A stretch of 51,828 bases of DNA from contig QHSL01000087.1 of NCBI GenBank assembly GCA_003220435.1, positions 1 to 51,828 on the forward strand. Reading direction: 5' to 3'. This DNA comes from Candidatus Rokuibacteriota bacterium (GTDB lineage Bacteria; Methylomirabilota; Methylomirabilia; Rokubacteriales; CSP1-6). The translations under genes were made by a program, and so were the position numbers. A model generated the notes under the pieces. That model was not told the origin of the DNA. It did no database searches and was given only the letters and a program-made list of their open reading frames with translations. Of the stretch, positions 1 through 51,828 are shown piece by piece (the first letter of the stretch is position 1; each line of letters opens with the position of its first letter).

Positions 1-1
1 C

Positions 2-892
2 GTCTTCGCCGACGTGGAGCCCGACACTTACAACATCGACCCGGCCGACGCCGCCCGGCGCGTCACGTCGCGCACGCGGGCGATCATGCCGGTCCATCTA
101 CACGGCCTCCCCGCCGAGATGGACGCGATCGACGCGCTGGCGAGGCGCCAGGGGCTCACCGTCGTCGAGGACGCGGCCCAAGCTCACGGGGCGACATATA
201 AAGGAAGGGCGATTGGGACCCTGGGAGCGATGGCGGCGTTCAGCCTCAACTCGACCAAGAACCTGCCGGCGGGTGAGGGCGGGCTGTTCGTCACCGACTC
301 CGAGGAGCTCTACCGCCGGGCGGCGCGCACGCGATTCGACGGCCTCGAGCCTCCGTCGAAGTGGGACGCGAGCCACCCCCTCGACGACGAGGCCGAGTCC
401 TACGCGACGCTCAGGGGCTGGATGTATCTGCCGGGCGAGATGACCGCGGCGCTCGCGCGCGCCCAACTCCAGGGGCTCAGCGAGACGACCGCGCGCAGCC
501 GGCGGAACGCCGCGCGGCTCAGCGGGCGACTCGCCGCGCTGCCCGGCGTGGAGCCACCCGCGACGCGGCCCGACCGCACCCACGTGTTCCACAAGTACCG
601 GGTGCGTCTCGATCCGATGCGCGCCGCCGGCCGGCTGTCGCCGGCCGCCCTGAGAGATCGCACGCTCGAGGCGCTCCGCGCCGAGGGCGTCGAGGCTGTG
701 CTGTGGCAGACGGCTCCGCTGCCGGCCCATCCGCTGTTCGGCTCGCGCGAGCACTATCCGAACGCCGAGGCCGCGCTCGCGTCCACGCTCGTCATCGGCT
801 CGCAGTCGTATCCGCTGTTCGCCCAGCCGCTCGCGGTCGTCGACGCGTGGGCGGACGGGTTCGAGAAGGCATGGAGCCGCTTGCGCTCCTAG
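2..892 (+). CDS. DegT/DnrJ/EryC1/StrS sugar aminotransferase, 5' truncated by window edge
   Basis: This is a PLP-dependent aminotransferase of the family that turns nucleotide-activated ketosugars into aminosugars. The frame is open from base 2, so the N-terminus (normally about 80-100 residues including the cofactor phosphate-binding turn) lies outside the window. The visible part starts VFADVEPDTYNIDP, a strand typical of the family. It continues with VVEDAAQAHGA, which carries the PLP-ring aspartate, and FSLNSTKNLPAGEGG, whose lysine should form the Schiff base. The TKNLPAGEGG form is typical of the branch acting on 3- or 4-keto sugars. It is one of two such enzymes at the head of an envelope-sugar locus whose downstream genes resemble ArnA, ArnC and ArnD, so one of the two should supply the ArnB-like step. 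Substrate cannot be assigned from sequence alone. Confidence 0.9.
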   Translation, partial: VFADVEPDTYNIDPADAARRVTSRTRAIMPVHLHGLPAEMDAIDALARRQGLTVVEDAAQAHGATYKGRAIGTLGAMAAFSLNSTKNLPAGEGGLFVTDSEELYRRAARTRFDGLEPPSKWDASHPLDDEAESYATLRGWMYLPGEMTAALARAQLQGLSETTARSRRNAARLSGRLAALPGVEPPATRPDRTHVFHKYRVRLDPMRAAGRLSPAALRDRTLEALRAEGVEAVLWQTAPLPAHPLFGSREHYPNAEAALASTLVIGSQSYPLFAQPLAVVDAWADGFEKAWSRLRS

Positions 893-940
893 CCTTCAGT
901 GAGGCAATCCCCGGCGAGGCCGACGACGCGGCCGGCGCAC

Positions 941-1201
941 CTACCGATAAGCATCACCACGATGCCGTATCGCGCCGATATCCACGGTTCGCTGTCCATC
1001 ATCGATCGAATAAATCACGCGATAGTCACCAATGCGGATACGCCAGAGGTCGTCGGGTCCTTGAAGCTTTATACAGCCTTGCGGTCTCGGGTTCGATCCG
1101 AGAGCTTCGACACGGGAGAGAACGCGGCGTGCCACTCGCTTCTCGAGCTGCTCGAGCTCCCGACGAGCCGACCGTGCAAAGACAACGGAGTACTCAGCCA
1201 C
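941..1201 (-). CDS. RelE/ParE-family toxin
   Basis: This is an 86-residue basic protein with the RelE/ParE fold signature: an N-terminal YSVVFARSARRELEQLEK helix region, a central basic stretch, then LWRIRIGDYRVIYSID and a C-terminal IRHRGDAYR. The WRIRIGDYRVIY strand and the HRGDAYR tail are hallmarks of RelE-type mRNA interferases, which cleave mRNA in the ribosomal A site. The start overlaps the 3' end of the upstream small gene by 8 nt (1194-1201), the usual antitoxin-toxin coupling. It sits between two sugar-aminotransferase genes and runs opposite to them, so it looks like an insertion into the sugar locus. RelE versus ParE activity (ribosome versus gyrase) cannot be separated from sequence alone. 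Confidence 0.88.
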   Translation of the reverse strand: MAEYSVVFARSARRELEQLEKRVARRVLSRVEALGSNPRPQGCIKLQGPDDLWRIRIGDYRVIYSIDDGQRTVDIGAIRHRGDAYR

Positions 1202-1391
1202 GCTGACGTCGCCGGCGACGCCCCAGGACGCGCTGCTTTACGCTCTCCAGCGATTCTCGAGGTTCCGACTTGCGCTGCTTCAGCAGTGCCTGGTCGTAGA
1301 AGTCTTCCCACAACCGGCGTTGCTTCTTGAGATCGATCTGGACCGCTGTCTTGTGACCGGAATCGTCAATCACGAATTGAACACCTTTCAC
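1194..1391 (-). CDS. Antitoxin partner of the RelE/ParE-like toxin
   Basis: This is a small gene directly upstream of and overlapping the toxin. I chose the GTG at 1391 because a purine-rich GAGGGGG lies just 5' of it and because the protein from there (65 residues, beginning VKGVQFVIDDSGHKTAVQID) matches the usual form of short antitoxins: a two-stranded DNA-binding element of the type 'Y/F-V-I-D-D-x-G-x-x-x-A-V-x-I-D', then an acidic helix (LWEDFYDQALL) that wraps the toxin. The frame stays open to 1502, so a longer product is possible. The C-terminus is unusually arginine-rich (LGRRRRRQRG). It is expected to bind the toxin and repress its own promoter. The family name is not certain. Confidence 0.7.
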   Translation of the reverse strand: MKGVQFVIDDSGHKTAVQIDLKKQRRLWEDFYDQALLKQRKSEPRESLESVKQRVLGRRRRRQRG

Positions 1392-1506
1392 TATCTCGCC
1401 CCCCTCGACCTTCCAGTCCGCCTGACCTTCGCGAGCAAGGCGAGCCAGGCGGCCATGAGTCTCGATTTCACGACCTTGCCTGCCACAGCCGGAGCGTAGC
1501 ACGACG

Positions 1507-2685
1507 ATGGAGAAGCTCGCACTGTTCGGTGGAACCCCAGTGCGCGCGACGCGTCTGCCCTACGCGCGCCAGACGATCGAGGCCGACGACGCGGCCGCCG
1601 TGCAGGCGGCGCTCGGCGGCGACTGGATCACGCAGGGGCCCCTCGTCGCGCGGTTCGAGCAGGTGCTGGCCGCGCGCGCGGGCGTCGCGCACGCGGTGGC
1701 GTTCTCGAGCGGCACCGCCGCGCTTCACGCGGCGTGCTGGGCGGCGGGCCTCGGCCCGGGCGACGAGGCCATCACGACGCCTCTAACCTTCGCGGCGACC
1801 GCCAGCGCGGTCGTGTACCAGGGCGCCCGGCCGGTGTTCGCCGATATCGACACCGGCACGCTGAACGTCGCCCCGGACGCGGTCAAGCGCGTGGCGACCG
1901 CGCGGACCCGCGCGCTCCTGCCCGTGGACTTCGCCGGGCTGCCGTGCGACTACGCGCGGCTCGTGGCGCTGGCGCGCGAGCACGGTTGGGTCGTCATCGC
2001 CGACGCCGCCCACTCGTTCGGTGGCGCGGCGGGCGCCCGCCCGGTCGGCGCCCTCGCCGACATGACGACGCTGTCGTTCCATCCGGCGAAGCTGATCACG
2101 ACCGGCGAAGGCGGCGCGGTGCTCACCGACCGCGCGGACTTCGCCGACCGACTCCGTACGATGCGCCATCACGGGATCCGTTACGCCGACCCCGCGCGCC
2201 CCTGGCGCCACGACATCCCGGAGATCGGGCAGAACTACCGGCTCACCGACTTCCAATCGGCGCTCGGGCTCTCGCAGCTCGCCAAGCTCGACCGCTTCTG
2301 GGAGCGCCGCGATCGGCTCGCACGTCGCTACCGCGACCGCTTGAGCGGCTCGAACTTCGTCGAGCTGCCGACGCTGCCGGCGGATCGGCGGCACGGCTGG
2401 CACCTCTTCGTCGTGCTGCTCCGCCTCGATCGCCTCGGCGCGGACCGCGACACGATCGTGGAAGCCCTGCGGGCCGAGAACATCGGCGCGACGGTCCACT
2501 ATCCGCTCGTCTACCGTCACACGGCCTACCGCGAGCGGTTCGGGTACTCGGCGGGGCTCTGTCCCGCGGCCGAGACCGTCGAGGCGCGCCTGGTGACGCT
2601 GCCGCTGTTCCCGGCGATGACCGAGGACGATCAGGACGACGTGCTGCGAGCGCTCGACAAGGTGTTCGCCCACTACGCCCGATGA
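1507..2685 (+). CDS. DegT-family aminotransferase, PseC/ArnB-like
   Basis: This is a full-length (392 residue) PLP-dependent nucleotide-sugar aminotransferase. Visible features are ALFGGTPVRATRLPYARQ at the N-terminus, the FSSGTAALHAA phosphate-binding turn near residues 67-74, the PLP aspartate in VVIADAAHSFGG (about 162-173), and the catalytic lysine K195 in SFHPAKLITTGEGGA. The SFHPxKxITTxEGG version is the one I associate with PseC-type 4-aminotransferases and with ArnB relatives that transfer an amino group from glutamate to a 4-keto sugar. With the ArnA-, ArnC- and ArnD-like genes downstream, this is the best candidate for the 4-amination step. The ATG follows the divergent toxin-antitoxin unit. 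The next gene begins 10 nt after its stop. Confidence 0.9.
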   Translation: MEKLALFGGTPVRATRLPYARQTIEADDAAAVQAALGGDWITQGPLVARFEQVLAARAGVAHAVAFSSGTAALHAACWAAGLGPGDEAITTPLTFAATASAVVYQGARPVFADIDTGTLNVAPDAVKRVATARTRALLPVDFAGLPCDYARLVALAREHGWVVIADAAHSFGGAAGARPVGALADMTTLSFHPAKLITTGEGGAVLTDRADFADRLRTMRHHGIRYADPARPWRHDIPEIGQNYRLTDFQSALGLSQLAKLDRFWERRDRLARRYRDRLSGSNFVELPTLPADRRHGWHLFVVLLRLDRLGADRDTIVEALRAENIGATVHYPLVYRHTAYRERFGYSAGLCPAAETVEARLVTLPLFPAMTEDDQDDVLRALDKVFAHYAR

Positions 2686-2695
2686 GCCACGCCCG

Positions 2696-4060
2696 ATGAA
2701 TCTCCGCGCCGCATCCGAGATCCTCTTCGCGCTCGGCCGTCGCTACCCGCGACTGCCCGTCGCGTTCCTGCGCGCGATGCCGCGTCCCGTTCTGCTGGCG
2801 CTGCGCGCGCCGGCGTTCCGCGAGACCCTCCGGGTCGCCTCGCGGGCACCGTGGTATCGCGACGCGTTCGCCGCTGCGCGAGTCGACGTCCGCCGGGCGC
2901 GCCGGCCCGAGGATCTCGGCGCCTTCTTCCTCACGCCCGAGGTGCTGAAGACCCGCCCCGAGGCGCTGCTTGCCGGGACGCCCGAGCTCGCCCTCGAGAG
3001 CTCCGGCACCTCGGGGCACGTGTCGCGCGTCTACCTGAGCCGGCGCGAGCTCGAGTACAACGCGCGCCAGGGAGGCCTGATGCTCGGCCTCTACGGCCTC
3101 GGCCGCGGCGACCGGCTCCTGTCGACGCTCGATCTCGGCTGGGGCCTGGGGTCGGTGCTCGTCGAGCGGCTCGTGCGCCGGACCCCACTCTTCGCGATGG
3201 TCGTCGGGCGCGTGGATCCGGACGAGGCGTATCGCCGGCTGGCGGAGTACCGCTTCAACGTGGTCGTGAGCGATCCGTTCTGGCTCGCGCGGCTGACCGA
3301 GATCGCACGCGAGCGCGGCCGGCCCGGCCCGCTGAAGGTCCTGATCGGAGGCGGCGAGGGGATCACGGAGCGCGCGCGCGCCGAGCTCGAGTCGTTCTGG
3401 GGTGCGATCCTCTGTATGACGTACGCCTCGACCGAGGCCGCGACGATCCTCGCGTTCGAGTGCACGCATCGCGCGGGCTACCACGTGAACGAGTTCGACT
3501 TCTGCGTGGAGATCGCCGACGGGGACTCCGAGGGCTACGGCGAGATCGTGCTCACGACGGTGAGCCGGAGCGTGATGCCGCTCATCCGGTACCGCACGGG
3601 TGACGTCGCCCGCTGGCTTCCCGAGCCGTGTCCCTGCGGCCTCGCGTTTCGCCGGCTCTCTCCGCTGCGCGGTCGGCTCGACGAGCAGGTGTCGTGCGCC
3701 TGGGGCAACCTCCATCCCGAGTTCTTCGAGCCCTTGCTGCGCGAGGTGCCGGGGCTCGCCAGCGACTGGCAGGTCGGCGTCTACGAGCGCGAGCTCACGC
3801 ACGTCGTCCAGCTGCGTCTCGAGGTCGAGGGCGATGGCGCTGCGCGCGAGCGCGCGGTTCAGGAGGTGCTCGGCGCGCTCCAGAGATCGCGGCCCGACGC
3901 GTGGCTCGCCTACTGCCAGCGGCTGATCGATGTTGAGTTCGCGTTTTTCGCGCCGGGTAGGCTCCGCACCGCGCGCAAGCTGCTACGGCTGGTGGACGAG
4001 CGAGGGAGCGGGCCGCCCGCGTGGGTCGCACAGGCCGTCCAGGGGATCCGCCCCAGGTGA
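2696..4060 (+). CDS. PaaK-like AMP-dependent ligase (phenylacetate-CoA ligase family)
   Basis: This is a 454-residue member of the ANL adenylating superfamily, in the short phenylacetate-CoA ligase/coenzyme F390 synthetase branch. The adenylate-binding loop SSGTSG is at residues 102-107, TYASTE near 242-247, and YRTGD (299-303), which contacts the AMP ribose. A Cys pair follows in PCPCG (311-315), as in many PaaK homologues. The C-terminal small domain ends near LRTARKLLRLVD. The family activates a carboxylic acid as an acyl-adenylate and passes it to CoA or a carrier thiol. Its place just behind two sugar aminotransferases and ahead of a private fatty-acid synthase suggests that it activates a starter or acyl substituent for that pathway; this is inference. 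It could also be an unrelated CoA ligase. Confidence 0.85.
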   Translation: MNLRAASEILFALGRRYPRLPVAFLRAMPRPVLLALRAPAFRETLRVASRAPWYRDAFAAARVDVRRARRPEDLGAFFLTPEVLKTRPEALLAGTPELALESSGTSGHVSRVYLSRRELEYNARQGGLMLGLYGLGRGDRLLSTLDLGWGLGSVLVERLVRRTPLFAMVVGRVDPDEAYRRLAEYRFNVVVSDPFWLARLTEIARERGRPGPLKVLIGGGEGITERARAELESFWGAILCMTYASTEAATILAFECTHRAGYHVNEFDFCVEIADGDSEGYGEIVLTTVSRSVMPLIRYRTGDVARWLPEPCPCGLAFRRLSPLRGRLDEQVSCAWGNLHPEFFEPLLREVPGLASDWQVGVYERELTHVVQLRLEVEGDGAARERAVQEVLGALQRSRPDAWLAYCQRLIDVEFAFFAPGRLRTARKLLRLVDERGSGPPAWVAQAVQGIRPR

Positions 4061-4074
4061 CCGCCGCGCTCCGG

Positions 4075-4497
4075 CTACGGCAGGAGCTGGAAGCCCTCGG
4101 CGTGAGCGGCGTCCCGGAGCCGCTGGTCGAGGCAGACGAAATCGTGTTGAGCGGGGTGCCCATCCGCCCACAAGAGCCCGGCCGCCAGCTGCAGGGCGTC
4201 GGCGGCGCTCAGCGAGTGCAAGGTGAGGGCGCGCGCCGCCGCGTCGCGGACGCGATGACTGGGCTGGATCTCCGTCCAGTCCGCGGCCAGGTGCGCGAGG
4301 ATTCGTCGCATCTGTTCCTCCTGGGCTCGGGTGAGGGCGCCGTCGCGTCTCCGCCGAGCGAAGGCGGAATAGCATTCGATCGGCGTCGTCCACCAGACCA
4401 CGAGAGCAGGGTCATCGGCAGCGAGCCTTCTCACGAGGTTGCTGTGCGCATCCCGCAGGCAGAGCGGAACGAGCGCCGATGCGTCCCAGAACTTCAG
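4075..4497 (-). CDS. PIN-domain (VapC-like) ribonuclease toxin, probable CTG start
   Basis: This is a PIN-domain nuclease. Reading from a CTG at 4497 gives 140 residues, the normal VapC size, and restores the N-terminal LKFWDASALVPL strand that a later GTG start would lose. The acidic active-site residues are all visible: D5 in WDASALV, E41 in TPIECYSA, D100 in LSAADALQLA and D124 in CLDQRLRDAA. These bind the metal for cleavage of tRNA or other RNA. The CTG shares its TG with the TGA of the upstream antitoxin (CTGA overlap), and an in-frame stop lies only four codons earlier, so no longer start is available. Translation is probably coupled to the antitoxin. It lies antisense to the sugar locus. 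Confidence 0.85.
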   Translation of the reverse strand: MKFWDASALVPLCLRDAHSNLVRRLAADDPALVVWWTTPIECYSAFARRRRDGALTRAQEEQMRRILAHLAADWTEIQPSHRVRDAAARALTLHSLSAADALQLAAGLLWADGHPAQHDFVCLDQRLRDAAHAEGFQLLP

Positions 4498-4787
4498 CGG
4501 CCGCTCTCACGTTCCTCGAGCAGCGCCTTGAGGACGGCTCCGCTCGGGTCGGCGGGGCGCGACAGCTTCCAGAATCCCTTGGGAATCTTGCCGGACCCGA
4601 GGCGAACGAGGCCGGCGCGAGCCAGCTCGGTCAGATGGGCCGGCATCGCCGTGGAGTCACGACCGATCGGGATAATTTTTGCGATGGGTCTGCCGCGCTC
4701 AGTCACGATTACTTCTTCTCCTGCCTTGACCCGAGCCAGATGCTCGCTCAGGTTCGCCTTGAGCCTGGAAACTGGGGCACTCCGCAT
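4494..4787 (-). CDS. Phd/YefM-type antitoxin
   Basis: This is a 97-residue antitoxin with the Phd/YefM N-terminal DNA-binding fold: MRSAPVSRLKANLSEHLARV, then the signature EEVIVTERGRPIAKIIP (about 24-40), whose 'V-T-x-x-G-x-P-x-A' pattern is diagnostic. The C-terminal half is acidic and helical (VLKALLEERESGR), as expected of the toxin-neutralising segment. The ATG at 4787 is preceded by a strong AGAGGAGG, which decides the start. It forms an operon with the PIN toxin (4-nt overlap) and is divergent from the DUF1571-like gene, whose start is 27 bp away. The promoter of each therefore has to lie in or beside the other's 5' end. Confidence 0.88.
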   Translation of the reverse strand: MRSAPVSRLKANLSEHLARVKAGEEVIVTERGRPIAKIIPIGRDSTAMPAHLTELARAGLVRLGSGKIPKGFWKLSRPADPSGAVLKALLEERESGR

Positions 4788-4814
4788 TTCTCGGCCTCCT
4801 CTGGTCTGATCGAC

Positions 4815-5591
4815 ATGACTAGTATGGTCACTTTCGAGGCGGCTCGCAAGCGTGCCGGTTCGGTGACGGCCGGGATCGCTTTGGCGGTCGCTCTTACGTC
4901 CCCGGCGGCCGGCCAGGAGCCGGCCCCCGTCCTGTCCGACATGGAGGCCGCCTACGCGCGCGTGCAGAGCTACACCGCGCGCTTCGTCCGCCAGGAGGTC
5001 GTCGACGGCGCGCTGAGGCCGCGCGAGGAAGCGCTGCTCAAGTTCCAGCGTCCCGGCTCCATCTATCTGCGCTGGACCGCCGGCCGTCCGGCCGGGCGCG
5101 AGATCCTCTTCGTACCGGGCCAGAACGGTGACCGCATGCTCGTGCGGGAGCCCGGGCTCTTCGCCAGTCTCGCGACGATCGTCATGGCGCCCGACAGCCC
5201 GCGGGTGCTCGAGGAGAGCCGCCATCCCGTGACCGACATCGGGATCGGCCGGCTGATCGGTCTGATTCTCGACAACGCGCGTCGGGCGGCCGCCGCCGGC
5301 GACCTCGTGGTGCGCGACCTGGGCGCCTCCGCTGGCCCCGAGGGCCCGGGACGGGGCGTCGAGATGGTCCTGCCGGCTCAGGCGGACAAGGGCTACTACT
5401 GCCGACGGCTCGCCCTGGTGATCGGTGAAAGCTCGGGCCTGCCCCTGCGGGCGGTCATCTACGACTGGGCCGACCGGATGGTCGCCGAGTACGGGTACCT
5501 TGACCTGAAGCTCGACCCGCCGCTCGGCGCGCGGGACTTCGATCCAGCCAATCCCGAGTATGCGTTCCCGCGCTGGAAGATCAGCCGATAG
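4815..5591 (+). CDS. Secreted DUF1571-like protein
   Basis: This is a 258-residue exported protein with a signal-peptide-like N-terminus (basic ARKRAGS, hydrophobic VTAGIALAVALT, then SPAAGQ). The body carries YTARFVRQEVVDGALRPREE and LLKFQRPGSIYLRW. This looks like the LolA-fold theme of an amphipathic half-barrel that reports on lipid-like ligands, and matches what I recall of DUF1571 proteins, including the RMLVREPGLFASLAT segment. A periplasmic lipid- or polysaccharide-associated role fits its position directly before the outer-membrane export gene. The start is uncertain because the frame is open further upstream, and neither 4815 nor the second ATG at 4824 has a good ribosome site. The overlap of the 5' region with the antitoxin promoter may explain this. 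Confidence 0.65.
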   Translation: MTSMVTFEAARKRAGSVTAGIALAVALTSPAAGQEPAPVLSDMEAAYARVQSYTARFVRQEVVDGALRPREEALLKFQRPGSIYLRWTAGRPAGREILFVPGQNGDRMLVREPGLFASLATIVMAPDSPRVLEESRHPVTDIGIGRLIGLILDNARRAAAAGDLVVRDLGASAGPEGPGRGVEMVLPAQADKGYYCRRLALVIGESSGLPLRAVIYDWADRMVAEYGYLDLKLDPPLGARDFDPANPEYAFPRWKISR

Positions 5592-5627
5592 GCGCGCAAA
5601 AATGGCGCCCCTTCAGGCGTTACCGCC

Positions 5628-5671
5628 TATACTTCAACCTCTCTGCTTCGAGGAGCACAGGAGGTAAGAAG
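5628..5671 (+). promoter_or_regulatory. Candidate promoter -10 and strong ribosome site of the export gene
   Basis: A TATACT box (5628-5633) lies about 40 bp before the export gene, with no clear -35. AGGAGGTAAG ends just before the ATG at 5672 and is one of the strongest Shine-Dalgarno sequences in the window, which suggests that the export gene starts its own unit. Confidence 0.45.
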
Positions 5672-8251
5672 ATGATGTGGTCTAGGAACCTCATCGTCGC
5701 GGTCACGCTCGCTTCGATGCTCGGATCCGATCTCGCGGGCGGGATCTCGATCGCGCAGACCGGGAGCGGGCCAGGAATGGTCCCGCCGTTGAGCAGCGGC
5801 GACGGAACCTACGGCAAGGTTCTGCCCGGCCCCGGCACGACCACGCCGTACCTGAATGGGCCGCAGCCGCAGCTCCAGATGCTCCCGCAGGGACAGCCGT
5901 CGGTCGTTCAGCGTCCGGCCGGCCCGGTGGTTCAGAATCTCTGCCAGCCGGCCGGCCGGTCGTATCAGACCGTTTCGGTTCCGCGCACACGCGTTCCGGA
6001 GCCGTTGCCGTTCCAGCCACAGGCCCCGACGACCACGGTCACTCAGGTCACGGTATCGCAGGGCGCTCAGGGCATCGCGTCGCAGCCGACCGCCGACGCG
6101 AGGGCGCCGGCCGGCGGGCAAACGCAGGGCAGCCCGGACGTCGACGAGCTCTCGCGCATCGAGGCCGGCTTCAATCTCGACCCGATGCGTCCAGTGGCCG
6201 TGCCCGGCTTCCAACCGCAATACGGTGCCCAGCGGGTGAGCCAGCAGCTCACGAGCCAACTACTCACGAATCAACAACTCACGAATCAACAGCTCACGAA
6301 TCAGCAACTCGCGAATCAGCAGCAAGGCTCGGCTCCGCAGCAAGTCTCGGTCCTGCAGCAAGGTGGCGCTCAGCAAACCGGTTTGCAGGATCAAGCATTC
6401 CTCGGCCCCTACGGAACGCCGCTGCGCCAGTACGGCTACGCGATGTTCGCGACGAACGTCTCCACGTTCGCGCCCGTCGACGACATCCCGGTCGGGCCCG
6501 ACTATGTCCTCGGCCCGGGCGACGACCTCACGATCAACGTGTGGGGAGCGGTGGACAGCACGCTGATCCGCACCGTGGACCGCAACGGCCGCATCGTGCT
6601 GCCGAAGGTCGGCGACCTCCGCATCTGGGGCCTCACGTTCTCCCAGGCCGACCGGCTGATCCGCGACGAGCTCGGCCGCTACTTCCGCGGCTTCCAGACC
6701 AGCGTGACGATGGGTCGCTTGCGCACCGTGAGCGTCCACGTCGTCGGCGAGGTCTGCCAGCCCGGCGTGTACACGCTGAGCTCGCTCTCCACCGTGACGA
6801 ACGCGCTCTACAGCGCCGGCGGGCCGACCAAGCTCGGCTCGCTTCGAGAGGTGCGTCTCCTCCGCGGCAACGTGCAGGTCGCGAAGCTCGACCTCTACGA
6901 TTTCCTCCAGCGTGGCGACCGGACGCGCGACTACCGCCTGGAGTCGGGTGACACGATCTTCGTCCCGACCATCGGCGACGTCGTGGCGGTGGCGGGCGAG
7001 GTGAAGCGACCGGCGATCTACGAGATCACGAGCGGCACGCGGCTGGCCGATGTCGTTTCGCTCGCCGGCGGGGTCACGCCCACGAGCTATGTCAAGCGGG
7101 TCCAGATCGTCCGCGCCCTCCCGGACGCCGAGCGGGTCACCCTCGACGTCGACCTGGCGAGCCACTACCTCAAGGGCGAGGAGCCCGGGAACCCGCCGAT
7201 CAACGCGGGCGACCTCGTGCTGATCCACCGGAGCGACCCGCGCGTCTACAACATCGTGAAGGTCGAGGGCGCGGTGAGGTATCCGGGTGCCTATGAGCTC
7301 AAGCCGATGATGCGCATCGGCCAGCTCCTGCCGCCCGACCAGCTTCTGCCCGAAGCGTACGCCGAACGCGTCGAGGTGGCTCGCCGCCGGCCCGATCTGT
7401 CGATGGAGATCGTCTCCGTCGATCTCAAGAAGGCGTGGAGCGGCGACACGAGCCAGGATCTCCTGCTGAAGCCGCTGGACGAGGTCACAGTGCGCACCGA
7501 GCTCAGGTCGGCTCGGACGATCACGCTGAGCGGCGAGGTCGTGCGCCCGGGGATCTACACGATCGCCGAGGGCGAGCGGCTGAGCTCGGTCCTGGCGCGG
7601 GCCGGCGGCTTCACCGACCGCGCGTTCCTGAAGGGCTCGGTCTTCACGCGGGCGTCGCTGCGGAAGATCGAGCAGGAGCAGCTGGACGGCTTCCTCAAGG
7701 TGCAGGAGCAGCGCATGCTCGCCTCGGCGGCGACGATGGTCGTCGGCGCCGAGAAGGAGGAGGTTGCGGCCCAGCAGCAGGCGCTGCAGGCACGCCGCGA
7801 GATGGTGAAGATCCTGGCCTCGAAGGTCGCGGTCGGACGGATGGTCGTGCAGCTCGGCCCGCCCGACAAGCTCAAGGGCACCGAGAACGACGTCATCCTG
7901 ATCGACGGCGACGCGCTGACCGTGCCGGAGCCGGCGCAGTCCGTGTACGTGCTGGGCTCGGTCCGCAACTCGACTTCGGTCCAGTACAAAGAAGGCGCCT
8001 CCATCGACTACTACATCAACCGGGTCGGGGGCTTCGCGAAGGAAGCCGACAAGAAGGAAACCCACATCGTGAAGGCCGACGGTTCGGCGATCTCGAGCTT
8101 CACTAACGTCCGCGAGATCGAGCCGGGCGATGCCGTGATCGTGCCGCCCAAGGAAGAGGAGAAGATCCGGGCGCTGCCGACGATCCGCGACATCGTCCAG
8201 ACCATCGGCTCGGCGCTCCTGGGCATGGCGGCGCTGGCTATTTTGTTCTAA
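5672..8251 (+). CDS. Polysaccharide export protein with multiple SLBB domains (Wza-like)
   Basis: This is an 859-residue outer-membrane polysaccharide-export family protein. It has a signal peptide (RNLIVAVTLASMLGSDLAGG), then about 250 residues of Pro/Gln-rich low-complexity sequence with a tandem NQQLT repeat. The Poly_export domain begins near residue 276 (DYVLGPGDDLTINVWG), with the usual PKVGDLRIWGLT. Several SLBB beta-grasp modules follow, marked by recurring 'VxGEVxxPGxYxL' units (VVGEVCQPGVYTL, VAGEVKRPAIYEI, VEGAVRYPGAYEL, LSGEVVRPGIYTI). A coiled coil occupies about 665-735, and a C-terminal hydrophobic helix (TIGSALLGMAALAILF) may be the membrane anchor. Family members form the periplasm-to-surface channel for capsule or exopolysaccharide. 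Its length is more than twice that of E. coli Wza, because of the extra N-terminal and SLBB units. Confidence 0.93.
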   Translation: MMWSRNLIVAVTLASMLGSDLAGGISIAQTGSGPGMVPPLSSGDGTYGKVLPGPGTTTPYLNGPQPQLQMLPQGQPSVVQRPAGPVVQNLCQPAGRSYQTVSVPRTRVPEPLPFQPQAPTTTVTQVTVSQGAQGIASQPTADARAPAGGQTQGSPDVDELSRIEAGFNLDPMRPVAVPGFQPQYGAQRVSQQLTSQLLTNQQLTNQQLTNQQLANQQQGSAPQQVSVLQQGGAQQTGLQDQAFLGPYGTPLRQYGYAMFATNVSTFAPVDDIPVGPDYVLGPGDDLTINVWGAVDSTLIRTVDRNGRIVLPKVGDLRIWGLTFSQADRLIRDELGRYFRGFQTSVTMGRLRTVSVHVVGEVCQPGVYTLSSLSTVTNALYSAGGPTKLGSLREVRLLRGNVQVAKLDLYDFLQRGDRTRDYRLESGDTIFVPTIGDVVAVAGEVKRPAIYEITSGTRLADVVSLAGGVTPTSYVKRVQIVRALPDAERVTLDVDLASHYLKGEEPGNPPINAGDLVLIHRSDPRVYNIVKVEGAVRYPGAYELKPMMRIGQLLPPDQLLPEAYAERVEVARRRPDLSMEIVSVDLKKAWSGDTSQDLLLKPLDEVTVRTELRSARTITLSGEVVRPGIYTIAEGERLSSVLARAGGFTDRAFLKGSVFTRASLRKIEQEQLDGFLKVQEQRMLASAATMVVGAEKEEVAAQQQALQARREMVKILASKVAVGRMVVQLGPPDKLKGTENDVILIDGDALTVPEPAQSVYVLGSVRNSTSVQYKEGASIDYYINRVGGFAKEADKKETHIVKADGSAISSFTNVREIEPGDAVIVPPKEEEKIRALPTIRDIVQTIGSALLGMAALAILF
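6248..6322 (+). repeat. 15-bp tandem repeat (five copies) encoding NQQLT-type units
   Basis: Five consecutive 15-nt units of the form CTCACGAATCAACAA start at 6248, 6263, 6278, 6293 and 6308. The middle three are nearly identical and the first and last are diverged. They encode a Q/N-rich tract just before the Poly_export domain. Identity at DNA level points to recent slippage expansion. The tract is less GC-rich than its surroundings. Confidence 0.9.
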
Positions 8252-8252
8252 T

Positions 8253-8361
8253 GGGGGGCCTCGAAGGGCCCCCCAAGCCCCCCGCGCTCGGACACGCCCC
8301 GGCTTAGCCGGGGCGCGCCTCGACGAGGCGCGCCGGTCTGGGGCCTCGAAGGGCCCCCCAA
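8253..8361. repeat. Intergenic cluster of GC-rich palindromes and a 22-bp direct repeat
   Basis: The gap between the export gene and the dehydratase holds two copies of GGGGCCTCGAAGGGCCCCCC plus AA (8255-8276 and 8340-8361), each itself a hairpin. Between them are two adjoining palindromes: CGCCCCGGC-tta-GCCGGGGCG (8295-8315) and one with arms GCGCGCCTCG (8313-8333). They are stable enough to act as a transcription terminator or RNA stabiliser, although no T-tract follows. The 15-mer GCCGGGGCGCGCCTC (8307-8321) recurs at 44647-44661 beside another intergenic repeat, so this is part of a dispersed repeat family. Confidence 0.85.
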
Positions 8362-8381
8362 AGGCACGCACGCACAACACA

Positions 8382-8819
8382 ATGCGCTATCAATTCGTCG
8401 ACGAGATCGTGTCGCTTGCCCTTGACGGCGTGCCCCGCATCGAAGTGGCCAAGCGCTTCGATGCGGGTGACGACGTCTTCAGCGGCCCGCGCGAGGTCGA
8501 TCGCGTCCCCGAGTCGATGCTGCTCGAGCTGATGGCCATGACCGGCGGACATCTGATCTTTCGTCACCTGGGCCGGAGCCGGTTGCCGCTCCTGCTCAAG
8601 GTGCGGGAGTGCTCGTTCGACTCCACCGCGGTCGCCGGGGAGCCACTGCGCGCCGTGGCCGAGCTGCGCGGCGTGTCCCTCGTGGCCGACGGGACGAGCG
8701 TCGCGGAAACCGACGCTCAGGTGTACCGCGGGAGCGAGCGCCTCGCGCACGCACGGCTCATGTTCGTGTGCGTGAGCGTGCCGGGGGCCGCGCTGGCCGC
8801 CAACGGAGGCGGGGCGTGA
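8382..8819 (+). CDS. FabZ/FabA-like hotdog protein lacking the catalytic His
   Basis: This is a 145-residue hotdog-fold protein of the 3-hydroxyacyl-ACP dehydratase family. It aligns with FabZ from MRYQFVDEIV through the central helix PESMLLELMAMTGGHL to the C-terminal strands. The active-site motif that normally reads HFPGxPVxPG is replaced by VFSGPREVDRVPES, so the catalytic histidine is missing while the glutamate-bearing helix remains. It is probably a non-catalytic dehydratase subunit or an acyl-ACP binding partner. An intact FabZ lies 3 kb downstream. This mirrors the degenerate ketosynthase that follows, whose GTG overlaps this stop (GTGA). No promoter is evident upstream, where a palindrome-rich gap separates it from the export gene. 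Confidence 0.78.
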   Translation: MRYQFVDEIVSLALDGVPRIEVAKRFDAGDDVFSGPREVDRVPESMLLELMAMTGGHLIFRHLGRSRLPLLLKVRECSFDSTAVAGEPLRAVAELRGVSLVADGTSVAETDAQVYRGSERLAHARLMFVCVSVPGAALAANGGGA

Positions 8820-10075
8820 GCGCGCGGAGCGTGGTGCTGACCGGACGCGGGATCGTCTCGCCGCTCGGCGTCGGTGCCGACGTCCACTGGGACGCGCTCT
8901 GCGCCGGCCGCTCCGCGGTCGGCCGGCTCGACCGGCTCGCCGCGCTCGGGCTGCCGGCGTCCCGCGGCGCCGAGGTGACGGCCGACTCCATCCAGCCCGA
9001 GCTGGCGCGGCTGCCGCGCAAGCAGCAGAAGCTCTACAACCGCGCGACGCTCCTCGCGATGCTCGGCGCCGCGCTCGCGATGGACGACGCCGGGCTCGGG
9101 CCCGGGGCCGGCGATCCCGGCCGCTTCGGTGTGCTGCTGGGCGTGAACACGCTCTCGTGGGACTTCCGCGCGATGCTCGAGTACCTGGCGGCGTCCGAGT
9201 CGCGGCAGGCGCCCGGGCGCCTCGACATGACGCTGGCCAACGGTTACTGCATGCGGTCGATCAACCCGCTCGACTTTTCGCTCAAGACACTGCCGAATCT
9301 GGTGGCCGGCCACGTCGCGATCGCGCACGACGCGCAGGGCTTCTGTCGCGCGATGACGGAGGGACACGTGGGCGGTGCGCGCGCGGTGGGCGACGCCTAT
9401 CGCCTCATCGCCGAGGGCGACCTCGACGTGGCGCTCTGCGGCGGCGCCGACGACCAGCTCGAGGAGCTCTTCTTCGCCACGCACTGGGGCGCGGGCGTGA
9501 TGGCGTCCGACGACGGCCGGCCGGGGCTGGTGCCGGGCGAGGGAAGCGGTCTGCTCGTGCTGGAGGCGGCCGAGCGCGCGCGCGCGCGCGGCGCGACGGC
9601 GCACGGCGAGATCGCCGGCTTCGCGGCGAGCGCCGGCGCCGGGCAGCTCGCCGGCGACGAGGAGCCGGCGCGGCTGGCCGAGCGACTGGCGCGGGTGATC
9701 GACGCCGTCCTGGAGGAGTCCGCCGAGACCCCCGACCTCGTGAGCCTTCACGGCGACTCGCTGCCGGCGCACGATGCGGCCGAGCAGGCGGCGCTGGCGC
9801 ACGTGCTCGGCGCGCGCGCGCACGCGACGCCGCGCCTGCGGATGAAGGGGGCCCACGCGGATCTCGGCGCGGCGTCGAGTCCCGTGGAACTCCTGGCTTG
9901 TTCGGCGGCCATCGAGCACGCTACACTGCCGCGTGCCGTCGCAGAATCTCCGTCCTCGCCGCCGTCGACGTTTCGGTGCGCCCTGGTGATCTCGCTCGGA
10001 TTGTTCGGCGAGTGCGCGGCGCTGATCGTGCGGACCCCTCATAGCCGCACTGCGGACCATGGCGCTGCAGATTGA
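8816..10075 (+). CDS. Ketosynthase-fold protein without the active-site Cys (chain-length-factor-like)
   Basis: This is a 419-residue thiolase-fold beta-ketoacyl synthase (RSVVLTGRGIVSPLGVG at the N-terminus, PGLVPGEGSGLLVLE in the middle). The nucleophile elbow that should read (T/S)AC(A/T)S reads TEGHVGG, placing His184 where the Cys should be. The two catalytic histidine motifs remain: SLHGDSLPAHDAAE (H312) and MKGAHADLGAASSPVE (H347). Loss of Cys with both His kept is typical of chain-length factors and decarboxylating KSQ-type subunits, although those usually carry Gln. It probably pairs with the intact FabF encoded at 12720-14036. The GTG start overlaps the previous stop by 4 nt, and its 3' end overlaps the next gene by 17 nt. 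Confidence 0.82.
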   Translation: MSARSVVLTGRGIVSPLGVGADVHWDALCAGRSAVGRLDRLAALGLPASRGAEVTADSIQPELARLPRKQQKLYNRATLLAMLGAALAMDDAGLGPGAGDPGRFGVLLGVNTLSWDFRAMLEYLAASESRQAPGRLDMTLANGYCMRSINPLDFSLKTLPNLVAGHVAIAHDAQGFCRAMTEGHVGGARAVGDAYRLIAEGDLDVALCGGADDQLEELFFATHWGAGVMASDDGRPGLVPGEGSGLLVLEAAERARARGATAHGEIAGFAASAGAGQLAGDEEPARLAERLARVIDAVLEESAETPDLVSLHGDSLPAHDAAEQAALAHVLGARAHATPRLRMKGAHADLGAASSPVELLACSAAIEHATLPRAVAESPSSPPSTFRCALVISLGLFGECAALIVRTPHSRTADHGAAD

Positions 10076-10811
10076 TCTGACCGGTCGGGTGGCCCTCGTC
10101 ACCGGTGCGTCGCGCGGAATCGGCCGGGCGATCGCGGCGGCGCTCGCGCGCGCCGGAGCGACCGTCTGCATCAACTATCGCCAGCAACACGAGCGAGCCA
10201 AGGAGACGCTGCTGGCGATCGAGGCGGCGGGCGGCCACGCGTTCGTGCACCAGGCCGACGTGAGTGTCCGCCGCCAGGCCGGCGAGCTGATCGAGGCCGT
10301 CGTCGCCCGCGCCGGACATCTCGATATCCTCGTCAACAACGCGGGCATCACCCGCGAGGGACTGTTTCTCGAGATGTCGGACGACGAATGGACATCGGTG
10401 CTCAAAACCAATCTCGACGGCGTCTACCACTGCGCGCGACTGGGCGCGCACCACATGCTCCGGCGCGGCTGGGGCCGGATCATCAACGTGAGCTCGGTGC
10501 TGGTGTCGCGGGCCGGCCGCGGTCAGGTGAACTACGCGGCCTCCAAGGGCGGCGTCAACGCCCTCACCGGCGCGCTCGCCAGCGAGCTGGCGCCCCGCGG
10601 CGTGACGGTGAACGCGATCGCGCCGGGGCTGATCGAGACCGACATGAGTCGCCCGTTCATCGCCGCGACCGCCTCGCGGATCCGCGAGTGGGTCCCGATG
10701 CGACGCGTGGGCCGACCCGAGGAGGTGGCGGCGCTCGCCGTGTTCCTGGCGTCGGAGGAAGCGAGCTACATCACCGGCCAGGTCATCGCCGTGGACGGCG
10801 GCATCGGCTGA
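10059..10811 (+). CDS. fabG: 3-oxoacyl-ACP reductase
   Basis: This is a 250-residue short-chain dehydrogenase matching FabG over its whole length. It has the TGASRGIG NADPH loop (15-22), NNAG (93-96), the catalytic Ser in INVSSVLVSRAG, Y159 and K163 in YAASK (YxxxK spacing), and the C-terminal VDGGIG. It reduces 3-oxoacyl-ACP to 3-hydroxyacyl-ACP. It overlaps the 3' end of the ketosynthase-like gene by 17 nt and is followed after 26 nt by the carrier-protein gene. The context indicates a pathway-specific FabG, not the housekeeping one. Confidence 0.92.
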   Translation: MALQIDLTGRVALVTGASRGIGRAIAAALARAGATVCINYRQQHERAKETLLAIEAAGGHAFVHQADVSVRRQAGELIEAVVARAGHLDILVNNAGITREGLFLEMSDDEWTSVLKTNLDGVYHCARLGAHHMLRRGWGRIINVSSVLVSRAGRGQVNYAASKGGVNALTGALASELAPRGVTVNAIAPGLIETDMSRPFIAATASRIREWVPMRRVGRPEEVAALAVFLASEEASYITGQVIAVDGGIG

Positions 10812-10837
10812 AGGCTATGTGAGGAGGGCGCGAACGC

Positions 10838-11446
10838 ATGGAGCCGGACACCCTGAAGATCTGGACCCGATCCGAGGTGCACGTGAGCGTCGGCAAGATG
10901 ATCGTCGAGTCTCTGGGCGTCGACGAGGGAAAGGTCACCGACGACGCCGCGCTCGTGCGCGACCTCGGCGCCGAGTCGATCGACTTCCTCGACATGAGCT
11001 TCAAGTGCCAGCAGATCTTCGGGGTCGACCTGCCGATGCGCCTCATCCAGGACCGCCGGATCGAGTGGCGCGATCTGACCGTGCTGGCGAAGGTCATCGA
11101 GGCGCGGCACGGCGTCCGGGTGCCGGCCGAGGAGCTGCGGACGGTGGCGCCGGCGACCGCCGCCGCCGTCCTCGCGCACGTGGCGGCCAAGCACGGCGTG
11201 CGCCGCGTCGAGGGCGACGAGCGCGCGCTCGTGCGCGAGCTGGTCCGGCGCATCCTCGACGATCTGGCCGCGACGCCGCTCGATCTCTCGGGTCTCACCG
11301 TCGAAGACCTCGCCGGCTACCTCGACGGCGGCCTCCATGCGCCGGGAGCGCTCGACGCGGTGATGAACCGCTTCACGGTGCGTGCCGTCGGCGAGTACAT
11401 CGTGACGCAGCTCGCGCGCGCCGGGCGGCTCGCGCCCGGAGCCTGA
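10838..11446 (+). CDS. Acyl carrier protein with long C-terminal extension
   Basis: This is a 202-residue protein whose first 80 residues form an acyl carrier domain. DLGAESIDFLDM carries the phosphopantetheine-attachment serine S47, and acidic helices follow. ACPs are usually about 80 residues; this one has roughly 120 more. The extension ends in a helical stretch (ERALVRELVRRILDDLA ... VRAVGEYIVTQLARAG) that could be a second, Ser-less carrier-like fold or a docking domain. It should carry the acyl chain between the KS, KR, DH and ER enzymes encoded on both sides. The ATG follows GAGGAGGGCG at suitable spacing. Confidence 0.85.
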   Translation: MEPDTLKIWTRSEVHVSVGKMIVESLGVDEGKVTDDAALVRDLGAESIDFLDMSFKCQQIFGVDLPMRLIQDRRIEWRDLTVLAKVIEARHGVRVPAEELRTVAPATAAAVLAHVAAKHGVRRVEGDERALVRELVRRILDDLAATPLDLSGLTVEDLAGYLDGGLHAPGALDAVMNRFTVRAVGEYIVTQLARAGRLAPGA

Positions 11447-11490
11447 GGGAGCCTCGCGCTCAGGCGCCCGCCGGGGCGCCGTCGATCCCG

Positions 11491-11997
11491 ATGCGCTTCG
11501 TATTCGTCGATCGTATCGTCGGCGCCGATCCCGGGCGGCGCATCGAGACGCTGAAGAACGTCAGCGCCAACGAGGACGTGTTCGCCGATCACTTTCCGGG
11601 CTACCCGGTGTTCCCGGGAGCGCTCGTCGTGGAAAGCTTCGCGCAAGCGTGCCAGCTCCTGATCGCCATGAGTCATGACTTCGCCGAGATCGGCCGGCTC
11701 GAGCGCCTCTCGCGCGTCGCGTTCGCCCGGCCGATTCGCCCGGGTGACCAGCTGCGGATCCGGTGCGAGCGGCGGACCGGGGGTGACGCGTGGGCGCTCG
11801 ACGCCACCGCCACCGTCGACGGCGTCCGCGTCGCGGCGGCCGTGCTCGAGTACACGCTCGAGCGGTCGGCGCCGGGCACCGGCGCCGCGCGGCAGGCCGA
11901 ACGGCTCCGCGTCCTCCAGCGCGAGCTCGAGCCGGCGTCACTCGCGCTGGCGCCGCGAGGCAGCGCCGCGGCGGCGCCCGGTGGCGTCGATGAGTGA
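11491..11997 (+). CDS. fabZ: 3-hydroxyacyl-ACP dehydratase, catalytically intact
   Basis: This is a 168-residue hotdog dehydratase. The FabZ signature HFPGYPVFPGALVVESFAQ is complete, with catalytic His34 and Glu48, so it should dehydrate 3-hydroxyacyl-ACP to trans-2-enoyl-ACP. A tail of about 40 residues rich in Arg, Ala and Pro follows the domain. The ATG at 11491 is chosen because the family N-terminus (MRFVFVDRIV) begins there. No strong ribosome site precedes it, so reinitiation from the carrier gene (44 nt gap) is possible. The 3' end overlaps the next gene by 8 nt. It is the functional counterpart of the His-less homologue at 8382-8819. Confidence 0.9.
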   Translation: MRFVFVDRIVGADPGRRIETLKNVSANEDVFADHFPGYPVFPGALVVESFAQACQLLIAMSHDFAEIGRLERLSRVAFARPIRPGDQLRIRCERRTGGDAWALDATATVDGVRVAAAVLEYTLERSAPGTGAARQAERLRVLQRELEPASLALAPRGSAAAAPGGVDE

Positions 11998-12742
11998 CCC
12001 GGCGCCGCGCCAGGTGCTGGTGACCGGCGGCGGCCGCGGCATCGGGCGGGCGATCGCGCTGCGCTTCGCCGAATCGGGCGCCCACGTGTTCGTGAACTTC
12101 TTCGTGAACCGCGAGGCGGCCGAGAAGACCGCGCGCGACGTCGAGCTCCGCGGTGGCACGGCGCAGCTGCTCCAGGCCGACCTCAAGGAGCCGGAAGAGA
12201 TCCGCAAGCTGATGGCGGAGGTCGAGCGCCGGGCCGGGCGCCTCGACGTCCTGGTGAGCAACGCCGCGTCGGGCGTCCTCCGCAGCGGGCTCGAGCTCTC
12301 GCCGAAGCAATGGGACTGGGTCCTGGCGACCAACGCGCGCGCGCTGCTGGTGCTCGCCCAGGATGCGGCGCGCCTCATGACCGCCGGCGGGCGCATCATC
12401 GCGCTGTCGAGCCTGGGAAGCCAGCGCGTCATCCCAGGCTACGCCGCGATCGGCGTCTCGAAGGCGGCGCTCGAGGCCCTCACGCGGTACCTCGCCGCCG
12501 AGCTGGCCCCGAAGAGGATCACCGTCAACACGGTCTCGGCCGGCGCGGTGGGCACGGACGTGTGGCAGGCGATGCCCGATGGGGGCGCGGCGCTCGAGGC
12601 GATCCGCGAGCGCACGCCCGGCGGTGCGCTGGTCACGCCCGAGGAGGTCGCCGACGTGGTGTTCTTCCTTGCGAGCCCGGCCGCGCGGGCGATCCAGGGT
12701 CAGGTCCTCACGGTGGACGGTGGCTACTCGCTCCTCGCCTGA
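11990..12742 (+). CDS. fabL: Enoyl-ACP reductase, FabL type
   Basis: This is a 250-residue SDR protein that fits the FabL group of NADPH-dependent enoyl-ACP reductases better than FabG. Evidence includes TGGGRGIG (12-19), SNAASGVLRSGLELSPKQWDW in place of the FabG NNAG region, ALSSLGSQR, and above all Y151 and K158 in a Tyr-x6-Lys arrangement instead of Tyr-x3-Lys. I recall the same residue numbers for Bacillus FabL. The stretch VSKAALEALTRYLAAELAPK is also FabL-like. It should saturate the enoyl-ACP, so the pathway product is a saturated or mostly saturated chain and not a polyene. The ATG overlaps the FabZ stop, and its 3' end overlaps the next gene. Confidence 0.85.
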   Translation: MSDPAPRQVLVTGGGRGIGRAIALRFAESGAHVFVNFFVNREAAEKTARDVELRGGTAQLLQADLKEPEEIRKLMAEVERRAGRLDVLVSNAASGVLRSGLELSPKQWDWVLATNARALLVLAQDAARLMTAGGRIIALSSLGSQRVIPGYAAIGVSKAALEALTRYLAAELAPKRITVNTVSAGAVGTDVWQAMPDGGAALEAIRERTPGGALVTPEEVADVVFFLASPAARAIQGQVLTVDGGYSLLA

Positions 12743-14036
12743 GCCCGACGCGCGCCGGCGCGTAGTCGTGACCGGCCTCGACGTCGTGACGCCCATCGGG
12801 GCCGACCTGGACGGGTTCTGGAAGAGTGCGCTCGCGGGCGTCTCGGGGGTCAAGCGCATCGCCCACTTCGACCCCGAGGGGCTGCCGACGCAGATCGCCG
12901 CCGCGCTCGACGACCGTACGCTGATCGAGGAGTTTCGGTCCGAGGCGGCCCTCGATCCGCTGGAGCCGCGCGGGGTGGTCGTGGGCGTGCGCGCCGCGCG
13001 CGGCGCCGTCGCCCGCGCCGGGGCCCGCGAGCCGCTCGCCTCCGTCCGGGCGGGCGTGTTCGTGGGCACGAGCGGCGAGCGCCACGATCTGCGGACTCTG
13101 GGGGACATCGCGTACGCGAGCCGGCCGGCCGGCGCGCTCCTGACACCGGCCGGGTTCATCAAGGAGTTCGCGCGTCGCGCGGCGGCGGGGCGCTTCTACC
13201 GGATCTGGCCCCAGTACCTCGCCTCGCGGCTGGCGGCGCGCTTCGCGATCGCAGGCCCGACCGCGACGATCCAGACCGCTTGCACCTCGTCGGCCCAGGC
13301 CATCGGCGAAGCGTACCGGGCGATCCGCCGCGGCGAGATCGACGTGGCGCTGGCCGGGGGCGCCGAGTGCATCGTCTCGCCGATCGAGGTGCAGCTCTTC
13401 TGCCTGCTCGGCGTGATGTCGCGCCAGAACGGCGCCCCCGCAACGGCGAGCCGTCCCTTCGACGCGCGCCGCGACGGCTTCGTGATGGGCGAGGGCGCCG
13501 GATTCCTGCTCCTCGAGGATGCCGAGCACGCGCGGCGCCGGGGCGCCCCGGCCGTCGCCGAGCTCGCGGGCTACGGGACGACGTGCGACGCCTACCGCGT
13601 CACCGACGAGGCGCCGGACGGCCGCGGGGCGATCGGCGCGATGCGCCGCGCCCTCGACGACGCGGGCCTGGGCCCTGCGGACGTGGACTACGTCAACGCC
13701 CACGGCACCTCGACCCCGATGAACGACCGGGTCGAGACCGCCGCGATCAAGACCGTGTTCGGCGCCGAGGCGGCGCGCCTGCTGGTGAGCTCGACCAAGT
13801 CCATGATCGGTCACACGATCTCGGCCGCCGGCGCCATCGAGCTGGCGACCACGATCCTGGCCGTCCGCGATCAGATCGCGCCGCCAACGATCAACTATCG
13901 CGTGCCCGACCCGGAGTGCGACCTGCGCTACGTGCCCAACGTGCCGGCGCCGGCGCGCATCCGGGCGGCGATCTCGAACTCGTTCGGCTTCGGCGGCCAC
14001 AACGACTGTCTGCTCGTGCGGGAGATCGAGCGCTGA
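12720..14036 (+). CDS. fabF: Beta-ketoacyl-ACP synthase II, catalytically intact
   Basis: This is a 438-residue condensing enzyme from a GTG at 12720. The full triad is present: C188 in QTACTSSAQA, H328 in NAHGTSTPMND and H365 in SMIGHTISAAGAIE, with the C-terminal NSFGFGGHND loop. It elongates acyl-ACP with malonyl-ACP. The start is inferred from the frame: GTG at 12720 overlaps the FabL stop by 23 nt and gives a short tail before RRVVVTGLDVVTPIG. It is probably the active partner of the Cys-less ketosynthase at 8816-10075 in a KS/chain-length-factor pair. Its stop overlaps the glycosyltransferase start. Confidence 0.9.
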   Translation: MATRSSPEPDARRRVVVTGLDVVTPIGADLDGFWKSALAGVSGVKRIAHFDPEGLPTQIAAALDDRTLIEEFRSEAALDPLEPRGVVVGVRAARGAVARAGAREPLASVRAGVFVGTSGERHDLRTLGDIAYASRPAGALLTPAGFIKEFARRAAAGRFYRIWPQYLASRLAARFAIAGPTATIQTACTSSAQAIGEAYRAIRRGEIDVALAGGAECIVSPIEVQLFCLLGVMSRQNGAPATASRPFDARRDGFVMGEGAGFLLLEDAEHARRRGAPAVAELAGYGTTCDAYRVTDEAPDGRGAIGAMRRALDDAGLGPADVDYVNAHGTSTPMNDRVETAAIKTVFGAEAARLLVSSTKSMIGHTISAAGAIELATTILAVRDQIAPPTINYRVPDPECDLRYVPNVPAPARIRAAISNSFGFGGHNDCLLVREIER

Positions 14037-14968
14037 GCGACGCGACGCGACCCACCCTGTCGGTCGTGGTCCCCGTCTTCGACGAGGCGCCGAGCCTCGT
14101 CGATCTCCACCATCGCCTCACGCTCGCGCTCAAGGGGATCGGGCAGACGTACGAGGTCATCTTCGTCGACGACGGCAGCCGCGACGGATCGGCGGACATC
14201 CTGCGCGCGCTGCACGCCCAGGACCCCGCGATCCGAATGATCCGGTTCAACCGCAACTACGGCCAGCACGCGGCGGTGTTCGCGGGCATGGAGCGCGCGC
14301 GGGGCGACGTCGTCGTCACGCTGGACGCCGACCTCCAGAACCCGCCGGAGGAGATCCCGCGCCTGCTGCAGGCGCTCACCGACGGCGTCGATGTCGTCGG
14401 CGGCCGGCGCGTGGGCCGTCACGATTCGTGGGGGCGGCGGGCGGCGTCGTGGGTCGTCAACCGTGTGACGTCCGCGGTCGTCGGCGTCCGGCAGCGCGAC
14501 TACGGCTGCATGCTGAGAGCCTACCGGCGCACGGTGGTCGATCAGATCCTGGCGTGTCAGGGCGTGTCCCAGTTCATTCCGGCGCTCGCGGCCAGCTTCG
14601 CGGCGTCGGTCAGCGAGATCCCGATCGGTCACGCCGCGCGGGAGCACGGGCGCTCGCGCTACGGGCTCTTTCGGCTGCTCCGGCTCAACTTCGATTTGCT
14701 GACCGGGTTCTCGCTGCTCCCGATCCAGCTCGTGAGCCTCATCGGGATCCTCGTGTCGCTCCTGGGTCTCGGCTTCGGCGCGTTCCTGGGGCTGCGCCGC
14801 CTCCTGATCGGACCCGAGGTCCAGGGGGTGTTCACGCTGTTCGCGATCCTGTTCTTCTTCGTCGGCCTCCAGATCCTCGCGCTGGGGCTGATCGGCGAGT
14901 ACGTCGGCCGCATCTACCAGGAGGTCCGGCGGCGGCCGCGCTACGTGATCAGCGAGGTGCTCGAGTGA
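14033..14968 (+). CDS. ArnC-like polyprenyl-phosphate glycosyltransferase (GT2)
   Basis: This is a membrane-anchored family-2 glycosyltransferase of about 311 residues. It shows SVVVPVFDEAPSL at the N-terminus, FVDDGSRDGS, the metal-binding VTLDADLQNPPEE (D98, D100), and HGRSRYGLFRLLRL. Two C-terminal membrane helices follow (about 226-256 and 265-290) with IGEYVGRIYQEVRRRPRY. This architecture is that of ArnC and dolichol/undecaprenyl-phosphate sugar transferases; ArnC moves 4-formamido-arabinose to undecaprenyl phosphate. There is no ATG or GTG in a sensible place: the frame fits a CTG at 14033 sharing TGA with fabF, preceded by GGGAGA. Neighbouring formyltransferase, decarboxylase-like and ArnD genes support an ArnC role. 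Confidence 0.88.
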   Translation: MSDATRPTLSVVVPVFDEAPSLVDLHHRLTLALKGIGQTYEVIFVDDGSRDGSADILRALHAQDPAIRMIRFNRNYGQHAAVFAGMERARGDVVVTLDADLQNPPEEIPRLLQALTDGVDVVGGRRVGRHDSWGRRAASWVVNRVTSAVVGVRQRDYGCMLRAYRRTVVDQILACQGVSQFIPALAASFAASVSEIPIGHAAREHGRSRYGLFRLLRLNFDLLTGFSLLPIQLVSLIGILVSLLGLGFGAFLGLRRLLIGPEVQGVFTLFAILFFFVGLQILALGLIGEYVGRIYQEVRRRPRYVISEVLE

Positions 14969-15972
14969 GCCGCGCGCGCGCAGTGCGCGCCGCAGGCCGT
15001 CGCGGGGCTGGGGCCCCGCCGGCCGAGGCGCGGCTAAGAACGGTCGTGTTCGCATACCACACGATCGGCGCCCGGGCGCTCGAGGCGCTGCTCGCGCGAA
15101 GGGAAGACGTGATCGCCGTCGTCACCCACGCCGACGATCCCGGCGAGGGCGACTGGTTCGAGTCGGTCGCCGGGCTCGCGCGCGCGCACCGTCTGCCGTG
15201 CCTGACGCCGTCCTCGCCGAATCGCCCCGAGCTCATCGACGCGCTGCGACCGCTCGCTCCCGACCTCCTCCTGTCCGTCTGGTATCGGCGGCTCCTGGGC
15301 CCTGCGCTCCTGGCGCTGCCCCGCGTGGCCGCGCTCAACCTGCACGGCTCGCTCTTGCCCAGGTATCGCGGGCGCGCGCCGCTCAACTGGGTGCTGGTGA
15401 ACGGCGAGGAGCGCACCGGGGTCACGCTCCACCACATGAACGAAGCGGCCGACGCCGGAGACATCGTGGCGCAGCGGCCGATCGACATCGCGCCCGACGA
15501 CACGGCCCTGACCCTGTATCAGCGGATGGTGAAGGAGGGCGTGGATCTCCTGCTGGAGACGTTGCCCGCGGTAGTCGCCGGCACCGCGCCGCGCGTGCCC
15601 CAGGATCACGCGCGCGCGACGACAGTGGGGCGCCGGCGTCCCGAGGACGGTCGCATCGAGTGGACGTGGCCGGCCGTGCGGATCGCGAACATGATCCGCG
15701 CCGTCACGCATCCGTTCCCCGGCGCCTTCGCGGGCGACGGGAGCGCGCGCCTCTGGCTGTGGGCCGGGTCGCCCCTGCCAGAGGCTCCGCACGCAGCACT
15801 CCCCGGCACGCTCCTCGAGATCGTCGCCGGTCGCGGCGTCACGGTGGCCACCGGCGTCGGCGCGCTGCTACTCACCCGTGTCCAGAGCGGAGGCGGCGCC
15901 GAGGAGCCCGCCGACGCATGGGCTACCTACCGGCGTCTGCGCCCGGGCATGCGCCTGACGGAGGTCGCGTGA
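14965..15972 (+). CDS. ArnA-type UDP-aminosugar formyltransferase (stand-alone)
   Basis: This matches the N-terminal formyltransferase domain of ArnA closely: TVVFAYHTIGARALEALL, the catalytic Asn/His in LNLHGSLLPRYRGRAPLNWV, and the Asp in ADAGDIVAQRPIDIAPDD. It should transfer a formyl group from N10-formyltetrahydrofolate to the amino group of a UDP-4-aminosugar. In Enterobacteria this domain is fused to the decarboxylase; here the two are separate adjacent genes (GTGA overlap). The GTG at 14965 overlaps the previous stop, but the first 25 or so codons run through a 50-bp dispersed repeat and encode an Ala/Arg-rich stretch that the family lacks. The true start may therefore be nearer 15040. 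About 310-335 residues. Confidence 0.9.
   Translation: MSRARAVRAAGRRGAGAPPAEARLRTVVFAYHTIGARALEALLARREDVIAVVTHADDPGEGDWFESVAGLARAHRLPCLTPSSPNRPELIDALRPLAPDLLLSVWYRRLLGPALLALPRVAALNLHGSLLPRYRGRAPLNWVLVNGEERTGVTLHHMNEAADAGDIVAQRPIDIAPDDTALTLYQRMVKEGVDLLLETLPAVVAGTAPRVPQDHARATTVGRRRPEDGRIEWTWPAVRIANMIRAVTHPFPGAFAGDGSARLWLWAGSPLPEAPHAALPGTLLEIVAGRGVTVATGVGALLLTRVQSGGGAEEPADAWATYRRLRPGMRLTEVA
14983..15032. repeat. Dispersed 50-bp GC-rich palindromic repeat, copy 1
   Basis: This 50-bp sequence matches 44608-44657 at 48 of 50 positions in the same orientation. It contains the hairpin GCGGGGC-TGGG-GCCCCGC. Here it lies at the junction of the glycosyltransferase and formyltransferase genes and would be translated if the GTG at 14965 is used. 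The other copy is clearly intergenic (rpmI-rplT). Confidence 0.92.
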
Positions 15973-16922
15973 AGGTCCTGATCACCGGCGGCGCCGGCTT
16001 TCTCGGCTCGCACCTCGCCGAGGCGTGGCTCGATCGAGGGCAGGAGGTCACCGTCCTCGATCCGGCGAGCGACCTCAAGATCCGCCACCTGCGCGCGAAT
16101 CCGCGATTCCGGGCGATCCGCGAGTCGGTGCTGAACCGCGAGATTCTCGAGGGCCTGGTGGCGTGGTCCGATCTCGTGTACCACCTCGCCGCGGTTGTCG
16201 GCGTCGAGCACTACGTTGGCGATCCCTACCAGGTCCTCACCGTCAACATCAACGGCACCCAGGACGTGCTGACCGCCGCGTTCCGTCATCAGAAGAAGGT
16301 CGTCTTCACATCGACTTCCGAGATCTACGGACGGAACAGGGCCGTGCCGTTCCACGAGGACAGCGACCGCGTGCTCGGCTCGACGCGGACGGACCGGTGG
16401 TGCTACTCGACCTCGAAGGCCGCCGGCGAGCATCTCTGCTTCGCGTTCGCGCGCATGGGGCTTCGCGTGGTCGTCCTGCGGTACTTCAACGTCTACGGTC
16501 CGCGGCTCGACCAGATGGACCGCGGCCGCGTCGTCACGATCTTCATGGGTCAGCTGCTGCGGGGCGAGCCCCTGACGGTGATCGGCGACGGCTCCCAGAC
16601 GCGCACGTTCACCTACGTCGACGACGCCGTGCGCGCGACCGTGCAGGCCGGGCTCCGGCCGGAGGCCGAGGGGCTCGCGATCAACGTCGGCTCGGAGGAG
16701 GAGGTCTCGATCCTCGACCTGGCCCAGCGGATGGTCCGGCTCTCCGGCTCTTCCTCCCGCGTGATCCGGGTGCCGCAGGAGGCGGTTTACGAGACGGGTT
16801 ACGAGGACATCCCGCGGCGCGTGCCGGCCGCGGGCCGGATGCGGGAGATCCTGGGCGTGCGGGCCGACACCCCGCTCGACGACGGGCTCAAGCGGACGAT
16901 CGAGTGGTACAAACGACAGTAG
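15969..16922 (+). CDS. NAD-dependent epimerase family, UDP-glucuronate decarboxylase-like (ArnA C-terminal type)
   Basis: This is a 317-residue extended SDR with GGAGFLG for NAD (7-13) and YSTSK (Y146, K150). The segment TSTSEIYG places Ser117 and Glu118 where ArnA and UDP-xylose synthases carry the Ser and Glu used in decarboxylating UDP-glucuronate; ordinary 4-epimerases lack this Glu. An arginine pair in YEDIPRRVP near 283-284 sits where ArnA has its catalytic Arg. The enzyme is therefore likely to oxidise and decarboxylate UDP-glucuronate to a UDP-4-keto-pentose, the substrate for an ArnB-like aminotransferase. A plain epimerase or UDP-xylose synthase remains possible. The GTG start overlaps the formyltransferase stop (GTGA). 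Confidence 0.82.
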   Translation: MKVLITGGAGFLGSHLAEAWLDRGQEVTVLDPASDLKIRHLRANPRFRAIRESVLNREILEGLVAWSDLVYHLAAVVGVEHYVGDPYQVLTVNINGTQDVLTAAFRHQKKVVFTSTSEIYGRNRAVPFHEDSDRVLGSTRTDRWCYSTSKAAGEHLCFAFARMGLRVVVLRYFNVYGPRLDQMDRGRVVTIFMGQLLRGEPLTVIGDGSQTRTFTYVDDAVRATVQAGLRPEAEGLAINVGSEEEVSILDLAQRMVRLSGSSSRVIRVPQEAVYETGYEDIPRRVPAAGRMREILGVRADTPLDDGLKRTIEWYKRQ

Positions 16923-17824
16923 CCCTGCGCGTCGATGTCGACACCCGCCGCGGCCTCACCGAAGGGGTGCCGCGACTGCTCGAGCTCTTCCGGCGCGCGG
17001 GGGTTCGCGCGTCGTTCTTCGTGACGATGGGGCCTGATCGCTCCGGGCGCGCGATCCGCCGCATGCTGCGGCCAGGCTTTCTGCTCAAGATGTGGCGCAC
17101 GAACGCGCTCAGGCTCTACGGGCTCCGCACGCTGCTCTCGGGCACGCTGTTGCCGTCGCGCCCGGTCGGCTCGGGCGCGGCCGGACTGCTCCGGCAGATC
17201 GCCGGCCAGGGCCACGAGCTCGCCGTCCACGGCTGGGACCACGTCGGCTGGCAGGACCGAATCCATCGACTCGATGCGCACGCCATTCGCGCCGACCTGG
17301 CGCGGGCGGCGCAGGCCTTCGAGGCGGCGATGGGCGTCGCCCCGCACGCGAGCGCCGCGCCGGGCTGGCGGACGTCGGACGCGGCGCTCTCGGTCCAGGA
17401 GACCTTCGGCTTCCGCTATGCGAGCGACACGCGCGGTGAGACGCCGTTCCGGCCGAGCGTCGGCGGCGCCGTGCTCGCAACGCTCCAGGTGCCGACGACG
17501 CTGCCCACGATGGACGAGCTCTTGGGGCGCGTCAGCGATCTGCCGGGCGCGCTCGCGGGCTCGCTTCGACCCGGCGTCAACGTCTTCACGCTCCACGCGG
17601 AGGTCGAGGGAGGACCTCTCGCGCCGGTGTTCGAGACGTTTCTCACCGACCTCCGACGGAGGGGCGCGGTGCTCGCGACCCTCGACGAGATCGCGGCTCA
17701 GGCGCTCGCCAGAGTGGACGAGGTCCCGGTGGTGCCCGTGGTGCGCGGCGCCGTCGCCGGCCGGAGCGGATGGATCGCGACGCAGCGAGGCCCCCGGGCA
17801 CGCACCGCGCTGACTCGTGAATGA
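16904..17824 (+). CDS. ArnD-like deformylase (polysaccharide deacetylase family)
   Basis: This is a 306-residue NodB-fold hydrolase with close, full-length resemblance to ArnD. Evidence includes ALRVDVDTRRGLTEGVPRLLE (metal Asp motif DVDT, 11-14), the block LLKMWRTNALRLYGLRTLLSG, LAVHGWDHVGWQ (metal His), SAAPGWRT, YASDTRGETPFRP and FTLHAEVEGG. ArnD removes the formyl group from undecaprenyl-phosphate 4-formamido-arabinose at the cytoplasmic membrane, committing the sugar to flipping and transfer. The last 45 or so residues go beyond the family. GTG at 16904 overlaps the upstream gene by 19 nt. The last base pairs of the gene overlap the next start (ATGA). Confidence 0.92.
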   Translation: MVQTTVALRVDVDTRRGLTEGVPRLLELFRRAGVRASFFVTMGPDRSGRAIRRMLRPGFLLKMWRTNALRLYGLRTLLSGTLLPSRPVGSGAAGLLRQIAGQGHELAVHGWDHVGWQDRIHRLDAHAIRADLARAAQAFEAAMGVAPHASAAPGWRTSDAALSVQETFGFRYASDTRGETPFRPSVGGAVLATLQVPTTLPTMDELLGRVSDLPGALAGSLRPGVNVFTLHAEVEGGPLAPVFETFLTDLRRRGAVLATLDEIAAQALARVDEVPVVPVVRGAVAGRSGWIATQRGPRARTALTRE

Positions 17825-18312
17825 AGGGATGGATCGTCGCGATCGCGGTCTCGCTCGCGCTCGTTTCGGCACGCGCCGACAGCCAGCCGCAGCCGCTCAT
17901 TCGCATCCACGCCGGCGGCAACGAGCTGAGAGCCCTGCGCGAGGCGCCCGTCGCCTACTCGGTCCTGGAGGAGATCGTCGCCGACATCTCGCGGCCGACC
18001 GTGCCGCATGCGGCGCCGGTGACGATCGTCCGCGTGTCGCCGCCGCAGGAGATCGACTATCTCCTGTGTGTCACCAGCAGCGGCACGCTCGTCGTCGGCG
18101 AGCGCATTCACACGCTCGGCGCCGACGGACCGCGGCGCGTCTTCGTGCGCGGTGAGATCTTGAGGAGCTACCCGTCGGTGAGCGGGGCCGACGGCTGGCT
18201 CTGGCTCGTCGACGTCCCGCTCAGCCGGGAAGTGAGGGTGACGCTCCAGCTTCGCGCGCCCGCCCGCTGGCCGCTCGAGGCGGTCGCCGTGACCACGGAT
18301 ATCGCTCAGTGA
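17821..18312 (+). CDS. Secreted protein of unknown function
   Basis: This is a 163-residue protein with a clear signal peptide (MKGWIVAIAVSLALVSARADS). I do not recognise the mature part. It is predicted to be beta-rich, with a conserved-looking Pro-rich middle (VSPPQEIDYLLCVTSSGTLVVGERIHTLG) and a C-terminal strand region (GWLWLVDVPLSREVRVTLQL). The ATG overlaps the ArnD-like stop and its own stop overlaps the next start (GTGA), so it belongs to the same operon. It is presumably a periplasmic or outer-membrane factor of the pathway. Confidence 0.75.
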   Translation: MKGWIVAIAVSLALVSARADSQPQPLIRIHAGGNELRALREAPVAYSVLEEIVADISRPTVPHAAPVTIVRVSPPQEIDYLLCVTSSGTLVVGERIHTLGADGPRRVFVRGEILRSYPSVSGADGWLWLVDVPLSREVRVTLQLRAPARWPLEAVAVTTDIAQ

Positions 18313-19076
18313 CGTGCACGACGGCCCGTGCGGCCGTGCTGGCGCTCGTCCTGGCCGGTTGCGAGTCGTTCGACAAGCCGCCGGCCACGCTGGAGGCGCG
18401 GAAGCCGCCCGCCGCCACGGCCCCGGCCGAGAGCGAGCCGACGCGGTCGGCGGCCGTCGACCAGCCGCGCGTCGCCGAGCAGCTGAGTCGGATCGCCGCG
18501 GAGCTCGGCGAGCTGCAGAACGCCGTGGCCAAGCTGATTGCGTCGTCGCGGCTCCAGGATGACCAGCTGTCGTACCTTCGGCGCCGCGTGGAGGAGCTGG
18601 AGGCGCTGAACCGAAGCCGTCAGGCGCCCGTGCCGAGCGGCTTCGCCCCGCCTGCGCCCGGGGCGCCGCCGACACCACCGCCGACCCCGCTGGCCTCCGC
18701 GACCACGACGCCGGCGGCCGATCTCTACCGCGCGGGCGTCCAGAAGCTACAGGCCAAGGACCTCGACGCCGCGATCCTGATCTTCTACGACCTCATCGCG
18801 ACGTACCCGGACAATCCGCTGCGGGAGGGCGCCCAGTTCCTGGTCGGAGACATCTTCTACAACCAGCGCGATTTCCGGGGCGCGCTCGCGGAGTTCGAGG
18901 CGCTGATCGCCGCGGTGCCGCGCGGCGAGAAGGTTCCCGACGCGCTCCTGAAGATCGGGCTCTGCCACCGGGATCTCGGCGACGCCGCGCGCGCGAAGCG
19001 GACCTGGGAGCGCGTCGTCAAGGACTACCCGGCGAGCGTCGCGGCTCGGCAGGCGCGCGTGCTGCTGCGGAACTAG
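18309..19076 (+). CDS. Lipoprotein with coiled coil and tetratricopeptide repeats (CpoB/YbgF-like)
   Basis: This is a 255-residue exported protein with a lipobox (LVLAGC, Cys18), a Pro/Ala-rich linker, and a coiled coil (about residues 57-100: VAEQLSRIAAELGELQNAV ... YLRRRVEELEALN). A second Pro-rich linker follows, then three tetratricopeptide-like repeats (DLYRAGVQKLQAKDLDAAI, REGAQFLVGDIFYNQRDF, VPDALLKIGLCHRDLGD) ending TWERVVKDYPASVAARQARVLL. The arrangement matches CpoB/YbgF, the periplasmic Tol-Pal-associated factor, although TPR lipoproteins also occur in capsule export loci. The GTG start overlaps the previous stop. The 3' end overlaps the convergent NusG-like gene by 4 nt. Confidence 0.8.
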   Translation: MTCTTARAAVLALVLAGCESFDKPPATLEARKPPAATAPAESEPTRSAAVDQPRVAEQLSRIAAELGELQNAVAKLIASSRLQDDQLSYLRRRVEELEALNRSRQAPVPSGFAPPAPGAPPTPPPTPLASATTTPAADLYRAGVQKLQAKDLDAAILIFYDLIATYPDNPLREGAQFLVGDIFYNQRDFRGALAEFEALIAAVPRGEKVPDALLKIGLCHRDLGDAARAKRTWERVVKDYPASVAARQARVLLRN

Positions 19077-19621
19077 GGCGAGCCGACCTGGACGACGTCG
19101 GCGGGATGGATCTCGACCACTGCGGCCTGGCGGATGAGCGTGACGGCGAGCACGAGCCGCGTCACCCGGTCCTTGCGCAGGAGCTTGCCGCGCAGGCCGG
19201 CGAGCGGGCCGCGGACCACCTCGACGTCCATGCCTTCGGACAGGAAGGGATGCGGGTCGTACTGCAACGTGGTACTCGCGAGCCGCTGGATCGCCTCGAC
19301 CTCGGCGTCCGGCACAGGTTCGGGTCGGCCGGCGGTGCCGACGAGGTCGGCGACGCCGACCACGTTGAGGACGCGGAAGCGCTCGACGAGCGGAAAGCGG
19401 GCGAAGCAGTATCCCGGGAAGAGGGGAAAGGCGATTTTCTTTCGACGGTCCTTCCAGCGACTCCACTGCTCGACGACCGGAAGGAAGACTTCGACCTCAT
19501 GCCGCACGAGCTGATCGCGCACCGTCTTCTCGTGGCGCGAGCGCGTGCGCAGGACGTACCAGAGCGGGTCGGGCCGAGGCTCGGCGCGCTCGGGGACCCT
19601 CGTCGATGACACCGACATCAT
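19073..19621 (-). CDS. NusG paralogue (RfaH/UpxY/LoaP-like antiterminator)
   Basis: This is a 182-residue NusG-family transcription factor. The NGN domain runs from PLWYVLRTRSRHEKTVRDQL through FPLFPGYCFARFPLVERFRVLNVVGVADLVG. The C-terminal KOW domain contains EGMDVEVVRGPLAGLRGKLL. The FPGYCF and LNVVGV segments are typical of specialised paralogues that antiterminate long surface-polysaccharide operons, not of general NusG. It is convergent with the preceding locus, so if it acts on it, it acts in trans. A TATAAT box (reverse strand, 19644-19639) lies 17 nt upstream of the ATG at 19621; a second ATG follows at once. An ops-like recruitment element was not identified. Confidence 0.88.
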   Translation of the reverse strand: MMSVSSTRVPERAEPRPDPLWYVLRTRSRHEKTVRDQLVRHEVEVFLPVVEQWSRWKDRRKKIAFPLFPGYCFARFPLVERFRVLNVVGVADLVGTAGRPEPVPDAEVEAIQRLASTTLQYDPHPFLSEGMDVEVVRGPLAGLRGKLLRKDRVTRLVLAVTLIRQAAVVEIHPADVVQVGSP

Positions 19622-19638
19622 AAGAGGAACCGGCGGGG

Positions 19639-19646
19639 ATTATAAG
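19639..19646. promoter_or_regulatory. Overlapping divergent -10 boxes
   Basis: The near-palindromic ATTATAAG gives TATAAT on the minus strand (19644-19639) for the NusG paralogue and TATAAG on the plus strand (19641-19646) for the small gene at 19677. It is an AT island in a GC-rich region. Neither strand has a convincing -35, so the assignment is tentative. Confidence 0.5.
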
Positions 19647-19676
19647 CCATTTCCGGAAAAAACGACGGGAGAGCCT

Positions 19677-19868
19677 ATGACCCGTACACCGTTCGAGACC
19701 GACAAGCTCCTGCAGTGGCTCGAAGAAATCCTGGCGACCGCCGACGGCGTCGACGTCGACGTCATCGTCGTCGGCCGCCCGCACTCGCGATCCTCGGTGC
19801 AGATCACCCTGCACGACGTCCCCGCGCCGCTCGGCGGCCTCGAGCTTCGTCAGCGTCGCAACGACTGA
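19677..19868 (+). CDS. Small acidic protein of unknown function
   Basis: This is a 63-residue reading frame, MTRTPFETDKLLQWLEEILA at the start, then DGVDVDVIVVGRPHSRS and a basic end LRQRRND. The ATG at 19677 has GGGAGAG at the right distance, and a TATAAG box lies about 30 bp upstream, divergent from the NusG paralogue. The alternating hydrophobic/acidic DVDVIVVG suggests a small alpha/beta fold. I do not recognise it. It may be a real short gene, judging by its ribosome site and codon pattern, but no family supports it. Confidence 0.5.
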   Translation: MTRTPFETDKLLQWLEEILATADGVDVDVIVVGRPHSRSSVQITLHDVPAPLGGLELRQRRND

Positions 19869-19970
19869 GCTCCCGCGCGTTCCCCCGCGCTCCCTCCCCG
19901 CGTTGACAGCGCCCGCGATCGTCGCGTAGATTCCTCGCCACCACACCCTCGGAGGACTGGGAGGATCGCG

Positions 19971-20303
19971 ATGCGGCGTGTCGGCGCTCGAAGTGGCCTC
20001 ACGGGCCTCCTCGCCGCACTTGCGGTGTTCGCCGGCCCGGGCTCGCCCGCCGTCCTCGGCGCCGCGGACGTCGAGGTCCTTCCGCCCGCGCAGTCCGTTC
20101 CCCTCCACTCCGCCGACAACGCCCACGCGTACGAAGCCGCCAGACCGACGCGCGGGAGGACTGTGCCCCTTCAGGTGAAGCCGTATCGGACTCCCGACCC
20201 CGAGGGGCTGCGGCAGTTGCGCGAGCTCCTGCGCCAGTCGCCGCACTTGCTGCCGCCGGCGCCTGGGTTCGTCGAGGACCGCGCCGGCGGGCAAGGGGAG
20301 TGA
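19971..20303 (+). CDS. Small secreted protein of unknown function
   Basis: This is a 110-residue protein with a signal peptide (MRRVGARSGLTGLLAALAVF, cleavage probably after VLGAA). The mature part is Pro-rich, without recognisable domains (LPPAQSVPLHSADNAHAYE, then SPHLLPPAPGF). The ATG has GGAGG upstream. Its TGA is shared with the GTG of the large secreted protein that follows, so the two are translationally coupled and probably work together at the surface. Confidence 0.7.
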   Translation: MRRVGARSGLTGLLAALAVFAGPGSPAVLGAADVEVLPPAQSVPLHSADNAHAYEAARPTRGRTVPLQVKPYRTPDPEGLRQLRELLRQSPHLLPPAPGFVEDRAGGQGE

Positions 20304-23032
20304 TCGTCTCGCCGCCAGGGCGCGCGGCGCTCTTCCTCATGGCCGCCCTGCTGCTGGGCAGCGCCTCACCAGCCCTCGCCGTCAACCTCGTGCAGTCGTT
20401 CGAAGGGCTGACCAACGACGACAACGCAGCCATCATCGGCTTCGTCGTCATCCCGCCCGATGACAACCTGGCCGTGGGACCCGACCACGTGTTTCAGATC
20501 GTCAACCTCGTCGGCCGCATCACGACCAAGACCGGGTCCACGCTGTCGTCGTTCAGCCTCGGCTCGTTCTTCAACGTCGACTCCGGCTTCTTCGAGGGCG
20601 ATCCGCGGGTGATCTACGACGCGATGAGCGGGCGCTGGTTCGCGACGTATCTGGAGTTCTCCGATGACGCGAGCCAGTCCTCCATCATCCTCGCCGTCTC
20701 GACCACGAGCGATCCCACCGGCGTGTTCTGCCGGTATCGCCTGGGGAACCCGACCACCGAAGGTTTCATCCAAGACTTCCCGATGATCGGGGTGAGCGAC
20801 GACAAGGTCGTGGTCTCCTACAACGGCTTTACCTTCCCGAGCTACTTCGCCGTATTCATCGGCGCTGGGTACTACGTCATCAAGAAAACGGACCTGACGA
20901 CCTGCGCCGGGAGCCTAGCCGTCAACCGCGTCGCCCCCAACGTCAACGCCTTCACGATCCATCCGGCCCAGTCGCTCTCGGCCACCAGCGACCTCTACAT
21001 GGCGGAGGCGCTCGACAGCGGAACGCAGATCAAGGTGTACAAGGTGAGCGGCGTCCCCGGGTCGACTGTCACGACCACGACGACCATCGCCCCGATCCGG
21101 GCGGGAGTGCCGCCGCCTCTGGCGCCGCAGCTCGGATCGGGGGTGCTGCTCGACACCAGCGACGGGCGCATCGAGAGCGCGGTGTGGCAGAACGGCTCGC
21201 TCTGGGCGACCGCTCCAGAATCGTGCATGCCGACGGGGGACGCCGTGGCGCGAAGCTGCCTGCGGATCGTCGAGCTCCGGACGGACACGATGACGGCGCG
21301 TCAGGACCTGACGTACGGCGCGAGCGGCCAGTACTACTACCACCCTGCTCTCCGTCCCGACGCCTTCGGAAACCTCCACGTCGTTTTCTCGTCCTCGTCG
21401 TCCTCGAGCTATATGAGCGTGCGAGTAGCAGGCCGATCGGTCGGCGACCCGCTGAACACGCTCCAGGCGTCGACCCTGCTCCGCGCCGGCGGCGGCGCGC
21501 AGACCGACCCGTCGGGTCGTACCGGCGATTACTCGGGCGCCGCCCTCGACCCGAGCGCGCCGGAGAAGGTGTGGGTGATCGGTCAGTACATTGCGTCGAC
21601 CGGCGATTGGAACTGGGCGACGTTCGTCGCGCAGCTCCAGTTCGACAACCCCGCTCCCTCGCTCGCGTCGCTGGCGCCGTCGAGCACGACCGCGGGTGGA
21701 GCGACGTTCACGCTGACGCTGAACGGCAGCGGCTTCGTGTCGACGTCGGTCGTCCGCTGGAACGGAGCCAATCGCGCCACGACGTTCGTGAGCACCACGC
21801 AGCTCACCGCGTCGATCCCGGCCAGCGACCGCCTGGACGGCGGGACGGTGACGGTGACCGTGCTCAACCCGGCGCCGGGCGGCGGCACCTCGGCCGGGCA
21901 AGCGTTCACGATCAACAATCCGCTACCGTCCATCGGCTCGCTGATCCCCAACCTCATCCTGGCTGGAAGCCCTGGCGGCGCGATTCTCACGGTCACCGGA
22001 AGCAACTTCGTCCCTTCGTCGGTGGCGCGCTGGAATGGCTCGCCCCGGACGACGCGCTTCGAGAGCGGCGGGCAGCTTCAGGTCGATATCCCGGCGGCCG
22101 ATGTCGCGTCGGGCGCGGTCGTTCAGGTGACCGTCTTCAACCCGGCGCCGGCGGGGGGAACGTCGGCAGCCGCGAGCCTCACGATCAACAATCCCGTGCC
22201 CTCGCTCGGCTCGCTGTCGCCGTCGAGCGCGATCGCGGGAAGCGCGGCCTTCACGCTGACCGTGAACGGCGGGAACTTCGTGCCGACGTCGGTGGTGCGA
22301 TGGAACGGGGCGGAGCTCGCGGCGCCGACGTTCGTGAGCGCCTTCCAGCTGACGGTGCCGGTGCCGGCGGCCAACATCGCCGCAGCCGGCAACGTGAGCG
22401 TGACGGTGTTCAACGGGACACCCGCCGGCGGCACGTCGGCCGCGGCGACGTTCACGATCCTCCCGGCCCCCACGTTCTCGCTGACGGTCTCCGTCAAGGG
22501 CTCGGCGCCCGGGGCGGTGACGAGCGCCCCCGCGGCGATCGCGTGCCCGTCGACCTGCGCAGCTGATTTCGCGAGCGGCGCCTCGGTCACGCTGACGGCG
22601 CAGGCGGGCAGCGGGGCCATCTTGAAGGTGTGGGGCGGCGCGTGCAGCGGCGCGTCCGTGACCTGTGTCGTGAGCATGACCGCGGCGCGGTCCGTCACGG
22701 CGACCTTCTCGAAGGTCTTCACTGATTCGACGCTGACGGCCGGAAGCACCGTCGTCGCCGCTGTGCACGTCCTCGATCTGCGGTCGGCGATCGACGCGCT
22801 GCGCACGCAGTACGGTCTCTTGGCCTATGCGTGGACGAACGCGCTGGTCGCGGGCGCCTCGGTCGTGCGCGCGATGGATCTCATCGAGGTGCGGTCGGCG
22901 CTCGGGGCGGCGTACGTTGCGGCGGCGGTGTCCCAACCCACTTACACCGAGCCGACGATCACCGCCGGCGAGACCGTGATCAAGGCGAGCCACATCACGG
23001 AGGCACGTAGCGCGGTCCGCGCGATCGAGTGA
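20300..23032 (+). CDS. Large secreted protein with three IPT/TIG-like repeats and a repeated C-terminal motif
   Basis: This is a 910-residue exported protein with a signal peptide (MIVSPPGRAALFLMAALLL... ALA). Residues about 25-440 look like a beta-propeller-type domain (DDNLAVGPDHVFQIVN, DPRVIYDAMSGRWFATYLE). Three similar IPT/TIG-type immunoglobulin repeats cover about 449-724, each with 'NPxPSLxSLxPSS', a 'GSGFV/GSNFV/GGNFV' turn and 'VRWNG'. A segment with CPSTCAADF and WGGACSG then resembles the divergent InlB-type repeat region. The last 100 residues hold three units of the type 'TAGxTVIKAxHIxELRSAI'. It is probably a surface or extracellular adhesin-like or ligand-binding protein. It is coupled to the small secreted protein before it. 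Confidence 0.8.
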   Translation: MIVSPPGRAALFLMAALLLGSASPALAVNLVQSFEGLTNDDNAAIIGFVVIPPDDNLAVGPDHVFQIVNLVGRITTKTGSTLSSFSLGSFFNVDSGFFEGDPRVIYDAMSGRWFATYLEFSDDASQSSIILAVSTTSDPTGVFCRYRLGNPTTEGFIQDFPMIGVSDDKVVVSYNGFTFPSYFAVFIGAGYYVIKKTDLTTCAGSLAVNRVAPNVNAFTIHPAQSLSATSDLYMAEALDSGTQIKVYKVSGVPGSTVTTTTTIAPIRAGVPPPLAPQLGSGVLLDTSDGRIESAVWQNGSLWATAPESCMPTGDAVARSCLRIVELRTDTMTARQDLTYGASGQYYYHPALRPDAFGNLHVVFSSSSSSSYMSVRVAGRSVGDPLNTLQASTLLRAGGGAQTDPSGRTGDYSGAALDPSAPEKVWVIGQYIASTGDWNWATFVAQLQFDNPAPSLASLAPSSTTAGGATFTLTLNGSGFVSTSVVRWNGANRATTFVSTTQLTASIPASDRLDGGTVTVTVLNPAPGGGTSAGQAFTINNPLPSIGSLIPNLILAGSPGGAILTVTGSNFVPSSVARWNGSPRTTRFESGGQLQVDIPAADVASGAVVQVTVFNPAPAGGTSAAASLTINNPVPSLGSLSPSSAIAGSAAFTLTVNGGNFVPTSVVRWNGAELAAPTFVSAFQLTVPVPAANIAAAGNVSVTVFNGTPAGGTSAAATFTILPAPTFSLTVSVKGSAPGAVTSAPAAIACPSTCAADFASGASVTLTAQAGSGAILKVWGGACSGASVTCVVSMTAARSVTATFSKVFTDSTLTAGSTVVAAVHVLDLRSAIDALRTQYGLLAYAWTNALVAGASVVRAMDLIEVRSALGAAYVAAAVSQPTYTEPTITAGETVIKASHITEARSAVRAIE

Positions 23033-23062
23033 TGGTCGCGTCCGCCGGCTCGAGTCGAGCCT

Positions 23063-23854
23063 CTAGGTTTCGCGCGCCTGCCGCAGCACTGCGAGCATCG
23101 CGTCGTGGATCCGTCCGTTGCTCGCCACGACCGCGGGCGCGTTCAGGTCGAGCGCCCCGCCCATCACGTTCGTGACTCGGCCGCCCGCCTCCTCGACGAG
23201 CAGGCTGCCGGCGGCCGCGTCCCATGGCCCGAGCCGGAGCTCCCAGAAGCCGTCGAGCCGCCCGGACGCCACCCAGGCGAGGTCGAGGACCGCGGAGCCG
23301 AGCCGCCGCACGCCCCGGCACCGCACCGCGAAGGCCGCGTACTGCGGGAGATTCGTCTCCCGCGTCTCGCGGATGTCGTACGGGAAGCCGGTGGTGAGCA
23401 GGCTCTGCTCGAGCGTCGTCGTCGTCGAGACGGTGAGCGGGCGGTCGTTCACGGTCGCGCCGCGGCCGCGCTCGGCGACGTAGAGCTCGTCGAGGCTCGG
23501 GTTGTACGCGACGCCGAGCTCGACCCGTCGCCCGACCTCGAGGGCGATCGACACCGAGAAGATCGGCAGGCCGTGGGCGTAGTTGGTCGTGCCGTCGAGG
23601 GGATCGACGATCCATCGCCGGCCCGACCGGCCGGGCGCCGACCCGCGCTCCTCGGCCAGGATCGAGTCGTCCGGGAAGGCGGCGGCGAGCCGGCCGACGA
23701 TCAACTCCTCGGCGCGCGCGTCCATCTCGGTCACGAGGTCGATGGAGGTGTCCTTGAACGCGATGCGGTGAGATTCGCGAAACTGGGACTGCAGAAGGTG
23801 GCCGGCGGCGCGCGCGGCGTCGATCGCGACGCGCCGTTCGAGCGACGAGGACAT
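23063..23854 (-). CDS. suhB: Inositol monophosphatase family protein
   Basis: This is a 263-residue magnesium-dependent sugar phosphatase. The family signature WIVDPLDGTTNYAHG (metal ligands D84 and D87), the ILAEERG motif (E68/E69) and the second motif LGPWDAAAGSLLVEEAGG are complete. It should hydrolyse inositol-1-phosphate or related phosphates. SuhB in some bacteria also joins rRNA antitermination complexes, but that cannot be told here. It runs opposite to the preceding secreted-protein genes, with a 30-bp gap between their 3' ends. Confidence 0.92.
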   Translation of the reverse strand: MSSSLERRVAIDAARAAGHLLQSQFRESHRIAFKDTSIDLVTEMDARAEELIVGRLAAAFPDDSILAEERGSAPGRSGRRWIVDPLDGTTNYAHGLPIFSVSIALEVGRRVELGVAYNPSLDELYVAERGRGATVNDRPLTVSTTTTLEQSLLTTGFPYDIRETRETNLPQYAAFAVRCRGVRRLGSAVLDLAWVASGRLDGFWELRLGPWDAAAGSLLVEEAGGRVTNVMGGALDLNAPAVVASNGRIHDAMLAVLRQARET

Positions 23855-23893
23855 GTTCGGCTAGAATGCGCCTGGTCTACACTTCACCTCTGC

Positions 23894-25036
23894 TCACGTC
23901 TGTTTGTAGAACCGCGCCGCGTTGTCCCAGAGCAGCTTTTGTCGTGTCTCCGGCTTCAGGCTCGACCAGCCGAGGACGTCGTCGATGGAGTTGGGGAAGT
24001 GGCACTCGGAGTGCGGATAATCGGACGCGTACATCAAGACGTCGTTCCCCAAAAGGCCGGTGACGCTGTTGAACATGTCCTCCCCTTCGTGCATCTCGAT
24101 GCTGCTGAAGAACCGCCCGCCGGTGAGGTACTCGCTCGGCTGGTGCTTCAGGGGCGCCGTGCCCCCCACGTAGCCGGCCTGTTCGTCCATACGCTTGGCC
24201 CAGAATGGCAGCCAGCCAAAGCCGGATTCCAAGATCCCCACCCGTAGGTGCTGATAGCGATCCATGATCCCGGCACCGACGAACGCCGCGACGAAGCGCA
24301 TCGCCCCCCAGGGGTGCGAGGCCATGCGCCCCAGGAAGATGTTGTCCCAGACATCCTGGGAGCCCGGGAAATAGGGGGGATTCCAGGTCGAGCTGTGGTG
24401 CACGACGGCCAGGTCATGATCCTGCGCCGCTTGCCAGATCGGCTCCAGATCCGGGTGGTCGACCGGCTTCCGGACCAGGAGCATGACCGCCACCGCCCAC
24501 TTCGAAGTCCCCCAGCGCTGGATCTCGCGCACCGACTCGTCTACATGCGCCGTGGACACCACGATCATGCTCTTCAGCCGGTCGGGAACCTGTCCGCAGA
24601 AGTCGGCCATATGCCGGTGATAGGCCCGGATCAGCCCCACTTCGAGCGTGGTGTCGTCCAAACCCACCACACCGGTCCATGCGGACGGGACGAGGAAGTG
24701 GACGTCGGCGCCCTCTTCGTCCATGTCCTTCACGCGGTTGTGGGCCTGATCGTCCTGCACCCCGGGACGAGGGCGCTGGGTGCCCCGCCAGGCGCCGCCC
24801 CTGCCAGTAAAGCTCGGATGCGGGCCGGCCTCGCCGAGGACGCGGCGATAGAAGCGCTGATGCACGCTGTAGCGATGGCGCTGTGCCGCTCCCTCGGCCG
24901 TCCCACCAGAGGGAAGCCGGTAGGCCGCGAGCTCTTGCAACCGCGGTCGAAATCCGGGATCCACGTACTGCTCCAGAACTTCCGCGACGGGCATGACATG
25001 GGTGTCGGCGTCGTAGACTTTGAACCCGCTTCTCAT
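23894..25036 (-). CDS. Amidohydrolase 2 family metal-dependent hydrolase
   Basis: This is a 380-residue TIM-barrel amidohydrolase of the group that includes decarboxylases and lactonases of aromatic catabolism. The N-terminal metal motif is YDADTHV, the barrel contains VVHHSSTWNPP and ILESGFGWLPFWAKRMDEQ, and the C-terminal YASDYPHSE carries the catalytic Asp. The ATG at 25036 is decided by AAGGAGGAA upstream. It shares the ESGFGWLPFW/ETRLGWVPFW and SDYPHSE/TDFPHIE blocks with the plus-strand amidohydrolase at 27837, so the two are paralogues. It is probably an enzyme of a ring-cleavage pathway along with the LigB-like gene nearby. Substrate unknown. Confidence 0.88.
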   Translation of the reverse strand: MRSGFKVYDADTHVMPVAEVLEQYVDPGFRPRLQELAAYRLPSGGTAEGAAQRHRYSVHQRFYRRVLGEAGPHPSFTGRGGAWRGTQRPRPGVQDDQAHNRVKDMDEEGADVHFLVPSAWTGVVGLDDTTLEVGLIRAYHRHMADFCGQVPDRLKSMIVVSTAHVDESVREIQRWGTSKWAVAVMLLVRKPVDHPDLEPIWQAAQDHDLAVVHHSSTWNPPYFPGSQDVWDNIFLGRMASHPWGAMRFVAAFVGAGIMDRYQHLRVGILESGFGWLPFWAKRMDEQAGYVGGTAPLKHQPSEYLTGGRFFSSIEMHEGEDMFNSVTGLLGNDVLMYASDYPHSECHFPNSIDDVLGWSSLKPETRQKLLWDNAARFYKQT

Positions 25037-25150
25037 GCTGTTCCTCCTTCGCTCGCTCCAGACCCTCAGGCACCCTCGCCTGCCGGAACGGTAGGACAGG
25101 GCCTGGTGCTGGTCAAGCGCATCCACCGCCCTTCGGCGTCGGCCTTGCCT

Positions 25151-25450
25151 TTAGGTTCGTCGCGGCTCGCACGCAAGCGGATGCAAGACGTCGATCGCGT
25201 AGCGCACGTCGAGGCGCTCGCCCAACCAGCCCGGCATCGCGATGCGCGCGTGCAGCACAAGCCCCGCCGCGTCGCTCTGCATCCGTAGCGTCTTGACCGG
25301 ATCGCCCGGTACCTCCGGCGGGCGCGGCACCTCGGGCAGCAGCTCGCCGTCGGGGCGACGGAATCGAAGCTCGCCACCGGGCGCGCGATCGAGCTGATAG
25401 CCTTCCTCGTCTGCAGTCTCGCGACGACTACTCGCGCAGAAATCCGTCAA
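25151..25450 (-). pseudogene. C-terminal remnant of an HNH endonuclease-type protein
   Basis: A 99-codon open segment encodes EEGYQLDRAPGGELRFRRP, VPRPPEVPGDPV and MPGWLGERLDVRYAIDVLHP. I associate this with the part after the HNH motif in the large multi-copy HNH (DUF222/13E12-like) proteins of GC-rich soil bacteria. The expected metal motif just before EEGYQL (H-H-R-x-V-H-E-E-G-Y) has decayed to SRRETADEEGY, and the DUF222 part is absent. I read it as a degraded fragment. It lies between two catabolic genes on the same strand. Confidence 0.55.
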
Positions 25451-25487
25451 GCGAAAAATCGTGTGGTGAGCTGGAGTTCTTGTCGCG

Positions 25488-26720
25488 CTAGGAGCCGTCC
25501 TTGCTCTGGACCACCGCGCGGGCGGCGAGGAGCGCGTCGATCTCGGCGTCGGTGTAGCCGGCCTCGCGCAGGATCTCGACCGAGTGCTCGCCGAGCCCGG
25601 GTGCCAGGCGCGGGGGAATCTTCGTCACGCCCTCGAGCCAGAGCGGGCTCGCGACGGTGAGGCTCGCACCGGCGCGCGGGTCGTCGATGGGCACGAGGGC
25701 GCCGCTGGCCACCATCTGCGGGTCGCCCCGCGTGTCGTCGACGGTGCCGACGACGCCGAACGTGAGGCCGTGGGCGTCGAGAACCGCCCGCCACTTCGGC
25801 CACGGACGCGCCGCGAAGACCTTGTCGAGGACCGACACGAGCGCACGCGCGTTGGCTCGCCGCGCCGGCGCGGTCGCGAAACGCGGGTCGTTCAATAACT
25901 CCGGCTGCTCGATCGCCCGCACCAGCGACGGCCAGTCGCGCTCGTCCTGGACCAGGTTCAGCAGGAACCAGCGGCCGTCCGCGCACCGGTAGAGGTTCGC
26001 CAGCGCGCTGGCCGCCTCCTCGCGCGACGGCCGCGGCTCGACGTGCGCGCCGCACAGCGCGGCCTGCACCTGGATCGCGTTCCACCAGAGGCCGTTGGCC
26101 ATCAGCGACGTCGACACCATCGTGCCGCGCCCCGTCCGCTCGCGCTCGTAGAGCGCGGTCATGATCGCCGCGAACAGGCTGACCCCGGTCGGGTGATCGC
26201 CCATGCCCGGCAGCGAGCGCGGCGGCGGCGCGTTGGGCGCCGCCCGAACCAGATCCATGAGCCCGGTGCGCGCCCAGAGCGCGGTCGCGTCGAAGCCGGT
26301 CTTCGGCGCCTCGTCGCCGCTCTCGCCATACGCGGTGAGCGAGGCGTAGATCAGCCGCGGGTTGAGGGGCGCCAGGTCTTCCCAGCGGATGCGGAGGCGC
26401 GCGCGGGAGTCGAGCGGGGCGTTCGTGACGAACACGTCGGCGCGGCCGACGAGACGGCAGAGCACCTCTCGCCCCTCCGGCTTGCGGAGGTCGAGCGCGA
26501 GTCCGCGCTTGGTGCGGTTGTCGACGATCCAGCGGTAGTTGTACGGGCTCTCGGGGACACCGGGTCCGCCGCTGCGGTGGCGGTAGGTATCGCCGGCCGG
26601 TGGCTCGATCTTGACGACGTCCGCGCCGAAGTCGGCGAGGATCGTCGTCGCCACCGGACCGGCGATCCAACTCGCGGCGTCGATGACGCGCAGGCCCGCC
26701 AGCGGCGGCGGGGCCGTCAC
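25488..26720 (-). CDS. CaiB/BaiF family (class III) CoA-transferase
   Basis: This is a 410-residue family III CoA-transferase. Visible features are GLRVIDAASWIAGPVATTILADFGADVVKIEPPAGD at the N-terminus, RTKRGLALDLRKPEGREV, the catalytic-Asp region in ARTGLMDLVR, LPGMGDHPTGVSLFAAIMTALYERERTGRG, and the C-terminal PGLGEHSVEILREAGYTDAEIDALL. It would move CoA between carboxylic acids or acyl-CoAs. The GTG at 26720 overlaps the LigB-like stop (GTGA), so the two genes are co-transcribed and translationally coupled. It probably activates an intermediate downstream of ring opening. Confidence 0.92.
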   Translation of the reverse strand: MTAPPPLAGLRVIDAASWIAGPVATTILADFGADVVKIEPPAGDTYRHRSGGPGVPESPYNYRWIVDNRTKRGLALDLRKPEGREVLCRLVGRADVFVTNAPLDSRARLRIRWEDLAPLNPRLIYASLTAYGESGDEAPKTGFDATALWARTGLMDLVRAAPNAPPPRSLPGMGDHPTGVSLFAAIMTALYERERTGRGTMVSTSLMANGLWWNAIQVQAALCGAHVEPRPSREEAASALANLYRCADGRWFLLNLVQDERDWPSLVRAIEQPELLNDPRFATAPARRANARALVSVLDKVFAARPWPKWRAVLDAHGLTFGVVGTVDDTRGDPQMVASGALVPIDDPRAGASLTVASPLWLEGVTKIPPRLAPGLGEHSVEILREAGYTDAEIDALLAARAVVQSKDGS

Positions 26721-27775
26721 GGGTTGAACGACGCGAAGACCTTGCTCGAGTTGAAGATGTAGGTCTGGACGAACCGCGCGTCGTCGGTCTTGCGCCCGAG
26801 CTCGGACATCGCGCCGGCCAGGCACATCCAGTTCAGCATCTCCTGCTGACCGCTCTCCTCGAGCGCCGCCAGCGGTGTCTGCCGCCACGCCTGGTAGTCT
26901 CCGGCGCGCAGCCGCTCGTAGAGCGCGCGATCGCCCTCGACGTCCGGGTAGAGCAGGTGATTCTTCGGCGTCAGGAACGCGTGCGACCAGCTCGACGACG
27001 CGATCAGCGCCACACGCCACGGGCCCTTGGCCAGGATGCGCGCGGACGCCTTTCCGACGTCGAAGCAGCGCCACGGCGCCGGCGACGGCGGATCGAGCCG
27101 CTCCTCGGTCGGCAGATCGGCCAAGGTCGCCGCCCCACCGTACTGCGAGATGACCCGCCGGCCGTAGCAGTTGATCGAGAACGGCACGACCGGGTAGGGG
27201 AAGCCCTGGCGGTCGTAGTCGAGGTAGAGCAGCGTGTTCATGAACGCGTGGCCGAGCGGGTGATGTAGCGGCCGGTACGCATACGACACATCGATGCCCG
27301 CCTCGAGCAGGCCGGTGACGAGCGACTTGGCGGCGGCGCGGTGGCCCTTGTAGACGAATGTCGTGTCGCCGCTCTCGTCCCAGGCGTTCCCCGACTTCTT
27401 CCACCGCGGCTCCGCCCACGGCCGATGCTCGATCGACTCGTAGGCCAGCACGCAGAACGGCGGGATGACGTCTTCCTTGAAGTTCTCGTACTGGTCGTCG
27501 CCCCAGATCACCACGAGGTCGGGCGCGAAGTCGTCGAGCCGCTTGCGCATGTCACGGAAGCCGGCGATCAGCGATTCGCGGTGGCGGCGCGCCGCGCTCA
27601 GCCCCTCGTCGGCGCCGTACTCCTCGCGCATCGCCGCCGGCCAGCCGTCCGGGCGCCGGTAGCGCTCGGGCAGATCGGGGTCCTGAAGGACGCGCTTGAG
27701 AATGCGCGCCATCTCCTCGTCACGTCCGCACAGGGGTGGGTAGTGCGTCAGGCCGAGACCCAGGATCGCGCTCAT
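26717..27775 (-). CDS. Class III extradiol ring-cleavage dioxygenase (LigB-type)
   Basis: This is a 352-residue member of the LigB superfamily, which opens catechol-type rings with non-haem Fe(II). The N-terminus MSAILGLGLTHYPPLCG carries the conserved His (H11). Other family features are DLVVIWGDDQYENFKED, PLHHPLGHAF with probable metal or acid-base His residues, VVPFSINCYGRR, and the late SSSWSHAFL. The ATG at 27775 has AAGGAGGAG. It heads an operon with the CoA-transferase and diverges from an amidohydrolase across 61 bp that hold a perfect palindrome. The substrate may be a protocatechuate- or gallate-like diol; this is inferred from family only. Confidence 0.88.
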   Translation of the reverse strand: MSAILGLGLTHYPPLCGRDEEMARILKRVLQDPDLPERYRRPDGWPAAMREEYGADEGLSAARRHRESLIAGFRDMRKRLDDFAPDLVVIWGDDQYENFKEDVIPPFCVLAYESIEHRPWAEPRWKKSGNAWDESGDTTFVYKGHRAAAKSLVTGLLEAGIDVSYAYRPLHHPLGHAFMNTLLYLDYDRQGFPYPVVPFSINCYGRRVISQYGGAATLADLPTEERLDPPSPAPWRCFDVGKASARILAKGPWRVALIASSSWSHAFLTPKNHLLYPDVEGDRALYERLRAGDYQAWRQTPLAALEESGQQEMLNWMCLAGAMSELGRKTDDARFVQTYIFNSSKVFASFNP

Positions 27776-27798
27776 GGCCGCTCCTCCTTCGTTGCCGC

Positions 27799-27812
27799 CG
27801 ATGGTACCATCG
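27799..27812. promoter_or_regulatory. 14-bp perfect palindrome between divergent catabolic genes (candidate operator)
   Basis: CGATGGTACCATCG is a perfect inverted repeat lying in the middle of the 61-bp gap between the LigB-like gene and the divergent amidohydrolase. Its position would let one dimeric regulator control both directions. No regulator gene is visible close by. Confidence 0.55.
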
Positions 27813-27836
27813 CGCTCAGCCAAAGGAGAGCCCGTG

Positions 27837-29075
27837 ATGACAACCCCCGGCCTGCCTCCCCTGATCTCGAGCGATGGTCACCTGGAGGTTCGTCCCGAGC
27901 GCTGGAGCTCCCGGATGCCCGCGAAGCACCGGGACCGGGCTCCGAAGACGATCAAGCTCCCGGACGGTGGAGACGCGATCGCGCTCGAGGGGCAGCCGCC
28001 CTACCCCGCCCCGTTCCTCGATCTTCGGGCCGGGCGGACGAACGAGACCTGGGAGCCGCTCGGGGTCACGGTCGAAGACACGGCGGGCGTGGGGCCTCCC
28101 GAGCAGCGGCTCCGTGAGCAGGACGTGGACGGACTGCACGGCGAGGTGCTCTTCCCCAACATGCAGGTAGGGCCGCGGCTCTGGCGCCAGATGACGGACG
28201 ACGACGTCTACCGCGCGATCGTCCGCGCCTACAACGACTGGCTCGGCGAGGACTACTGCGCGGTGTCGCGCGACCGCCTGATCGGTCTCGGCGTCATCCC
28301 GTGGACCAACGTCGACGACGCCATCGCGGAGCTCGAGCACTGTGCCCGCCTCGGTCTGAAGGGCGTGGCGCTCGGCGTGTTCCCGAGCGGCAAAGGCTAT
28401 CCGACGCCAGAGGACGATCGCTTCTGGACGGCCGCCATCAGCATGAAGATGCCGCTGACCGTCCACGTCGGCTTCGATCGCCTCGGGCCGCGCGCCTCGC
28501 AACCCACCTTCGAGTACCCGGGCGTGGACCCCGACATCCTTAAGAGGATCGGGCCGAGAAAGCTGGTCGAGTGGGTGGCCCTGCCGTTCCTGGGGACGGC
28601 GCCGTCGATGAGCTTCGCCCAGCTCATCCTGTCCGGGGTCTTCGATCGCCTGCCCGACCTCAAGATTTTCTTCGCCGAGACCCGGCTGGGCTGGGTGCCG
28701 TTCTGGATGGAGGAGGCCGACTACTGGTACGAACGGCACCGCCACTGGGCAGCGCGGCTGCTCAACTTCAAGCCGCTCAAGCAACGGCCGAGCGAGTACG
28801 TCCGGCAACACATCTTCTTCAGCGTCCAACACGTGGAGCGCGTGGCGATCGAGCTCCGTCATCACATGGGCGTCGATCGCATCATGTTCGCGACCGACTT
28901 CCCGCACATCGAGTGCGACTGGCCGAACACCCGTCCGTTCGCCGAGAGGCTGTTCGCCGGTGTGCCGAGCGATGAGGCGTTCAAGATCGCGGCCCGTAAC
29001 ATGCTCGAGTACTTCCGGCTCGAGGCCACCCCGATGGGGCGGAAGGTTCAGGCGCAGGCGGCCGCCGCTAGCTGA
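27837..29075 (+). CDS. Amidohydrolase 2 family metal-dependent hydrolase
   Basis: This is a 412-residue amidohydrolase, paralogous to the one at 23894-25036. The N-terminal LISSDGHLEV is the SxDGHx form of the metal motif. The barrel includes VFPSGKGYPTPEDDRFW, LTVHVGFDRLG, FFAETRLGWVPFWMEEADYW, RHHMGVDRIMFATDFPHIECDWPN and AARNMLEYFRL. The family decarboxylates or hydrolyses aromatic ring-cleavage or meta-substituted products. AAAGGAG ends 8 nt before the ATG (a GTG directly upstream is an alternative). It is divergent from the LigB-like gene, and is followed after 0 nt by a degraded transport gene. Confidence 0.88.
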   Translation: MTTPGLPPLISSDGHLEVRPERWSSRMPAKHRDRAPKTIKLPDGGDAIALEGQPPYPAPFLDLRAGRTNETWEPLGVTVEDTAGVGPPEQRLREQDVDGLHGEVLFPNMQVGPRLWRQMTDDDVYRAIVRAYNDWLGEDYCAVSRDRLIGLGVIPWTNVDDAIAELEHCARLGLKGVALGVFPSGKGYPTPEDDRFWTAAISMKMPLTVHVGFDRLGPRASQPTFEYPGVDPDILKRIGPRKLVEWVALPFLGTAPSMSFAQLILSGVFDRLPDLKIFFAETRLGWVPFWMEEADYWYERHRHWAARLLNFKPLKQRPSEYVRQHIFFSVQHVERVAIELRHHMGVDRIMFATDFPHIECDWPNTRPFAERLFAGVPSDEAFKIAARNMLEYFRLEATPMGRKVQAQAAAAS

Positions 29076-29478
29076 TGATCCGGTTCCTCCTCCTCCTGGT
29101 CGCGTGGACCGCGGTCGCGCCATCCGCGGCCCGCGCCGGCCCGGAAGGCCAGATGGTGCTGGCGCAGACCATCGCGATCGCGCCGCGCTGGTTCGATCCC
29201 GCAGAAGCGGAAGGCATCATCACGCCGTTCATCTTCTACTACGCGCTGCACGACGCGCTCGTGAAGCCGATGCCGAATCACTCGCTGGCGTCGAGTCTCG
29301 CCGAGTCGTGGAGCGCGTCGAAGGACGGCCTCGTCTACGACTTCGTCCTGCGCCAGGGCGTGCGGTTCCACAACGGCGACCCGGCTACGGGCCTCGAGTC
29401 GCGGAGTCGGGCATGGGGCTGATCCCGAACATGGCGAGCTCCGCGCCATATGAGGACCTGGCACTCAAGGGCAAGTGA
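29075..29478 (+). pseudogene. Family 5 extracellular solute-binding protein with large internal deletion and frameshift
   Basis: The first 105 or so codons encode the N-terminus of a peptide/nickel-type ABC solute-binding protein: signal peptide FLLLLVAWTAVAPSAARA, FYYALHDALVKP, LASSLAESWSASKDGLVYDF, LRQGVRFHNGDP. After HNGDPA the frame runs out at 29422. In another frame the sequence continues as RVAESGMGLIPNMASSAPYE and DLALKGK to a TGA at 29478, which resembles the normal C-terminal end of the same family. Roughly 350-400 residues of the middle are missing. The junction is near 29385-29395. The gene is therefore an internal-deletion pseudogene; the N-terminal 115-residue product is unlikely to function. 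Confidence 0.8.
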
Positions 29479-29527
29479 ACCGAATCGCTCGCGATCGTGC
29501 CGGCATCCTTATAAGCGTGAGGTGCCC

Positions 29528-30376
29528 ATGAGTGAGCGACGGGTCGCCAAAGTCATCACCGGTCAGCCGACGTCCGACGGCGCCGGGGTGCGTCTGAGCC
29601 GGGTCATCGGAACGCCGGCGCTCGACCACCTCGATCCGTTCCTGCTCCTCGACGAGTTCAAGTCGGACAAGCCCGGCGACTACCTCGCTGGCTTCCCCGA
29701 CCATCCTCATCGCGGCTTCGAGACCGTGACCTACATGCTGGCCGGCGCCATGCGGCACAAGGACCACGTCGGCAACCAGGGCGAGCTGGTCGCCGGCAGC
29801 GTGCAGTGGATGACCGCGGGACGCGGCATCATCCACTCGGAGATGCCGATCCAGAAGGATGGCCTCATGTGGGGGTTCCAGCTCTGGGTCAATCTTCCGG
29901 CGCGCGACAAGATGACGGCGCCGCGCTATCAGGACATTCCGCCGGGCAAGATCCCGGAGGTCGCGCTCGGCGAGGGGGTGCGGGCGCGCGTGATCGCCGG
30001 GGAGGCCGGCGGCGTCCACGGGCCGGTGGAGGGCATCACGACCCAGCCGCTCTATCTCGACGTGACGTTGGCGCCGGGCGCGCGCCTGTCGCACGAGCTG
30101 CCGGCCGGCCACAACGCGTTCGCGTACGTCTACGAAGGGCGCGCGACGTTCGGCCCGCCCGAGGCCGCCCGGGAGGTCGCGACGGGACAGCTCGCCGTGC
30201 TCGGCGACGGTGAGCGCGTGAGCGTCGCGGCTGGCGACTCGCCCGCGCGCTTCCTGCTGCTCGCCGCGCGGCCGCTGCGCGAGCCCATCGCCCGCTACGG
30301 CCCCTTCGTCATGAACACGCGCGAGGAGATCGCGCAGGCGGTCGAGGACTACCAGCGCGGCGTGCTGCTGGGCTGA
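29528..30376 (+). CDS. Pirin family protein
   Basis: This is a 282-residue bicupin of the pirin family. The metal site is complete: DHPHRGFETVTYML (H59, H61) and GIIHSEMP (H103, E105), residue spacing that agrees with human pirin and E. coli YhaK/YhhW. Bacterial pirins are iron-dependent, some with quercetinase activity and others with regulatory roles; the role here is not known. The ATG at 29528 is in a GAGGTGCCC context. It stands alone between the transport pseudogene and a convergent MBL-fold gene. Confidence 0.92.
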   Translation: MSERRVAKVITGQPTSDGAGVRLSRVIGTPALDHLDPFLLLDEFKSDKPGDYLAGFPDHPHRGFETVTYMLAGAMRHKDHVGNQGELVAGSVQWMTAGRGIIHSEMPIQKDGLMWGFQLWVNLPARDKMTAPRYQDIPPGKIPEVALGEGVRARVIAGEAGGVHGPVEGITTQPLYLDVTLAPGARLSHELPAGHNAFAYVYEGRATFGPPEAAREVATGQLAVLGDGERVSVAAGDSPARFLLLAARPLREPIARYGPFVMNTREEIAQAVEDYQRGVLLG

Positions 30377-30412
30377 GGCCGGCTAAGCCCTCGACCAGGA
30401 TCAGCGGGTGGG

Positions 30413-31249
30413 CTAGAGGCCGCGCCAGTAGCGGCGCCCCTCCAGACGCACGATCCGGCCGAACCCTGGGGCCTCGAAGTGCCCGGCCGCCACGAGAATC
30501 TGCTCGCGCTCGAGGCGATCGAGCAAGGCCTTGCGCGTCTGGCGCGTCAGGTCCGGGTCCATGTCGGCGCGCGAGACCCAGTCGGGCTCGAGAACCTGCA
30601 CCGGGCTGTGCGCCGCGTCGCCCAGGACCAGCGCGCGCTCTCCCTTCGAGGTGACGAGGATGCTCATGTGGCCGGGCGTGTGACCCGGCGTCGGCACGGC
30701 CGTCAGCTCGCGCGTGATGCTGTGCTCGCCGTTCATGAACTCCACCAGGCCCAGTTCGGCGAGCGGCCAGACGCAGGTCGGAGCGTTCGGGAAGCGCATC
30801 GGCTGGACATCGGGCTGATGGCATGTTTCCCAGTCCTTCTTGGACATCCAGTACCGCGCCCTCGGAAACGTCGGCGCGTACTTGCCGCCCTGGGATGTGA
30901 GGTTCCAGCCGACGTGGTCGCGATGCAGATGCGTCATCACGACCATGTCCACCTCTTCGGGCCTGACTCCCTTGGCCTTGAAGTCGTTCATGAGCTGTCC
31001 CCAGGGCACGTCGGGGGTCTCCGCGGGCTTCGGACCGAGGCCGGTGTCCACGAGGACCGTCCGCCCGCCGCCGCGGATCAGGTACGAGCCGAGATTGAAG
31101 CGGACCTTGTGCTCGTGCAGATGCGACTCGTAGGGGCTCCAGTTCTTTTCATCGATCGTGGGGAAGAAGTTGCACAAGTCGAACTCGAGCATCCCGTCCG
31201 ACAGCTGCGTGATCTCGATATCGCCGACGCGGACCACGTTGGGCGCCAT
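30413..31249 (-). CDS. MBL-fold metallohydrolase
   Basis: This is a 278-residue metallo-beta-lactamase-fold hydrolase with the zinc motif THLHRDHVG (HxHxDH), VLVDTGLG before it, PTPGHTPGHMSILV for the third His, LGDAAHSP for the bridging Asp, and AAGHFEAPGFGRIVRL near the end. It resembles lactonase or glyoxalase-like hydrolases of the group with 'NFFPTIDE'. GGAGG lies 6 nt before the ATG at 31249 and decides the start. It is convergent with pirin. Substrate unknown. Confidence 0.88.
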   Translation of the reverse strand: MAPNVVRVGDIEITQLSDGMLEFDLCNFFPTIDEKNWSPYESHLHEHKVRFNLGSYLIRGGGRTVLVDTGLGPKPAETPDVPWGQLMNDFKAKGVRPEEVDMVVMTHLHRDHVGWNLTSQGGKYAPTFPRARYWMSKKDWETCHQPDVQPMRFPNAPTCVWPLAELGLVEFMNGEHSITRELTAVPTPGHTPGHMSILVTSKGERALVLGDAAHSPVQVLEPDWVSRADMDPDLTRQTRKALLDRLEREQILVAAGHFEAPGFGRIVRLEGRRYWRGL

Positions 31250-31335
31250 GCTGGCCTCCGAAGCTCTTCTGGTTGACGGTGACTCTAGCATGAGAGACCC
31301 AGCGCGCGCCGAGGTCGCAGGGCGCGGAGAGAGCC

Positions 31336-31767
31336 TCAGTTGGCTTCGCCGAGCACGACGATCTCGACGCGCGCGACACCCGCGCCGACCATGCCAAGCG
31401 CCCGCGCCGCCCCGAGGCTGACGTCGATGATCCGCCCGGCGGCGAACGGCCCGCGGTCGTTCACGCGGACCACCACGCTCTGGCCGTTCTCGACGTTCGT
31501 CACGCGCACGCGGGTCCCAAAGGGCAGCGTGCGGTGGGCGGCCGTGAGCTGATTCTTGTCGAAGGGTTCGCCTGAAGCGGTGGAGCGCCCCTGGTGCTGC
31601 TGTCCGTACCAGGACGCAAGCCCCACGACCGGCCGTCCGGGCTCGGGCGTGGCCGCGCTGGGGCCGGTGGGCCGCCTGGTCCCAGCGCAGCCCACCGCCA
31701 GCGCGCTGAGGCCGAGCACCAGCCCCAGCCTCAGCAGAGCGACCGACTTAGCGCGCTGCGGCCGCAC
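31336..31767 (-). CDS. rlpA: RlpA-like lipoprotein (septal/cell-wall lytic transglycosylase family)
   Basis: This is a 143-residue lipoprotein with a lipobox (ALAVGC) and a double-psi beta-barrel domain with the standard RlpA blocks ASWYGQQHQGRSTASGE, NQLTAAHRTLPFGTRVRVTN, VVVRVNDRGPF and RIIDVSLGAARALGM. RlpA cleaves denuded peptidoglycan glycan strands; the Asp in VNDRGPF is the expected catalytic residue. The SPOR domain of E. coli RlpA is absent, as in many lineages. Its start overlaps the 3' end of the upstream small secreted gene by 20 nt, so they are co-transcribed. Confidence 0.92.
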   Translation of the reverse strand: MRPQRAKSVALLRLGLVLGLSALAVGCAGTRRPTGPSAATPEPGRPVVGLASWYGQQHQGRSTASGEPFDKNQLTAAHRTLPFGTRVRVTNVENGQSVVVRVNDRGPFAAGRIIDVSLGAARALGMVGAGVARVEIVVLGEAN

Positions 31768-32092
31768 GCTCGGGAGCTGACTCCCCGACGAAGTGGACCT
31801 TCTCGTGACCCTGCAACACGTCGGGAGAGATGATCCAGGTTCCGCCGCAGCTCGCTGTCACCATCTTGCCGGCCGTCGGCCGGGAGACGATGGCCGTGAC
31901 CGCGCTCCCGACCCCGCCGAGGATGCAGAAGCTCGCCTTGAACGGCGCGTACACGATCGTGCCCAACGCGCTTCCCGCCCCGTAACCTGCCTGCTGCCCG
32001 AGCGTGCCGGAGCTCGAGGACGAGCCGGCCCAGCCGGGCACACTGTGCCCGATCAACGCCATTGCGAGAGCTACCGCGCATACGTACCGCAT
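31748..32092 (-). CDS. Small secreted protein, glycine-rich, unknown function
   Basis: This is a 114-residue protein with a signal peptide (MRYVCAVALAMALIGHSVPGWAG). It continues with a Ser/Gly stretch and a hydrophobic Gly-rich region (YGAGSALGTIVYAPFKASF, CILGGVGSAVTAIVS), then CGGTWIISPDVLQGHEKVHF. The hydrophobic part could insert in a membrane, although the glycine spacing is unlike an ordinary helix. The ATG at 32092 has a very strong GGAGGAGGAAG. It is followed by and overlaps rlpA, so an envelope role is likely. I recognise no named family. Confidence 0.75.
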   Translation of the reverse strand: MRYVCAVALAMALIGHSVPGWAGSSSSSGTLGQQAGYGAGSALGTIVYAPFKASFCILGGVGSAVTAIVSRPTAGKMVTASCGGTWIISPDVLQGHEKVHFVGESAPERAAAAR

Positions 32093-32282
32093 GTCTTCCT
32101 CCTCCTGTGGGGCCGCAGACCGCACGTCCCCAGGTCGAGACAGCATCGTGCGTGCCACGGGAAGCTCGATCGCTAAACTACCGAGTTTTCTGATGAGCTG
32201 GACGCACGGCAGCGCCGGGTCGTGCCGAATCTGACGCGGAAGCGTGTCGGCGCCCGGTAATCTTTACACGCTCTCGCCCCGG

Positions 32283-32663
32283 CTACGAGCCGCCGCCGCG
32301 ACCGACCCAGTCGAAACCGTTGACCCGAACCCGGTACGATGCGGCGGGCTCGACGCGCGCGCTGAAGTAGGTGCGGTTACCCGGCGGCACGCCTCCGAGC
32401 ACCCACGTGGTGGAGCTGCCGATGACGCGGCCTGAGGCGTCGAGGCGCTCGATCAGGAGGGTCATCCGGTCTGCGGAGTACCCGCTTTCCAGATTGTAGA
32501 CGTAGCCGCTGAGCGTCGGTCGCTGCGGATCAGCACGGACCTCGAACTCGACCCGAAAGATCCGATCCAGGCTCTGCTGCGAGTAGTTCTGCGCGGACGG
32601 CCTCGGGGACCCGACCACCAGGGTGAGGGCTGCGAACACGGCTGCCGCACCGATTCCACGCAT
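32283..32663 (-). CDS. Secreted protein with FxLYD-like beta domain, unknown function
   Basis: This is a 126-residue exported protein with a signal peptide (MRGIGAAAVFAALTLVVGSPRPSAQ). The mature part is beta-rich: IFRVEFEVRADPQRPTLSGY, VYNLESGYSADRMTLLIERL, DASGRVIGSSTTWVLGGVPPG, ASYRVRVNGFDWVG. The pattern of a strand pair followed by 'G-x-V-x-x-x-x-x-x-L-G-x-V-P-P-G' resembles FxLYD/DUF3426-type modules that describe lipoprotein-like immunoglobulin folds. AGAGGAGG precedes the ATG. It stands alone. Between it and the next minus-strand gene (32093-32282) I see no gene. Confidence 0.72.
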   Translation of the reverse strand: MRGIGAAAVFAALTLVVGSPRPSAQNYSQQSLDRIFRVEFEVRADPQRPTLSGYVYNLESGYSADRMTLLIERLDASGRVIGSSTTWVLGGVPPGNRTYFSARVEPAASYRVRVNGFDWVGRGGGS

Positions 32664-32720
32664 CGACGCCTCCTCTTTTCCGTGACGGACAACCCGGGGC
32701 CCTCGGCGCCGGTTCCCGCA

Positions 32721-33707
32721 TCACTCGATCAGCCGGTCGGCTCGCTCGAGCAGGGACGAGGGCAGGCGCAGGTCGAGCTTCTGGGCGGTTCGCAGATTGA
32801 TCACGAGCTCGAACCGCGTCGGGCGGGCCAGGGGAAGGTCCGCGGGCCTGGCCCCGCGCAGGATGCGATCGACGAAACCCGCCGCGATCCGGTAGACGTC
32901 GGTCCAGTTGGGGCCGTAGGAGAGGAAGCCGCCCGCGTCGGCGAAGTCGCGGAGCGGGAAGACCGCCGGCAGCCGGTTGCGGCTCGCGAAGGTCACGATG
33001 CGCTCACGGTTCGCGAGCGTGAGCGAGTCGGCAAGCACGAGCAGGCCCTGCGGCTGCTGCGCCTGGACCGCCGTGAACGTGTCGCGCACGTCGCGATCGG
33101 CCCGGATCTCCACCGGCGTCAGCTCCACGCCGAGCGTGCGGGCGGCCGCCTGCGTCTCGCGCAGGTCGTTGGCGACGCTGGCGCTGGCCGGGTTCCACAG
33201 CGCCGTCGCCCGCGCGAGCCGGGGCACCGCCTGCTTGAGCAGTTCGAGCCGGCGCTTGCTCAGCCCGGCTGCGAACGTCGTCAGCCCCGTCAGGTTCGCA
33301 TCCGGGCGCGGCGGCGCGGTGACGAGCCCGGCGACGACCGGGTCGTCGAGCGAGACCATCACGATCGGGATCGTCTTCGTCGCCGCGCGCGCGGCCTCGA
33401 TCGCCGGCGCGCCGACGGCCACGATGACGGCGACCTTCAGCCGCGCGAGCTCCTCGGCGTGCTGCGGGTAGAGATCGACCTTGCCCTGCGCGTAGCGGTA
33501 GTAGAGCTTGACGGACCGCCCCTCGTCCCAGCCGTGCGTGCGCAGCGTCTGGCGCAGCACCGGGATCGAGTCCGGCGTCGGCTCGTTCGCCAGGTAACCG
33601 ATCCAGGGAACATGCGCGTCGGGCTGGGCCACCGGCGCGCCCGGCGCCGCGACGATCGCGGCGCCGAGGCCGGCCATCGCGATGCGCCGCGCGAGCGGGC
33701 GCCTCAC
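32721..33707 (-). CDS. ABC transporter substrate-binding protein (ABC_sub_bind family)
   Basis: This is a 328-residue periplasmic binding protein of the ABC_sub_bind/TrpX-like family common in soil bacteria. Evidence is a twin-arginine-like or Sec signal (RRPLARRIAMAGLGAAIVAAPGAPVAQ), VPWIGYLANEPTPDSIPVLRQTL at the domain start, PIVMVSLDDPVVAGLV, NLTGLTTFAAGLSKRRLELL, RNRLPAVFPLRDFADAGGFLSYGPN, and the C-terminal PTRFELVINLRTAQKLDL. These proteins bind small ligands such as aromatic amino acids. The GTG at 33707 overlaps the stop of the upstream gene (GTGA). No permease or ATPase gene is present in the window. Confidence 0.87.
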   Translation of the reverse strand: MRRPLARRIAMAGLGAAIVAAPGAPVAQPDAHVPWIGYLANEPTPDSIPVLRQTLRTHGWDEGRSVKLYYRYAQGKVDLYPQHAEELARLKVAVIVAVGAPAIEAARAATKTIPIVMVSLDDPVVAGLVTAPPRPDANLTGLTTFAAGLSKRRLELLKQAVPRLARATALWNPASASVANDLRETQAAARTLGVELTPVEIRADRDVRDTFTAVQAQQPQGLLVLADSLTLANRERIVTFASRNRLPAVFPLRDFADAGGFLSYGPNWTDVYRIAAGFVDRILRGARPADLPLARPTRFELVINLRTAQKLDLRLPSSLLERADRLIE

Positions 33708-34015
33708 GCGCGGGCCAACGTCTCCCACGCCGCGGCGTGTACTGCGCGGAACGGTGTCGTCTCGAAGGCGGAGCCGGTTGCGCCGGTCGGCGAGTGTTCG
33801 CGGCCGCTGACGTAGAAGGTGGCCCGCCAGCCGAGGTCTGCGTACCGCGTGAGGCTGAGATCGTAACCCTGTCGCGCCATGCCGGCGGCGACGAGGCCGA
33901 CGCCTGGCCAGCTCGACAGCCACGACTGAAGAATCTCGAGCGTAGGATCGGGCGCACGGACCGAAAAAAATCCCAGAGCGGCCACCAGGAGCGCGCGGCG
34001 CGAACCGTCAGGCAT
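33704..34015 (-). CDS. Small exported protein of unknown function, coupled to the substrate-binding protein
   Basis: This is a 103-residue protein (MPDGSRRALLVAALGFFSVR at the N-terminus) with a short signal-like hydrophobic stretch. The mature part (LSSWPGVGLVAAGMARQGYD, LSLTRYADLGWRATFYVSGR, EHSPTGATGSAF) looks like a small folded domain. I do not recognise a family. The stop is shared with the GTG of the ABC_sub_bind gene, so they are coupled. It starts 48 bp from the divergent precursor-like gene at 34064. Confidence 0.65.
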   Translation of the reverse strand: MPDGSRRALLVAALGFFSVRAPDPTLEILQSWLSSWPGVGLVAAGMARQGYDLSLTRYADLGWRATFYVSGREHSPTGATGSAFETTPFRAVHAAAWETLARA

Positions 34016-34049
34016 GCGCCCGAGCCTATCAAACCGCCGGAGAAATTGG

Positions 34050-34063
34050 TATGATCGCGCTGC
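34050..34063 (+). promoter_or_regulatory. -10 box close to the start codon of the precursor-like gene
   Basis: TATGAT (34050-34055) lies 8 nt before the ATG at 34064, in a rare AT-rich patch between divergent genes. A transcript from this box would have an extremely short or no leader. No clear -35 is seen. Confidence 0.5.
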
Positions 34064-34282
34064 ATGGCTCAGGGACTTCGCGAGCTCGTGGGGCGCGTGA
34101 TGATCGATCCGGAATTTCTCGCCGAGCTCCAGCGCGCGCCCGAGTCGCTCCTCGCCCAGTACGAGCTGACGGACGCCGAGCGCACGACCGTTCGGCAGGC
34201 GCTCGTGCGGTTGGCCGCGACGCCCCCGAGCGAGCGTCGACACGAACTCCGCAATATCCTGATCCGCCGCGTGGCCACCTGA
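34064..34282 (+). CDS. Os1348/NHLP-like small protein, candidate RiPP precursor
   Basis: This is a 72-residue protein. The first 45 residues (ELVGRVMIDPEFLAELQRAP, ESLLAQYELTDAERTTVRQA) resemble the leader of NHLP-clan/Os1348-type peptides, which are related to nitrile hydratase alpha-subunit leaders: 'V-x-G-R-x-x-x-D-x-E-F-x-x-x-L-x-x-x-P-x-x-x-L-x-x-Y-x-L-T-x-x-E'. The rest (LAATPPSERRHELRNILIRR plus VAT) would be the core. It has no Cys, but has Thr, Ser and several Arg. The next two genes, a cyclic-nucleotide-binding protein and a PqqD-like/M50 protease-like protein, fit a peptide-modification or export unit. Alternatively it is a non-precursor member of the family with an unknown function. 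Confidence 0.65.
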   Translation: MAQGLRELVGRVMIDPEFLAELQRAPESLLAQYELTDAERTTVRQALVRLAATPPSERRHELRNILIRRVAT

Positions 34283-34298
34283 GCTCGGGCCCGCGCGC

Positions 34299-34799
34299 GT
34301 GCTGACGTCCGCCGCCACCCTCGCGTTCCTGCGCGACGTTCGCCTGTTCGAGACGTTCGACGAGCTGGACCTGGCCGCCCTCGCCGTGCACCTGCGCGAG
34401 TGTCCGCTGCGCCGGAACCAGATCCTCTTCCGGGAAGGCGACCCGGGCGACGAGATATTCATCGTCCGGCGCGGGACGATACTGATCTCCAAGGCGGTCA
34501 CCGGCAAGGTCGAGCAGGTTCTGGTCCGGGTCGATCCCGGCGACTTCTTCGGTGAGATGAGCCTGCTCGACGGCTCGCCGCGCTCGGCGACGGCGCAGGC
34601 GGAAACCGAGGCGGAGCTGCTCGTTCTCGGGCGCGACGGCCTCCAGGCGCTGACCGAGACCAACCCGCGCGGCGCCGCCGCGTTCTTCCACGCGATGGTG
34701 CAGGTCTTCATCGAGCGGTTGCGCCGCTCGACGCTGCAGGTCGCCGAGGCGACCCGCTGGGGCCTCGAGGCCACCGGCCTCGACGTCGAAGCGCGGTGA
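34299..34799 (+). CDS. Cyclic-nucleotide-binding domain protein
   Basis: This is a 166-residue protein made of one cNMP-binding (CAP-type) domain with an alpha-helical C-terminus and no DNA-binding helix-turn-helix. The phosphate-binding cassette FFGEMSLLDGSPRSATAQA (84-100) keeps the Glu (E86) and Arg (R95) needed to bind cAMP or cGMP. The hydrophobic LFREGDPGDEIFIVRRGTI precedes it. It may work as a ligand-sensing subunit of the peptide system. The GTG start follows the precursor-like gene by 16 nt, and its stop overlaps the next start (GTGA), so the three genes form one operon. Confidence 0.9.
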   Translation: MLTSAATLAFLRDVRLFETFDELDLAALAVHLRECPLRRNQILFREGDPGDEIFIVRRGTILISKAVTGKVEQVLVRVDPGDFFGEMSLLDGSPRSATAQAETEAELLVLGRDGLQALTETNPRGAAAFFHAMVQVFIERLRRSTLQVAEATRWGLEATGLDVEAR

Positions 34800-36022
34800 C
34801 CGACCGCCCGGCCCCGGCGAAGCTCGAGCTGCTCGTTCGCCGCGACGGCGAGGAAGACTTCGAGCTTCGCCAGGTCGCGAGCCTGGTCGGCTACATCAAC
34901 TCGCGCCCGCGCCGCGTCGACGTCGGCTCCTTCGAGATCTCCGAGGTCCACTCCCGCGTCGTGGCCGCCCGGCCGCACTTCATCCTGAAGAACACGACAA
35001 CGGACCGCTACCTGCTGCTCTCCGCGCCGGAGCGGTTCCTGTGGGAGCAGATGGACGGCTCCACGTCGCTGCAGGAGATGGCGACCGCCTACGTGCTGGA
35101 GTACGGCGAGTTCGACTTCGACATCATCCCGAACCTCATCCACAAGCTCCAGCGCGCGCAGCTCCTGACGCTGGAGCCGCGGTCCCGCCTGCGGCAAGCG
35201 CTGGCGCGCCACCGCCGGCGGCGCGTGGCGCGGGCGCTCGAGCTGGCGCTGACGAGCCTCGAGCGCATCCGGATCGCGAGCCTCGACGTGCACGCCTTCT
35301 TCCAGCGCCTGTACCGCTGGGGCGGTTTCCTCCTGTTCACGCGTGTCGCGATCGTCGCCTGCATCGGGCTCGCGCTCCTGGGCGTCGGCGCCGCCGTCCA
35401 GATCTCGCGCGAGATGCACGACGTGCTCGACGGCTTCGGCAGCCGCCCGCTCCTCGGCATCCTGACCGTGAAGCTCCTGTTCTTCGGCAGCGTCGCGCTC
35501 CACCAGATCGTCCACGGCCTCGCGTGCGTTCACTATCGGCGGCGCGTGCGGGAGTTCGGGTTCACCTTCCTGCACGGCTTCGTGCCGACCTTCTATGTAG
35601 ACGTGACGGACATCTTCATGGCGAGCCGGCGCGCGCGGGTCGTCACCGCGGTCTCCGGCGCGCTCGTCCATCTGGTGCTGGGCGCCGCCTGGTTCATCGT
35701 CGCCGCCCGCGTCCCGCCGGGCGGCTTCACCCAGGCGTTCGCCGCGGCGTCGGGGATCATCCAGTGGCAAGCGCTGGTGCTGTCGCTGTACCCGTTCTGC
35801 TTCATCGAGATGGACGGCTACCACGTGCTGGTCGACGTGCTCGGTGTCCCGACGCTGAAGCACGACGCGCTCGCGTACGTGAAGGGGCTGCTCACCGGCG
35901 CCCGCCGGATCCGGCGCGGGCGCGAGGAGGGGCTCTGGCTCGGCTATGTGGCGCTCTCGACCCTCTCGGTGGCCGCGTTCATCGCGTTCAACGTCTGGAT
36001 CATCCTCAGCGCGACGACCTAG
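34796..36022 (+). CDS. PqqD-like domain fused to M50-type membrane protease homologue, HExxH changed to HQIVH
   Basis: This is a 408-residue polytopic protein. Residues about 58-125 look like a PqqD-type RiPP recognition element (HFILKNTTTDRYLLLSAPER, FLWEQMDGSTSLQEMATAY). The rest resembles the COG1994-type site-2 protease family: membrane helices from about 178, HQIVHG (236-241) in the position of the zinc motif, and YRRRVREFGFTFLHGFVPTF plus YVDVTDIFM, a family hallmark. Its second metal-ligand block FIEMDGYHVLVDVL (D340) is intact. The catalytic Glu is replaced by Gln (codon CAG), so it may be inactive as a protease and serve as a peptide binder or transporter subunit. It is coupled to the cNMP gene. 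Confidence 0.82.
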   Translation: MTDRPAPAKLELLVRRDGEEDFELRQVASLVGYINSRPRRVDVGSFEISEVHSRVVAARPHFILKNTTTDRYLLLSAPERFLWEQMDGSTSLQEMATAYVLEYGEFDFDIIPNLIHKLQRAQLLTLEPRSRLRQALARHRRRRVARALELALTSLERIRIASLDVHAFFQRLYRWGGFLLFTRVAIVACIGLALLGVGAAVQISREMHDVLDGFGSRPLLGILTVKLLFFGSVALHQIVHGLACVHYRRRVREFGFTFLHGFVPTFYVDVTDIFMASRRARVVTAVSGALVHLVLGAAWFIVAARVPPGGFTQAFAAASGIIQWQALVLSLYPFCFIEMDGYHVLVDVLGVPTLKHDALAYVKGLLTGARRIRRGREEGLWLGYVALSTLSVAAFIAFNVWIILSATT

Positions 36023-37185
36023 TCGGTCGCGTCCGCGAGCAGGGCCGCCACCGCGGCGGTGATCTCCCGAGCGCGTTCGACCCCACCGCGCGCGCGCGCC
36101 TCCCCGGCGTCGGGCAGCTCGTCGGGATCGCGACGGAGGAGCTCGGCCTGCGCGCGGCCGCGCAGCTCGTCCCCGACCAGCGACGCGATCTCCACGAGCA
36201 CCGCCAGGCCGAGCGCGACGCGGTCGGCTCGCGCCGGCGCCGCCGCCAGTCGCCGGACGAACGCTTCACGGACCCGCTCGGAGACTCGCACCCGATCCCG
36301 CCCGATGTGGATCAGGTCCCGCGTGACCGGTCCCCACTCGAGCGAGCACGCGCCCGCGACAGATTCGACGAACGGCGCCAGCGGCGCCGCGGCTCGCGCA
36401 GCCACCGTCGCAACGACTCCCGGCCAGACGCCGGGCGGCAGCGGCCGGCTCGGCCCGGACGCGGACTCGGGGGCGACGATCGCGGCAAGGTCGCCGTTCG
36501 CACCGAGCCGCAGGTGCTCCTCGAGCGGCTGCTCGAGCGCCCAGAGTCCGCAGCTGACGCCGCCCGGCGCCTCGGCGATCCGCCGCGGGGCGTGGCGGAC
36601 CACGCGTTGCCAGTCGGGCCGATAGTAGGTGATGGAGCGCCAGACGACCTTCTCGATCCGCTCGCGCAGCTGCACGTAGAGATCGTCCCCGACGAAGAGC
36701 CGCTCGGCGGGGGCGGGGCGCCACGCCAGATCCCCCCGAATGAAGGTCGCCAGCGCATCGTCCACCGCCGGCTCGTAGTGGAACGACTCGAGCAGCGCCA
36801 GGAAGAGCTGCTCGGTCGGGTAGGGACCACGATAGGCGAGCGGGCCCGTGCTCTGAGCGAGCGCGAGCGCGGCGATGAGGTTCAGCACGGCCGTCCCGCC
36901 GCCCGGCGGAAGCCGCGCGGGCTCGGCGAGCGCGGGAATCCGGTCGATTCGGCCCCAGTCGAGGGCCTCGAACAGTGTCAGCGGAGTCCCGTGCCAACCT
37001 TCGCCCGCGGGCTCGGCCGCGTGCCACAGGCGATCGGACCAGCCCCACGGCGCGTCCGCCGTCGCCCGGGGCTCGATCCCGAGCCACGAGCCGTCGGGAA
37101 TCCGCACCCACGCGCCCTCGAGGCGGCCGGCGTCGGCCCAGCGCATCACTGCAAGCCGGGTTCCCCGGCGGTCGACCACCTGCAC
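36019..37185 (-). CDS. Unknown protein, convergent with the PqqD/M50 gene
   Basis: This protein of about 388 residues (from GTG at 37185; a TTG at 37215 would give 398) is one I do not recognise. It is largely soluble. Notable stretches are ALDWGRIDRIPALAEPARLP, GPYPTEQLFLALLESFHYEP, RPAPAERLFVGDDLYVQLRE, RIEKVVWRSITYYRPDWQRV and CSLEWGPVTRDLIHIGRDRV, with an Ala/Arg-rich helical C-terminus. No catalytic motif is evident. Its 3' end overlaps the M50-like gene by 4 nt. Its promoter is in the short divergent gap with the amidase. The tight convergent arrangement suggests either functional linkage or antisense interference. Confidence 0.72.
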   Translation of the reverse strand: MQVVDRRGTRLAVMRWADAGRLEGAWVRIPDGSWLGIEPRATADAPWGWSDRLWHAAEPAGEGWHGTPLTLFEALDWGRIDRIPALAEPARLPPGGGTAVLNLIAALALAQSTGPLAYRGPYPTEQLFLALLESFHYEPAVDDALATFIRGDLAWRPAPAERLFVGDDLYVQLRERIEKVVWRSITYYRPDWQRVVRHAPRRIAEAPGGVSCGLWALEQPLEEHLRLGANGDLAAIVAPESASGPSRPLPPGVWPGVVATVAARAAAPLAPFVESVAGACSLEWGPVTRDLIHIGRDRVRVSERVREAFVRRLAAAPARADRVALGLAVLVEIASLVGDELRGRAQAELLRRDPDELPDAGEARARGGVERAREITAAVAALLADATD

Positions 37186-37214
37186 GATGCGGAATGATAC
37201 AATGCGAGCCGTCA
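37186..37214. promoter_or_regulatory. Divergent promoter region (amidase / unknown gene)
   Basis: An AT-rich patch GGAATGATACAATG (37191-37204) holds TACAAT on the plus strand, about 11 nt before the amidase ATG at 37215, and on the minus strand TATCAT, 8-9 nt before the GTG at 37185. Both -10 candidates would give very short leaders. Confidence 0.45.
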
Positions 37215-38612
37215 ATGCTGACCTGGCGCTCCTCTCTCGAGCTCGCTGATCTCGTGCGGCAGCGACAGGTAAAGCCGCTCGAGATCCTCGACGCCGTCCT
37301 GACGCGCCTCGAAGCGGTCAACCCGACTCTCAACGCGTTCTGCCTCGTCGCCGTCGACTCCGCGCGGGTGGCGGCGCGCGAGGCGGAGATCGCCGTGATG
37401 AAGGGTGAGCCGCTCGGACTTCTCCACGGCGTGCCGCTCTCCGTGAAGGACGTCCTGCTGACACGCGGGCTCACGACGACCGGGGGCTCCCGACTGTTCG
37501 AGGACTTCGTGCCGGACGAGGACGCGCTCGCCGTCGGCCGGTTGAAGGCGGCCGGCGCGGTGCTGTTCGGCAAGACCAACACCTCGGAGTTCGGCCACAA
37601 GGCCGTGACCGAGAGCCCGCTGTTCGGCGTGACGCGCAATCCCTGGGACCCGACCCTGACGCCCGGCGGCTCGAGCGGCGGCGCTGCCGCGGCGGTGGCG
37701 AGCGGCGTGGGCCCTATGGCGCTGGGCACCGACGCCGGAGGCTCGGTTCGGATCCCGGCCGCGTTCTGCGGCGTCTTCGGTTTCAAGCCTTCGTTCGGCC
37801 GCGTGCCGGACCGCGCGCCGTTCGGCGGCTTCGAGCGCGTCGGTCACGTGGGGCCGATCACTCGCACCGTGCGCGACGCCGCCGCGGTGCTCGACGTGGT
37901 GGCCGGTGGCGACGATCGGGACCGGGGCTCGCTGCCGCGCGAGGCCGCCTCGTACCTCGAGGCGTGCGACGCCGACGTGAAGGGGCTCCACGTCGCGTGG
38001 GCGCCCGACCTCGGCTCCGCGGTGGTGGACCCGCGCGTGCTGGCGGCATGCGAGAACGCGGCCGGCGTGTTCGAGTCGCTCGGCTGCCACGTCGAGGTCG
38101 TCAATCCGGGCTGGGAGAGCGCCGAGGAGATGTTCACCACGATCGTCGCCGCGCAGTTCTATGCGGCGTGGTCCGATCGGCTGCCCGAGGACGAGCCGCA
38201 GATGGACCCGACGCTCGTGCGGTTCATCCGACGCGGTGGCGCGGTGACCACGCGTGACTACGTGCGCGCCGTGGCGCGCATCGAGGAGTACTGGCGCGAG
38301 GTCCAGATGTTCCTCGAGCGCTTCGACATATTGCTGATGCCGACGGTGGCGGTGCCACCCTTCGCGGCCGGCGCGCCGCCGCCGCGGGAGATCGCGGGGC
38401 AGGAGGTCTCGGTGCTCGGCTGGATGCCGTTCACGTACCCGTTCAACATGACCGGGCAGCCCGCGGCCAGCGTGCCCGCCGGCTGGACCGACGAGGGATT
38501 GCCGGTCGGGCTGCAGATCGTCGGCCGCCGTCACGCCGACGGCGCGGTGCTGGCGGCGTCCGCCGCGTTCGAGGGCGCTTCGCCCTGGAGAGATCGCCGT
38601 CCGGCGCTCTGA
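37215..38612 (+). CDS. Amidase signature-family protein (GatA/AmiE-like)
   Basis: This is a 465-residue amidase-signature enzyme. The catalytic Lys is K78 in VKDVLLT, GGSSGGAAAAVASG (151-164) holds the cis-Ser, and GTDAGGSVRIPAAFCG (171-186) the nucleophile S177. These match the Ser-Ser-Lys triad. The family includes GatA and many nitrile/amide-degrading amidases. The absence of gatB or gatC nearby and the catabolic surroundings favour a stand-alone amidase. ATG at 37215; the -10 candidate TACAAT is close upstream. Confidence 0.9.
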   Translation: MLTWRSSLELADLVRQRQVKPLEILDAVLTRLEAVNPTLNAFCLVAVDSARVAAREAEIAVMKGEPLGLLHGVPLSVKDVLLTRGLTTTGGSRLFEDFVPDEDALAVGRLKAAGAVLFGKTNTSEFGHKAVTESPLFGVTRNPWDPTLTPGGSSGGAAAAVASGVGPMALGTDAGGSVRIPAAFCGVFGFKPSFGRVPDRAPFGGFERVGHVGPITRTVRDAAAVLDVVAGGDDRDRGSLPREAASYLEACDADVKGLHVAWAPDLGSAVVDPRVLAACENAAGVFESLGCHVEVVNPGWESAEEMFTTIVAAQFYAAWSDRLPEDEPQMDPTLVRFIRRGGAVTTRDYVRAVARIEEYWREVQMFLERFDILLMPTVAVPPFAAGAPPPREIAGQEVSVLGWMPFTYPFNMTGQPAASVPAGWTDEGLPVGLQIVGRRHADGAVLAASAAFEGASPWRDRRPAL

Positions 38613-38633
38613 CGCGGCTCCGCGAGCGAGCCG

Positions 38634-39350
38634 ATGACCGACCGCGCGCGGTGGGCGATCGTCACGGCCGTCCTTTTCGTGCTGCTGTCCCTCGTCATCT
38701 GGCTCGTCGTCTCCGATGCCCCGATCGTCAAGTTCCTGGTCCGCCTCTACCAGGACAAGAAGTTCCTGAAGGAGACCGTCAGGTCGTGGGGCTGGCTGGC
38801 TCCGCTGGTCTTCATCGCGATCCAGGCCCTGCAGGTGATCATCTCGCCGATCCCCGGCGAGATCACCGGGCCCGTCGGCGGCGCGCTCTTCGGGACGTGG
38901 CTCGGACTCATCTATTCGACGATCGGTCTGACGATCGGCACCCTCTTCTGCTTCTGGGTGGGGCGCAAGTGGGGCGAGCCGCTCGTGCGGCCGTGGCTCA
39001 GCGAGCACAACTGGAACCGGATGAACTTTATCCTCGAGGCCGAGGGCGCGATCATCTGCTTCGTCCTGTATTTCACCCCCGGCTTCCCCAAGGACATCAT
39101 CTCGTACCTGTTCGGAATCAGCCCGATGCCCTTCTGGCTCTTCGCCATCGTGTCGACGGTCGCGCGGATCCCGGGCACGTGGATCTCGTCCTATTTCGGC
39201 GCTCACGTGGCCGAGCAGCAGTACGTCTACGCCGTCGTCTTCCTGGCGATCGTGCTGGCGTTGTGCCTGCCGCTCTACTACTACCGCGACCGTCTGATCG
39301 GGCGGCTCCACAAGCCGCGCCGCCGTAGGAAGCGTCAAGAAAGTGCTTGA
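38634..39350 (+). CDS. TVP38/TMEM64 (DedA-like, VTT-domain) membrane protein
   Basis: This is a 238-residue inner-membrane protein of the SNARE-associated/VTT-domain family. It has an N-terminal helix (AIVTAVLFVLLSLVIWLVV), a re-entrant region with SPIPGEITGPVGGALFG (the family's glycine-rich loop), further helices around IIYSTIGLTIGTLFCF-like and ICFVLYFTPGFPKD, and a basic C-terminal tail (PRRRRKRQES). Some members scramble or flip lipids, including polyprenyl-phosphate carriers, which would fit a cell envelope role. Only this general role can be assigned. It follows the amidase by 21 nt. Confidence 0.87.
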   Translation: MTDRARWAIVTAVLFVLLSLVIWLVVSDAPIVKFLVRLYQDKKFLKETVRSWGWLAPLVFIAIQALQVIISPIPGEITGPVGGALFGTWLGLIYSTIGLTIGTLFCFWVGRKWGEPLVRPWLSEHNWNRMNFILEAEGAIICFVLYFTPGFPKDIISYLFGISPMPFWLFAIVSTVARIPGTWISSYFGAHVAEQQYVYAVVFLAIVLALCLPLYYYRDRLIGRLHKPRRRRKRQESA

Positions 39351-39375
39351 CGGTCGCAACCCTGCTCGGTACACT
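39347..39375 (+). promoter_or_regulatory. Promoter of the aroF leader
   Basis: TTGACG (39347-39352), a 17-bp spacer, and TACACT (39370-39375) form a near-consensus housekeeping promoter. Its -35 overlaps the last codons of the TVP38-like gene. Transcription should begin near 39382, about 6 nt before the leader-peptide ATG. Confidence 0.75.
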
Positions 39376-39387
39376 CCGCGACACACT

Positions 39388-39465
39388 ATGGGCACCTCGA
39401 CCCGCACCTACGGGTTCTTCACGTTTTTCTACTTCACCGAGGTCTGCCCAGGCACTCTGACTTGA
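39388..39465 (+). CDS. Aromatic-rich leader peptide of the aroF attenuator
   Basis: This is a 25-residue peptide, beginning MGTSTRTYGFFTFFYFTEVC, with five Phe and two Tyr, of which six aromatics fall in seven residues (GFFTFFYF). Such a run of Phe/Tyr codons between a strong promoter and a DAHP synthase gene is the classical design of an amino-acid-sensing leader: ribosome position on the Phe/Tyr codons (39415-39435) reports aromatic amino-acid supply. No Shine-Dalgarno precedes the ATG, so initiation is probably leaderless-like. It is too short to be expected among annotated genes. Confidence 0.85.
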   Translation: MGTSTRTYGFFTFFYFTEVCPGTLT

Positions 39466-39552
39466 ACTAGACAGAGGGCCGCGGGCAGGCCGAACGCCCG
39501 CGGCGCCGACCGATACCAGGCCGCGGGCCCACCCCCGCGGCCTTTTGTTTTT
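39444..39552 (+). promoter_or_regulatory. Five-segment transcription attenuator controlling aroF
   Basis: Segments that can pair in alternative ways follow the Phe codons. A (CTGCCC 39444-39449, CTCTG 39455-39459) pairs with B (CAGAG 39472-39476, GGGCAG 39483-39488). B (GCCGCGGGC 39478-39486) pairs perfectly with C (GCCCGCGGC 39496-39504). C pairs perfectly with D (GCCGCGGGC 39520-39528). D pairs with E (CCCGCGGCC 39534-39542) to form the terminator. If the ribosome stalls early on the Phe codons, A:B and so C:D can form, preventing D:E. If it reaches the stop at 39463 it covers A, B:C forms, and the D:E terminator follows. The logic is inferred from pairing alone. Confidence 0.85.
39519..39552 (+). 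terminator. Intrinsic terminator of the aroF attenuator
   Basis: GGCCGCGGG-CCCACC-CCCGCGGCC (39519-39542) is a perfect 9-bp GC stem with a six-base loop, followed by TTTTGTTTTT. It is the most canonical terminator in the window. Confidence 0.92.
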
Positions 39553-39597
39553 CAGGAACCGACAACCCGCCCGTCAGAAAGGACCGGGCGAACGACG

Positions 39598-39789
39598 ATG
39601 GACAAAAGAAGCGGGACTGGAACGACAGGACCGGAACGGCGGCACAGGAACCACGGGCCAGGAACCATGAGCAGGGGCCACAAGGCAGGAAGGATAGAAG
39701 CGGGCGTGCGGAGCCGGGTCGCATCTCTCTCAGGCCACCCTCGGCGTGAGCCGGCCTCAAGGCACCCGCTACAACGGAGCCACACATGA
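39598..39789 (+). other. aroF 5' leader after the attenuator; contains a doubtful 63-codon basic frame
   Basis: From the terminator to aroF (39553-39785) there are about 230 nt without a recognisable gene. They are purine-rich, with repeated GGAAC/GGACCGG words between 39610 and 39690. A 63-codon frame (MDKRSGTGTTGPERRHRNHG at its start, very basic) begins at 39598 and ends with TGA overlapping the aroF ATG (ATGA). It lacks a good ribosome site, and the low-complexity sequence makes it doubtful as a protein. It could be a second coupling leader or simply an untranslated region. Confidence 0.35.
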
Positions 39790-40802
39790 TCATCGTGCTC
39801 AAGTCCGGAGCTACCGATGTCGAGGTCGAGGACGTCTGCCATCGGATCACGTCGATGGGCTACAGCCCCCACACGATCCGCGGCGCACTGCGTACCGTGA
39901 TCGGCGCGGTCGGTGACGACCGCGGCAAGGAGGCGCTGCGCAGCCTCGAGTCGCTCGAATGCGTCGAGTCCGTCACGCCAATCCTCAAGCCCTACAAGCT
40001 CGCCAGCCGCGAGGTGCGCGACGAGCCGACCGAAGTTCGCGTGGGCGACGTGACGATCGGTGGAAGGGCGATCGTGGTCATGGCCGGCCCATGCGCGATC
40101 GAGTCGCGGCTGCAGCTGCTCGACGCCGCCGAGAAGGTGAAAGCGGCCGGCGCGCGGGTCCTGCGCGGCGGCGCCTTCAAACCTCGCACCTCGCCCTACG
40201 CGTTCCAGGGGCTCGAGGACGAGGGGCTGAAGCTGCTCGCCGAGGCGAAGCGCGAGACCGGGCTGCCGATCGTCACGGAAGTCATGGAGCCCGACAAGGT
40301 CGAGCTGGTCGCCGAGTACGCCGACATCCTCCAGGTCGGCGCGCGCAACGTCCAGAACTTCTCGCTACTCAGACGCGTCGGCGAGGCGGGGAAGCCGGTG
40401 CTCCTCAAGCGAGGCATGGCGACGACGATTCAGGAATGGCTCCTGTCGGCGGAGTACGTGCTCGCCAGCGGCAATCGGAACGTCATCCTCTGCGAGCGCG
40501 GCATCCGCACCTTCGAGACCGCCACGCGGTTCACGCTCGATCTGAACGCGGTGCCCGTCGTGAAGAAGCTCTCGCATCTGCCGATCCTCGTCGACCCGAG
40601 CCACGGCACGGGCCACTGGGAGTTCGTCGAAGCGATGGCCCTGGCCGGTGTGGCCGCCGGCGCGGACGGGCTGATCATCGAGGTGCACCCGAAGCCCGAG
40701 GAGGCGCTCTCGGACGGCCCGCAGTCCCTCAAACCCGAGCGGTTCGCCGCCCTGATGACGCGTGTGCGGAGGATCGCTCAGGCTATGGATCGAGACCTGT
40801 AG
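39786..40802 (+). CDS. aroF: 3-deoxy-7-phosphoheptulonate (DAHP) synthase with N-terminal regulatory domain
   Basis: This is a 338-residue DAHP synthase of the type I-beta (Thermotoga-like) group. It has an N-terminal ferredoxin-like regulatory domain of about 70 residues ([20 protein letters not shown]) and then the barrel. Conserved blocks are [97 protein letters not shown] and [18 protein letters not shown]. It makes DAHP from PEP and erythrose-4-phosphate, the first step to aromatic amino acids. The N-terminal domain usually mediates Phe/Tyr feedback. Control at transcription is by the attenuator upstream. The ATG at 39786 follows CGGAGCC. Confidence 0.95.
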
Positions 40803-40828
40803 CGGCCGAGGGCCGAGGGCTCAAGGGC

Positions 40829-40841
40829 TATAATCGTGTCA
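40829..40841 (+). promoter_or_regulatory. TATAAT box 7 nt before the TonB-like start (leaderless candidate)
   Basis: A consensus TATAAT (40829-40834) lies so that the expected transcription start falls on or next to the ATG at 40842. No -35 is recognisable in the GC-rich upstream sequence. Confidence 0.65.
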
Positions 40842-41861
40842 ATGCGTCGCACGATCTGGCGGCGGCTGAAACGGCGTCCCCCCATCGGGGTCGTCGTATC
40901 GCTCGCCGTCCATCTCCTCGTTCTCGTCGCCCTCGTGGGAGTCGGGCCGCCGTCTAAGGTCTACACCGTCAATAGAGGCGAGCCGCTCTTCGTGGAGCTG
41001 CCGAAGGCCGAGGAGCAGGCCCAGCGTGGTCAGGGAGCGGCTCCGGCTCCCTCGACACCGCCGACTCCCGCCCCGAAGGCCCCTCCGCCGCCGAAGGCCC
41101 AACCGCTGGCACCGAAGGCCCAGCCGCAGGCCCCGGCACCTCGTGTTGCCGCGGTTGAGCCTGCCGCGAGGCCAAAGGCTCCCGACACCCCCGTGCCCGA
41201 GCCCACGAAGGCGAGCCCCCCGGTGCCCGCCGTCCAGGAAGCGCCGGCGCCCGACGGAGTGCGGCAGGCCGCTGCGCCGCCGAAGCCCGCCGAATCGCAG
41301 GCGAATGAGGCGTCGTCCGCTTCCGAGGTTCAGCCCCGTCCGGCTCAGCCGGCAAGTCCAACGCCGCAGATCGCTGCCGTGCCGCCGCCCCGCGACCCGG
41401 TGATCGACAGCCGCTCCGCTCTGCGACGCGGCGCGCCCGGCGTCGGCGGCTTCGGCGAGGGCCGTGCCGGGATCGAGGGCGACCCGATCCCCCTCAACTC
41501 CGCGGACAAGCGCTTTGCCGACTATCTGATCCGGGTGACGCGGATGATCCAGGACAAAATGGGGGCGTATCCGTGTGTCAAGAACTGGGAGACGGGAGAG
41601 TGCGACCACAAGTCAACGCAGGTCGTCGTCGAGTTCGGCATCCTGCGGGACGGCCAGGTGCCCTATGTCACCGTCCACCACCGGGCGCCCTGGGAGGTCT
41701 ACGACTCCAACGCGGTGACTGCTATCAAGCTGGCGTCGCCCTTTCCCCCCGTGCCGGCGTCGCTCATGGCAACGAGGCCGTCCGGGAGCGCTGGGGTCCC
41801 GATCGTCGCGAACTTCTTCTACATAATCGAGAAGACCTCGATCATGAACTTCCTCCGCTGA
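40842..41861 (+). CDS. TonB/TolA-family energy-transducing protein
   Basis: This is a 339-residue protein anchored by one N-terminal helix (IGVVVSLAVHLLVLVALVGV) preceded by basic residues. A long Pro/Ala/Lys-rich periplasm-spanning region follows (APKAPPPPKAQPLAPKAQPQ and similar). A C-terminal globular domain (about 225-339) has YPCVKNWETGECDHKSTQVV, VEFGILRDGQVPYVTVHHRA, and SPFPPVPASLMA. This is the TonB C-terminal fold, although the Cys pair is unusual. TonB couples the proton gradient to outer-membrane transport. No exbB/exbD lies nearby. I use the ATG at 40842, next to the -10 box; a GTG at 40836 is two codons upstream. Confidence 0.85.
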   Translation: MRRTIWRRLKRRPPIGVVVSLAVHLLVLVALVGVGPPSKVYTVNRGEPLFVELPKAEEQAQRGQGAAPAPSTPPTPAPKAPPPPKAQPLAPKAQPQAPAPRVAAVEPAARPKAPDTPVPEPTKASPPVPAVQEAPAPDGVRQAAAPPKPAESQANEASSASEVQPRPAQPASPTPQIAAVPPPRDPVIDSRSALRRGAPGVGGFGEGRAGIEGDPIPLNSADKRFADYLIRVTRMIQDKMGAYPCVKNWETGECDHKSTQVVVEFGILRDGQVPYVTVHHRAPWEVYDSNAVTAIKLASPFPPVPASLMATRPSGSAGVPIVANFFYIIEKTSIMNFLR

Positions 41862-41876
41862 AAAACGGGCGGCGAA

Positions 41877-41906
41877 TTGACACCCTCCGATGGCCGCGTG
41901 TAGCAT
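41877..41906 (+). promoter_or_regulatory. Promoter of the tRNA-Val gene
   Basis: TTGACA (41877-41882, perfect -35), an 18-bp spacer, and TAGCAT (41901-41906) put the start near 41913, about 10 nt before the mature tRNA. Confidence 0.75.
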
Positions 41907-41922
41907 GAGCGTCACTCTGGAT

Positions 41923-41997
41923 AGGCTCGTAGCTCAGTGGGAGAGCGCCTCTCTGACGCAGAGGAGGTCGGCGGTTCGAAACCGCCCGAGCCTACCA
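41923..41997 (+). tRNA. tRNA-Val (anticodon GAC), CCA encoded
   Basis: The cloverleaf is complete: acceptor AGGCTCG/CGAGCCT, D stem GCTC/GAGC with loop AGTGGGA, anticodon stem CCTCT/AGAGG with loop CTGACGC (anticodon GAC at 41955-41957), and T arm GGCGG-TTCGAAA-CCGCC. The discriminator A and CCA (41994-41997) are in the DNA. It reads valine GUC/GUU codons. It lies directly before thrS. Confidence 0.95.
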
Positions 41998-42022
41998 TCT
42001 CAACACACAGACGAGCGCACCC

Positions 42023-43807
42023 CTGTCTGAAGAAGAGCGACATCTCAAGCTGACCGGCGAGTTCGACTGCGATCCCTCGCCGCTCGCGACGCTGCGCCAT
42101 TCCACCTCGCACGTCATGGCTCAGGCCGTGAAGCGTCTGTTCCCCGGCGTCAAGGTGGCGATCGGTCCCGCCATCGAGGATGGCTTCTACTACGACTTCG
42201 CGAAGCCCGAGCCGTTCACGCCCGACGATCTCGTGAAGATCGAAGCGGTGATGCGGGAGATCGCGAAGGCGAACCATCCGTTCGAGCGGCAGGAGATGTC
42301 GCGGGCCGAGGCGATCGCCTTCTTCCGCGAGCGTGGCGAGCCCTTCAAGGTCGAGATCCTCGAGGGGATCGATGCCGACCGCGTGTCGCTCTACCGGCAG
42401 GGCGACTTCATCGACCTCTGCCGCGGGCCGCACGTGTCGTCGACGGGCCAGGTGAAGCACTTCAAGCTCCTCTCCTCCTCCGGCGCCTACTGGCGCGGGG
42501 ACGAGCGGAACCCGATGCTCCAGCGGATCTACGGCACCGCCTGGCTCACCGGGGAAGAGCTCGACAAGCACCTCTGGCGGCTCGAGGAGGCGAAGAAGCG
42601 CGACCACCGCAAGCTCGGGCGCGAGCTCGACCTGTACGAGCTGCACGACGTATCGCCCGGTGCGCCTTTCTGGCTGCCCAACGGCTGGACGATCGTGCGC
42701 GAGCTCGAGCGGTTCGTGCGCGAGAACCTCGACGCGCGCGGCTACCAGGAGATCTCGACGCCGATCCTCGTCAACAAACGGCTCTGGGAGCAGTCGGGAC
42801 ACTGGGATTACTACCGGGAGAACATGTTCATGGTGGAGGACGAAGAGCAGCTCTTCAGCCTCAAGCCTATGAACTGCCCGGAGTCGACGCTGGTCTACCG
42901 CCACGCGCTGCGCTCCTACCGCGACCTGCCGCTGCGCTACTCCGATATGGGGCGGCTGCACCGCAACGAGCGCTCCGGCGCGCTGACCGGATTGCTGCGC
43001 GCCCGGCAGTTCACGCAGGACGACGCGCACATCTACTGCCGGCCCGACCAGCTGCAGGACGAGATCACCGCGATCCTCGAGCTCCAGCGTGAGTGGTACA
43101 AGACCTTCACGCTCGAGGCGTTCTTCAAGCTGTCCACCCGGCCGGTGAAGTCGCTCGGCACCGACGAGCAGTGGGCGACCGCCGAGCAGGCGCTGGAGGA
43201 CGCGCTGCGCGCCAACGGCCTGGCCTTCGAGCTGAACCCCGGTGACGGGACGTTCTACGGGCCGAAGATCGACGTGGACGTGCAGGACGCGATCGGGCGG
43301 CGCTGGCAGAACGCCACCATCCAGGTCGACTTCCAGTTGCCCGACCGCTTCGGCCTCGAGTACATCGACAGCGACGGGCAGCCCAAGCGCCCGATCATGG
43401 TCCATCGCGCGATCCTGGGCTCGTTCGAGCGCTTCGTCGGCGTCCTGGTCGAGCACTACGCCGGCGCGTTTCCGACCTGGCTCGCGCCCGTGCAGGTGCG
43501 GGTGCTTCCGATCAGCGAGAAGCACGTCGAGTACGCGCGCGCCGTGCACGCGCGCCTGCGCGCCGCCCGCCTCCGCGCCGAGCTCGACGACCGCAACGAG
43601 AAGCTCGGCTACCGCATCCGCGACGCGCAGGTGCGGAAGGTGCCGTACATGCTCGTCGTCGGCGCACGGGAGGCCGAGAACGGCACCGTGAGCCTCCGCC
43701 ACCGCAGCGGCGACGACCTGGGCGCCGTGCCGCTCGATCGCGTGTTGGCCGACCTCGCCCGCGAGATCGGCTCGCGGGACGCCAGCCTCACCGTGGGCCG
43801 CTCGTGA
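42023..43807 (+). CDS. thrS: Threonyl-tRNA synthetase without TGS domain, probable CTG start
   Basis: This is a class II synthetase of about 594 residues. The editing domain has the HxxxH zinc motif in LRHSTSHVMAQAVKRLFPG and the late Cys/His region (FIDLCRGPHVSSTGQVKHFK). The catalytic domain shows motif 2-like MNCPESTLVYRHALRSYRDLP, then LRYSDMGRLHRNERSGALTG with the zinc-binding Cys, and motif 3 further on; VQVRVLPISEKHVEYARAVH opens the anticodon-binding domain. The usual TGS domain (about 60 residues) is missing. No ATG or GTG precedes the HxxxH motif in frame, so the only sensible start is CTG at 42023 (LSEEERHLKLTGEFD). An ATG at 42116 would cut off part of the editing motif. Confidence 0.9.
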   Translation: MSEEERHLKLTGEFDCDPSPLATLRHSTSHVMAQAVKRLFPGVKVAIGPAIEDGFYYDFAKPEPFTPDDLVKIEAVMREIAKANHPFERQEMSRAEAIAFFRERGEPFKVEILEGIDADRVSLYRQGDFIDLCRGPHVSSTGQVKHFKLLSSSGAYWRGDERNPMLQRIYGTAWLTGEELDKHLWRLEEAKKRDHRKLGRELDLYELHDVSPGAPFWLPNGWTIVRELERFVRENLDARGYQEISTPILVNKRLWEQSGHWDYYRENMFMVEDEEQLFSLKPMNCPESTLVYRHALRSYRDLPLRYSDMGRLHRNERSGALTGLLRARQFTQDDAHIYCRPDQLQDEITAILELQREWYKTFTLEAFFKLSTRPVKSLGTDEQWATAEQALEDALRANGLAFELNPGDGTFYGPKIDVDVQDAIGRRWQNATIQVDFQLPDRFGLEYIDSDGQPKRPIMVHRAILGSFERFVGVLVEHYAGAFPTWLAPVQVRVLPISEKHVEYARAVHARLRAARLRAELDDRNEKLGYRIRDAQVRKVPYMLVVGAREAENGTVSLRHRSGDDLGAVPLDRVLADLAREIGSRDASLTVGRS

Positions 43808-43861
43808 TCGGCCGACCGGCCGAACTCATCACCATCGTCGGGTAAACAAGGAGTCACGCCT

Positions 43862-44383
43862 ATCAGCCAAGCCAAGGACATCCGTATCAACGAGGGCATC
43901 CGTGTCCGGGAAGTGCGCGTCGTGAGCGCCAACGGCGAGCAGCTCGGCATCATGCCGATCGCCACGGCGCTCGAGACGGCCCGCCAGCAGGAGTTCGACC
44001 TGGTCGAAGTCGCGCCCGACGCCCAGCCGCCGGTGTGCCGCATCATGGATTTCGGGAAGTACAAGTACACGCAGGCGCGGCGGCAGAAGGAAGCGCGCAA
44101 GAAGCAGACGACGATCCAGGTCAAGGAAGTCAAGATGGGGCCCAAGACCGAGCGGCACGACTTCGACTTCAAGCTGAAGCACGTGCGGCGCTTCCTGGAA
44201 GAAGGCCATAAGGCCAAGGTGACGGTGCGCTTCAAGGGACGCGAGATGGCCCACACCGAGCTGGGCTGGAAGATGCTCAACAAGATGGTCGAGGCGACGC
44301 AGGACATCGCCAACACCGAGAACAATCCGCGGCTCGAGGGCCGGATGCTGCACATCATCCTGAGCCCGAAGGCGCACAATTGA
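43862..44383 (+). CDS. infC: Translation initiation factor IF-3, probable ATC start codon
   Basis: This is a 173-residue IF-3 when read from the ATC at 43862. The N-terminus then is ISQAKDIRINEGIRVREVRV, as in other IF-3 proteins, with VEVAPDAQPPVCRIMDFGKY, the linker KYTQARRQKEARKKQTT, and the C-domain KHVRRFLEEGHKAKVTVRFK and IILSPKAHN. A strong AAGGAG (43848-43853) lies 8 nt before the ATC. The first ATG or GTG in frame would lose residues needed for the fold. infC is known for rare start codons that IF-3 itself discriminates against, giving autoregulation; AUC is a rarer version of the AUU in E. coli. Confidence 0.88.
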   Translation: MSQAKDIRINEGIRVREVRVVSANGEQLGIMPIATALETARQQEFDLVEVAPDAQPPVCRIMDFGKYKYTQARRQKEARKKQTTIQVKEVKMGPKTERHDFDFKLKHVRRFLEEGHKAKVTVRFKGREMAHTELGWKMLNKMVEATQDIANTENNPRLEGRMLHIILSPKAHN

Positions 44384-44405
44384 TGGCCGTGCGGGGGAGA
44401 GAACG

Positions 44406-44603
44406 ATGCCGAAGATGAAGACCAAGCGCGGGGCCGCGAAGCGGTTCAAGCGCACCGGCTCCGGCAAGCTCAAGCGCGCGAGCGGCTGGAAGCAGCACAA
44501 GCTGGAAAAGAAGAACCCCAAGCGCCGCCGGTCCCTCCGTGCGGCGAAACTGATCGACAAGGCGGACGTCGCCCGCATCCGGGTGCTCGTCCCCTATCTG
44601 TGA
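44406..44603 (+). CDS. rpmI: 50S ribosomal protein L35
   Basis: This is a 65-residue very basic protein with the L35 pattern MPKMKTKRGAAKRFKRTGSG, KLKRASGWKQHKLEKKNPKR and the C-terminal ADVARIRVLVPYL. It is the second gene of the infC-rpmI-rplT operon; the ATG has GGGGGAGAG upstream. Confidence 0.96.
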   Translation: MPKMKTKRGAAKRFKRTGSGKLKRASGWKQHKLEKKNPKRRRSLRAAKLIDKADVARIRVLVPYL

Positions 44604-44607
44604 TGGC

Positions 44608-44657
44608 GTGCGCGCCGCAGGCCGTCGCGGGGCTGGGGCCCCGCTGGCCGGGGCGCG
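44608..44657. repeat. Dispersed 50-bp GC-rich palindromic repeat, copy 2
   Basis: This matches the copy at 14983-15032 at 48 of 50 bases, same orientation. It occupies most of the rpmI-rplT gap (44604-44684). Just beyond, GCCGGGGCGCGCCTC (44647-44661) is shared with the palindrome cluster at 8307-8321. Confidence 0.92.
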
Positions 44658-44684
44658 CCTCTAAATCTAGTAAGGAGCCGGAAC

Positions 44685-45041
44685 ATGCCACGGGCTAAGG
44701 GTGGATCGAAGACACGCCAGCGCCGCAAGAAGGTGCTCAAGAAGGCCAAGGGCTACTTCGGCGGCCGGCGGAAGCTCTACAAGACAGCCGCCGAGACGGT
44801 CTTAAGAGCCGGCGCGTTCGCGTATCGGGGGCGTAAGCAGAAGAAGCGTGCGGCTCGCGCGCTGTGGATCGTGCGGATCAACGCGGCGTGCCGTCAGGTC
44901 GGCCTCTCGTACTCGAAGTTCATGGCCGCGCTCAAGAAGGCGGGGATCCACCTCGACCGCAAAGTGCTGGCGGAGCTGGCGGTCAGCGACCCGCCGGCGT
45001 TCGCGAAGCTCACCGAGACCGCCAGAGCCCAGAGCCGGTAG
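44685..45041 (+). CDS. rplT: 50S ribosomal protein L20
   Basis: This is a 118-residue ribosomal protein with full L20 signatures: [80 protein letters not shown] and [21 protein letters not shown] lies before the ATG. In many bacteria L20 represses its own operon; no specific site could be identified here. The gap to rpmI is filled by the dispersed repeat. Confidence 0.96.
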
Positions 45042-45044
45042 TTC

Positions 45045-46070
45045 GTGGCCCACCCGCGCGTCGACGCCATCGTGCTGCGGGCGCGGGAGGCCGTCGCCGC
45101 GGCGCAGTCGTCCGCCGAGCTCGAGAAAGTCCGCGTCGGCTTCCTGGGTCGGAGCGGCGAGCTGACCCAGCTCCTGCGATCGCTCGGCTCGCTCGCGGCC
45201 GAGGAGCGCCCGCTCGTCGGCGCGGCGGCCAACGAGGCCAAGCGCGAGCTCGAGGCCCTCCTCGACGCGCGGCTCGCCGCCACCCTCGAGACCGAGCGCC
45301 GGGCCGAGCGCCGGCGCCAGCGACTCGATCTGACGCTTCCCGGCCGCCGCCCGCCGAAGGGATCGCTCCATCCGCTGACGCGGGTGCACGACGAGATCGT
45401 CGCGATCTTCGCAGGCCTCGGCTTCTCGGTCGCCGAGGGGCCCGAGATCGAGACCGACTACCACAACTTCGAGGCACTCAACATCCCACGCGACCATCCG
45501 GCGCGCGACATGCAGGACACGCTCTACCTCTCGGAGAGCACGCTCCTGAGAACCCACACCTCGCCGGTGCAGATCCGGGCGATGCTCGCGCAGAAACCGC
45601 CGGTGCGCATCATCGTGCCCGGCCGCGTCTATCGCCGCGACGTGGCCGACGCCACGCACTCGCCGATGTTCCACCAGGTCGAGGGCCTCGCGGTCGATCG
45701 CGACATCACGATGGCGGATCTCCGGGGGACGCTCGAGCTGTTCGCGCGCGAGATGTTCGGGCCGCGGTCGCGCATCCGCTTCCGACCCTCGTTCTTCCCG
45801 TTCACGGAGCCGTCGGCCGAAGTGGATGTGCTGTGCTTCGTCTGCCACGGCGCCGGCTGCCGGCTCTGCAAGCAGGGCGGCTGGCTCGAGATCCTCGGCT
45901 CGGGCATGGTGCACCCTCAGGTGCTGCGCAACGTCGGCTACGACCCGGAAGAGGTCACCGGCTGGGCCTTCGGCATGGGCATCGACCGCATCGCGATGCT
46001 CAAGTACGGCATCGACGACCTGCGCCTGTTCTTCGAGAACGACCTGCGCTTCCTGAGGCAGTTCGCCTAG
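45045..46070 (+). CDS. pheS: Phenylalanyl-tRNA synthetase alpha subunit
   Basis: This is a 341-residue alpha subunit with an N-terminal coiled coil (about 1-90), [20 protein letters not shown], the [20 protein letters not shown] block, [60 protein letters not shown] (motif 2/3 region), [20 protein letters not shown] and [20 protein letters not shown]. The GTG start is 3 nt after rplT. It charges tRNA-Phe together with PheT, which starts 2 nt after it. Confidence 0.96.
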
Positions 46071-46071
46071 C

Positions 46072-48480
46072 ATGAAGATCCCGTACCGGTGGATCGGGGA
46101 GTTCGTCGAGCTCGGCCTCGACGCCGCGCGGGCGGCCGACCGCCTCATCAACGCCGGCATCGAGGTCGCGTCGGTTACGCCGCTCGCGCCGGACTTCCGC
46201 GGGGTCGTCGTAGGCGAGATCGAGGCCGTCGAGCGCGAGCTCGGCGAGAGCCGGGACCACCGCCTGCTGCTGTGCCGCGTGAGCACCGGACGCGAGCGCT
46301 ACGCGGTCGTGTGCGGCGCGCCGAACACGAAGGTGGGCGCCCGCGCGGCCTTCGCGCCGCCGGGCGCCGTCCTGCCCGGCGGCCGCAAGATCGCGGCCGC
46401 GAAGATCCACGGCGTGGAATCTCAGGGCATGCTCTGCTCCGAGCGCGAGCTGGGGCTCGGCGAGGAGCACGAGGCCGGCCTCTTGCTGCTCGACGACGGA
46501 GCTCGCCCCGGCGCCGACCTGGTCGCGGCGCTCGGTCTCGATGACCACGTCCTCGAGGTCGAGATCACTCCGAATCGGCCCGATTGCCTGTCGGTCCTGG
46601 GCATCGCGCGCGAGATCGCCGCGCTCACCGGCGCGCGGCTTCGCCCGCCGCAGGTCAAGCTGCGCGAGTCGGCGGAGGCGGCGCGAGGGCTCGCGCGCGT
46701 CCGGATCGAGGCGCCGGATCTCTGTCATCGATTCACGACGCGCGTCATCATCGGGGTCACCATCGGGCCCTCGCCCGCGCGGCTCCGGATGCGGCTGCGC
46801 GCCGTGGGCCTGCGCCCGATCAACAACGTCGTGGATGCGACCAACTACGTGCTCTGGGAGCTCGGCCAGCCGCTGCACGCCTACGACGGGGAGACGGTGA
46901 CCGACGGGACGTTCGTGGTCCGCCGCGCCCGGGCCGGCGAGCGCTTCACCACGCTCGACGGGCAGGAGCGGACGCTGGACACGTCGATGCTGCTCATCGC
47001 CGACCCCAAGCGCGCGATCGGGCTCGCCGGCGTGATGGGCGGTGCCAATACCGAGGTGACCGACCGCACGACCCGCCTTCTGCTGGAGAGCGCGTGGTTC
47101 GACCCGAGCTCGATCCGACGCACGTCCCGCGCGCTCGCGTTGCGGACCGACGCCGCGTACCGCTTCGAGCGCGGCGCCGACGTCGAGGGGCTGGCGCCGG
47201 CCTCGGCCCGCGCGGCCGCCCTCATCGCCGAGCTGGCCGGCGGCGCGATCGCGCGTGGCGTCGTCGACGCGTATCCGCGCCGGCGCAAGCCCTCGCGCGT
47301 ACGGCTCCGCATGTCGCGGGTCAAGCGCGTCCTCGGCATGACGCCGCCGCGCGCGCAGGTCGTGAAGATCCTGTCGGGGCTGGGCCTGCCGGTGAAGGCG
47401 CGTGACGCCGACCTCGAGGTGACCGTGCCGAGCTTCCGTCGCGACCTGTCGATGGAAGACGATCTGGTCGAGGAGATCATCCGCGTGTGGGGCTACGACC
47501 GGCTGCCGTCGACGCTGCCGGGCGGAGCGATCGCGCTCGTCTCGCACCCGGCCAGTCTCCGCCAGAACCAGACCGTCCGCCGGGCGCTCGTGGGCGCCGG
47601 GCTCGCGGAGGTCGTCACGCACAGCTTCAGCGACCCGGCCCGCGCCGCCCTCTTCCGCCGGCCGAGCGGACCGCCGCCGGTCGAGCTGCTCAACCCGCTG
47701 GCCACGGACGCGTCGTGGCTGCGCGTGCACCCGCTCGAAGGCGTGCTGGGCGCGATCGCCACGAACGTGAGGCGCCAGCAGTCCGACGTGCGCGTCTTCG
47801 AGATCTGCAAGACGTACGCGCGGGGTGGCGGCGACACCGGAACGAGCGAGCCGCGGTGGGTCACGATCGCCCTCACCGGTGCGCGCGGCGAGCCGGGTTG
47901 GGACGCGAGCGTCACGCTGGCCGACGTCTACGACGCCAAGGGGCTCGCCGAGCACCTGCTCGAGGCGCTGGGCCTGCGTGCCGGCACCGGCGATGCCGGC
48001 GCGCTCGAAGGATTCGAGCCCGACTGCCATGGCACACTCGTCGGCGACGGCGGCGCGATCCTCGGCGAGTTCGGCGAGGTCGCGGCCTCCATCCGCGAGT
48101 CCCTGGGGATCTCCGCGCCGGTGTTCGCCGCGGTGGTCTCGCTGGACGTCGCCGGCGCCGCCGCGCCGGTGCCCATGCGATACCAGCCCCTGCCGAGATT
48201 CCCCGTCGTCGAGCGCGATCTCGCTTTCGTCGTCGGCAGCGACCAGGCGCTGACGGCTGCCCAGATCGAGTCGGCGCTGCGGCAGGAAGCCGGGCCGCTG
48301 CTGCGCCAGCTCGTGCTCTTCGACGTGTTCCGCTTCCCCGACGGGCGATCGAGCCTGGCATGGCGGCTCCTCTTCCAGGCCGAGGATCGGACGCTGACGG
48401 ATGACGAGGTGAACGCGATCCAGGACCGTTTGGTCCGACGGGTCACCGAGACCTTCCACATCACTCTGCGGAGCGGCTGA
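46072..48480 (+). CDS. pheT: Phenylalanyl-tRNA synthetase beta subunit
   Basis: This is an 802-residue beta subunit. It shows MKIPYRWIGEFVELGLDAAR, the tRNA-binding OB domain (about 40-150) with VVCGAPNTKVGARAAFAPPG, ESQGMLCSERELGLG, then EITPNRPDCLSVLGIAREIA and PINNVVDATNYVLWELGQPL of the B3/4 editing core. GLAGVMGGANTEVTDRTTRL, B5, the catalytic-like domain from SMEDDLVEEIIRVWGYDRLP, and a C-terminal anticodon-binding fold (YQPLPRFPVVERDLAFVV) complete it. Length is normal. Its stop overlaps the next start by one base (TGATG). Confidence 0.96.
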   Translation: MKIPYRWIGEFVELGLDAARAADRLINAGIEVASVTPLAPDFRGVVVGEIEAVERELGESRDHRLLLCRVSTGRERYAVVCGAPNTKVGARAAFAPPGAVLPGGRKIAAAKIHGVESQGMLCSERELGLGEEHEAGLLLLDDGARPGADLVAALGLDDHVLEVEITPNRPDCLSVLGIAREIAALTGARLRPPQVKLRESAEAARGLARVRIEAPDLCHRFTTRVIIGVTIGPSPARLRMRLRAVGLRPINNVVDATNYVLWELGQPLHAYDGETVTDGTFVVRRARAGERFTTLDGQERTLDTSMLLIADPKRAIGLAGVMGGANTEVTDRTTRLLLESAWFDPSSIRRTSRALALRTDAAYRFERGADVEGLAPASARAAALIAELAGGAIARGVVDAYPRRRKPSRVRLRMSRVKRVLGMTPPRAQVVKILSGLGLPVKARDADLEVTVPSFRRDLSMEDDLVEEIIRVWGYDRLPSTLPGGAIALVSHPASLRQNQTVRRALVGAGLAEVVTHSFSDPARAALFRRPSGPPPVELLNPLATDASWLRVHPLEGVLGAIATNVRRQQSDVRVFEICKTYARGGGDTGTSEPRWVTIALTGARGEPGWDASVTLADVYDAKGLAEHLLEALGLRAGTGDAGALEGFEPDCHGTLVGDGGAILGEFGEVAASIRESLGISAPVFAAVVSLDVAGAAAPVPMRYQPLPRFPVVERDLAFVVGSDQALTAAQIESALRQEAGPLLRQLVLFDVFRFPDGRSSLAWRLLFQAEDRTLTDDEVNAIQDRLVRRVTETFHITLRSG

Positions 48481-48686
48481 TGGGCGACAACATCGTTGAG
48501 CGACTGACGGAGCTTGAAGAAGCGGTGCGGCGCGCGGCGGAGGCGATCGGCCGCCTGCGCGAGGAGAACGCGCAGCTACGGCGCGAGGCGCGGCGCCTTG
48601 GCGACGAGCGCCGCCAGGTGCTTTCCCAGGTGGACACGATCTTGAAGGACATCGCCAAGCTCGACCTCGACAGGCCCCAGGAATGA
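48480..48686 (+). CDS. zapB: ZapB-like coiled-coil cell-division protein
   Basis: This is a 68-residue, almost wholly alpha-helical protein with heptad pattern: IVERLTELEEAVRRAAEAIG, RLREENAQLRREARRLGDER. Short coiled-coil proteins between pheT and zapA in related lineages are ZapB-like FtsZ-ring factors. The identification rests on size, coiled-coil nature and position. It overlaps pheT by one base and zapA by 4 nt (ATGA). Confidence 0.7.
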   Translation: MGDNIVERLTELEEAVRRAAEAIGRLREENAQLRREARRLGDERRQVLSQVDTILKDIAKLDLDRPQE

Positions 48687-48991
48687 GCGCCGGCGGGGAG
48701 CCCCGTCGCATCGAGCTGAACCTGCTCGGGCAGACGCTGACGATCAGGTCCGAGGCGCCGGCCGACTACCTGCGCTCACTCGCGAAGTATCTCGAGGAGC
48801 GTGTGACCACGCTGAAGCGGTCGGGGGTCAAGGATCCCATGACCGCGCTCGCTCTCGCGGCGCTCGACATCACCGACGAGCTCTTTCGGGCGCGCGAGGA
48901 CAAGACGCGCGACGAAGGCGACGTCGGGGCCCGGCTCGGGGCGCTCGTGGCGCTTCTCGAAAAAGTCGCACCGCCGGAGTCGGAACGCTAG
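48683..48991 (+). CDS. zapA: Cell division protein ZapA
   Basis: This is a 102-residue FtsZ-ring stabiliser with the ZapA pattern RRIELNLLGQTLTIRSEAPA, DYLRSLAKYLEERVTTLKRS, DPMTALALAALDITDELFRA and a helical tail. The ATG overlaps the ZapB-like stop. The last codon and stop lie inside the left arm of a perfect 44-bp inverted repeat, so the end of zapA is part of that structure. Confidence 0.9.
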   Translation: MSAGGEPRRIELNLLGQTLTIRSEAPADYLRSLAKYLEERVTTLKRSGVKDPMTALALAALDITDELFRAREDKTRDEGDVGARLGALVALLEKVAPPESER

Positions 48992-49139
48992 GCGGCGGGC
49001 GCGCCGGGGGCGGGGGGCCTGTCGCGACCACGACGGCTGCCGGTCCCGCCTCCTCCCAACCGTCCGCGGGACTCGCGAGCAACGCTGACTACACGGGTCG
49101 CGACAGGCCCCCCGCCCCCGGCGCGCCCGCCGCCTAGCG
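48986..49139. repeat. Perfect 44-bp inverted repeat with 66-nt centre, between convergent genes
   Basis: The left arm 48986-49029 and right arm 49096-49139 are perfect reverse complements over 44 bases (outer ends CGCTAGGCGG and CCGCCTAGCG). The 66-nt centre itself contains GTCCCGC (49043-49049) pairing with GCGGGAC (49066-49072). As RNA it would be a very stable rod with an internal bubble. It begins within the last codon of zapA. There is no T-tract and no obvious target-site duplication. It could be a bidirectional terminator, a MITE-like insertion or a structured RNA. The rest of the gap to the hydratase (49140-49243) shows nothing. Confidence 0.93.
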
Positions 49140-49243
49140 CGTTGGCGGTGGCTGCGACATTTTTCATACGCGTCGCGGCGCGCCGGCCGGCTCGCGTCAG
49201 CTCGGACGCGGGCGTGAAGCTCGTGGCGGGTGGTCGGCTTGGG

Positions 49244-50014
49244 TCAGAATTTGCCGTGGCGGCCTGCGCCGGAGGCGAATCTTTGGGCGCCGGCGATGCT
49301 TTCGCCGGTGTTGAACGTGGCGGCGCCGATCGTGTACTCGCGGCGCAGGGCTGCCGGCAGCTTGGCGCCTAGCGATTCGTAGGCCGATCGCCGGTCACTG
49401 CGGACACTGTGGGGCGGGAACGCCGCGATGGTGGTGGCGAGCGCCTCGGCCTCGGCGCGCGCCCGGCCGCGAGCCACGACACGGTCGGCCAGGCCGATGG
49501 CCGAGGCCTCGCGCGCGTCCACCGGCCGGCCGGTCAGGATGAGATCGAGCGCGCGCCCCAGACCGACGAGCGCCGGCAGGCGCACCGTGCCGCCATCGAT
49601 CAGCGGAATGCCCCAGCGCCGGTTGAAGACACCCATCACCGCGTCCTCCTCGACGACGCGGAGGTCGCACCAGAGCGCCAGCTCGAAGCCACCGGCGACC
49701 GCGTAACTCGACACCGCGGCGATCACCGGTTTCGACAGGCGCATGCGGGTGGGGCCCATCGGCCCATCGCCATAGCCGATCCGACGCCGCGTCGGGCCGG
49801 CCGCCACCGCCTTCAGATCGGCGCCGGCACAAAAGGTGCCGTTCGCCCCCCACAGGACGGCCACCCGCGCGCCATCGTCGCGCTCGAAGGCGCGAAATGC
49901 GGAGGCCAGCGCCTTGCCGGTGGGCCGGTCGATCGCGTTCCGGCGATCGGGGCGGTCCAGGATGATCGTGGTCACGGGCCCGCTCACCTCGGTCCTCACA
50001 CTCGGTCGTTCCAT
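49244..50014 (-). CDS. Enoyl-CoA hydratase/isomerase (crotonase family)
   Basis: This is a 256-residue crotonase-fold protein: MERPSVRTEVSGPVTTIILD, RPDRRNAIDRPTGKALASAF, GTFCAGADLKAVAAG (first oxyanion-hole strand), KPVIAAVSSYAVAGGFELAL (second), WCDLRVVEEDAVMGVFNRRW, GIPLIDGGTVRLPALVGLGR and LDLILTGRPVDAREASAIGL. The usual catalytic Glu pair is not conserved in an obvious way, so hydratase versus isomerase or other crotonase chemistry is undecided. ATG at 50014 is chosen because GAGGAGA precedes it; longer in-frame starts run into the 6S RNA region. It is divergent from the 6S RNA gene. Confidence 0.88.
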   Translation of the reverse strand: MERPSVRTEVSGPVTTIILDRPDRRNAIDRPTGKALASAFRAFERDDGARVAVLWGANGTFCAGADLKAVAAGPTRRRIGYGDGPMGPTRMRLSKPVIAAVSSYAVAGGFELALWCDLRVVEEDAVMGVFNRRWGIPLIDGGTVRLPALVGLGRALDLILTGRPVDAREASAIGLADRVVARGRARAEAEALATTIAAFPPHSVRSDRRSAYESLGAKLPAALRREYTIGAATFNTGESIAGAQRFASGAGRHGKF

Positions 50015-50060
50015 GGGCGGAAGGTCTCCTCGGGTGATCGCGGTTGGGGGAACAAGGAAC

Positions 50061-50090
50061 TTGACGCGTGGTCGCGCGCTGGGGTACCCA
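50061..50090 (+). promoter_or_regulatory. Promoter of the 6S RNA
   Basis: TTGACG (50061-50066) with a weak -10 TACCCA/GTACCC at 50084-50090 (17-18 bp spacing) would start transcription near 50096, the expected 5' end of the 6S RNA. Confidence 0.6.
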
Positions 50091-50095
50091 GAGGA

Positions 50096-50275
50096 TGTCC
50101 CTGCGCTGTTCGTGATGCCGGGGGGAAGTTTCAACCTCGTTTACAAAACGGGAGCTGTGGAAGAGGGCGGTGTGCAAGCCCCTCTCGAAGGGGAAGCCTG
50201 AAGCCCTCCGATTAACGGCACCCACCTGGTAATACCAGGTTCGAAACACCTTCGGCACACGGCAGAGGTGGGGAT
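50096..50275 (+). ncRNA. ssrS: 6S RNA
   Basis: This is about 180 nt between zapA and rny, the usual location in related bacteria. The architecture follows 6S RNA: a closing stem (GTCCCTGCGCTGTTCGTGAT side with GGCACACGGCAGAGGTGGGG side); a 5' bubble strand with GTTTCAACC; an apical stem-loop CCCCT-CTCGA-AGGGG (50179-50193) followed by GAAGCCTGAAGCC; and in the 3' bubble CACCC with the small hairpin ACCTGGT-AAT-ACCAGGT (50224-50240), as in E. coli 6S where a hairpin follows CACC. The GTGCAAGCC...GGGGAAGCC pattern recalls GAGCAUGCUC...GAGAAGCCU of E. coli. 6S RNA mimics an open promoter and holds sigma-70 RNA polymerase. Ends are approximate. Confidence 0.87.
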
Positions 50276-50305
50276 TTGACTCCCTCACTCGGTGGCCCCT
50301 ATACT
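50276..50305 (+). promoter_or_regulatory. Promoter of rny, placed for leaderless transcription
   Basis: TTGACT (50276-50281), 18-bp spacer and TATACT (50300-50305). The rny ATG begins only 6 nt after the -10, so the transcript should start at or within a base or two of the A of ATG. The -35 touches the 3' end of the 6S RNA. Confidence 0.75.
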
Positions 50306-50311
50306 GCGGCA

Positions 50312-51828
50312 ATGCAAGGCATTTGGCTCATTGCCGACTCGATCATCGCGGTCCTCGCGCTTGTGCTCGGCTTCATCCTCCACAAGTGGATCAGCGAGCG
50401 CAAGGTCGGAGACGCGAGCAGCCGCGCCGAGCGCCTCATCCAGGACGCCGAGCGCGAGGCCGCCAACCGCCGCAAGGCCGCCGACCTCGAGGGCCAGGAG
50501 GCCGCGCTGCGGGCGCGCATGGCGCTCGAGGCAGAGACGCGCAAGCGGGAGAGCAGCATCCAGCAGATCGAGCAGCGCGTCCTCTCGAAGGAGGAAGAGC
50601 TCGCGCGCAAGCTCGACCAGCTCGAGCGGCGGCTGAACGAGTCGAGCGCCAGGGATCGCGAGCTGACCGGCCGTGAACGGGTGGTCGTCGAGAAGGAAGG
50701 CCGGCTCGGCGCCGCGCTCGACGAGCAGCGGCGCAAGCTCGAGTCGATCGCCAGCCTGACCGCCGACGAAGCCAAGCGCCAGCTCCTCGCGCAGATGGAG
50801 AGCGAGGCGCGACGGGAGGCGCAGCTGATCGGGATGCGCCTCGAGGAAGAGGCGCGCGAGACCGCGCAGGTGAAGGCCAAGGAAGTCCTCGCGACCACTA
50901 TCCAGCGCCTGGCGCCCGACTACACGGTGGAGACCGCCGTCTCGGTGGTGGACCTGCCCTCCGACGACATGAAGGGGCGCATCATCGGCCGCGAGGGCCG
51001 CAACATCCGCGCGCTCGAGCTCCACACGGGCGTCGACCTCATCGTGGACGACACGCCGGAAGCGGTACTGATCTCGGCGTACGACCCGTACCGTCGCGAG
51101 ATCGCGCGGCGCGCGCTCCAGATCCTGATCGCCGACGGCCGGATCCACCCGGCACGGATCGAAGAGGTCGTCGAGAAGGTCAAGAAGGAGATGGATCAGC
51201 ATCTGCGGGAGGAAGGCGAGAAGGCCTGTTTCGAGCTGGGGGTGCTCGGGCTGCATGCCGAGCTCGTGAAGCTGGTCGGGCGGATGAAGTTCCGGACCTC
51301 CTACGGCCAGAACTGCCTCCAGCACTCCAAGGAGGTCGCGTGGCTCGCCGGCATGATGGCCGCCGAGGTCAAGGCGGACGTCAAGCTCGCGAAGCGGATG
51401 GGACTCCTCCACGACATCGGCAAGGCCCTCACGCACGAGCAGGAGGGGAGCCACCCCGAGCTCTCGCTCCAGGTGCTCACGAAGTACAACGAGTCGGCGA
51501 AGGTGATCAACGCGGCCCTCTGCGGCCACGAGAATGTGAAGCCCGAGACGATCGAGGCGGTGCTGGTCGAGGCCGCCGACGGCATCTCGGCGGCGCGCCC
51601 GGGCGCGCGGCGCGACGTGCTCGAGTCGTACATCCAGCGCCTCGCGAAGCTCGAAGAGATCGCGCTGTCCTACAAGGGCGTCGAGATGTGCTACGCGATC
51701 CAGGCCGGCCGCGAGCTGCGCGTGATGACGAAGGCCGATATCGTCTCGGACCTGGACGCCCACCAGCTCGCCAAGGACATCAGCAAGCGCATCGAAGCCG
51801 AGATGCAGTACCCCGGCCACATCAAGGT
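50312..51828 (+). CDS. rny: Ribonuclease Y, 3' end cut by window
   Basis: 505 codons are visible; the last dozen or so residues of a normal RNase Y (about 520) lie beyond the window. The N-terminal membrane helix (LIADSIIAVLALVLGFILH) is followed by a long Glu/Arg-rich coiled coil (about 30-200), the KH domain with GRIIGREGRNIRALELHTGV, and the HD domain with HSKEVAWLAGMMAAE and GLLHDIGKALTHE, whose His-Asp binds metal for RNA cleavage. C-terminal GVEMCYAIQAGRELRVM is also typical. It starts mRNA turnover at the membrane. The ATG at 50312 has no ribosome site and lies directly after a -10 box. The gene is open over its whole visible length. Confidence 0.95.
   Translation, partial: MQGIWLIADSIIAVLALVLGFILHKWISERKVGDASSRAERLIQDAEREAANRRKAADLEGQEAALRARMALEAETRKRESSIQQIEQRVLSKEEELARKLDQLERRLNESSARDRELTGRERVVVEKEGRLGAALDEQRRKLESIASLTADEAKRQLLAQMESEARREAQLIGMRLEEEARETAQVKAKEVLATTIQRLAPDYTVETAVSVVDLPSDDMKGRIIGREGRNIRALELHTGVDLIVDDTPEAVLISAYDPYRREIARRALQILIADGRIHPARIEEVVEKVKKEMDQHLREEGEKACFELGVLGLHAELVKLVGRMKFRTSYGQNCLQHSKEVAWLAGMMAAEVKADVKLAKRMGLLHDIGKALTHEQEGSHPELSLQVLTKYNESAKVINAALCGHENVKPETIEAVLVEAADGISAARPGARRDVLESYIQRLAKLEEIALSYKGVEMCYAIQAGRELRVMTKADIVSDLDAHQLAKDISKRIEAEMQYPGHIK

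Follow-up and report, generated by a model that had tools for sequence, protein, structure and literature searches.

A conserved three-gene operon of Rokubacteria joins an NHLP-clan small protein, a cyclic-nucleotide-binding protein and a putative RRE-fused site-2 pseudoprotease

Three adjacent genes in the genome of a Candidatus Rokuibacteriota bacterium encode a small helical protein of the Os1348/NHLP clan, a stand-alone cyclic-nucleotide-binding (CNB) protein, and a membrane protein in which an RRE domain is fused to a site-2 protease (S2P) domain that appears to have lost its catalytic residue. We favor, with a probability of roughly 45%, the interpretation that this trio is a core, vertically inherited signaling operon, whose products would form a pseudoprotease complex gated by cyclic nucleotides, with the small protein docked via the RRE. 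The parts are known and the combination is new, with an MpaP-like protein that is seemingly catalytically inactivated at its center. Literature searches pairing RRE with CNB or S2P, NHLP with CNB, and Rokubacteria with RiPPs found no description of the trio, in agreement with the original prediction, in which no characterized system with just these three parts was known.

Architecture of the operon

The genes are arranged head to tail on the + strand between positions 34064 and 36022 of the window, by which we mean the entire 51,828-nucleotide stretch of DNA that was analyzed. The features discussed below are as follows.

34047..34055, + strand: extended -10 promoter element TGGTATGAT, ending 8 bp 5′ of the small-gene ATG; the mRNA is predicted to be leaderless
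34064..34282, + strand: small gene, encoding a 72-amino-acid helical small protein of the Os1348/NHLP clan
34299..34799, + strand: CNB gene, encoding a 166-amino-acid stand-alone cyclic-nucleotide-binding protein (PF00027)
34548..34595, + strand: phosphate-binding cassette FGEMSLLDGSPRSATA, canonical, with the cNMP-contacting residues E86 and R95, both invariant
34755..34784, + strand: RWGLEATGLD, the C-terminal tail of the CNB protein; conserved in two phyla and a candidate docking peptide
34796..36022, + strand: RRE-S2P gene, encoding a 408-amino-acid RRE-S2P fusion, a putative pseudoprotease (NF041824; AF2 model with Foldseek)
34976..35173, + strand: RRE/PqqD-like winged-helix domain, residues ~61-126 (AF2 secondary structure and matches to lasso RREs)
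35291..36016, + strand: S2P/M50-like membrane domain, residues ~166-407 (AF2/Foldseek; weak DUF3267 and Peptidase_M50 matches)
35501..35515, + strand: HQIVH at the HExxH position; the catalytic Glu is replaced by Gln (Val in deltaproteobacterial kin) and both His residues are kept
35813..35824, + strand: DGYH, in which D340 corresponds to the third metal ligand of S2P enzymes; E338 lies two residues earlier

The close packing of these reading frames, with a 16-bp gap after the small gene and a 4-bp overlap between the CNB and RRE-S2P genes, bears out the three-gene operon that had been proposed. A short-leader promoter had been proposed as well; the element TGGTATGAT is indeed present, and in 21 of 39 orthologous loci sequence comparison finds a -10-like hexamer between -12 and -16, but the predicted leader length is zero. 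This promoter context is near-identical among loci within the genus of the window, and in some other genera the -10 element lies farther from the small gene and is accompanied by a purine-rich ribosome site. The small gene, which is first in the Rokubacteria operon, most likely shares a transcript with the two genes that follow.

In divergent genera, a tRNA-Glu gene ends ~20-25 bp 5′ of the small gene (L071:7566-7644, L072:8729-8807, L086:8961-9039 and L105:3914-3992), and fragments resembling tRNA 3′ ends lie upstream of it at four other loci (L073, L074, L085 and L087). These genes and fragments possibly mark an ancient tRNA-Glu integration site.

Distribution and conservation

The small gene and the RRE-S2P (M50) gene each occur in 55 of the 57 genomes examined from one Rokubacteria family (24 genera), always on the same contig and adjacent in 55 of 55, and each of the 40 loci read in detail has the CNB gene in the middle. 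The trio is therefore a conserved unit, as the original prediction supposed, and in this family the small gene never occurs apart from its partners. The two genomes without the operon are one of 1.7 Mb (G027) and one that is 82% complete (G030), and a profile of the small gene has no match in 38 other genomes of the phylum. At one of the 40 loci (L095), the only one with a broken small gene, the sequence has a run of N.

All three genes are under purifying selection (dN/dS of 0.10-0.42 for close pairs), and pairwise divergence in any one of the three proteins correlates with that in the others (r of 0.66-0.85). Chance or a mis-called reading frame is ruled out by these dN/dS values and by conservation in 55 of 57 genomes. 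A mobile or defense element was likewise rejected, given the vertical distribution, PADLOC matches that are confined to the CNB domain, and the lack of a plasmid homologue.

The genes upstream of the operon vary between loci, and on its 3′ side a convergent gene for a 398-amino-acid protein and an amidase gene are common to most loci, though not all. The convergent 398-amino-acid protein (window positions 36022-37215, - strand), which adjoins the operon in 34 of 40 loci, matches nothing in Pfam, NCBIfam, PADLOC or the PDB. Annotated neighbors include an amidase, a VTT protein, a DAHP synthase and an ABC substrate-binding protein; none is a peptide-modifying enzyme, and the earlier statement that no RiPP enzyme lies nearby is thus upheld. 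In one genus, a gene convergent to the operon (L104:366-2393, + strand) encodes a 675-amino-acid protein in which we recognize by eye a trypsin-like protease, a membrane segment, a rhodanese and a CNB domain, which would make it a second membrane protein with a link to cNMP.

The small protein and the peptide natural-product interpretation

The clan assignment of the small protein rests on two profile comparisons. The NCBIfam model NF038399 (‘Os1348 family NHLP clan’) matches all 39 orthologues at E ≤ 0.01, although the copy in the window scores 33 bits, under the curated cut-off of 40, and only a few orthologues reach 40-41 bits. A profile of the small-protein family matches the Os1348 crystal structure (PDB 6lk7) over positions 3-45 with an E-value of 4.6e-5, and the next matches are DesB and nitrile hydratase alpha chains. 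Neither of the two observations named beforehand as refuting the original prediction, a small gene mostly without its partners or a fold unrelated to the NHLP leader, was thus made. An AF2 model (pLDDT 78) is all-helical, and a Foldseek search with it is uninformative, returning DesB helices only, at E > 1, and not 6lk7. There is no transmembrane segment.

The closest named relative, Os1348 of Pseudomonas sp. Os17 (PDB 6lk7, PMC7726476; NF038399), belongs to the same sequence family, is likewise small and helical, and is also encoded by the first gene of an operon. However, Os1348 has 85 amino acids and its gene adjoins genes for an acetyltransferase, an HEXXH protein and a SagB-type dehydrogenase, whereas the protein in the window has 72 amino acids, CNB and RRE-pseudo-S2P partners, and a score under the family cut-off. 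Other Os1348-family genes in Rokubacteria score higher and stand alone, some of them adjoining RND efflux genes (L196:5672-5917 and L202:4731-4964); the Os1348 gene of strain Os17 likewise has efflux neighbors, being located beside EmhABC (PMC7726476).

The small protein had been said to have the leader pattern of nitrile-hydratase-related RiPP precursors; the clan part of that description stands while the precursor part is not supported. The Os1348-type domain is also a LigA-type helical module, which occurs in non-precursor subunits of the LigA/DesB kind as well, and therefore clan membership alone does not make the small protein a precursor. Moreover, the orthologues have a fixed length of 72-73 amino acids, no variable core, and neither a GG site nor another leader cleavage site. 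Invariant residues extend along the chain (L8, G10, D15, F18, P26, L30, L35, E39, A46 and R69), and most members end in a conserved [RK]R[VWL][AS][TM]. Judged from these sequences, the small protein, of fixed length, lacking GG and conserved at its C-terminus (R69 being invariant), is the opposite of a RiPP core.

One could still envisage a RiPP made by unlinked enzymes, in which the small protein would be a precursor whose NHLP leader is recognized by the RRE, and which is exported or matured by proteins encoded elsewhere. The clan assignment is compatible with this arrangement, and RRE-S2P fusions do occur in daptide clusters (PMC10036551). We nevertheless consider it quite improbable, given the features of the small protein listed above and its sharing of a domain with non-precursor subunits, its near-universal vertical inheritance, an S2P site without Glu, the lack of modifying enzymes nearby, and the near absence of LanB/PEARL and of an NHLM exporter from the family genomes. 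LanB/PEARL domains (PF04738) are absent from 55 of the 57 family genomes, including that of the window, with matches in two, one of them above cut-off; a pearlin was rejected on this account, there being no PEARL/LanB-type ligase. The search of the family genomes for an NHLM exporter gave none above cut-off, which led us to reject NHLM peptide export, and its many sub-threshold matches are probably ordinary ABC transporters because the same search also gives matches in 13 of 14 control genomes. The one strong LanB-type match of the family (G030:C2:12176-14173; L203) is located in one of the two genomes that do not carry the operon.

On present evidence, the operon is not a peptide natural-product system. 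The possible new peptide system of the original prediction finds no support, in view of the conserved C-terminus, the lack of a cleavage site or variable core, inheritance as a vertical core gene, and a ‘protease’ that has no catalytic Glu.

The cyclic-nucleotide-binding protein

The second protein matches PF00027 with an E-value of 1.3e-23 (83 bits against a cut-off of 27.5), and among solved structures in the PDB the closest are cyclic-nucleotide-binding proteins, PKA regulatory subunits being an example. CNB cassettes may be conserved in proteins that do not bind cNMP. Nevertheless, the phosphate-binding cassette is intact and class III cyclase domains are encoded by all 57 family genomes (21 in the genome of the window), which makes the cNMP binding originally claimed for this protein credible. 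Its best NCBIfam match is TIGR03896 (cyc_nuc_ocin, bacteriocin-type transport-associated), likewise a CNB protein, of peptide-transport contexts; however, the score is 48 bits against a cut-off of 161, and no NHLM exporter above cut-off is present here.

A protein of this type also brings to mind Pycsar, the cyclic-nucleotide anti-phage systems, and the CNB protein does match PycC and PycTIR of PADLOC weakly. Such a function seems highly improbable to us. These matches cover the CNB domain only, the other two proteins have no PADLOC match, neither a cyclase nor a toxic effector is found among the neighbors, and a gene set conserved vertically in 55 of 57 genomes does not resemble a defense system.

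A putative pseudoprotease fused to an RRE domain

Standard domain models capture the third protein poorly, as evident by an E-value of only 0.18 against Pfam PqqD and weak matches to DUF3267 and Peptidase_M50. Its best NCBIfam match is NF041824 (daptide_HExxH) at 1.3e-28, and this model also matches all 44 members of the family, which comprise 40 Rokubacteria proteins and four deltaproteobacterial relatives. In the AF2 model (pLDDT 79), the secondary structure of the N-terminal domain follows the order E61-66, E71-75, H77-85, H92-103 and H110-120. Foldseek places the leader-bound lasso RRE of TbiB1 (probability 1.00), mjS2P (3b4r; 0.97) and SpoIVFB (0.69) among its matches, with E-values for the RRE and S2P domains that are weak (0.02-0.14) although the probabilities are high. 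The PqqD-like/M50 membrane protein of the original prediction is therefore substantiated in both its domains, but it had been overlooked that the protease motif is HQIVH rather than HExxH.

This substitution is not peculiar to the window. The motif reads HQxxH in 40 of 40 Rokubacteria orthologues and HVxxH in all four deltaproteobacterial kin, and H236, H240, D340 and E338 are invariant in all 44 proteins. S2P paralogues in genomes of the same family retain HEFAH or HEVAH together with NPLxKLDGYY, and have K or E at the residue two positions before the Asp. In zincins, loss of the catalytic Glu is known to abolish peptide hydrolysis. The best reading of the sequences is that the RRE-S2P protein is a pseudoprotease that has lost its general base and kept its metal ligands. 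With this motif, the site presumably cannot hydrolyze peptides in the usual way, which points to a role as receptor or escort.

The same invariant residues can be turned against the signaling model, since the metal ligands could reflect some other retained catalysis and E338 might act as a substitute base. The protein would then be a metalloenzyme that holds Zn or Fe on H236, H240 and D340, employs the Gln or E338 as base, and modifies or trims the C-terminus of the small protein (-RVAT or -KRWAT) under cNMP control. Retention of all four residues in every member is consistent with this proposal, as is conservation of the final residues of the small protein, and there are known M50 proteins that trim conserved scaffold peptides at the C-terminus (TglG and TmoG; PMC10885120). 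However, one lineage has Gln where the Glu should be and the other has Val, so that no conserved catalytic residue occupies this position, E338 is not clearly special given that HExxH paralogues carry K or E there, and the deltaproteobacterial pair exists without a small gene. We judge the metalloenzyme unlikely.

The favored pseudoprotease differs from each of the known systems that it resembles. MpaP, the RRE-fused intramembrane site-2 protease of daptide systems (NF041824, PMC10036551), likewise has an N-terminal RRE followed by an S2P membrane domain, but the window protein scores 100 bits against the cut-off of 300 and has HQxxH or HVxxH in place of HExxH. A daptide system was rejected despite the shared fusion, in that HExxH is absent, no daptide enzymes are encoded nearby, and the partner protein has no invariant C-terminal Thr (34 end in T, 5 in M). 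TmcP, a DUF3267 S2P that acts with the escort TmcE in TMcin biosynthesis (PMC13252029), is also a membrane protein of the S2P clan that handles a small protein encoded alongside it, and offers a precedent for an escort. TmcP has an active HExxH site and a transmembrane precursor, whereas the small protein of the window lacks a transmembrane segment, its S2P partner has an apparently inactive site, and a CNB protein is present. The chloroplast S2P pseudoprotease EGY3 is an S2P homologue without the catalytic motif that is kept for a non-proteolytic function, a precedent for stabilizing other proteins (PMC10978774), although it is a plant protein without HExxH for which no RRE or CNB partner has been described.

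Relatives in deltaproteobacteria

A scan of 84,980 species genomes recovered 46 loci of the Rokubacteria type and four deltaproteobacterial loci at 37-39% identity. One of the 46 (L117) is on a contig deposited as Actinobacteria MAG AC_69, where the Rokubacteria M50 gene is present at 78% identity; this is probably a mis-binned contig. At the four deltaproteobacterial loci, the CNB gene lies directly 5′ of the pseudoprotease gene, and the CNB protein ends in the same tail (RWGLEATG, or RWALEATG in one). A recognizable small gene is found neither beside this pair nor elsewhere in these relatives. Candidate homologues in two of the genomes (L163 and L164, both read) proved to be LigA-like subunits beside genes for LigB-type dioxygenases. 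No additional RRE-pseudo-S2P orthologue turned up in two draws of 247 genomes from the phyla of L157 and L159, which yielded only two distant matches. In two of the four loci, a gene resembling fatty acid desaturases lies directly 5′ of the pair (the L156:1257-2192 region and L159:4293-5264).

Retention of the pair without the small gene implies that the CNB-pseudoprotease pair predates the trio or is more mobile than it, the small gene having been either added in Rokubacteria or lost in deltaproteobacteria. It also invites the idea that the pair is the functional machine, for example one that regulates another membrane protease or transporter, and that the small protein is a separate, lineage-specific regulator that merely shares the operon. 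The solitary Os1348-family genes elsewhere in these genomes, some beside RND efflux genes, fit this idea. Its weakness lies in the Rokubacteria loci, where the small gene leads the operon, is most likely cotranscribed with the pair and is never parted from it, and we therefore regard the idea as rather unlikely.

Discussion

In the signaling model that we favor, the cytosolic RRE of the membrane pseudoprotease would dock the Os1348-like small protein, and the CNB protein would bind cAMP or cGMP while attached to the membrane protein through its invariant RWGLEATGLD tail. Cyclic-nucleotide binding would then decide whether the small protein stays at the membrane or is let go to reach a target. 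Like inactive S2P and rhomboid homologues, the S2P domain would serve as a receptor or escort rather than as a processing enzyme, and in deltaproteobacteria the CNB-pseudoprotease pair would work without the small protein. The loss of proteolysis assumed here is read from the primary structure of the RRE-S2P protein.

A bolder version, which we put forward as doubtful, is that the operon constitutes a new second-messenger system. In this case, a cyclic-nucleotide-gated intramembrane pseudoprotease would use an RRE taken over from peptide biosynthesis to bind an NHLP-like signal carrier and set it free again, and would be a core function of a whole uncultured family.

RRE domains and NHLP-type proteins serve as markers of peptide natural products. 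The occurrence of both as core genes, alongside a seemingly dead S2P and a cNMP sensor, suggests that RiPP parts have been recruited for signaling, and also that rules for genome mining that rely on RREs can be misleading. The operon thereby offers a concrete test case for the role of intramembrane pseudoproteases in bacteria.

Follow-up and report, generated by a model that had tools for sequence, protein, structure and literature searches.

The intergenic element at 39347-39552 of the DNA analysed here (the window, a stretch of 51,828 nucleotides from a Rokubacteria genome of the Methylomirabilota, whose nearest contigs are named Candidatus Rokuibacteriota) sits between a gene for a VTT-domain membrane protein and aroF, and raises the question of whether, and by what means, it controls the gene that follows. 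The original prediction read it as an attenuator with a promoter, a 25-residue leader peptide and a terminator; its coordinates hold, all three parts are present (Table 1), and the gene downstream encodes, as supposed, a type I-beta DAHP synthase (NF006421, E 2.5e-154; TIGR01361, E 4e-122; domains PF18152 and PF00793). We conclude that the element is very probably an attenuator of transcription mediated by the ribosome, through which aroF, the first gene of the aromatic amino acid pathway, is adjusted to how much charged Phe-tRNA (and Tyr-tRNA) is available.

Table 1. Features of the aroF attenuator locus, with positions in the window.
Feature	Position	Strand	Remark
VTT-domain membrane protein gene	38634-39350		upstream of the attenuator; ends just before the leader
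Promoter	39347..39375	+	-35 TTGACG 39347-39352, 17-nt spacer, -10 TACACT 39370-39375
Leader peptide gene	39388..39465	+	ATG 39388 to TGA 39465; 25 codons; MGTSTRTYGFFTFFYFTEVCPGTLT; no Shine-Dalgarno
Regulatory codons Y8, F10, F11, F13, F14, Y15, F16	39409..39435	+	sequence
Segment 1 (UGGGCACCUCG)	39389..39399	+	start of leader gene; pairs with segment 2; absent from the original prediction
Segment 2 (CGAGGUCUGCCCA)	39438..39450	+	A of the original prediction; end of leader gene; pairs with 1 or 3
Segment 3	39478..39491	+	B of the original prediction; 39483-39491 pairs with 2, 39478-39486 with 4
Segment 4	39496..39504	+	C of the original prediction; pairs with 3 or 5
Segment 5	39519..39528	+	D of the original prediction; pairs with 4 or 6
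Segment 6 and U-run	39534..39552	+	E of the original prediction; with segment 5 forms the intrinsic terminator
GGAG, likely ribosome binding site of aroF	39776..39779	+	sequence
aroF, presumed controlled gene	39786..40802	+	type I-beta DAHP synthase with N-terminal ferredoxin-like domain

Within the 1.1 kb from 38900 to 40000, the promoter TTGACG-17-TACACT is the only sigma-70-like site (0.1 expected), and 39 of 50 relatives have a recognisable TTGAC-N17/18-TNNNNT 5' of their leader. The leader gene had been described as leaderless-like, which agrees with the position of its ATG, 12 nt past the -10 hexamer; a transcript begun at the usual distance from the -10 (6-7 nt) would carry ~5-7 nt ahead of the ATG. 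The distance from -10 to start codon is 9-13 nt, i.e. near-leaderless, in 35 of the 39 main-group relatives whose promoter can be recognised; in a second group of relatives the leader is longer and a Shine-Dalgarno-like GGAGG is present. The closest relative (L083; G016:C27) has lost the -35 together with the last part of the upstream gene but retains leader and attenuator, and aroF there may depend on upstream transcription. Across both strands of the window, a single short ORF in 447 has at least five F/Y in 8 residues, and this is the leader gene, in which F10 lies at 39415, F16 at 39433 and the stop codon at 39463. The terminator (39518-39543 plus TTTGTTTTTC), which ends in TTTTGTTTTT, is the sole terminator-like site in 38900-40000, a result that is not significant alone (0.6 expected); the RNA from 39383 to 39552 folds at -78.3 kcal/mol (z = -5.3 vs. 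dinucleotide shuffles). The gap between terminator and aroF (39690-39785) holds a dispersed ~75-nt repeat with 51 matches in its own genome, some of them in tandem, and an RNA stability no greater than that of shuffles.

The original prediction counted five pairing segments, with perfect 9-bp B:C, C:D and D:E pairings and an extra A:B pairing at the end of the leader gene; all of these are present, A:B having 9 pairs with one G-U, and the list appears incomplete by one, a probable sixth segment at the leader-gene start. Numbering the segments 1 to 6, we reasoned that they could act as follows, where we infer the transcription start, the ribosome positions, termination and Phe over Tyr as the signal. 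RNA polymerase would start a few bases 5' of the leader ATG. When Phe is plentiful, the ribosome would reach the stop codon and cover segment 2, leaving 3:4 and then the terminator 5:6 to form, and transcription would end before aroF. When Phe is short, the ribosome would stall at F10-F13 and disturb segment 1; with one of these codons in its A site it would cover ~12-15 nt downstream, so that segment 2 (39441-39449) would be left free to form 2:3, segment 4 would be released to take segment 5, and, with 4:5 formed in place of a terminator, aroF would be transcribed. A point against the scheme is that a ribosome halted at Y15 or F16 would occupy segment 2, so that no induction would be expected from these codons. 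On an untranslated leader, 1:2, 3:4 and 5:6 would form and transcription would terminate; leader translation is thus predicted, from helix 1:2, to be required for read-through.

Stepwise folding agrees with this scheme. The minimum free energy (MFE) structure of the untranslated leader RNA includes 1:2 (39389-39399 with 39438-39450), and its folding gives 1:2, 3:4 and 5:6; folding downstream of a ribosome at the stop codon gives 3:4 and 5:6. In stepwise folding with a ribosome stalled at F10, 2:3 forms by 39494 (-33.5 kcal/mol), is joined by 4:5 at 39530-39536, and both stay the MFE structure until segment 6 is nearly complete; this, with the positions of the segments, agrees with the earlier claim that stalling at the early Phe codons prevents termination. 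Against it, when segment 1 is masked in the full-length RNA, the equilibrium MFE is 2:3 plus the terminator 5:6. As 4:5 (-21.5 kcal/mol) and 5:6 (-22.3 kcal/mol) are nearly equal, read-through would depend on 4:5 forming first and persisting, which is a kinetic argument.

Covariation in relatives, on which the original prediction had staked itself, is present: the mutually exclusive terminator and antiterminator structures are both kept with compensatory changes. We aligned 54 sequences, 47 from Rokubacteriaceae and 7 from NC10/Syntrophia, in which 2:3 plus 4:5 formed in 97.8% of pair cells (slid controls ≤50%), with a covariation score of 0.213 vs. 0.150 in shuffles (0/500) and 26 vs. 6.6 double-change cells; the alternative, 3:4 plus 5:6, formed in 99.2% of pair cells (slid controls ≤55%), with 44 vs. 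11.7 double-change cells (0/500) and a covariation score above all 500 shuffles. Taken singly, helix 2:3 (9 pairs, 39441-39449 with 39483-39491) was kept in 98.3% of cells, 3:4 in 98.8% (one pair shows GC-to-AU double changes in 20 sequences), 4:5 in 97.3% (double changes present) and 5:6 in 99.8%, and the 9 nt past the 5:6 helix contained 5-8 T in 54/54 sequences. In Syntrophia, the alignment pairs 72:99, 99:128 and 128:144 co-change (CG, GC, CG to UA, AU, UA); these linked changes keep 3:4, 4:5 and 5:6 alike, as a relay through segments 3-6 demands. Because shuffles ignore relatedness, the slid controls and the linked changes carry more weight.

The expected conservation of leader peptide and pairing segments upstream of aroF was found in nearly all Rokubacteria, an aromatic-rich leader and the same helices preceding the gene in nearly every Rokubacteriaceae aroF region examined. 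The peptides themselves vary (GFFTFFYF, RFFYFVYF, LFYFYFF, GFFFYYF, WRFYFFYF, etc.) and keep their aromatic cluster except in genus g10 (L113, L118, L181), where the helices are kept and the leader has few, scattered aromatic codons; this counts against the attenuator reading, and the signal there has perhaps changed or weakened. Tandem aroF copies occur in G023, G024, G034, G036, G049, G051-G053, G055 and others, and in the four gap-separated cases examined no leader gene was found in the gap between the copies. The locus has a leader ORF rich in codons for the pathway product, mutually exclusive terminator and antiterminator, and an intrinsic terminator before the structural gene; both alternative states, the order promoter-leader-terminator and the folding support its reading as an attenuator.

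Whether segment 1 takes part is the point on which the nearest competing explanation turns. In an attenuator of five segments, only 2:3, 3:4, 4:5 and 5:6 would matter, and these four helices do have much stronger comparative support than 1:2, whose register shifts between relatives; a simple duplex test for segment 1 gave a mean z of -0.76, with 18% of sequences below 0.05. Nonetheless, the mean probability that segment 2 pairs with the start of the leader is 0.68 across 50 relatives vs. 0.48 in shuffled sets (sd of their means 0.037; 0/60 sets), and in the second group the partner of segment 1 changes along with it, as judged by eye (GCAGACG:CGTCTGC in L125, CGGACG:CGTCCG in L130). If helix 1:2 did not exist, 2:3 plus 4:5 would form on an untranslated leader and allow read-through; we regard the five-segment version as unlikely. 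Helix 1:2 is probably real, with weaker comparative support than the other helices, which makes a six-segment chain; six segments rather than five explain termination of the untranslated leader and give a his-type topology, for which folding and the segment 1 statistics yield a default of 1:2, 3:4 and 5:6, with 2:3 and 4:5 predicted on a stall.

A covariance model built from segments 2-6 matched 73 of 95 Methylomirabilota genomes (E 0.01) and 152 of 345 Desulfobacterota genomes (E 0.001). At least five aromatic residues in 10 were found in 61 of the 71 Desulfobacterota leaders examined, vs. 1.6% in shuffles, the first positions of the model (TACTTC) favouring a Tyr-Phe pair and not a cluster. 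These aromatic-rich leaders stand mostly in front of genes for making or transporting aromatic amino acids, and the genes downstream at the loci examined include DAHP synthases I-beta and I-alpha, 2-amino-3,7-dideoxy-D-threo-hept-6-ulosonate (ADH) synthase, class I/II aminotransferase, periplasmic binding proteins of ABC transporters and phenylacetate-CoA ligase. Phe-rich leader attenuators stand before phenylacetate-CoA ligase (PaaK) genes at L229, L246, L247, L278 and L282, all in Desulfobacterota, and may point to the making of Phe from aryl acids rather than to degradation. Also downstream are trpE, behind leaders with Trp codons, and leuA and ilvB, behind leaders rich in Leu, Ile or Val. 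At L258, L263 and L267, DAHP synthase genes have Trp-rich leaders (WWW, WRWWW), probably Trp-sensing versions of the same design.

A second strong match was found in the window's own genome, at C14:31076-31205 (G000; L178 1076-1205; E 1.6e-9), where a Leu/Ile/Val-rich leader (LVVGLILLALPG; MTRMTSRALVVGLILLALPGPPGASAS) precedes pyruvate phosphate dikinase (ppdK), with acetolactate synthase (ilvB) 45 nt beyond it and a second promoter-like site between attenuator and ppdK; further copies of the Leu/Ile/Val type occur in six relatives, and the type is present in several Rokubacteriaceae. Together, the aroF and C14 copies indicate that one RNA design is put to use for two families of amino acids in this genome. 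The segment-2 core GTCTGCC occurs in all three leader frames (25, 9 and 15 loci), indicating that the RNA rather than the peptide is constrained there, and common descent is the simplest reason for sequence conservation beyond pairing.

Besides attenuation, the terminated leader RNA or the peptide could also act in trans, in the manner of rnTrpL/peTrpL, a trans-acting leader RNA and peptide of Sinorhizobium; a stable, highly conserved terminated RNA would presumably be plentiful, but the peptide's ending follows the RNA constraint through three reading frames, and we think such an added role improbable. Still less probable is direct sensing of a metabolite, by a riboswitch or by a leader to which a protein binds, a reading that the sequence conservation of the core GTCTGCC/GGCAGAC beyond the needs of pairing, over two phyla, might suggest. 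Leaders of this family are rich in codons for the pathway's own product, no conserved unpaired pocket was seen in the alignment, and an Rfam scan of the window and 17 loci at the gathering threshold produced no leader-family or T-box match in the window or the attenuator loci, returning 6S RNA, a tRNA and clostridial T-boxes alone. The 6S RNA (50095-50278) and the tRNA gene (41923-41994) both lie on the + strand of the window. Finally, that the hairpin merely terminates the VTT-domain gene, which ends just before the leader at 39350, and that the aromatic ORF is accidental, is hardly credible, since a promoter lies between, the leader and its alternative pairings persist at loci with a different upstream gene, and 2:3 and 4:5 are kept despite being unneeded for termination.

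The ribosome-mediated attenuator favoured here has several known counterparts. The enterobacterial pheA and pheST leaders likewise combine a Phe-rich leader with mutually exclusive hairpins, but have another layout and other genes, and no Rfam leader family matched here. Clostridial aroF is preceded by T-boxes at L029 and L039 (Rfam), where termination ahead of the same gene is controlled by uncharged tRNA, which in that case binds the RNA directly, without a leader peptide. The probable topology is that of the his attenuator of Salmonella and E. coli, whose segments A-F form A:B and E:F when untranslated and B:C and D:E on a stall (PMC4046918): the six segments, the default and stalled pairings and the logic are the same. 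However, the his leader senses His through 7 His codons in a row, whereas here the codons are Phe/Tyr, the leader gene is near-leaderless and the 3:4 and 5:6 stems share the same sequence; the sequences of the two attenuators are unrelated. In C. glutamicum, an Actinobacterium, the aroR leader has a short Phe-Tyr-Phe run before a DAHP synthase gene and is reported to respond to Phe and not to Tyr (Neshat 2014 via PMC11802643; PMC4046766), a likeness at the level of leader and gene. The Acholeplasma uORFC-13-1 motif before aroF is likewise a predicted Phe-sensing leader with a terminator (PMC8632094), but it is a computational prediction in another phylum, with a different motif and at least one Phe codon. 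The original prediction had held that attenuation of a type I-beta DAHP synthase is not known to be described in this kind of bacterium; for a DAHP synthase gene it is described elsewhere, in C. glutamicum aroR-aroF, while for the lineage no description of attenuators of this kind in Methylomirabilota or Desulfobacterota (Rokubacteria, Deltaproteobacteria, Desulfovibrio, Geobacter) was found in the open-access library searched, no leader peptide being mentioned in Rodionov 2004 on metal-reducing delta-proteobacteria. This is a known kind of switch; what is new here is the lineage and gene, and an occurrence much wider than the window.

How a relay of this form could arise is suggested by the runs of T behind the first hairpin. 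The 9 nt past segment 4 contain 0-3 T in 47/47 Rokubacteriaceae vs. 6-8 in 6 of the 7 NC10/Syntrophia sequences, and outside Rokubacteriaceae at least 4 of the 8 nt after the first hairpin are T in 48 of 69 loci, so that both hairpins there look like terminators; single-hairpin relatives, with 3:4 as terminator, also exist (L188, L189, L194, L195, L055). In the tandem group, each locus's own 4:5 pairing is stronger than permuted pairings (-16.7 vs. -14.9 kcal/mol; 0/1000), with the limits that the model used to pick these loci was itself one of such stems, and that hairpin stems in all genomes share a consensus (GCC-R-Y-GG), by which cross-pairing of tandem terminators becomes partly automatic. 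We tentatively entertain, at a little short of even confidence, that the element is part of a single homologous family of aromatic leader attenuators, absent from catalogues, which spans Methylomirabilota and Desulfobacterota and grew out of a duplicated terminator hairpin. On this view one terminator (2:3 vs. 3:4) came first; two in a row followed, their stems able to pair with each other (4:5), which would let a single stalled ribosome disable both; and in Rokubacteriaceae the first U-run was then lost, leaving a pure relay. The direction of this series is a guess; if true, the series from one terminator through tandem terminators to relay would offer a testable route to six-segment attenuators.

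These results extend leader-peptide attenuation to two phyla for which no description was found. The covariance model detects the element and yields predictions of the genes that respond to the supply of aromatic amino acids in bacteria that are mostly uncultured; these include ADH synthase, which provides an alternative first step, and a phenylacetate-CoA ligase. This soil bacterium, of the uncultured group Rokubacteria, appears to gauge a shortage of Phe and Tyr by translating a tiny, aromatic-rich peptide.
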